Origin: Ghiorsea sp.
GTDB lineage: Bacteria; Pseudomonadota; Zetaproteobacteria; Mariprofundales; Mariprofundaceae
NCBI GenBank assembly: GCA_026982535.1
Contig: JALSGX010000003.1
Span: 1-34,692 of the forward strand
Direction of reading: 5' to 3'
Length of the DNA: 34,692 bases
Each line of letters opens with the position of its first letter. The first letter of the stretch is position 1. Below the pieces are notes generated by a model that did not search any database, was not told the DNA's origin, and was given only the letters and a program-made list of their open reading frames with translations. Made by a program: the position numbers and the translations under genes. Positions 1 through 34,692 of this stretch are shown here, piece after piece.

Positions 1-1
1 C

Positions 2-901
2 ATACCAGACTCGCTTACACCGCATATTACAGTGTTTGCCGCCGATCATGGTGTAACAGATGAAGGTATATCAGCATTCCCCGCTACTGTGACCGCTGAA
101 ATGGTAAAAAACTTTGCCCATGGTGGTGCTGCTATTAATATTCTAGCTCAGCAAGCCAATGCCTCATTACGCATTGTTGATGTTGGCGTGCTACAAGATA
201 CCTCCTCCATTCAAGGCATCCAACAAGCCAAAGTGCAACAAGGAACGGCCAATATTTTATACAAGCCCGCCATGACCCATGCGGTGTGCCAAGCTGCTAT
301 ACAGTCTGGAAGAGAAGAGGCAAAGCTTGCGATTCAACAAGGTGCCAATGTGCTTATTGCAGGCGATATGGGCATAGGCAACACCACCGCAAGTGCTGCT
401 TTGATTTGCTTGTTTACAAAAAAAGAACCCGAAGATATTGTGGGTCATGGTACTGGCATTGATCACAACATGCGCCAGCACAAAGTGAATATCACCAAAC
501 AAATCATTCGCCGCATCTCTGCCGCAAACATACCACCAAAGCGTTATATCCAAGAAGCTGGTGGTTTGGAAATTGCGGCTATGGCTGGATTTTATGTGGA
601 AGCAGCAGAGCAAGGTGTTCCCATTATCCTTGACGGTTTTATCGCAGCAGCAGCAGCGCTTGTCGCGCAAGCCATTGAACCCGAAAGCAACCAGTGGATG
701 CTGGCAAGCCACCTCTCACACGAACAAGGGCACCAACATGCTTTAGCCGCATTAAAGCTGGATCCTTTGCTACACTTTCACCTACGACTAGGCGAAGGAA
801 GTGGCGCTGCTCTTATTCTTCCCCTGCTGCAATCAGCCATTGCCCTCCATCAAAACATGGCAACATTCAACAGTGCTAAAGTTTCAGAAAAAACAATATA
901 A
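2..901 (+). CDS. cobT: Nicotinate-nucleotide--dimethylbenzimidazole phosphoribosyltransferase (5' truncated by window edge)
   Basis: Frame is open from base 2 (IPDSLTPHITVFAADHGVTDEGISAFPATVTAEMVKNFAHGGAAINILA); motifs GDMGIGNTT and GTGI match CobT. The listed start at 32 is an internal GTG. Confidence 0.93.
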   Translation: MPDSLTPHITVFAADHGVTDEGISAFPATVTAEMVKNFAHGGAAINILAQQANASLRIVDVGVLQDTSSIQGIQQAKVQQGTANILYKPAMTHAVCQAAIQSGREEAKLAIQQGANVLIAGDMGIGNTTASAALICLFTKKEPEDIVGHGTGIDHNMRQHKVNITKQIIRRISAANIPPKRYIQEAGGLEIAAMAGFYVEAAEQGVPIILDGFIAAAAALVAQAIEPESNQWMLASHLSHEQGHQHALAALKLDPLLHFHLRLGEGSGAALILPLLQSAIALHQNMATFNSAKVSEKTI

Positions 902-958
902 CCCTGCAAAAGCACACATCATTTTGACAACACCTCGTATAAACATTATTTTTCAATA

Positions 959-1861
959 ATGAATCACATCCTTGGTCATACTCAAACATACGGGATTCTT
1001 GGAGATCCCGTAGCCCATTCATTATCGCCACTTTTCCAAAACTACTTCCTAGCACAAGCCAAGCTTGATGCTTGCTATATCCCCTTCTTGGTCAAACCCA
1101 AGCTGATTCAACAAGCCTTGCTTGGTTTACATGCGGCAAATATTCAAGGCTTGAACATCACCATACCCCACAAAGAGGCTATTCTTGATTGTGTTGATGC
1201 GGATAGCGATGCCACCACCATTGGTGCTGTAAACACGCTAAGAAGAACTGAGCATGGTTGGCAAGCAACCAATACCGACTGGATTGGTTTTTCCTCTGTT
1301 ATGGAAGGTTTGCAAGTACAAGTATCTAATACACCTGTGCTTCTGTTTGGCGCAGGGGGGACCTCACGCGCTATTTTACATGCGCTGCACCACCAAGGTG
1401 CCAAACATGTCTTTCTCTGCAACCGCAACCAAGCCCGCGCACAACAATTGATTCAAGCATTAAAACGCTCGTACCCTGATATGAAAGTTTCTATCTTGGC
1501 ATGGGAACAAACGCATGTTGCTTCCATTGTAAGCCAAAGCCAGTTGGTTATCAATAGCACAAGCATAGGACTCAATGACAACGATAGCTTCCCTTTTGAA
1601 CTACCTGGGCAAGGTGTTGCCATTGATGCCGTTTATAAACCACATGGCAACACCGCATTTTGCCGTATAACTGGCAACCGCTACATCAGTACCGATGGCT
1701 TACCCATGTTAATTGCCCAAGGGGTTGCGTCCTTTGCCTACTGGTTTGAACCCTCCATCACAACAAACCCAAATATCTTGCCAGATACTCGCCTTGCTCT
1801 ACAGTGGGTAGAACAGCAGCTAGGGCGCACCCCCATAGATATGCTTGGTTGGAGGACATGA
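959..1861 (+). CDS. aroE: Shikimate dehydrogenase
   Basis: GILGDPVAHSLSPLFQN, NITIPHKE, GAVNTL, NTDWIGF, LLFGAGGTSRAILHAL motifs typical of AroE. Confidence 0.93.
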   Translation: MNHILGHTQTYGILGDPVAHSLSPLFQNYFLAQAKLDACYIPFLVKPKLIQQALLGLHAANIQGLNITIPHKEAILDCVDADSDATTIGAVNTLRRTEHGWQATNTDWIGFSSVMEGLQVQVSNTPVLLFGAGGTSRAILHALHHQGAKHVFLCNRNQARAQQLIQALKRSYPDMKVSILAWEQTHVASIVSQSQLVINSTSIGLNDNDSFPFELPGQGVAIDAVYKPHGNTAFCRITGNRYISTDGLPMLIAQGVASFAYWFEPSITTNPNILPDTRLALQWVEQQLGRTPIDMLGWRT

Positions 1862-1862
1862 T

Positions 1863-3560
1863 ATGAAAAAAACTCGGCTAGGGGATATCCTTCTACGCAA
1901 ACATGTCATCGACAAAAAACAACTTGATGAAATCTATAAAGCCATGCGTATGCACGGCGAAACCCTCACCACAACTTTGGTAAAAATGGGGGTTTTTAGT
2001 GAAGATGAATTGGTGAAATTTATCAGCAAGAGTTTTGGGCGCCCTGCCATCACGCTTCTTCCCTTGGAAATTGATAAAAACCTCACCAATATCTCTGTTG
2101 ACCTGATGCGTAAACACCAGGCTATTCCTGTTAAACGGAAAGGAAACAACATTACGCTTGCCGTAGCCGACCCCTATGATATCAACAGCCTAGATGAAAT
2201 ATCCTTTATCACTGGTTGTCAAGTTGATGTTGTGATTGTTCGTGAAAGTGAGCTTATCAGCAAGCTTGACGAGCTTACTGGCATGGGGCAAGGTCTAGAA
2301 GATGTCATGGCTGAAATGGGGGCAACGGATGTTGAAGTTGTCGAAACTGAAGATGCGCTAACTGATGGGGATATCCTTGCCTCTGCCAGCGAGGAGGCCC
2401 CTGTTGTTAAGCTCGTCAATCTCATTTTGCTGGATGCTATCAAGCGTGGTGCTTCAGATATCCACATTGAGCCTTATGAAAAAATCTTGCGTGTGCGCTA
2501 CCGTATTGATGGCGTACTTCAAGAGATTATGCGCCCACCCATGAATATGCGTGATGCCATTGTCTCGCGCATTAAAATTCAATCTCGTTTAGATATTACA
2601 GAGCACCGTATTCCTCAAGATGGGCGCATGAAGCTACGCTTATCTAAGGCCAAAACAGTTGACTTCCGTGTTTCTGTGTTACCGACATTATTTGGTGAAA
2701 AAATTGTAATGCGGCTTTTGGACCAATCCAACCTTCAAACTGATTTAACCAAGCTTGGCTACGAAGAAAAAGACCTCGCACTATTCAAACATGCTATCAG
2801 CCTGCCTTATGGGATGGTTTTGGTAACAGGTCCAACCGGTTCGGGTAAAACAGTGAGCTTGTACTCGGCTGTAGCGGAGGTTAATGAGCCAGGCATCAAT
2901 ATCTGTACCGCAGAAGATCCCGTAGAGTTCAACTTTATGGGTATTAACCAAGTCAATGTAAATCCCGCCATTGGCATGGACTTTCCCGCAGCCTTAAAGT
3001 CTTTTCTTCGCCAAGACCCTGATGTCATACTGATTGGTGAAATTCGTGATTATGACACTGGAGCTATTGGTATTAAAGCCGCCCTAACTGGTCACTTGGT
3101 ATTGGCAACACTACACACCAATGATGCACCATCGACCATGACACGATTGGTTAATATGGGTATTGAGTCTTTTCTGGTGGGCTCTGCTGTCAACCTTGTG
3201 ACAGCCCAGCGCTTAGGTAGAAGGGTATGTTCCGCGTGTGCTGAGCCTGTCAAACTTGACCCTCACGCCTTGTTAGACGCTGGCTTAAAAAAAGATGATT
3301 TAGACACATTTACACCCATGCAAGGCAAGGGGTGCAGTGTTTGCAATGGTACAGGTTACAAAGGGCGTGTGGGGGTTTATCAAGTGATGCCCGTATCTGA
3401 CAATATTCGCGATGCGGTTTACGCCGGTAAAAACTCCGATGAGATCAATGAAATTGCGATTAGTGAAGGTGTCAAAACCTTACGCATGGCAGCACTCAAT
3501 AAGGTCAAAGAAGGCATTTTAACCTTGGAAGAATGCTTGAGAATAACAGTGGGGGACTAA
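1863..3560 (+). CDS. pilB: Type IV pilus assembly ATPase PilB (GspE family)
   Basis: T2SSE N-domain, Walker A GPTGSGKT, Asp box and Walker B DPDVILIGEIRD, HLVLATLHTNDA, zinc CxxC pairs (CSAC / CSVC). Start placed at MKKTRLGD, ATG 1863. Confidence 0.93.
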   Translation: MKKTRLGDILLRKHVIDKKQLDEIYKAMRMHGETLTTTLVKMGVFSEDELVKFISKSFGRPAITLLPLEIDKNLTNISVDLMRKHQAIPVKRKGNNITLAVADPYDINSLDEISFITGCQVDVVIVRESELISKLDELTGMGQGLEDVMAEMGATDVEVVETEDALTDGDILASASEEAPVVKLVNLILLDAIKRGASDIHIEPYEKILRVRYRIDGVLQEIMRPPMNMRDAIVSRIKIQSRLDITEHRIPQDGRMKLRLSKAKTVDFRVSVLPTLFGEKIVMRLLDQSNLQTDLTKLGYEEKDLALFKHAISLPYGMVLVTGPTGSGKTVSLYSAVAEVNEPGINICTAEDPVEFNFMGINQVNVNPAIGMDFPAALKSFLRQDPDVILIGEIRDYDTGAIGIKAALTGHLVLATLHTNDAPSTMTRLVNMGIESFLVGSAVNLVTAQRLGRRVCSACAEPVKLDPHALLDAGLKKDDLDTFTPMQGKGCSVCNGTGYKGRVGVYQVMPVSDNIRDAVYAGKNSDEINEIAISEGVKTLRMAALNKVKEGILTLEECLRITVGD

Positions 3561-3563
3561 ACA

Positions 3564-4760
3564 GTGCCAGAGTTTATTTATACAGCTAAAACCAGGCAAG
3601 GCGCGAAAAAGCAAGGCAGCATTGAAGCTGTTAATAAGGAAGTTGCAACAGCCATACTACGGCGGCAAGGCTTGCTCGACCCCAAAGTCAAAAAGAAACC
3701 AATAGAAATTAAGATTGGTGGCGACCCTAAAGTGACAGAAAAAGACATCAGTATCTTCTTTAGGCAATTATCAACCATGATTAACGCGGGGCTCCCGCTC
3801 GTGCAATGCTTTGAGCTTCTCGAAAAAGGCACAACCCACAAAGGTCTATTAAAGTTGTTTGCTGAGATTCGTGAAAAATTAGAAAGTGGCTCACCTTTTG
3901 GTGAAACCCTGCGTGAGTTCCCTAAAGAGTTTGACAGACTGACATGCTCTTTGGTCGAAGCGGGCGAAAAAGGCGGCATATTGGATACTATCTTGCTACG
4001 CATTTGTGAATACAAAGAAAAGTCGCTCGCCTTAAAATCAAAGGTTAAATCAGCTATGGTTTACCCTACATCAATTTTGGTGATTGCTTTTATTGTTACA
4101 GCTATCTTGATGATTTTTGTTGTGCCTATTTTTGCTGAAATGTTTTCAGGGTTTGGTGCTGAACTTCCCGCACCAACCAAAATCGTCATGGCTATATCAG
4201 ATGCCTTTGTAGCATATTGGTACCTTGTATTTGGTATGCCCATTGTGTTGGTTTATGCTATCAAGGCGATGTACAAAACACCTGCGGGTCGCTACCAACT
4301 GGATAAACTGCTTCTCAACCTTCCCGCTATTGGTGATGTACTTCGCAAAGGTGCTGTTGCCCGATTTACCCGAACTTTTTCAACCCTGAGTGCTGCGGGT
4401 GTTTCTGTTCTTGAGGCAATGGATACCGTTGCAGAAACATCAGGCAATGTCATTATTGAAGAGGCGGTCATCAATGCCAAAGACTCAATCAGCCAAGGGC
4501 AGTCCCTTAGCCAACCTTTGGAAGAAAGTGGGGTTTTCCCGATTATGGTCACACAAATGATTGGTATTGGTGAAGAAACAGGCGCAATGGAAGAAATGCT
4601 TGCTAAAATTGCCGACTTCTACGAAGAAGAAGTCGATACCGCTGTAGATAATATGACAGCGCTGATGGAACCAGCAATCATGGCATTCCTTGGTGTTGTG
4701 ATTGGTGGGCTGGTTATTGCGATGTACTTGCCAATCTTTATGATGGCATCCGTTGTATAA
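3564..4760 (+). CDS. pilC: Type IV pilus inner-membrane platform protein PilC
   Basis: GTG start; two GspF domains (FFRQLSTMINAGLPLVQ, FTRTFSTLSAAGVSVLEA); adjacent to pilB. Confidence 0.93.
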   Translation: MPEFIYTAKTRQGAKKQGSIEAVNKEVATAILRRQGLLDPKVKKKPIEIKIGGDPKVTEKDISIFFRQLSTMINAGLPLVQCFELLEKGTTHKGLLKLFAEIREKLESGSPFGETLREFPKEFDRLTCSLVEAGEKGGILDTILLRICEYKEKSLALKSKVKSAMVYPTSILVIAFIVTAILMIFVVPIFAEMFSGFGAELPAPTKIVMAISDAFVAYWYLVFGMPIVLVYAIKAMYKTPAGRYQLDKLLLNLPAIGDVLRKGAVARFTRTFSTLSAAGVSVLEAMDTVAETSGNVIIEEAVINAKDSISQGQSLSQPLEESGVFPIMVTQMIGIGEETGAMEEMLAKIADFYEEEVDTAVDNMTALMEPAIMAFLGVVIGGLVIAMYLPIFMMASVV

Positions 4761-4782
4761 GCGAAAAACATCACCATAAACC

Positions 4783-6330
4783 ATGTCTGCTCAAACCTTG
4801 CAACACAACCGCTCCCTTTGGAAGCTGCTTATCGCCCGTAATATTACCGCAATTATTATACTCATTGTTTTTGCATGGTTTGAACAATATACAGGTCAGC
4901 ATTACGCCACCTATGCGCTTGCATTATGGTTTGCTTTAACCACCTTACAAATCGTTCTGCTCAAGGTTCCTCAAGCATTATCGCTGCATACAATAATTCA
5001 GCTATGTTCTGATTTGATACTGCTTGGATTTATTGTATATGCAAGCAGCGGCTTGAATAGCCCTTTTATCTTCCTTCTTGGTCTGGTCGTGATTCTTGCA
5101 GGCTCACAAGCCAGTATATTATTAACACTTGGTATCACAACCCTTGCATCCATAACCTACTTGATTGCTGTATATGCTTCGCTTGATCATATTACAACTG
5201 AAATAACGCTCAAGATGTTATTGCAAACATCGTTGCTGCTTCTCACTGGTGGCATCATGGCAATCATTGCTAGGCGCCATGCCCAGCTCAAAGAAAGGGA
5301 ACAACAAACATCCCAAGCACACAAGCAACTACAAGAGGTACACTGGCAAGTGCTGCAAGCCATGCAAGAAGGTATCGTCACATTACAACGCAACTTGCAT
5401 ATTCAAGCCTTTAACCCAGCCGCTGCAAAGCTGCTACGCTTGTCACCATCCCATATCCACACCCCACTACAAGATGTACTACAGTTACCAGAAAGTTTGA
5501 TAGAGCACTCACAATGTGGCCAACCCCAAATCTCTCAACATGAAATCAGCTTTCATCAACTTCATTTGCTGCTCACACTCACGCCTTTGCATGATGACAA
5601 ACATGCCACATGGCTGCTTACACTGGTTGATGTTACCCAAACAAGACAACTGGAGCGGCAGCTTGCAGAGCAAGATAAACTGGCATCCATAGGGCAAATG
5701 GCCGCCATGCTGGCGCATGAAATACGCAACCCCATGCAAACCATTGCGCAAGCTGCGGAACTAATGAGCCTAGAGCAGCCAAACAACCAACTTGAGCACC
5801 TTATTACCAGCGAAATAGCTCGTTTGAATCGTTTGGTTTCCAATATACTCGACTATGCGCACCCGCTTCACCCATCACCCAAAAATGTTCATATCAAGGA
5901 TTTACTTCAATCTTCCATTCAACAAGCTGACTTGCAAAACACGCATCAAATCAGGCTTGAAGTTGAAAAAAATGCCAACATAAAGCTCGATCCCGACCAT
6001 ATTCGCCTTATTTTAGACAATCTTTTGCGCAATGCCATGCGTGCAAGCCCAGAGCCTGCAAGTATTACAGTGGTTTTCTCCCAAAATGCGGATAGCTGGC
6101 AACTCAAAGTTGCCGACAAAGGACCAGGCATCCCTGAACACATGCGTGACCACATCTTTCAACCCTTTACAACAGGACACCAAAAAGGCTCTGGGCTAGG
6201 CTTGGCAACAGTATGGCAAGTATGCCAAGCCAACCAATGGAAGGTATGGGTGGAAACATCCGACCAAACGGGTACATGCTTTATCGTGCAAGGCAAAGTA
6301 GCCGCAAGCACAGAAAAACGAGGAACATGA
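4783..6330 (+). CDS. pilS: PilS-like sensor histidine kinase
   Basis: Multiple N-terminal TM segments, PAS-like region, MLAHEIRNPMQTI H-box, N-box LDNLLRNAMRAS, GSGLGLATVWQ; directly upstream of pilR. Confidence 0.85.
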   Translation: MSAQTLQHNRSLWKLLIARNITAIIILIVFAWFEQYTGQHYATYALALWFALTTLQIVLLKVPQALSLHTIIQLCSDLILLGFIVYASSGLNSPFIFLLGLVVILAGSQASILLTLGITTLASITYLIAVYASLDHITTEITLKMLLQTSLLLLTGGIMAIIARRHAQLKEREQQTSQAHKQLQEVHWQVLQAMQEGIVTLQRNLHIQAFNPAAAKLLRLSPSHIHTPLQDVLQLPESLIEHSQCGQPQISQHEISFHQLHLLLTLTPLHDDKHATWLLTLVDVTQTRQLERQLAEQDKLASIGQMAAMLAHEIRNPMQTIAQAAELMSLEQPNNQLEHLITSEIARLNRLVSNILDYAHPLHPSPKNVHIKDLLQSSIQQADLQNTHQIRLEVEKNANIKLDPDHIRLILDNLLRNAMRASPEPASITVVFSQNADSWQLKVADKGPGIPEHMRDHIFQPFTTGHQKGSGLGLATVWQVCQANQWKVWVETSDQTGTCFIVQGKVAASTEKRGT

Positions 6331-6331
6331 G

Positions 6332-7693
6332 ATGGCAAAGATTTTATTGGTTGAAGATGAAGCGCATGTCCGCAACATTTTAAGCCTTTCTATTGCTTCA
6401 TTTGGACATGAGGTAGTTGACTGTGATAGTGCAGAGCAAGCCAAACAACATATGCTCACGCAAAGCTTCGATATAGTGATTACTGACTTGCGCATGGATC
6501 AGGAAGACAGCGGGCTTGATGTGCTTAAGCAAGCCAAGCAGCTGCAGCCTCATGCCAATAGCCTGTTGTTAACCGCCTATGCGAGCACAGAAACTGCTGT
6601 TGAAGCCATGCGTGAAGGCGCGTTTGATTATATCACCAAGCCTGTATCACGCACTGAGCTGGGGGAAGTGATTGAGCAAGCGCTTTTAGCACGCAGCCAG
6701 CCTCAAGTAGAAACAAAACAACACCCCAAAACAACACCTGAAAATAACAACCTCATTGGCAACTCCTTGCCCATGCAGCGGATTCGCGATCGTTTAACCA
6801 GAGCCGCGAAAAAAGATTTTACCGTCTTGATTACAGGAGAATCAGGCACAGGAAAAGAGCTAGCCGCTCGCTTTGTACACCAGCTATCAGCTCGAGTACA
6901 CCAACCTTTTATACCCGTGCATTGTGGCGCCATACCTGAAAACCTGTTTGAATCAGAGCTTTTTGGTTATGTTAAAGGGGCATTTACAGGTGCGAATCAA
7001 GATAAAATAGGCTTAATTGAAAGCGCCAATGGCGGCACACTATTTCTAGATGAAATAGGCGAGATGCCATTGCAAATACAAGTCAAGCTGCTTCGTGTGC
7101 TTCAGGACATGAAGGTTCGCCCTGTGGGCAGTGCGGAAGAAATCCAGGTTGATGTGCGTATCATTGCTGCCACCAACCGTGATTTGGAAGCAGAAGTTGC
7201 GGCTGGACAGTTTCGAGAAGACTTGTTCTACCGCTTAAATGTTATCCCTGTTTATATGCCTCCACTGCGCCAGCGCAGAGAGGATATTCCTGATATTGTG
7301 CGGGCTATTCTCAAGCGCCTTGGTTACGCCAACATCCACATCAGTCAATCTTGTATGCACGCATTAAGCAATCTACCACTTGCTGGTAATGTGCGAGAGC
7401 TAGAAAACACCTTACAGCGTATGCTTGCCCTTTCCGACAATGAAACCTTAGATGAAAGCACCTTATATGAGTTTACGACCACACACTCAGCCCCTTCTGC
7501 AATCACTTTGGAAAGCATAAAAAAAGATAATAAGACCCTGGATGAAGCCTTGGAACATATAGAAAAGCAGCTTGTCGCCCAAGCATTGGCAGAAACCAAC
7601 CACAATGCTACCCAAGCTGCAAAATTGCTCGGTATCAGCTTTCGTTCCATGCGCTACCGCCTTGAAAAGCTTGGGCTGAAAGACAGCAAATGA
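6332..7693 (+). CDS. pilR: Sigma-54 dependent response regulator PilR
   Basis: Receiver domain, GESGTGKE Walker A, intact [18 protein letters not shown] Walker [16 protein letters not shown]-terminal Fis-type HTH. Confidence 0.9.
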
Positions 7694-8478
7694 TAGACAG
7701 CCATCTCTTTTTTACCCTGTATATGGGTATTATTGGTTTACTTGTGGGCAGCTTTGCCAATGTGTGTGTTTACCGTATTCCCAGAGGTGAGTCGGTTGTG
7801 AAGCCACGAAGCAAATGTCCATCATGCAACACTGAAATCGCTTGGTATGATAATATCCCGGTTCTTTCTTGGTTATTACTAGGTCGCAAATGTCGCCATT
7901 GTAAAAAGCCTATTGCTTGGCGCTACCCTTTCTTGGAACTTACCATGGGGTTTGCTTGGGGTGTTATCGCATGGTTTTATCCTGCAACTGAAAACCCTGT
8001 ACTCCTAGCCCAGGCTATCATCCTCTTTTCCCTGCTCTGGATACTCACGCTGATTGATATAGAAACATTTTTGCTACCCAATGCCCTGACATTCCCTGGC
8101 ATTGCCATTGGGCTTCTTTTTTCATGGCAGCAGGGCTATATCCTTGATGCGCTGCTTGGCGCAATAGCGGGGTATGGCATTTTTTGGCTGGTTGCCAAGT
8201 TATTTTGGTTGGCAACTGGGCGCGAAGGTATGGGGCAAGGTGATTTCAAGCTTCTGGCTATGCTTGGCGCATTTATGGGCTGGCAAGCGCTACCCTTTAT
8301 TATCATGCTTTCTTCAATCACCGGTGCAGTCATCGGCTCTTTAGCATTACTGCTGGCCAAAAAAGGTTTACGAGCAGAGATTCCCTATGGTCCTTATTTG
8401 GCAGCCGCTGGTATGATTTGGTTCTTTTGGGCAAAACCCATACTTCATTGGTATCAGGGCTTGATAGGTTTAGCGTGA
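7690..8478 (+). CDS. pilD: Prepilin peptidase / N-methyltransferase PilD
   Basis: CPSC...CRHC zinc pairs, LTLIDIETFLLPN and GMGQGDFKLLAMLGAFMGW active-site regions. Confidence 0.93.
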   Translation: MIDSHLFFTLYMGIIGLLVGSFANVCVYRIPRGESVVKPRSKCPSCNTEIAWYDNIPVLSWLLLGRKCRHCKKPIAWRYPFLELTMGFAWGVIAWFYPATENPVLLAQAIILFSLLWILTLIDIETFLLPNALTFPGIAIGLLFSWQQGYILDALLGAIAGYGIFWLVAKLFWLATGREGMGQGDFKLLAMLGAFMGWQALPFIIMLSSITGAVIGSLALLLAKKGLRAEIPYGPYLAAAGMIWFFWAKPILHWYQGLIGLA

Positions 8479-9071
8479 AGTTTTATGGATTAACAGGCGG
8501 TATTGGCGCTGGAAAGTCAACTGTCGCTTCAATGTTTGCAAGGCAAGGTATTCCAGTTTTAGACTTGGACAAAGTTGGACATAAGCTTCTTCAAGAAGAT
8601 GCAACACTACAACAGCAGTTGATGCTGGTCTTTGGTGATAATATTCTAGTCAACGGCAACATTGACCGCAAAACACTGGCTCATCAAGCCTTTCAATCCG
8701 AGAAACACACACAACAACTCAATCAAATCATGCACCCTGCTATTGTTCGATACGAAAAACAGTGGCGTAAAAGCGTCACTGCAAGATCCAAATCAACCTT
8801 CGCTATCATTGAAGCATCAGTATTGATTGAATCTGGTGGTGTAAGCCGAATGGATGCTTTGATTGTGGTACTTGCGAATAAGCATATTCGTCAGCAGCGT
8901 GTAGCCGAGCGTCAAAACTACGATGCTTTAACCTTTGATAACATCATCAAACAACAAACCAATGATGAGGTTAGGAAACAACAAGCTGATATGGTTATTG
9001 AAAATAATAAAGGTTTAACATGCCTAAAAGAGCAAGTTCTTCATCTTTATCAAAAACTAAACAACGGTTGA
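8475..9071 (+). CDS. coaE: Dephospho-CoA kinase
   Basis: YGLTGGIGAGKSTVASMF P-loop, DLDKVGH. GTG start at 8475 overlaps the pilD stop by 4 nt; the listed start at 8418 is upstream of this. Confidence 0.9.
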   Translation: MKFYGLTGGIGAGKSTVASMFARQGIPVLDLDKVGHKLLQEDATLQQQLMLVFGDNILVNGNIDRKTLAHQAFQSEKHTQQLNQIMHPAIVRYEKQWRKSVTARSKSTFAIIEASVLIESGGVSRMDALIVVLANKHIRQQRVAERQNYDALTFDNIIKQQTNDEVRKQQADMVIENNKGLTCLKEQVLHLYQKLNNG

Positions 9072-9077
9072 CAATGA

Positions 9078-9200
9078 AGGGGGAAAGGGCTTGCCCCCTA
9101 ACAGAATTTACAGCACTCTAGGGTCTTAATCTTGTCGCCTCGAGCGGAGTCGAGAGGTCTCAGGGGGTTCTCCACTTCGCTGCGCTACGGTCGAAATGAC
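9078..9200. repeat. Intergenic structured element with inverted repeats
   Basis: AGGGGG(9078-9083)/CCCCCT(9094-9099) inverted arms, then ctcgagcggagtcgag hairpin-like core in cgcctcgagcggagtcgagaggtc...ttctccacttcgctgcgctacggtcgaaatgac; no coding frame. Confidence 0.5.
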
Positions 9201-9218
9201 AAATGAACAAGCATAAAA

Positions 9219-9242
9219 AAAGGGAGCCCGAAGGCTCCCTTT
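9219..9242 (-). terminator. Rho-independent terminator of the minus-strand cytochrome-porin gene
   Basis: Minus strand reads AAAGGGAGCC-TTCG-GGCTCCC followed by TTTTTTT: GC stem, UUCG tetraloop, U-tract. Confidence 0.88.
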
Positions 9243-9278
9243 CTCAAATACCATACAAGTTACCCTGTGAAGGAAAAC

Positions 9279-10481
9279 TTAGAATACATATTCAAGCATA
9301 AGTGTGGTTTCAGTACCTGCTACTGCTTTACTAGTACCTTTAGCAGCTGTGTCTTTAACATTGATTTCAAGGTCAAGAACAACATTTTGTGCCAAGTCAT
9401 ACCAGCCACCAAGGATGACATTTGAGAAGTCACCAGTATTTGCATCATCAGATGTTGCAAAGTCATAACCCAAACGAACACCAGCAGCATGAGATAGACC
9501 AATGTTTACATAAGGCATAGCACCAGTGTAGTTAGTAGCGCCTACACCACCAACGATGATTGGCATGTAGAAGCCAATAGACATATCACCAACTTCACCT
9601 TGCATTTGAACATCCACTACAGCTTGAACATCAGCTTTTGCATTGGTTTGGTTAGTAGCTACTGGGTTCACAGGTGTTACGCTTGCATAAGTCACACCAA
9701 TGATAGTGTCAAAGCCAGCAATATCCGCAAGATAAGCAGCACGCAAATATGGAGAATCCATCATTTCAACGCCACCATTACCCGCAGCATAACCACCAGC
9801 AGGCGTAATCAAACCAGCTGCAAAGTAGATAGAGTCAGCCATATAGCCATATACACCTAAACCAGTTGCGCCACCGTGAAGTACGCCACCACGAAGAGCT
9901 TGCGCACGCGTTTGAACACCACGAAGGTTACGAGAGATTGCATTGGAAGGATCATTGAAGATAGATGGTGCACCCAATGCATCAGTTGTACCTACTGCGA
10001 TACCAATGATGCCTGAATCCAAATCCATCACATAGGCAAATTTACCACCAAGCATTTCACCAGAAATTACATCCCATTCTTGGAAGCCACCAGCATGTTC
10101 ACTGATACGACCACCGAACAACAATGCAGACTCATCTGGCCATTGAACGCCAGTATCAGCAGTGCCTACCGCACCACCTTTAGGCAAATCGCCAGAACCA
10201 CTTGAAATACGCGCTTTCGTTAATAGTGACGCATTGAAGAATGCAGGCAAAGACAAGTGATCATCTTCAAGCAAGTCTTGAGATGTATCGCGGAATGCGT
10301 TCATCCGGAATTCACGACCCATAGCGGCAAGGCGTGGAATGGTTTGGAAATGGCAGTTCAAGCAAGCAGCGCCAGTTTGGCGTGCAAATGCAGGCACAGC
10401 TTCAGAAGTTGTTGGTGCAACTGAAACAGAAGCAACAGCAGCAACAGCTAAAGAAGCAGCAGAAAGAATAATTTTCTTCAT
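9279..10481 (-). CDS. cyc2: Cyc2-like fused monoheme cytochrome c / outer-membrane porin (putative Fe(II) oxidase family)
   Basis: Signal peptide, then AVPAFARQTGAACLNCHFQTIPRLAAMGREFR with one CxxCH near the mature N-terminus; remainder is beta-strand-like and ends LMLEYVF with terminal Phe as in outer-membrane barrels; ~400 aa. Confidence 0.72.
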   Translation of the reverse strand: MKKIILSAASLAVAAVASVSVAPTTSEAVPAFARQTGAACLNCHFQTIPRLAAMGREFRMNAFRDTSQDLLEDDHLSLPAFFNASLLTKARISSGSGDLPKGGAVGTADTGVQWPDESALLFGGRISEHAGGFQEWDVISGEMLGGKFAYVMDLDSGIIGIAVGTTDALGAPSIFNDPSNAISRNLRGVQTRAQALRGGVLHGGATGLGVYGYMADSIYFAAGLITPAGGYAAGNGGVEMMDSPYLRAAYLADIAGFDTIIGVTYASVTPVNPVATNQTNAKADVQAVVDVQMQGEVGDMSIGFYMPIIVGGVGATNYTGAMPYVNIGLSHAAGVRLGYDFATSDDANTGDFSNVILGGWYDLAQNVVLDLEINVKDTAAKGTSKAVAGTETTLMLEYVF

Positions 10482-10511
10482 GTTTTTAACATCCTTTTTT
10501 TTATTTTTTTA

Positions 10512-10528
10512 TTTGTCTTGAAGACAAA
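10512..10528. promoter_or_regulatory. Perfect palindrome TTTGTCTT-G-AAGACAAA upstream of the cytochrome-porin gene
   Basis: 8-bp perfect arms around one base, 31 bp upstream of the ATG at 10481, in the divergent cyc2-like/purL region. Confidence 0.5.
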
Positions 10529-10722
10529 CGATAAGCTTGCGTGTATCAATGTTGTGTAAGCACACAGCATCAACACATCACATGGCTCGGAAGCATGGAG
10601 TTGGCTCTGATATTCGTCAACCAAGCTATCAAGGATATGTGTATTTATGCCACATCACATATTTGGCATTTGACTTGTAACTCAGCCTCGAATTTTTTTG
10701 GTTTATGTTTAGGCTTGCGCCC

Positions 10723-13700
10723 ATGTCTACCGTATCTTCTTCCTTTATTCTTGTTTTCAAAGGGCAACATGCCTTATCACCCTTTCGCCAACACAAGCTC
10801 TCTGCAAGCGCTCAATGTGATGTATCGGCGTCTTACATTTACATGATTGAATGCCGCCCTGATTGGTCTGATGATGACAAGCATCAATTGGACAAGCTGT
10901 TGGGATACACAACCCTGCCTTTTTGTGATAAACACGCTCTTCTTGTCACACCACGCATCGGCACCATTTCACCATGGTCTTCCAAAGCTACAGATATTGC
11001 CAACATCTGCGGCTTGGATGCGCTGATTCGCATTGAACGCGGCATGGTTTATCATATTGAGGGCAACCCTGATAACATCATACCCTTGATTCATGACCGA
11101 ATGACTGAGTCTGTGTTGTTCAGCACCGATGATGTACATCAACTCTTCCAACACCAAACACCGAAGCCATTGGTTCGGATTGATATACACAATGGTGGTC
11201 GAAGCGCTTTGGAAGCTGCCAACACTGAGCTTGGGCTTGCTCTTGCAGATGATGAAATAGACTACCTGCTGGATAGCTTTCTGACATTAAAGCGCAACCC
11301 AACTGATGCTGAATTGATGATGTTTGCCCAAGCCAACTCTGAACATTGTCGCCATAAAATATTCAATGCTGATTGGCGTATTGATGGCAACAATAGCGAT
11401 ATATCCTTGTTTGGCATGATTCGACATACACACAACACCTCACCTGAGGGCACAATTGTGGCTTATGCTGATAACGCATCCATTATTAAAGGCTTTAAAA
11501 GCAAACGCTTCTACCCTGATAGCGACAAAGTGTATCACATCCATGATGATACCACCCATATCTTGATGAAAGTAGAAACCCACAACCATCCCACTGCTAT
11601 TTCACCTTTTGCCGGTGCTGCCACAGGCTCAGGTGGTGAAATCCGTGACGAAGGCGCAACAGGCATAGGAGCCAAACCCAAGGCTGGTCTATGTGGGTTC
11701 ACAGTGTCCAACTTGCAAATCCCAGGCTTCAAGCAACCTTGGGAAAAAGATCATGGAAAGCCTAATCGTATATCCTCAGCATTGGATATCATGATTGATG
11801 GTCCTATAGGTTCAGCTGCGTTCAACAATGAATTTGGCCGCCCCAATATCAATGGTTACTTCAGAACCTATGAGCAAGAGGTTGATGATGAAATCAAGGG
11901 TTACCACAAGCCTATTATGCTGGCAGGTGGCGTGGGCAACATTGATGCAAGGCATGTGGCGAAAGATGATGTGCCTGCAGGTTCATTGATTATCCAACTC
12001 GGTGGTCCTGCCATGTTGATTGGCTTGGGTGGCGGTGCGGCTTCCAGCATGGATACAGGCGCCAACGCTGAAAACCTCGATTTTGATTCAGTACAACGGG
12101 GCAATCCTGAAATGGAACGCCGTTGCCAAGAAGTGCTCGACCGTTGCTGGCAGTTGGGTGATGATAACCCTATCTTATTTATTCATGATATTGGTGCGGG
12201 TGGGCTTTCCAATGCTGTACCAGAGCTAATTCATGATGCAGGGCGAGGTGGTCAATTCGACTTGCGTCAAGTGCACAACATGGAATCTGGCATGAGCCCT
12301 ATGCAAATTTGGTGCAATGAAGCCCAAGAACGCTATGTACTTGCTATTGCACCTGAATCTCTGGAAACTTTTACCGCTATATGTAAGCGAGAGCGTTGTT
12401 TGTTTGCGGTACTTGGCAAAGCAACCCATGATGGTCATCTGCGCGTTGAAGATTCACTGCTGGGTGACCCCCCAGTCGATTTGCCTTTGGAAATACTGCT
12501 GGGCAAACCACCTAAAATGCTGCGTAATGCCACACACCGTACCATCAAACCAACACCTCTGCCCGCCCATATCAATATTAAAGAGGCCGCATTTAGAATA
12601 TTGCGCTTACCCTCGGTTGCCAGTAAGGAGTTCCTTATCACCATTGGCGACAGAACAGTGACAGGTCTGGTCGCAAGAGACCAAATGGTTGGTCCATGGC
12701 AAGTGCCCGTATCTGATGTTGCGGTCACAGCTACTGATTTCAGCAACTATACGGGTGAAGCCATGGCAATGGGCGAACGAACACCCATCGCAATACTGGA
12801 TGCGCCTGCATCAGGGCGCATGGCGGTGGGCGAAGCTTTAACCAATATTGCAGCAGCAAACATTAAGAACATAAGTGACATCAAGCTATCTGCCAACTGG
12901 ATGGCAGCCTGTGGACATGATGGTGAAGATGCCGCATTGTATGACACAGTTCGCGCTGTGGGCATGGAATTATGCCCTGCATTGGGTATCTCCATCCCCG
13001 TAGGCAAAGACTCTTTGTCCATGAAATCTTCATGGATAGATGATGAAGGTGAAAAACAAGTCGTTTCACCTGTATCGTTGATTGTATCCGCATTCTCACC
13101 TGTATGCGATATTCGTAAAACATTAACGCCGCAACTACGCACAGAACACAATGAAACAGACTTGATACTGATTGATCTGGGGCAAGGCAAAAATCGCTTG
13201 GGAGGCTCATGTTTGGCACAAGTCTATGCCTCCACAGGCACTACAACACCAGACCTTGATGACCCAAGCATGTTGATTAACTTTTTTAATAGCATACAAA
13301 GCTTAAATAATAATAAGCTGCTTCTTGCCTATCACGACCGTTCAGATGGTGGCTTGTTCACAACACTAGCAGAAATGGCATTTGCAGGGCGCGTTGGATT
13401 AAATATTAACCTCGATAACTTGGGTAGCGACGCACTATCCATTTTGTTTAATGAAGAGCTAGGAGCTGTACTACAAATCAAGCGTAGTCATCGTCAACAG
13501 GTTTTTGACCTGCTGCATCAACATAGGCTGAGCCATGTTTCACACATTATCGGCAGCACCAATGATGATATGCAGCTTCATCTTATGTTGAATGAACAAA
13601 CCATTTTGAATGAACATATTTTAGTCTTACAGCAAGCATGGAGTGAAACATCATGCAAACTTGCCAGCTTGCGAGACAACCCTGAATGCGCGCAGCAAGC

Positions 13701-14559
13701 TTTTGCCGCCATCACCAACCCTGATGATCACGGCCTGTTTGCTGATTTAACTTATAATGTATCTGAGGATATTACCGCGCCATTTATTCATACCACACGC
13801 CCTCAAATAGCAGTATTGCGTGAACAAGGGGTGAACGGACAAGTTGAAATGGCGGCGGCTTTTGATAAAGCGGGCTTTACATCTGTTGATGTACATATGT
13901 CTGATTTGATTGAAGGGCATGTTTCCTTGGCCAACTTCCAAGGCTTGGTCGCTTGCGGCGGCTTCTCCTTTGGTGATGTCCTAGGGGCAGGGCGTGGTTG
14001 GGCAAGTTCAATTCAATTCAACCCTAGAGCTGCTGATGAGTTTCAAGCCTTTTTTCATCGTGACAACTCTTTTGCCTTGGGTGTGTGTAATGGTTGCCAA
14101 ATGATGAGCCAGCTCAAAACCATGATTCCTGGCGCAGAGCATTGGCCAACTTTTGAACGCAATGTTTCCGAGCAATTTGAAGCCAGGTTATTGATGGTTG
14201 AAGTGTTAGACTCTCCATCAATTTTCACACAAGGTATGGAAGGCTCCAAATTGCCACTGGTGGTGGCGCATGGTGAAGGAAAAGCAACATTTAAGGATAC
14301 CCAACAACAAGACAAAGTATCCGCATACCTGCGCTATATTGATGCCAATGGTAACCCTGCAAACACTTACCCTGCAAACCCCAATGGATCCCCAGGGGGG
14401 CTAACCGCATTCACCAATCATGATGGTCGCTTTAATATCATGATGCCACACCCTGAGCGACTGTTTAGGAATTGTCAGTTTTCATATTATCCAGAACGCC
14501 AACATGAAGAAGGCGCATGGCTTCGCATGTTCCAAAATGCACGGGTTTGGTTGAATTAG
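10723..14559 (+). CDS. purL: Phosphoribosylformylglycinamidine synthase (single-chain large form)
   Basis: Motifs [36 protein letters not shown]-terminal glutamine amidotransferase [10 protein letters not shown]. Start placed at [22 protein letters not shown]. Confidence 0.95.
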
Positions 14560-14703
14560 ATTAAACTCAAAAAGTCATAAACTATTGATATATCAATATC
14601 ATCTCATATTTTATGTTGCATTGGCTGCAAGGTTTTAGGCGATTTTTCTGCAAAATGCTTGCACATGATTTGAGGTTTGTAGCATTGATGCTATAGGATT
14701 AGG

Positions 14704-14788
14704 ATAGGAAGTGAGGCTTTAGCCTCGCCTTCATTTAGGCAAAAGCGACGCCTGAGCAAGCACCTTGGAGGGTAGCCTTGCTTCCTAT
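14704..14788. repeat. Intergenic imperfect inverted-repeat element (REP/MITE-like)
   Basis: ataggaagtgaggct ... agccttgcttcctat arms ~83 bp apart, plus internal gaggctttagcctc hairpin. Confidence 0.5.
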
Positions 14789-14897
14789 AAAAAAATAATC
14801 TCAACCAAGCATGTGCAAACCCTTTGCGTCAGATCAAATAGCCCCCGTTGCTCTTCATACACTTAAAAGCATGGCATGATTTCAATATATCAACAGC

Positions 14898-15611
14898 TTA
14901 CGACTTGATATAAAACTGCAACTTAATATCTGCCAACTCAATAATATCACCATCCTTGAGAACACGCGGATGGTCTGCAATAGACTCTCCATTAACTTTG
15001 GTTTTACTCATGCCTTCAAGGTGCGTAATATGATACCCTGTAGGGCGCCGCGTAAATACAGCAGCTTGCTTGCCAACCAGCAAACCTGGTACCCTAATTT
15101 TACAGTTTTTGCCTTTACCCATACTGGTTAGCGAAGCCTTAAGCTCTACACTTTTACCCATTAAAGGACCTGATAAATACTGAACACCACCCAATACCAT
15201 TTCAGGCTTTGCAGTAGCACTCGCACCCCCCTTTTCCAACAACTCCTCACGCGCTGATGAACTGATAATCATGGTTTTGTCCATCTCACCCTCTTCAGCT
15301 TCTACTTGCTTCTGACCCGCTTCAGGGCATGAAAAGGTCAAAGTATGCTTACCCACTGTAACAACATCACCATGACTTAAAACATGCTTGGTCACACCCT
15401 TACCATTGACTTGTGTACCATTGGTGCTTCCGAGATCTTCTAGAATAACTTTATTGCCAATTTTTAATATACGCGCATGGCGACCGCTGACAGCAAGGTT
15501 GTCAATATGAATGGTGTTGCCTTCCTTGCGCCCAATGGTTGTCTCTTCTTGGGTTAGTTCATATTCAGCTATCACTGTATCTTTGAACTTCAAAATAAGT
15601 TTACAACTCAT
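14898..15611 (-). CDS. FHA domain protein (two FHA-like domains)
   Basis: TIGRKEGNTIHIDNLAVSGRHARI...DLGSTNGTQVNG is a canonical FHA; the second half (GKGKNCKIRVPGLLVGKQAAVFTRR...KTKVNGE) is FHA-like. Start placed at MSCKLILKF. Confidence 0.85.
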   Translation of the reverse strand: MSCKLILKFKDTVIAEYELTQEETTIGRKEGNTIHIDNLAVSGRHARILKIGNKVILEDLGSTNGTQVNGKGVTKHVLSHGDVVTVGKHTLTFSCPEAGQKQVEAEEGEMDKTMIISSSAREELLEKGGASATAKPEMVLGGVQYLSGPLMGKSVELKASLTSMGKGKNCKIRVPGLLVGKQAAVFTRRPTGYHITHLEGMSKTKVNGESIADHPRVLKDGDIIELADIKLQFYIKS

Positions 15612-15612
15612 T

Positions 15613-16425
15613 CTATTTACCTCCAAACAAGCGTGAGAAGAAGCCTTTACGCCTAGAAAAAGCACCGTTCACTCGTATCAGTATTACAGATATATTATCT
15701 GGTCCGCCAGCATCATTTGCCAAGCCTATCAAGGCTTGCGCACATTTCTTAAAGTCTTTGCTATGTTCAATCAAGGTCAAACGAATCGCCTCATCTGGCA
15801 CTACATCCGTCAACCCATCTGAGCACATCATATAAATATCACCCACCAGAGCGATATCTTCCACAACATCAGCTTCAACATCTTGCTCAACACCCAATGC
15901 CCGTGTCACCAGATTCTTAATCGATGAATTGCGAGCATCTTCCGCTGTGAGCAAACCTCTTCGTACCTGCTCCTGAATCAAGGAATGGTCTTCCGTAATA
16001 TGTGACAAATACTCATTGCGCAATAAGTACATACGCGAGTCACCCACATGTGTGACAGCCACCCTATCTCCATAAAACACTGCTGTAACCAATGTTGTCC
16101 CCATACCTGAACACTCAGGGTTTGCTTGCGCAGCTTCAATAATCGCATTGTTGGCTGTCACTACTGCATGGCGCGCTATCAGAGCCTCTTTGGAAAATCC
16201 TGTCTCATCATCAATTTCACCAACACCAATATGTTTAAGCTCATCTTTAACCAAGCGCATCACCAAATCCACAGCCATTGCGCTGGCAACTTCGCCCGCA
16301 TTGTGACCACCCATGCCATCAGCAAGAACTGCTATACCATGTGATACATCTATGCCAACACAATCTTCATTGTGGTCTCGTTTCACACCCACATCTGTGA
16401 CAGCAATCATCTCTAATGCGCTCAT
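15613..16425 (-). CDS. PP2C-family (Stp1-like) Ser/Thr protein phosphatase
   Basis: DVGVKRDHNEDCVG, LADGMGGHNAGEVAS, THVGDSRMYLLR, MCSDGLTDVV, GGPDNISVILI. Confidence 0.92.
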   Translation of the reverse strand: MSALEMIAVTDVGVKRDHNEDCVGIDVSHGIAVLADGMGGHNAGEVASAMAVDLVMRLVKDELKHIGVGEIDDETGFSKEALIARHAVVTANNAIIEAAQANPECSGMGTTLVTAVFYGDRVAVTHVGDSRMYLLRNEYLSHITEDHSLIQEQVRRGLLTAEDARNSSIKNLVTRALGVEQDVEADVVEDIALVGDIYMMCSDGLTDVVPDEAIRLTLIEHSKDFKKCAQALIGLANDAGGPDNISVILIRVNGAFSRRKGFFSRLFGGK

Positions 16426-19016
16426 TGCTTACCTTCCTTTGCAGACATAACTTTCAAGCTGGCAATAATTCCGCGAACCACTGCGGCACCATTGGGCAAC
16501 CGCTTCTCAACATCCTTAACCAGCATAGCATCAATCAGCTTGCTCACCTCTTCAGGCAAGCTGGGGTCATACTCGCGTATATCAGGGTGTGGCTCATTAG
16601 CAATTTGGAACAACAGTGTTGCCATAGAATCTCCCTTAAATGGGCGTACACCCACCAGCATTTCATAAAGCATCACACCCAAAGAAAAAATATCCGAACG
16701 ACCATCAACATGTTTACCTGATAACTGTTCTGGCGACATATAGGATGGTGTCCCTAAAACCACGCCTGTTTTGGTTTTGCTTGAAGCTGTAATTCGCGCA
16801 ATACCAAAGTCGGTCACCTTAATGGTTTTATTCTTCAGCAACATAATATTTGCAGGCTTGATGTCTCTATGCACCACATGCTGCTGACTTGCATAATGCA
16901 AGGCTTCAGCAACTTTGCCTACAATTTTAAGTGTCGCCATTGGTGGCAACAACTTTCCTTTTTTGGTATAAGGTGCTAAATCTGTACCATCCAAATATTC
17001 CATGGCTATATATGCCAGATCATGCTCTTCGCCAGCATCATACATGGTTACAATATTGGGGTGATTCAACATACCCGCTGTCTCAGCTTCACGGAAAAAC
17101 CTGTCTTTAACCTCTTGTAGCTCATCACCCTCAAACTCTTGGGAAAGCGCCATGGTTTTGATGGCAACCTCACGGTTGATTGTGGGGTCGCGCCCAAGAT
17201 AAACCACACCCATTGCTCCTTTGCCAAGCTCTTTGATGATTTCATAGCGGCCCAGCGTGGGCTTCGTGCTACCTGTGAGCAAGAGTGTTCCCATGCCGCC
17301 ACCAGCGCTGCCAAACACCATAGACTCTCCAGCATCTTTAGCACGCTGCATACGCTGCTCAACATCTTTGAACTTCGGGTTGGCTTCCATGATATATTCA
17401 TAGACTGCCGTTGCCTTGTTGAATTGACGCTTGCGCTCGAAATCAAGAGCCAGCGTATATAAGCCTTCAAGAATATCACCTGTTGGCGGGCATTTACGGA
17501 ATTTATCAAATGCCATATCCAGCATACCCTGGCTTTGAAAAGAAAGCGCTAACATTTTATTCGTTTCAGCAGATTCAGAAGATATTTTTTCTCTATCTTC
17601 TTCACTAGCAAAGAAGTGTTTGGTTGTCAAAACCACATGGCCAACCAACAACAAACTTGCCGCACCCATCACCTGCACCCACAAGCCACTGTCAACAATC
17701 AATATAAACCCAGTACCTACAATCAGGATAAGCAGAAGCAGTGAAACAACCGTAGAAACAACTGCGCTTAAGCGTGGAAGCAGAAGTACAAGGTATAAGC
17801 CAACCAATATAAACAAACCAAGCTCTGCCATACTCGCCCATTCAGGCGAACTAATAAAGCCTTCGTTGAGGATGCTTTCAATAACATTGGCATGGTAATC
17901 AATCGCAGGCATCGCACTGGATACCGGTGTCAAATATGTGCTTCCAATACCTGTTGCTGTTACCCCAATCAATACGATTTTATCTTTGAACAAGTGGAGA
18001 GGAATCTTGCCTGACTGTACATCATAAAAAGGAAAGTGTGTAAAACTATTGGATACATCACCAGAGCTTCCCGCATAAAACTTGGGAAATATCTTCATTT
18101 GTCTGTCTGTAGTAATAGTCAGCGCACCAAGCTCCACACTCGATCCAATATTGATGCGGATGTCATCCATGGTTAAATTCAAATCATGTGCGATCATCGC
18201 TAACGACATCGACGGGTAAAACTGCCCATAGTATTCAACAATGAGAGGCTCTGAGCGTAAAACACCATCTTCACTGGGTGACACATTAAGATATCCCATG
18301 CCTGCAGAAGCCATTGCCAACTCATCAAAAGGGTATGATATGTGAATTGCGCTCAACGGTGGGGCTGTACTATCCACTTCCCCAATATTATTGATACTCA
18401 TACGCTCAACATAATCAGGCAGCTTGGCATCAGGGCGCCCCAATGGCTCACCTGCTTCATAAAACATGGGCATAAACACATTGCCCGCCTCGAAAGTTGC
18501 TTGGGTTAAACGCATATCACCATTAGTGGTCAGCATTTCCGCTGCAATAGCATCAGCCTCAGCAAACTTCTTGTCTGCTTCGACAATTTTTTGTTCTGCA
18601 ATTTCTGAATTGCCCTGAGCATTCAACGCTTCTGCTTCAGCCAACAGCTTTTCTCCTTGCTCTTGAAGCAGATTCAGAAGCTGCTCGGCTGAGCTTGTAT
18701 CCTGACCCGACTCTTTCTCGCTGTAAAATATATCAACACCTATAAGCCTGGCACCAGATTGACTCAATTGCGTAATCATATCTGCCATGATACTTCGTGG
18801 CCAAGGCCAACGCCCAATCAACTCAATGGAAGCATCATCAATATCAAGAATAACAATTCTATCACTTGCTGGATCAACACCACTGGATACGCCAGCATCA
18901 TACATGGCAAACTCCAAGTTCTTAAGCAGTGATGAACCACTCATATACGCAAAAAGAAAAAGCAGTGTTAACACTAAACTCAAAAACCAATCTGCTTTCC
19001 AAAAACTTTTGATCAC
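16422..19016 (-). CDS. CHASE2 sensor Ser/Thr protein kinase
   Basis: CHASE2 signature (DRIVILDIDDASIELIGRWPWPRS), TM segments, TPR-like linker, kinase domain LGKGAMGVVYLGRD...VHRDIKPANIML...DFGIAR. Confidence 0.92.
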   Translation of the reverse strand: MIKSFWKADWFLSLVLTLLFLFAYMSGSSLLKNLEFAMYDAGVSSGVDPASDRIVILDIDDASIELIGRWPWPRSIMADMITQLSQSGARLIGVDIFYSEKESGQDTSSAEQLLNLLQEQGEKLLAEAEALNAQGNSEIAEQKIVEADKKFAEADAIAAEMLTTNGDMRLTQATFEAGNVFMPMFYEAGEPLGRPDAKLPDYVERMSINNIGEVDSTAPPLSAIHISYPFDELAMASAGMGYLNVSPSEDGVLRSEPLIVEYYGQFYPSMSLAMIAHDLNLTMDDIRINIGSSVELGALTITTDRQMKIFPKFYAGSSGDVSNSFTHFPFYDVQSGKIPLHLFKDKIVLIGVTATGIGSTYLTPVSSAMPAIDYHANVIESILNEGFISSPEWASMAELGLFILVGLYLVLLLPRLSAVVSTVVSLLLLILIVGTGFILIVDSGLWVQVMGAASLLLVGHVVLTTKHFFASEEDREKISSESAETNKMLALSFQSQGMLDMAFDKFRKCPPTGDILEGLYTLALDFERKRQFNKATAVYEYIMEANPKFKDVEQRMQRAKDAGESMVFGSAGGGMGTLLLTGSTKPTLGRYEIIKELGKGAMGVVYLGRDPTINREVAIKTMALSQEFEGDELQEVKDRFFREAETAGMLNHPNIVTMYDAGEEHDLAYIAMEYLDGTDLAPYTKKGKLLPPMATLKIVGKVAEALHYASQQHVVHRDIKPANIMLLKNKTIKVTDFGIARITASSKTKTGVVLGTPSYMSPEQLSGKHVDGRSDIFSLGVMLYEMLVGVRPFKGDSMATLLFQIANEPHPDIREYDPSLPEEVSKLIDAMLVKDVEKRLPNGAAVVRGIIASLKVMSAKEGKQ

Positions 19017-19115
19017 AATCCCAACCCTCTTGACATTAACAGTACTTGGCGTACCAAGTGCCTACAATAGCCTAAAAATGAAACTAAGCCAAATCCTCCC
19101 GCTTTTTCAACCGAC

Positions 19116-20555
19116 CTATTTTCGCCAAAACTCAGGGATTAACAGCACAAAAAATGTGAAAATTTCCAATCGGCCTAAAATCATGCCAAACATCAACACA
19201 ACTTTTGCCATATCTGGTAGCGAGGCATAAGTGGATGCTGGGCCTACATCACCAAACCCTGGACCTGTATTGGTAATGGCCGCTGCCGCGGCAGATATTG
19301 CTGTCATCATATCCACACCAGTCATAGCAACCAGTCCGGCAATCACAGCAAAGCATACCATATATAACACAAAAAATCCCCATAATGCCTGTACAACAGG
19401 TCCCTGTACACTGTGTTTACCAATTTTAACATGGATAACCGCATGCGGGTGAATGAGCCTTCTAACTTCACGCATACCTTGACGAAACAACAATAAGACG
19501 CGAACAACTTTCATGCCTCCACCGGTAGAGCCAGCACATGCGCCCACAAACATGGCCATGAGCAGTAACATCGTAGCCCCTGGCGGCCACATGGCATAAT
19601 CACTGACAGCAAAGCCTGTTGTCGTCGCAACTGCGACCGTATTGAATATCACTTCATCCCATGTGCCTTGACCTGAAATAAAAGTGATCATTCCAACCAA
19701 AAAAATCAATATGAACAACCACTTAATATAGGTTATAAACTCTTCATCACGCCAATAGGTTGATATGGTGAACCCCTTGCGAAGCGCAACAAAATGCAGT
19801 GTGAAATTAATCCCCGCAACTAACATAAACACAACAATCAAACCACGAATGAGCAAGGAGTCATAATGCCCAATACTGGCGTCATGGGTAGAAAAACCAC
19901 CAATAGCTACCGTAGTCATGGCATGGTTAATTGCTTCAAACAAGCCCATACCTGCAAGCCAAAGCGCAACACCCGTGACAACAGTAATACCAAGGTATAT
20001 AAACCATAAAACTTTAGCTGTTTCTGTTACCCGTGAAGTTAGCTTATCTTTCACTGGTCCAGGTGTTTCTGCACGAAAAAGCTGCATACCACCCACACCT
20101 AAAAGTGGCATTACGGCTACTGCTAACACAATAATACCCATGCCACCAAGCCATTCTTGCATCGAACGCCAAAACAAAATGGCACGCGGCATATTATCTA
20201 GCCCCGTTAAAATGGTTGCCCCCGTTGTGGTCAAACCTGATGTGGACTCAAACAAGGCATCAATCAGTGAAGCCGTCACTCCCGTAGTTAAAAAAGGCGC
20301 AGAACCAAGCAGTGAAAGCACAACCCAGGCTAAGGCTACAATAAGAAAACCATCCTTATGGCTGAGTTGTGAAGGCGCTTCACCTGCCCAAGTCATCAGC
20401 GCCACACCAAATATCGCAACCAGCAAACCTGCCAATACAAACTCGCCAGCATGACCCGATTGATAATACAACGCAACCAACGCAGGCACAAACATGCCCA
20501 CAGCAAACAGCACAATTAATGCGCCCAGTGTCCAAACAACGCCTTTAATATGCAC
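19116..20555 (-). CDS. trkH: Trk potassium uptake membrane subunit TrkH
   Basis: Multi-TM protein with TrkH pore motifs (TSGLTTTGATIL, TGGGMKVVR, ITNTGPGFGDVGP); adjacent to trkA. Confidence 0.93.
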   Translation of the reverse strand: MHIKGVVWTLGALIVLFAVGMFVPALVALYYQSGHAGEFVLAGLLVAIFGVALMTWAGEAPSQLSHKDGFLIVALAWVVLSLLGSAPFLTTGVTASLIDALFESTSGLTTTGATILTGLDNMPRAILFWRSMQEWLGGMGIIVLAVAVMPLLGVGGMQLFRAETPGPVKDKLTSRVTETAKVLWFIYLGITVVTGVALWLAGMGLFEAINHAMTTVAIGGFSTHDASIGHYDSLLIRGLIVVFMLVAGINFTLHFVALRKGFTISTYWRDEEFITYIKWLFILIFLVGMITFISGQGTWDEVIFNTVAVATTTGFAVSDYAMWPPGATMLLLMAMFVGACAGSTGGGMKVVRVLLLFRQGMREVRRLIHPHAVIHVKIGKHSVQGPVVQALWGFFVLYMVCFAVIAGLVAMTGVDMMTAISAAAAAITNTGPGFGDVGPASTYASLPDMAKVVLMFGMILGRLEIFTFFVLLIPEFWRK

Positions 20556-20572
20556 AGAGTAAAAGAATCACC

Positions 20573-21946
20573 CTAAAAAAACTCGAGCCGTACTTCAAAC
20601 AAGGCTTCAATCTCACGAATCGACTCAGCGCGTGATACCAATACAACATGGTCATTGGCAATGATTTGCGTATCCCCATCTGGGATAATGACTTCCTCTC
20701 CCCGTACAATCGCACCAATCACCGTTTCTTTCGGTAACTTCAACGCCTTTAATGGCGCATCCAGTACTGAAGCTGTTTCCAAGGCTTCTGCCTCAATCAC
20801 TTCCAAACTTCCATCACCCAAAGGTGACATCCCTAAAATACGACCTTTGCGAACATGGCGCAAAATGGATGCCGCAGTCGTAAAGCGTGGGGAAACAATC
20901 ACATCCAAACCAATTTCCCGAACCAAATCAGAGTATATGGATCGGTTGACCAAAGTCACAACATGCGGAACCTTATATTTGCGCGCAATCAAGCTGCTGA
21001 GAATATTGGTTTCATCATCATTGGTCAGCGCCAAGAAATCATCCATACTAGCAATGGCTTCTTCTTCAAGCAGGTCTCTATCCAAAGCATCGCCATGCAG
21101 CACAACAGTCGATGATAAGTGATCAGCAATCCATGAGGCACGCTCTTCATTGTGTTCAACCATTTTAATGGCAACACCCATCTTCTCCAGCGCTTGCGCC
21201 ACAGCAAAGCCCACATTCCCGCCGCCAACAAGCATCACATGACGCTGCACTTTGTTTTGCCTTTTGTACCCTTCCAGCAACTCAACCACATCTTCCACCT
21301 GAGTGCTGCTCACTGCCAAATACACACTATCGCCAGCAAGCAATACAGTGTCTGAAGTCGGCACTTTCCATTTGCGATTATGCTCATGAGCAACCACATA
21401 AACACGCCTTCCACCCATCACTTCAGCAATTTCTTCAAGTGCCAAACCTGCCAATAAGCTTTTCGGGCGAATCATCATACCAAGCAATTGAACCTTATCA
21501 TCAGCAAAACCCTGTGCATCCATAGCTGATGCCACCTGGTAGCGTTTGACAATGGCTTTTGCAGCTTCATGTTCTGGTGAAATGATAAGGTCAATTGGCA
21601 ACTCATCCCGCCCAAAGAGTTTTGCATTGTTTGCAAAATCAGGCTCACGGATACGCGCCATTTTCATGGTCACCTTAAACAAGGAGTGTGCCACCTGGCA
21701 GGCAAGCATATTGGTTTCATCACTTGCTGTTGCTGCAATCAACAAGTCAGCATTTTCTGCGCCCGCGCTTTCCAAAACAGATGGGTGAGCCGCATTACCT
21801 AAAACAGTTCGTACATCCATTGTGTCAGAAACGCGCTGAATTCTCTCTTTATCCGAGTCAACCACGGCAACATTATGCCCCTCTGCCGCCAATCGTAATG
21901 CAATGTGAAAGCCAACCTCACCCGCGCCCAAAACAAGAACATTCAT
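20573..21946 (-). CDS. trkA: Trk potassium uptake NAD-binding regulator TrkA
   Basis: Duplicated RCK/TrkA-N domains (VLGAGEVGFHIALRLAAEGHNVAVVDSD; LVGGGNVGFAVAQALE). Confidence 0.94.
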   Translation of the reverse strand: MNVLVLGAGEVGFHIALRLAAEGHNVAVVDSDKERIQRVSDTMDVRTVLGNAAHPSVLESAGAENADLLIAATASDETNMLACQVAHSLFKVTMKMARIREPDFANNAKLFGRDELPIDLIISPEHEAAKAIVKRYQVASAMDAQGFADDKVQLLGMMIRPKSLLAGLALEEIAEVMGGRRVYVVAHEHNRKWKVPTSDTVLLAGDSVYLAVSSTQVEDVVELLEGYKRQNKVQRHVMLVGGGNVGFAVAQALEKMGVAIKMVEHNEERASWIADHLSSTVVLHGDALDRDLLEEEAIASMDDFLALTNDDETNILSSLIARKYKVPHVVTLVNRSIYSDLVREIGLDVIVSPRFTTAASILRHVRKGRILGMSPLGDGSLEVIEAEALETASVLDAPLKALKLPKETVIGAIVRGEEVIIPDGDTQIIANDHVVLVSRAESIREIEALFEVRLEFF

Positions 21947-23322
21947 GACTGATTTGGTGTTAATCCATGTGATTTGATTTTTCGGTGCAATTGACTTCGC
22001 TCCATACCAATATCTGCAGCTGTTCTACTGATATTCCAATTATTTTTATTCAAATGATGTAAGATATAGCTTCGCTCAAACTGCTTTCGTGCATCATGAA
22101 AGCCATCTTGCAACACCTTGTCATCTGGCACCGCGGAAAAGGAAGCCATGGGCTTGATGTTTGTATCTAGGGGCAGCATGGTCTCCAGCGTAAACATTTG
22201 ACCTGGCGCCAACAAGTGACACCGTTCCACATAATTCCTTAATTCTCGCACATTGCCAGGCCAACTGTATGCTTGAAGCACCTGAATCACTTCCGGGGTA
22301 AACCGTACGGGGCTACCACCAAGCTGCGCAACCTGCTCATCCACCAGCATATCCAGCAACTGTGGAATATCTTGCGCTCTTGCTTGCAGGTTGGGTAAAG
22401 CCAGCACCTCAACTTGAAACTGTGAAAACATTGCTTTTAGTATTGGGGACTTTTGCATCAGCTCTGCCTTGCCAAACCTTGAAGCAAAAAGTATACGCAC
22501 ATCACATGCCGTAAAACTTGGATTACCCAATCGCTTCAGCCTGTGCTCTTGCATCACTTGGTATATTTTTTTCTGAACAGGTATTGGAATATCAGCAACT
22601 TCTTCGATATATAATGTGCCTTGATGCGCTGCTTCTAAGCGTCCTCTTGTTGCCTGAAGCGCGCCTAGAAAGGCTCCCCGCTCATAACCAAACAGCGTTG
22701 CTTCAATCTCTTGCTCACTTAAGCCTAATGCCTTAAAACGAACAAAAGTTGCCTGAGCGCGTGAAGATTGATCATGAAGTATGCGTGCCGCAATGGATTT
22801 ACCGACACCATGCTCACCCAACAGCAATACATGTTGCCGTGTATGTTTAAGCTTATCCAACTTCTTACGCACTGCGACTACAGCCCTGCTCGTACCAACC
22901 AACTGAGGAGAAACCTTTTTGGAGGCAACCTTCAAATCTTCATTTTCAATCTCAAGCTTTCTTTTTTCAACAGCGTTACGCAATGTTATCAATAATTTAT
23001 CCAAGGAAAATGGTTTTTCAATAAAATCAAAAGCTCCCTGCTTGGTCGCCTTGACTGCCGTGTCAATCGTAGCGTGTCCCGACATCATAATAACTGGCAC
23101 ATCAGCATTGATTTGTTTCAACCGCATCATCGTTTCCAACCCATCAATACCTGGCATCCAAATATCTAAAAATACACAATCCGCGGGACTTTTACGAAAC
23201 CTCGCCACAGCTTCTTCCCCCGAAGCTGCTGTATGCACCAAGTAACCCTCATCCTCAAACAGACCACTTAAAGACTCACGAATAGGCTGCTCATCATCAA
23301 CTACCAGGATTTGAATCGTCAA
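21943..23322 (-). CDS. ntrX: NtrX-like response regulator with degenerate AAA+ domain
   Basis: Receiver VVDDEQPIRESLSGLFEDEGY...DIWMPGIDG, AAA+ region, Fis HTH (NISRTAADIGMERSQLHRKIK); adjacent to ntrY. Confidence 0.87.
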   Translation of the reverse strand: MTIQILVVDDEQPIRESLSGLFEDEGYLVHTAASGEEAVARFRKSPADCVFLDIWMPGIDGLETMMRLKQINADVPVIMMSGHATIDTAVKATKQGAFDFIEKPFSLDKLLITLRNAVEKRKLEIENEDLKVASKKVSPQLVGTSRAVVAVRKKLDKLKHTRQHVLLLGEHGVGKSIAARILHDQSSRAQATFVRFKALGLSEQEIEATLFGYERGAFLGALQATRGRLEAAHQGTLYIEEVADIPIPVQKKIYQVMQEHRLKRLGNPSFTACDVRILFASRFGKAELMQKSPILKAMFSQFQVEVLALPNLQARAQDIPQLLDMLVDEQVAQLGGSPVRFTPEVIQVLQAYSWPGNVRELRNYVERCHLLAPGQMFTLETMLPLDTNIKPMASFSAVPDDKVLQDGFHDARKQFERSYILHHLNKNNWNISRTAADIGMERSQLHRKIKSHGLTPNQS

Positions 23323-25510
23323 GTTCCCCTCCCTTGGTACGCAATTTCACATTCGGAAGCCATATACAAAAGCGTGTTGGCGATGATGCGGAAAGCAATT
23401 GCAATTGTCCATGATGCTCTTCTGAAATCCGTTGCGCAATAGCCAACCCCAGCCCACTTCCCTCTGCTTTGGTTGAAAAATAAGGCTCAAATATATGTTC
23501 CTTAATATTTTCATCAATTCCAGCACCATCATCTTGAACATAAAACCTAATTTGCTCATCTGTCATTTCAACATATACGCGAACATGCGCCTTGGTTGCC
23601 AATGCATTATCAATCAAGTTAATCAAAACCTGACGAATTTGATCAGGGTCGCAATACACCTCCCCCCTGGGCATGCCCTCAAAGGTTAATTGGGAGTAAG
23701 GGCTATACAACTCCTCTAACTCTTGAAGTAAACTTGCTATGGAAACAAGCTCCATCTTCGGCTTGGGCAGTGTCGCAAGGTTTGAAAAATCTGCCAGCAA
23801 CCGTTGCAGTCGCTCCACTTGGTTAATCACCGCATCCGTGCAAGTATCAAAGACTCTAACATCATCAACTTGCTCTCGAAACCTCCGTTTGACACGCTCC
23901 GTAGAAAGTTTAATCGGGGTAAGTGGATTTTTGATTTCATGTGCCAACCTTTGTGCCACTTCTGCCCATGCTCTATGCCTCTGAGCCTCCGCTAGTTGAG
24001 TAATATCATCAAATACAAGCAGCCAGCCAGAAAACACATCATCTTCACTCCCCAGCAAAGTCCCTCTAGCTAAAATTTTAACGCTTTGTAAATGATGTGT
24101 AATCACCAGCTCTTGTTGCAAATCATCCAATGCTTGCGTTTGCAAAGTTTCAAAAAAAGAAAGAACAGGCTTAAGGTGAGCCTCAGAAAAATCATAAATC
24201 GATGTTTTATCACCCTTGTGTTCAGACAGCATCAACAATGCTTTACATGTCTCATTCATCAGGCGAATATCACCAGATGCGTCCAGCAAAATAACACCAC
24301 TATACAAGTTTGCCAAAAGGTTTTCCAAAACATACTGGCGTTGCCTGCTGCTGACTAAAGCGTTGGTCAGTTCATGTTGGGTTGCCGTGAGTGTATCCAT
24401 ATTATATTTTAACTGGGCAATCATGCTGTTAAACGAGGCTGCTAAAGATGCCAGTTCATCCTTGCTATCCACCGCCACCAAGACATCGAAATTGCCCGAC
24501 TTGACTTTCTCCAATGCTGTTGCCAGCTCTTCGACTGGTGCAGTCAACCTGCGGGCAAAAACAAGTGCTAACATACCAGCCACACAAACAATCAAGGTCA
24601 TGGCAATCATTAATGTGTGCATAAATGTTTTTTGAATGCCCTGCCTGTGTCTATCCAGTTCACGGTATGAGCGATAATCCGCCTCAATACTACGCGCGCT
24701 GCTGATAATCTCTGATGGTAGCTTCACTTCCGCACGCAAAATCCCTATAAGCCTACGCTGTGAATACAATGGAAGGTAGCCCACAACATATTCACCGTCT
24801 TCTCTTGCCCAGTGGTCAACCGTGTAGCGACCCAATGCTATACTTAAGCGACCTGCGCTGGTAATGGGTTTTGTTTCCATGCTTTGTAGCGCATCAGCAT
24901 GTTCGGGCTGCTTATGAACGGAGGCAATCAAGCGCTCTGATGCATCAAATAGCTCAAGCCTATCCCAGTCATACTTATGCAGTAGCTTTTCCATATACTG
25001 ATTGAGCACCAAAGCTCCCCATGGTGTTACCTCTAAAGCAGGAAAGTTATCATCACGAATCACCTGTTTCAGGGAGTGCTCCATATCAGCTTCGATATCA
25101 GCATAAAAACCTTGGGCAAGGCTCATCGCTTTATCCAACAAGTTATCCACGCGCACATCAAACCAAACATCCAAACCCTTGGTTATCACTTGATTTGCGG
25201 TAATTTGCAGAATGGTTGAAGGAACAAGCACCATCAGCACCATGATAGTGACCAGCTTGGTTCTTAAATGAAGACCAACACTTGTTCCTTTGGAAACAAA
25301 GTTACGAATGCCAAAAACAAAAGCCGCAAGCGCAAGCGCAAGCAGCAAGCCCACATTAACCCAATTGAGATAAGAAGATCCAAAATAATCATGCGTCGGC
25401 CAAACATAGTACATGAGCACAGAAAGGAACAAAACAACCACAAATGGCAAAAAGCGAACCCATTGCGTTAACCACTGTATATCGCCAACCATAAAGTTTT
25501 CTCTATTCAT
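23297..25510 (-). CDS. ntrY: NtrY-like sensor histidine kinase
   Basis: N-terminal TM segments, HAMP (RRLTAPVEELATALEKVKSGNFDV), PAS, RLAHEIKNPLTPIKLSTERVKRR, GSGLGLAIAQRI. Confidence 0.9.
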   Translation of the reverse strand: MNRENFMVGDIQWLTQWVRFLPFVVVLFLSVLMYYVWPTHDYFGSSYLNWVNVGLLLALALAAFVFGIRNFVSKGTSVGLHLRTKLVTIMVLMVLVPSTILQITANQVITKGLDVWFDVRVDNLLDKAMSLAQGFYADIEADMEHSLKQVIRDDNFPALEVTPWGALVLNQYMEKLLHKYDWDRLELFDASERLIASVHKQPEHADALQSMETKPITSAGRLSIALGRYTVDHWAREDGEYVVGYLPLYSQRRLIGILRAEVKLPSEIISSARSIEADYRSYRELDRHRQGIQKTFMHTLMIAMTLIVCVAGMLALVFARRLTAPVEELATALEKVKSGNFDVLVAVDSKDELASLAASFNSMIAQLKYNMDTLTATQHELTNALVSSRQRQYVLENLLANLYSGVILLDASGDIRLMNETCKALLMLSEHKGDKTSIYDFSEAHLKPVLSFFETLQTQALDDLQQELVITHHLQSVKILARGTLLGSEDDVFSGWLLVFDDITQLAEAQRHRAWAEVAQRLAHEIKNPLTPIKLSTERVKRRFREQVDDVRVFDTCTDAVINQVERLQRLLADFSNLATLPKPKMELVSIASLLQELEELYSPYSQLTFEGMPRGEVYCDPDQIRQVLINLIDNALATKAHVRVYVEMTDEQIRFYVQDDGAGIDENIKEHIFEPYFSTKAEGSGLGLAIAQRISEEHHGQLQLLSASSPTRFCIWLPNVKLRTKGGELDDSNPGS

Positions 25511-26063
25511 CTATACGCTGCTGTTTTGTCGCATCAATGTGTAAGGGAACACTTCCCATATCAAAACCAGCATTTGAAAAAAGAGACAGCCAGCTTTCAT
25601 GTTCACCTTCACCCTCATAGATAAACAGATGCACATCCAGTGTGTAAGTATTGGATGGCTCCAAAACAGATACATCAACCACGGCAATATGTCGCATATT
25701 CGTTAAAAAATGCATGGCTTCGTGTGCATCGTTGGTATGTTTGATAACGCCACCGCTTAAATCACGGAGCAACCAGCGCTGTGTAACCAAGTCGGGAATC
25801 ACTTGCCTACCCAAACGCACTCGAGCAACCTCTTTGTCCAACCAATACTTCCGCTGCTCCAACACATCAAACTGCCAAAATACAGTCATGGGTGATCCAG
25901 AGCCAATCACCTTCAAAATATACGCTTCTTGTTCAAATGATTGAACATCACAAAAAACAACACCATCTTCAATATGAACATGTGTTTCTTCCATGGTCTC
26001 TTCAGCCCAAACATGGGTCAAAAGCATAAAAACCACATAAAAAGCAATCATCACCTTAAGCAT
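25503..26063 (-). CDS. DUF4390-like secreted/membrane protein upstream of ntrY
   Basis: Signal sequence MLKVMIAFYVVFMLLTHVWA; general resemblance and genomic position next to ntrY match DUF4390. Upstream start at 26114 also possible. Confidence 0.65.
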   Translation of the reverse strand: MLKVMIAFYVVFMLLTHVWAEETMEETHVHIEDGVVFCDVQSFEQEAYILKVIGSGSPMTVFWQFDVLEQRKYWLDKEVARVRLGRQVIPDLVTQRWLLRDLSGGVIKHTNDAHEAMHFLTNMRHIAVVDVSVLEPSNTYTLDVHLFIYEGEGEHESWLSLFSNAGFDMGSVPLHIDATKQQRIDE

Positions 26064-26100
26064 CTCCGATACTTTAGATGGGTTCAAAGTGTAGGGCAAC

Positions 26101-26844
26101 CTAGGGTGCGACAATCATGGCGATTTGGCGTCCTGTTTTGCCACAGTCTCGCCGATAAGAAAAGTATGCGGGCTGAGAACTACAAACCGTACATGTCTTG
26201 GATACTTCAATTTGTTGTATGGAAAAACCCTGACGCAATAACTGAGACATATTCACTTTTGCCAGATCAGCAAACCATTTCCCTTCGCGCAACAACAAGG
26301 CCTTGCCCTTGCTGGCATGATGAAGTAGCCCACCTACTTCAAGGCTAACCTCAAAACAACATTCACCAATATGCGGACCAAAGCTTGCAAGCATATTGTC
26401 CACATGTGCACCTTTGGCAAGCATGGCATGAACGGCAACAACCACGACATGAGCAACACTACCCCGCCAGCCAGCATGAACCGCTGCCACAATACCCTGT
26501 TGCACATCTGCCAACAAAATAGGCAAACAATCTGCGGTTCGAACCCCTACTGCTGTTGCTGTGTTACTTGCCAGAAGAATATCAGCTTGAGCTTGATGAT
26601 ATTGTGCGGCACCATCACAATATAACACCTCCACCCCATGCGCCTGTGCTGCTTGATGCGGTCTGGGCATTTGTGCGGCTTGACAAAGCAATGCCATGTT
26701 TTTCTCAACATATTCAGGCTTGTCACCTAGGTTACAACCTATATTTAAGCTTGCAAATGTACCCTTGCTTACACCCCCATGTTTATCGCTAAACACAGCC
26801 TGAATACCATATTGAGCCATGAGTTGTGATCTGTAAAACATCAA
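26101..26844 (-). CDS. pgeF: YfiH/PgeF-family peptidoglycan editing (laccase-domain) protein
   Basis: FSDKHGGVSKGTFASLNIG, TADCLPILLAD, AVHAGWRGSVAHVV, FGPHIGECCFEV. Confidence 0.92.
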   Translation of the reverse strand: MMFYRSQLMAQYGIQAVFSDKHGGVSKGTFASLNIGCNLGDKPEYVEKNMALLCQAAQMPRPHQAAQAHGVEVLYCDGAAQYHQAQADILLASNTATAVGVRTADCLPILLADVQQGIVAAVHAGWRGSVAHVVVVAVHAMLAKGAHVDNMLASFGPHIGECCFEVSLEVGGLLHHASKGKALLLREGKWFADLAKVNMSQLLRQGFSIQQIEVSKTCTVCSSQPAYFSYRRDCGKTGRQIAMIVAP

Positions 26845-27809
26845 CTCAAGGCTCGCAACGCAATATCAAGCTTTTGCAACTCATCAGGTAGCGGCGCGCG
26901 GCACAATATAGGCTCACCCGTAACAGGATGCTTAAATGCTAAAACCTCAGCATGTAGCGCCTGCCGATTAAGCTGCTTTAGCCTTGTATATGCAGGCTCC
27001 GGAACCTGTTTGCTTGGGTTAAACTTGCGTCCATACACAGGATCGGCCAATACAGGTACTTGCTCATAACTTAGATGTACGCGGATTTGATGTGTGCGCC
27101 CTGTATGTAAAGTTAAGCGAATACGGCAGAAATTTTGGTGATACCTTTTTTCCAACCTGGCATCCGTCACTGCCATTTTTCCATGCGGATTTACAGCCAT
27201 TTTTTGCCGATGGTGCGGGTGTCTCCCAATTGGCAATGCAATCCTTTTTTTTGCCCAACATGGGGAGCCCCGACACCATGCTATATACTCACGGCGTAAG
27301 TCATGATGCGCAAACAACTTGGACAACCCAAGGTGTGCAGTTTCCGTTTTTGCGACCACCAGGCTACCTGATGTATCTTTATCAAGACGATGAACAATAC
27401 CTGGTCGCTCTACACCATTGATGCCAGGCAATGTTTCACAATGGTAAAGCAGCGCATGCACCAGTGTGCCTGAATCATGCCCGTGTGAAGGGTGAACCAC
27501 CATACCCGCAGGCTTATTGACCACAATCAAGTGCTCATCCTCAAACAAAATATCCAAATCAATACACTCAGGCTCCAAACGCAAGGGTTGTGCTTGTGGA
27601 ATAAGCATATGGTAAACATCACCCACAGCCACTTTTAATGAGCGTTTTAATATGGTGCCTTGCGCCCCTTCCTTCCAAATATTGCCTTCCGACAAAAGCT
27701 GTTGCACCCTGGCGCGTGTTAATCCAGACAGGGTAGCCAATACTTGGTCAATACGCTGACCATGCTGTTGCTCAGCGATTTCCCAAAGATATCTATCTTG
27801 CTTATTCAT
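26841..27809 (-). CDS. rluD: 23S rRNA pseudouridine synthase RluD
   Basis: S4-like N-terminus, NKPAGMVVHPSHGHDSGTLVHALL, GIVHRLDKDTSGSLVVAKT, TGRTHQIRVHL. Confidence 0.9.
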   Translation of the reverse strand: MNKQDRYLWEIAEQQHGQRIDQVLATLSGLTRARVQQLLSEGNIWKEGAQGTILKRSLKVAVGDVYHMLIPQAQPLRLEPECIDLDILFEDEHLIVVNKPAGMVVHPSHGHDSGTLVHALLYHCETLPGINGVERPGIVHRLDKDTSGSLVVAKTETAHLGLSKLFAHHDLRREYIAWCRGSPCWAKKRIALPIGRHPHHRQKMAVNPHGKMAVTDARLEKRYHQNFCRIRLTLHTGRTHQIRVHLSYEQVPVLADPVYGRKFNPSKQVPEPAYTRLKQLNRQALHAEVLAFKHPVTGEPILCRAPLPDELQKLDIALRALS

Positions 27810-27883
27810 ATCACAACTTGAGATGCAGACCGCTATCTCGCAGCCTGTACCTCTTGCGCTTTTCTCAGTGGAGACATAGCTTC

Positions 27884-29734
27884 TTAATCTGCCGTAGCCT
27901 CTTTAGCTTTAGACGGGCGGCGACGGCGACGGCGACGGCGCTTCTGCCCTTCTTCACTATGATGGCTCCCTTCAACATTGGCTTTGGTATGAGGTTGATG
28001 GTTACTTAAGTTACCTTGTTGCGCAGGCTTACGCTTGCGCTTGCGCTGCTGCGGACGTTTCTGAAGCGCTTTTGGCGCCTCTTTCTTGGTCAACAAAGAC
28101 TCAAGCAGTGTCTGAAACCAACCTTTCTTTTTGCGTGTCGGCAACACTTTAGGGATGCCAACCACTGGCTTCATTTGCTTTAATTTGCGTGCAACACGCT
28201 GCGGTTTTTTGCCTTTAAGCGTATCTTCCAAAACTTCCAAGCGACTTTGATTATCGTCTTTCCAGTGCCTTTCAATACGGTAGTGAGGCACATCCAAATC
28301 AGCACGAATACTAAGCTCAATTTGCACATCATACATCTCTTCGATGCGCGCAATATTATCGCGCTTATTGTTCATCAAATATTCACCTGTATCGGATGGC
28401 ACTTGTACCACCAGCTTAGGCCGCTTGCCCTTCTCCGCCAAATCCTCCATACGGGTTAATATTTGCAATGCCATGGATTCAACCGTCAAAATAGTGCCCC
28501 GACCTTCACAACGCGGACATATTTCTGTTGTGGTTTCGCGCACAGATGGATGCAAGCGCTGCCGCGACATCTCTAACAAACCAAACCGGGAAATCCGCGC
28601 AAACTGAACCCTAGCCTTGTCCGCAGCCGTCGCGTTTCTCAACTCCTCTTCAACCAACTGCCCATGCTTACGGTTTGCCATATCAATAAAATCCACAACC
28701 ACCAATCCACCAATATCTCGAATACGCAATTGGCGTGCAATTTCCCGTGCTGCTTCAAGATTAGTGTCCAGAGCTGTATCATCAATGTGTTTGCGCCCCG
28801 TAGAGCGTGAGGAGTTCACATCCACTGCAGTTAAAGCCTCAGTCGGATCAAAAACAATAGACCCACCCGAAGGTAAGCGAACTTCACGCTCGTGAATCAG
28901 CTCACACTGCTCCTCAATGCCATAATGTCGAAACAAGGGCTTCTTGCCGCGATAAAGCTTCACCAGCTTTTCCTTGCCAGGAAGAACAGCATGAACAAAG
29001 TTCTTGGTTCGTGTATAAACCTCATGATTATCAACCCAGATTTCCTGAATATCATCACTAAAGTGGTCACGAATAGCGCGTGTTGCCATATCCCCTTCAA
29101 GATAAATCAAAGCTGGCGCATCTGTTGACCCACCCTTGATACGAATCTCGTCCCACAAGCGCATTAAGTATGAGTAGTCACGCTCCAATGCTTCAAGCTT
29201 CTGATCTCTGCCAGCCGTACGCACAATCAAGCCCATATGCTCTGGCACATTCAATTGTGCAAGAATGGCTTTGAGTGATTTGCGAACATCATCAGGCAAT
29301 TTACGAGAAATACCGCCGCGTGCTGTATTGGGGCTAAGCACCAAATAACGCCCTGCCAACGATATGTATGTGGTCATCGCGGCACCTTTATTGCCCCGTT
29401 CCTCCTTCACCACCTGCACCAAAATCTTTTGCTTGGCTTCAAGCACATCTTGAATACTCACATTGCGCGGATCCTGGCTCTTATCCACACCATCCTTCCA
29501 GTAATCAGGATGGATTTCACTCAGCGGCAAAAAACCCTGACGCAATGCACCATATTCGACAAAGGCAGCCTGCAAACTGGCCTCAACTTTCGTGATGGTG
29601 GCTTGATAGATATTGCCTTTAGTAAGAACCTTATTGGTCGACTCAATATCCAACTCTTGCAAGAAGTCGTCTTCAACAATTGCAACGCGACTTTCTTCCT
29701 CGTGTGAGGCGTTGATAAGCATCAACTTTTTCAT
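27884..29734 (-). CDS. rne: Ribonuclease E/G family endoribonuclease
   Basis: S1-like start (KGNIYQATITKVEASLQAAFVEYGALRQGFLPLSEIHPDY), catalytic VDVNSSRSTGRKH, VVDFIDMA, zinc link CPRCEGRG, Arg-rich C-terminus. Start placed at MKKLMLINAS. Confidence 0.9.
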   Translation of the reverse strand: MKKLMLINASHEEESRVAIVEDDFLQELDIESTNKVLTKGNIYQATITKVEASLQAAFVEYGALRQGFLPLSEIHPDYWKDGVDKSQDPRNVSIQDVLEAKQKILVQVVKEERGNKGAAMTTYISLAGRYLVLSPNTARGGISRKLPDDVRKSLKAILAQLNVPEHMGLIVRTAGRDQKLEALERDYSYLMRLWDEIRIKGGSTDAPALIYLEGDMATRAIRDHFSDDIQEIWVDNHEVYTRTKNFVHAVLPGKEKLVKLYRGKKPLFRHYGIEEQCELIHEREVRLPSGGSIVFDPTEALTAVDVNSSRSTGRKHIDDTALDTNLEAAREIARQLRIRDIGGLVVVDFIDMANRKHGQLVEEELRNATAADKARVQFARISRFGLLEMSRQRLHPSVRETTTEICPRCEGRGTILTVESMALQILTRMEDLAEKGKRPKLVVQVPSDTGEYLMNNKRDNIARIEEMYDVQIELSIRADLDVPHYRIERHWKDDNQSRLEVLEDTLKGKKPQRVARKLKQMKPVVGIPKVLPTRKKKGWFQTLLESLLTKKEAPKALQKRPQQRKRKRKPAQQGNLSNHQPHTKANVEGSHHSEEGQKRRRRRRRRPSKAKEATAD

Positions 29735-30114
29735 AGCGGATCCTTTACCGCTGACAGTTATAAACCAGTAAAATAAGCTTGAATATACCAAACCATTTCT
29801 ATGTTAAACTATTGTGCTCACGAAACAACTGCAAACACAACAATCATCAATCCAATCTATTCACACCGTCAGACGGCTTCTCTTTATTTTCTTTCTCTTG
29901 TACAAAGCTCGACACGGTGTTGACTATGGTGAGCCCTCATCAATAAACCGACCCACTCTCCGAAAAAACATCTGGTAAAATGAAGGACTAACTTCTCTTT
30001 GCCTGCTTCACAAAGTTCTTTCACCAGATTCATTGCGATCCATGCACTCGCAAACATCGCCACACACGCGGAACACATGTACAATTGCCGCCATTCAAGC
30101 AAACGGGGGGTATT

Positions 30115-31074
30115 TTGGCAAGTTCTGAAGATTATACAAAGCAGCAAGCCTTTATTTTTATTAGCGAAAATGAAAACAACAGCCGTATAGACCGTGTTCT
30201 TTGTCGTATATTAGGGCAAGATAAGCGCAACCTCATCTTACGCTTGATTCGCAAGCGCAATGTTCGTGTTAACGGTAAGCGTGTTAAGCCTGAGTTTCGT
30301 GTGCACACTGGTGATAAAGTTTTTTTACCCGCAAGCCTAAGGCCTGAAAACCAAACACAGCACCCTGTCAAAAAAACACCACACCCCATACAAAACCTTG
30401 ATATTATCCATGAAGATGATGACTTGATACTTATCAACAAAACAGCAGGCATGGTGGTGCATGGTGGTAGCGGGCATGACACAGGCTTAATTGAGCGACT
30501 TAAAAACCAACTGAACTTACCAGATCTTAGGCTTGCGCATCGGCTAGATAAAGACACCAGTGGCTGCTTGCTTTTAGCAAAAAACCTTGGCACTTTAAGA
30601 AGTTTAAGCGAGCAGTTTCGCAACCATGACGCACACAAAACCTACTTCGCATGGGTGGCAGGCCACCCCTACCCCTACGCAGGGCGTTTACGATCCAAGC
30701 TCATCAAAGGTGTCACCCAAAATGGCGAGCGCATGGTTATCAACCACAAGGAAGGACAAGAGGCTGTCACGGATTTACAAACCATCCTGTTGTGTAAGTA
30801 CCACCAACAAACCTTCAGCCTTGTCGCACTACATCCCCACCATGGGCGAACACACCAACTTCGTGTACAATTGCAACATGAAGGTCATGCGATACTGGGT
30901 GATCCCAAATATGCCACAAAAGAAGACTTGAAGTTTTATCGATCTTTTGGTGGAAAGGGGCTTGCCCTACATGCTTGGCGACTTCGCTTTACCCACCCAA
31001 AAACAGGTAAAAAAGTAGACTTTCGTGCGCCCTGGCCTAAACGCTGGGCACACTTTAATCCATATTTAGCGTAG
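30115..31074 (+). CDS. rluC: Pseudouridine synthase RluC-like
   Basis: S4-like domain, NKTAGMVVHGGSGHDTGLIERL, LAHRLDKDTSGCLLLAKN, HGRTHQLRVQLQH; divergent from rne. No ATG near the N-terminus; TTG at 30115 (or 30085) is the likely start. Confidence 0.87.
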   Translation: MASSEDYTKQQAFIFISENENNSRIDRVLCRILGQDKRNLILRLIRKRNVRVNGKRVKPEFRVHTGDKVFLPASLRPENQTQHPVKKTPHPIQNLDIIHEDDDLILINKTAGMVVHGGSGHDTGLIERLKNQLNLPDLRLAHRLDKDTSGCLLLAKNLGTLRSLSEQFRNHDAHKTYFAWVAGHPYPYAGRLRSKLIKGVTQNGERMVINHKEGQEAVTDLQTILLCKYHQQTFSLVALHPHHGRTHQLRVQLQHEGHAILGDPKYATKEDLKFYRSFGGKGLALHAWRLRFTHPKTGKKVDFRAPWPKRWAHFNPYLA

Positions 31075-31081
31075 TTCTGAC

Positions 31082-31555
31082 CTACTTTTTATCCTTGGCC
31101 TCATTCACACGAAGCTTGCGCCCTGCAAAATCTTCCCCATTCAATGCAAGTGCTGCTTTTACATCATCCGCAGAACCCATTTCCACAAAACCATATCCCT
31201 TAGGGCGACGATTAGGACCTCCCCGCACCAATCGGACAGACACAACCGTTCCGTATGCCTCAAACAAGCGCTGCACTTCTTCCTCACGCGCCCTAAATGG
31301 AATATTACCCACATACAAAACATTTGTATTATCATGTTTTACTTTAGAAACAGCATGTGATGAACTAGAAACAGCATGTGATGAACGACCACCAAACACC
31401 CAAGCGCCCAGCAAAAAGCCTGCAACCAAACCTGATGCCAACACTGAACCCGCAGGAACCTCCTGATTCAAACCAACCATAGGACCCACAAAATAACCCA
31501 CTAAACCTAAGGCAATAGCCATAGCTATACCTTTACCTACACAATGCATATTCAT
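31082..31555 (-). CDS. RRM-domain RNA-binding protein with N-terminal transmembrane segments
   Basis: RNP motifs LYVGNIPF and KGYGFVEM; two hydrophobic segments before the RRM; GGAG ribosome-binding site upstream of ATG at 31555. Confidence 0.85.
   Translation of the reverse strand: MNMHCVGKGIAMAIALGLVGYFVGPMVGLNQEVPAGSVLASGLVAGFLLGAWVFGGRSSHAVSSSSHAVSKVKHDNTNVLYVGNIPFRAREEEVQRLFEAYGTVVSVRLVRGGPNRRPKGYGFVEMGSADDVKAALALNGEDFAGRKLRVNEAKDKK
31345..31386. repeat. Tandem 2 x 21-bp direct repeat within the RRM gene linker
   Basis: tagaaacagcatgtgatgaac repeated exactly, in frame (encodes SSHAVSS-like units). Confidence 0.9.
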
Positions 31556-31755
31556 TATAACACTCCAAAAAGGGATACAACCCTGAAAAAAAATATCGCC
31601 GCAACCTGCCAAAAAAAAATAAAGTCTCAATAGTGGCATCCGTTTTGCTTAAGGTTTTATTAAAATACTGCTGAATGAATAAAGGCTATTATCTCAATAA
31701 ATAACATCCAACCCATATTGTCTTTACATGGATAAACAGAACCAGGAGGAACCAA

Positions 31756-33105
31756 ATGCAAGGCATGACTTCAACACAACAAGCTGAAATCCAAGACTTG
31801 TTTGAAGCTGTACAAAAAGGCGATTTCACATACCGCATCCAATCTACAAACCCCTTGGCCACTCAGGCCAATAACATGATGATATGGCTGGATAACATGC
31901 AGTTCAAAGAACTGAAAGACAAGGTAAACCTTTCTATTCTAGGTTTTGAAAACACCATTCATATGGCCAAGCTACAACAAACAGCAGATAGTGTTGCCAG
32001 CCGAACTGAAACCATGGCAGCCGCAACTGAAGAAATGAGTATTACTGTACAAATGATGGCAGAACAAGCTGATAAAGTTGGGCAGCAAAGCAGTGAAACC
32101 AAACATGCCGTCAACGAAGGCACTCAAGCCATGAATCAAGTGCATGATGTTATTCATAGCACAACCGCACAAATGAATGAGGTTGCTAAAGAAGTGCGAA
32201 GGCTATCGCGGGTATCTCAAGAAATTGACCAGCTATTATCAACGATTCGTAAGATTTCTGATCAAACCAACCTGCTTGCCCTTAATGCAACAATTGAAGC
32301 TGCAAGAGCAGGCAATGCTGGGCGAGGTTTTGCTGTAGTTGCCGGTGAGGTCAAGCAACTTTCGCATCAAACCAAAGATGCGGCAGATAATATTGTTGAA
32401 AAAAGCGATAACATTCAAAAAGCAGTAGCTGCGGTTGTGCGGCAAATCGAAGACATGTGCAGCAGTATTCACCATGCCTCCAGTGTTGTTGAATCCGGGC
32501 AGCAAGCCATGCAATCCATTGTTGATGGTATGGAACAAGTCGATGATAGTGTTTATGGTATTCATCAAGCCACCAAAGACCAAACCATTGCTTCATCTGA
32601 AATTGCTGAAGGTGTTACAGCCAGCTCCAGCGACGCTCGCAATATGGGGGAGCAAGCGTCAGCCATCCTCGATCAAACGGACGCTATGGATGCCATGATC
32701 AGAAACGATTTGGCAGAGTTTGCAACATTAAAAATTACAAACGCTGTCATTCAGCTGGCAAAAAGCGATCATATGTTTTGGAAAAAACGCTTGATTGACA
32801 TGATTCTCGGACGAGGCACGATTGATATTAGCGAGGTTACCGATCATCATAGCTGCCGTTTGGGAAAATGGTATGATGACCAAGGTCGCAAACAATATGG
32901 TACTCATCCTGCATTTAAGGCGCTCGAGCCACCACATGCTAAAATGCACCGTATTGCCAAGGATGCTGTGGCTTTATTCAATAATGGTGATATTGATGCG
33001 GCTATCAAAAAAGTTGATACCATTGCCGACCTCTCAGCCGAAGTCGTAGCATGCTTGGAACAATTGGAGTCTGTATCAACTCCTTATTCAAGTGTTTTAA
33101 GGTAA
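31756..33105 (+). CDS. Soluble methyl-accepting chemotaxis-like protein with C-terminal CZB zinc-binding domain
   Basis: Hairpin tip [40 protein letters not shown] residues DHMFWKK, CRLGKWY, HPAF, PHAKMH; no TM segment; AGGAGG upstream of ATG. Confidence 0.88.
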
Positions 33106-33328
33106 GCAATAATATCATCTCGTTTTTGCTTATCTTTCATCTCTGGGAGTGCGGGCATGGTTAGCTCGTACTCATTATTTTCTTTTAGCATTTTCGCATA
33201 TTCATCAGTTTTTATCATCTTTTTGGGGTTCAACAAAAAATAATGCAGCCACTTGTCACTTCTCCGCTGGGAAATACCACCAAGACCAGGTCCAAGCTTA
33301 TCGTTTTAGCACGCATACTACACCTCCG
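33084..33328 (-). pseudogene. Degraded monoheme cytochrome c remnant
   Basis: 33305-33084 minus reads [73 protein letters not shown] (cytochrome c C-terminal half); just upstream in another frame is RRCSMRAKT, as from a lost RCSMCHAKT heme motif. Confidence 0.72.
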
Positions 33329-33419
33329 ATTTATATGTTATAGCACACTAAAACACTTGGACACAACAAGGCGCTTTCATCATATGTTTTTCGTTTCCTA
33401 TCAGAAAGACTTTAACGCA

Positions 33420-33974
33420 TCAAGCCTCATTAAGCCACTTGATAGAACAGCCAATGGTTGGGTGCTGTGGCTGAGGTGCAGGCTGCCCCGCCACCAATGC
33501 TTCCGCCGCAGGTAAAAGCTCTTCACGCGTTACCTTACTTTCATCTTTCCAGTAATCATCAATACGCCCGTGATAATACAACTTACCCTCACTATCAAAC
33601 ATATAGATGTCTGGCGTACATTGCGCATCAAAAGCTTTGGCTACTTCTTGCGTCTCATCTGCAAGATATGGAAAATTAATATGCCATTCTTTTAACTTTT
33701 CCTGCATAGCCTCAATATTATCTTCTGGATAATCGGGGTGAATATTGGGGTTAATCGCAACTGTATTGATACCCATTGCCTTTAGCGTTTCCGCATGACG
33801 CACCAAGCGCGGCCAAACAGCAATGGCATACGGACAATGGTTACAGGTAAAGGCAACCAACAAACCTTTCTCACCCATTTGCTCGCGTAAAGAATGTGCA
33901 ACGCCTTTAGCGTCATTCAGTGTAAAATCAGGAAGTGTAAAGTCCCCTTTGTAAATTGATGCTACCAATGCCAT
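33420..33974 (-). CDS. Thioredoxin-like/AhpC-TSA family protein
   Basis: LPDFTLNDAKG, GLLVAFTCNHCPYAIAVWPRL (CxxC), QCTPDIYMFDSEGKLYYHGRIDD. Start at MALVASIYKG with GGAGA upstream. Confidence 0.87.
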   Translation of the reverse strand: MALVASIYKGDFTLPDFTLNDAKGVAHSLREQMGEKGLLVAFTCNHCPYAIAVWPRLVRHAETLKAMGINTVAINPNIHPDYPEDNIEAMQEKLKEWHINFPYLADETQEVAKAFDAQCTPDIYMFDSEGKLYYHGRIDDYWKDESKVTREELLPAAEALVAGQPAPQPQHPTIGCSIKWLNEA

Positions 33975-34121
33975 AAACTTTCTCCATACAATGATTAATT
34001 TAAGTCGCCAAATATGAGAGAAAGGTATAGGCAAATCAACCCTTTATCATTTGGCATCATATCTGCTTTATTAGCTTTATTATGATTCTTAACATACCAA
34101 TAAACTGAAAGAGAGTTCATC

Positions 34122-34692
34122 ATGCAAAATCATAAGGTAATCGCAGAGCTTCTGGATGACTTGGACACCCTTCGCCTTATTGTCCTCAGTAAAAGAGAGC
34201 GGGAAACAGAGCTTCGCAGCCTGTTGCGTCGCATGGTGTCTCACTTGGAAACCCTGCAGAACACACCATATATTGACCCAGACCTGTATCAGCAACTTGT
34301 AAGCATATTGTCATCATTGTTTGATGTTGAGCATGGATCTTTGCTCAAAGGACTACACCAAAATATAAAACAAAAAGAAACCCTTGCGATATTACGACAA
34401 CATGGTTTATCACGAAAAGCACTGATTGATACAGCACAACAGGCTTTGCCAAGCGCACTACATACATTGCATAGCTGTTTTGACTTGCTAGGAAAACCTT
34501 TGACCAATACTGAAAGCTTATCCCATGGCTTCCAGCAACTGGAAAAGCATTTACGCACCTATTTGCAGGGCAATAACATGGTTAGACGCGAATTTAACTT
34601 GCTAATTTCCGCTTTTCAGGCGTCTGTACACGCTATGGATAGCGCACTGGAAGATATAGGTGAAAGCTCACCTGAGCTTAAAGCTGCCCAAG
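34122..34692 (+). CDS. Hypothetical helical protein, 3' truncated by window edge
   Basis: ATG at 34122, about 190 sense codons open to the window end (MQNHKVIAELLDDLDTLRLIVLSKRERETELRSLLRRMVSHLETLQ...). Not in the ORF track because no stop lies inside the window. Confidence 0.75.
   Translation, partial: MQNHKVIAELLDDLDTLRLIVLSKRERETELRSLLRRMVSHLETLQNTPYIDPDLYQQLVSILSSLFDVEHGSLLKGLHQNIKQKETLAILRQHGLSRKALIDTAQQALPSALHTLHSCFDLLGKPLTNTESLSHGFQQLEKHLRTYLQGNNMVRREFNLLISAFQASVHAMDSALEDIGESSPELKAAQ

Follow-up and report, generated by a model that had tools for sequence, protein, structure and literature searches.

The gene examined here raises two questions: is a divergent fused cytochrome-porin from a Ghiorsea genome an outer-membrane Fe(II) oxidase, and how did it come to encode a mature protein so unlike that of other Ghiorsea? 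Cyc2, the family concerned, is the best current marker of neutrophilic iron oxidation, and both its annotation and structure-function work on it are hard because the barrel diverges fast. Cyc2 oxidises Fe(II), with a heme potential near +208 mV in the protein of Mariprofundus ferrooxydans PV-1 (PMC8406198), and its signature is AXPXFAR[Q/K][T/Y]-CXXCH-PXL (Keffer et al. 2021, PMC8406198). Cyc2 of Cluster 1 and of Cluster 3 has been described from Zetaproteobacteria (McAllister et al. 2020, PMC7029218). The Favne study found both clusters in Ghiorsea and suggested that cyc2 is exchanged between community members (PMC10734525), and transfer of Cyc2 is frequent overall (PMC12442345). In the literature that we searched there was no description of mutually exclusive Cyc2 classes at one locus, nor of a mosaic of leader and mature protein; the variant genes may well already stand unremarked in published trees.

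The locus lies in a stretch of 34,692 nucleotides (the window) of an assembly from a deep-sea iron bacterium of the Zetaproteobacteria, 1.94 Mb in 298 contigs, 97.9% complete and 8.4% contaminated. Its features are listed in Table 1.

Table 1. Features of the cyc2 locus, in window coordinates
Feature	Position	Strand	Remarks
coaE (dephospho-CoA kinase)	8418..9071	+	convergent neighbour; marker of the Ghiorsea cyc2 slot
Intrinsic terminator GAGAAAGGGAGCCTTCGGGCTCCCTTTTTT	9216..9245	-	kept in ordinary and variant Ghiorsea
3'UTR	9246..9278	-	first part is GTTTTCCTTCACAGG
cyc2, minority (variant) class, P0001	9279..10481	-	400 aa fused mono-heme cytochrome-porin
Predicted 16-strand beta-barrel, aa 81-399	9285..10241	-	AlphaFold2 and Foldseek
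Strand 5-6 loop, aa 166-205, porin L3 position	9867..9986	-	class signature DALG...FNDPSNAxSRNxRGxQxR
Cytochrome segment PAFARQTGAACLNCHFQTIPRLAAMGREFRM	10302..10394	-	
Heme-binding motif CLNCH, residues 40-44	10350..10364	-	
Signal-peptide codons 1-28	10398..10481	-	cleavage after A28 inferred from sequence
Shine-Dalgarno-like AGGATG	10490..10495	-	sequence
5'UTR hairpin GTTTGTCT[TCA]AGACAAAT	10511..10529	-	stem search
purL (FGAM synthase)	10705..14559	+	divergent neighbour; slot marker

A mono-heme member of the Cyc2 family

The original prediction described a signal-like N-terminus, a single CxxCH and a C-terminal Phe, and proposed a Cyc2 family member; the open reading frame, which runs from ATG to TAA, has each of these features, and the family assignment is supported. 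The gene stands alone, with coaE convergent, purL divergent and the terminator downstream at 9245-9216. Judged by eye, its N-terminus is hydrophobic and signal-like and ends in PTTSEA before the putative cleavage site and VP after it, followed by DDHLSLPAFFNASLLTKARI. Most of about 78 related genomes have homologues with the same N-terminus, so these features are not chance. P0001 also carries the published motif (AVPAFARQTGAACLNCHFQTIPRL), and at 400 aa it exceeds the 365 aa that, together with a signal peptide, mark Cyc2 proteins (PMC8406198). It has one heme motif only, unlike MtrAB, PioAB and MtoAB, in which an MtrB/PioB-type porin (TIGR03509) works with a separate decaheme cytochrome. Searches of Pfam and NCBIfam gave no usable match for P0001, Pfam gave almost none for its relatives, and a PDB sequence search with P0001 gave no match.

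A barrel was predicted by structure modelling. The AlphaFold2 model of P0001, built with ten sequences, places helices at the N-terminus, about the heme motif, and 16 strands between residues 81 and 399; its confidence is modest (pLDDT 62, pTM 0.59, heme domain below pLDDT 60). Foldseek matched it to general porins and to OprP (2o4v, E 5e-9), which agrees with a published likeness of PV-1 Cyc2 to OprP/OprO, and a model of an ordinary Ghiorsea Cyc2 gave the same architecture and the same matches.

Two Cyc2 classes in Zetaproteobacteria

The segment after the heme had been thought to depart from the usual Cyc2 pattern. It does, with MGREFRMNAFRD where ordinary zetaproteobacterial Cyc2 have GRaFKxxxfTDVG, and the departure sets eight sequences apart as a class of their own. 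The variant class is characterised by NCHFxxIPRx and DALG...FN[DN]PSNA or FQDPSNA, the ordinary class mostly by CHFQsFPxL and GFG...GQHGG, and from the heme segment on P0001 is 25-33% identical to ordinary zetaproteobacterial Cyc2. Among 78 genomes of the class Zetaproteobacteria, the ordinary class is present in about 50 and the variant class in eight, and no genome has both (hypergeometric P 1.3e-4 for 8 versus 50 genomes, a value that ignores shared ancestry). The carriers, most of them MAGs, span four genera (g1, g2, g3 and g9). They are the window genome (G000, its gene here called WIN), UBA1536 (G008), NORP148 (G009) and G001 in the Ghiorsea group (g1); G016; OFTM395 (G017), which belongs to g3 together with the ordinary-class genome G097; and Mariprofundus sp. 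KV (G032) and G081, with Mariprofundus forming g9. A genome-wide scan that required exact short peptides, and is of limited reach, found no variant class outside Zetaproteobacteria.

In a tree of the barrel, the variant class is monophyletic (support 100/100) on a long stem, and the WIN barrel lies nearer to members of g3 and g9 than to G009 and G001 of its own genus group. Ordinary zetaproteobacterial Cyc2 also scatter by genus in this tree, Mariprofundus falling in several clades, which suggests that exchange may extend beyond the variant class. A wider tree included the f82 family, which we take to be betaproteobacterial-type and probably from Gallionellaceae, six other proteobacterial homologues, and proteins of the ARKY type. 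Here the variant class stays separate and groups with ordinary and f82 Cyc2 against the six homologues and the ARKY type, as expected for a Cyc2. The ARKYGMxCxxCHTMFP (Cluster 3-like) group excludes P0001, which has RQTG and aligns with that group over about 65 residues only. The best wider tree pairs ordinary zetaproteobacterial Cyc2 with f82 (SH-aLRT 85, or 92 when the ARKY type is left out); a pairing of variant with ordinary is not rejected (AU p 0.137), and one of variant with f82 is not clearly rejected (AU p 0.056). At positions diagnostic of the classes, two residue states of the variant class, E117 and K147, are strongly shared with f82, and K89, L169 and R184 occur in about half of f82.

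Strands 5 and 6 of 16-strand porins are joined by a long connection, the constriction loop L3. The loop at this predicted position is the clearest difference between the two classes: the variant loop carries a mean net charge of +1.8 and the ordinary loop one of -0.9, and where the ordinary class has a nearly invariant His, P0001 has Arg. P0001 keeps residues that are fixed in all Cluster-1-like sequences, for example E135, G295 and the heme segment.

One chromosomal slot in each of three genera

The window gene occupies exactly the place of cyc2 in other Ghiorsea, the slot coaE-cyc2-purL. As far as contigs reach, the wider flanks ntrC-pilD-coaE and purL-FHA-PP2C surround variant genes in WIN, G008 and G009 and ordinary genes in G007, G005, G014 and others (gene names outside the window are our reading of the sequences, as distinct from database matches). 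In Mariprofundus, variant (G032, G081) and ordinary genes (G074, G080, G083) have the same neighbours, a lipoprotein gene and trp genes, and in g3 one slot is common to G017 (variant) and G097 (ordinary). In three genera, then, the variant gene sits in the genus's own cyc2 slot.

The recurrence of this arrangement bears on whether the gene could be an assembly chimera or come from a contaminant contig, as might be feared of a MAG in 298 contigs with 8.4% contamination. The same arrangement is found independently in UBA1536, NORP148, OFTM395 and Mariprofundus sp. KV, and the flanking gene order and the leader of the window gene are those of Ghiorsea; the independent genomes refute a chimera in substance, and we give it next to no credence.

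A mosaic of leader and mature protein

The affinity of the WIN gene changes along its length. Over the signal-peptide codons 1-28, ordinary Ghiorsea alleles match it at a mean DNA identity of 95% and variants of other genera at 83%, in contrast to the rest of the gene, where the order is reversed: 67% versus 80% over codons 29-60, and 35% versus 67% over codons 161-200. The other variants were compared in the same way. Over codons 1-28, five of the eight are nearest to ordinary alleles alone. In four of these the identity is 95-99% (WIN 95%, G017 to G097 98%, G008 to G014 99%, G009 to G005 98%); the nearest sequence to G016 is another genus's ordinary allele, at 79%. G001 is tied, and each of the two Mariprofundus variants has the other as its nearest sequence. 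Over codons 29-62 the nearest neighbour is a variant in all eight. At the other end, the three readable Ghiorsea variants have TAAGTTTTCCTT[CT]ACAGG 3' of the stop codon, after which the genus-wide terminator resumes. The first part of the 3'UTR, GTTTTCCTTCACAGG, is common only to WIN and the two other readable Ghiorsea variant genes, and is the putative end of an exchanged tract. Affinity thus switches at both borders, and the exchanged unit would therefore consist of the mature protein and a short stretch 3' of it.

Horizontal replacement is the simplest reading of this mosaic. We consider it probable that the gene is the resident cyc2, encoding an outer-membrane Fe(II) oxidase, whose mature part was replaced horizontally by recombination within conserved flanks. 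The mature coding sequence and about 30 nt past the stop would have come from a second Cyc2 class and displaced the ordinary one by homologous recombination, with crossovers probably within or close to the conserved leader and ahead of the terminator.

The main rival is that both classes were present in an ancestor as tandem duplicates, that gene conversion kept their leaders alike within each genus, and that one copy was later lost. The variant class is deep enough for such a history, its placement with ordinary zetaproteobacterial Cyc2 not being rejected (AU p 0.137), and tandem cyc2 copies with identical leaders do exist in G097. Duplication would, however, need reciprocal loss to recur in four or more genera together with concerted evolution of the leader, it has to account for the presence of both classes together in none of 78 genomes, and the WIN barrel is no closer to its own genus than to other genera. 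We regard it as unlikely. The tandem copies of G097 (genus g3; L087, 7027-8238 and 10307-10825) are both of the ordinary class and have identical signal peptides.

Replacement by recombination has to be read with the nature of the leader in mind: this is strongly constrained in sequence, so its similarity could partly reflect selection and not crossover. In nine ordinary Ghiorsea-group genomes cyc2 opens with the same 14 codons at the nucleotide level, while the neighbouring purL is 75% identical, and the signal-peptide codons are similarly conserved in Mariprofundus cyc2. Such frozen codons could reflect either constraint on synonymous sites or frequent conversion. The idea of silent cassettes was considered and rejected: each of 13 Ghiorsea-group genomes has a single copy of the leader, and none of them yielded a donor copy carrying it.

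The 5' untranslated region

A hairpin of 6-9 bp precedes some 40 of 52 zetaproteobacterial cyc2 genes (e.g. L074, L099, L094). It ends roughly 24-32 nt upstream of the start codon, and AAT comes next. Its arms covary across genera with many compensatory changes, and its loop is often UNCG-like or CACG. The stems were found by a search of each sequence and were chosen for pairing, so their significance is optimistic. RNAalifold on a MAFFT alignment of the cyc2 5' regions gave no structure, probably because loops of differing length shift the arms out of register, and no Rfam family matches the hairpin. It is possibly an mRNA stabiliser.

A broader reading, to which we give clearly less than an even chance, makes cyc2 a cassette locus. 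A genus-specific frame of 5'UTR hairpin, ribosome site, frozen signal peptide and terminator would receive distant mature Cyc2 proteins that are swapped between genera; as the classes differ in the pore-constriction loop, exchange might retune the form of iron oxidised or evade phage or predation directed at a surface protein.

Function of the variant allele

The variant allele most likely does the same job as the cyc2 that it would have replaced, because the replaced gene is a known Fe(II) oxidase and a further Cyc2-like gene is absent from five of the six near-complete carriers, Mariprofundus sp. KV among them; slot, family and lack of alternatives together make Fe(II) oxidation the most likely activity. 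The signal peptide would direct the protein to the periplasm, and one c-type heme would be attached at CLNCH. With the 16-strand barrel in the outer membrane and the heme domain on its periplasmic side, Fe(II) would enter the barrel and its electron would pass via the heme to periplasmic carriers. MtrB/PioB-type porins (TIGR03509) were found neither in the window genome nor in any of ten tested zetaproteobacteria, by a search that was positive in 12 of 60 f82 genomes as a control.

The window genome itself lends less weight to the argument from a sole oxidase. A search of it for a second cyc2 had been advised, and the answer is divided: ordinary zetaproteobacterial Cyc2 is absent, but two further Cyc2-like genes, P0002 and P0003, are present. 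Either of these could in principle be the Fe oxidase of this genome, which would leave P0001 as the divergent paralogue that the original prediction had envisaged, with another substrate or role such as another metal or reduced sulfur. The distinct post-heme segment and strand 5-6 loop, with Arg for the ordinary His, are compatible with this. The proposal nevertheless fares poorly and is, in our judgement, very unlikely: the genome has no ordinary-class cyc2, the gene sits in the conserved cyc2 slot, and none of the eight carriers has the ordinary class. Further, the variant is the sole Cyc2-like gene of the five near-complete carriers, and its E117 and K147, and in part K89, L169 and R184, are states of f82 Cyc2s.

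P0002 and P0003 (L002:1501-2841 and L003:1501-2838) are fused cytochrome-porins of the ARKYGMxCNSCHTMFPQL type, each of 445 aa. They are probably the 'Cluster 3' Cyc2 of McAllister et al. 2020 (PMC7029218), and the two copies may reflect a mixture of strains in the MAG.

As natural alternatives for a single locus with a shared leader, the two classes offer a ready-made comparison. Iron oxidation is likely to depend on what both have kept (the heme segment, E135, R125, G295, QN365-366 and others), and the strand 5-6 loop, which differs, is a candidate for tuning of the iron path. Cyc2 trees can conflict with species trees even within a genus, since the gene would have been transferred only in part, and such conflict bears on the dating of iron oxidation from Cyc2.

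Comparison with known systems

Cyc2 of M. ferrooxydans PV-1 (Cluster 1, PMC8406198), also from Zetaproteobacteria, resembles P0001 in its signal peptide, single CXXCH, AXPXFARQT...PXL motif and predicted 16-strand porin, a comparison made by published motif and fold instead of alignment. P0001 differs in being of a distinct class from the heme segment on, with another strand 5-6 loop and IPR in place of FPx after the heme. P0002 and P0003 share with it the signal peptide, the FAR-CXXCH N-terminus and a porin-sized C-terminal part, but can be aligned with it over the first 65 or so residues only, fall in a separate long-branch clade and have a sigma-54-type response regulator gene upstream. The f82 Cyc2s have the TDALG-type start of the loop and the E117 and K147 states in common with P0001, and differ in their leader, in the loop sequence after DALG and in forming their own clade (99% support). 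Closest in setting are the ordinary Ghiorsea Cyc2 (L063, OFTM145; L074, G007), which have the slot, leader, terminator and architecture of P0001 but a mature protein of the other class, with the loop GFG...GQHGG where P0001 has DALG...FNDPSNA.
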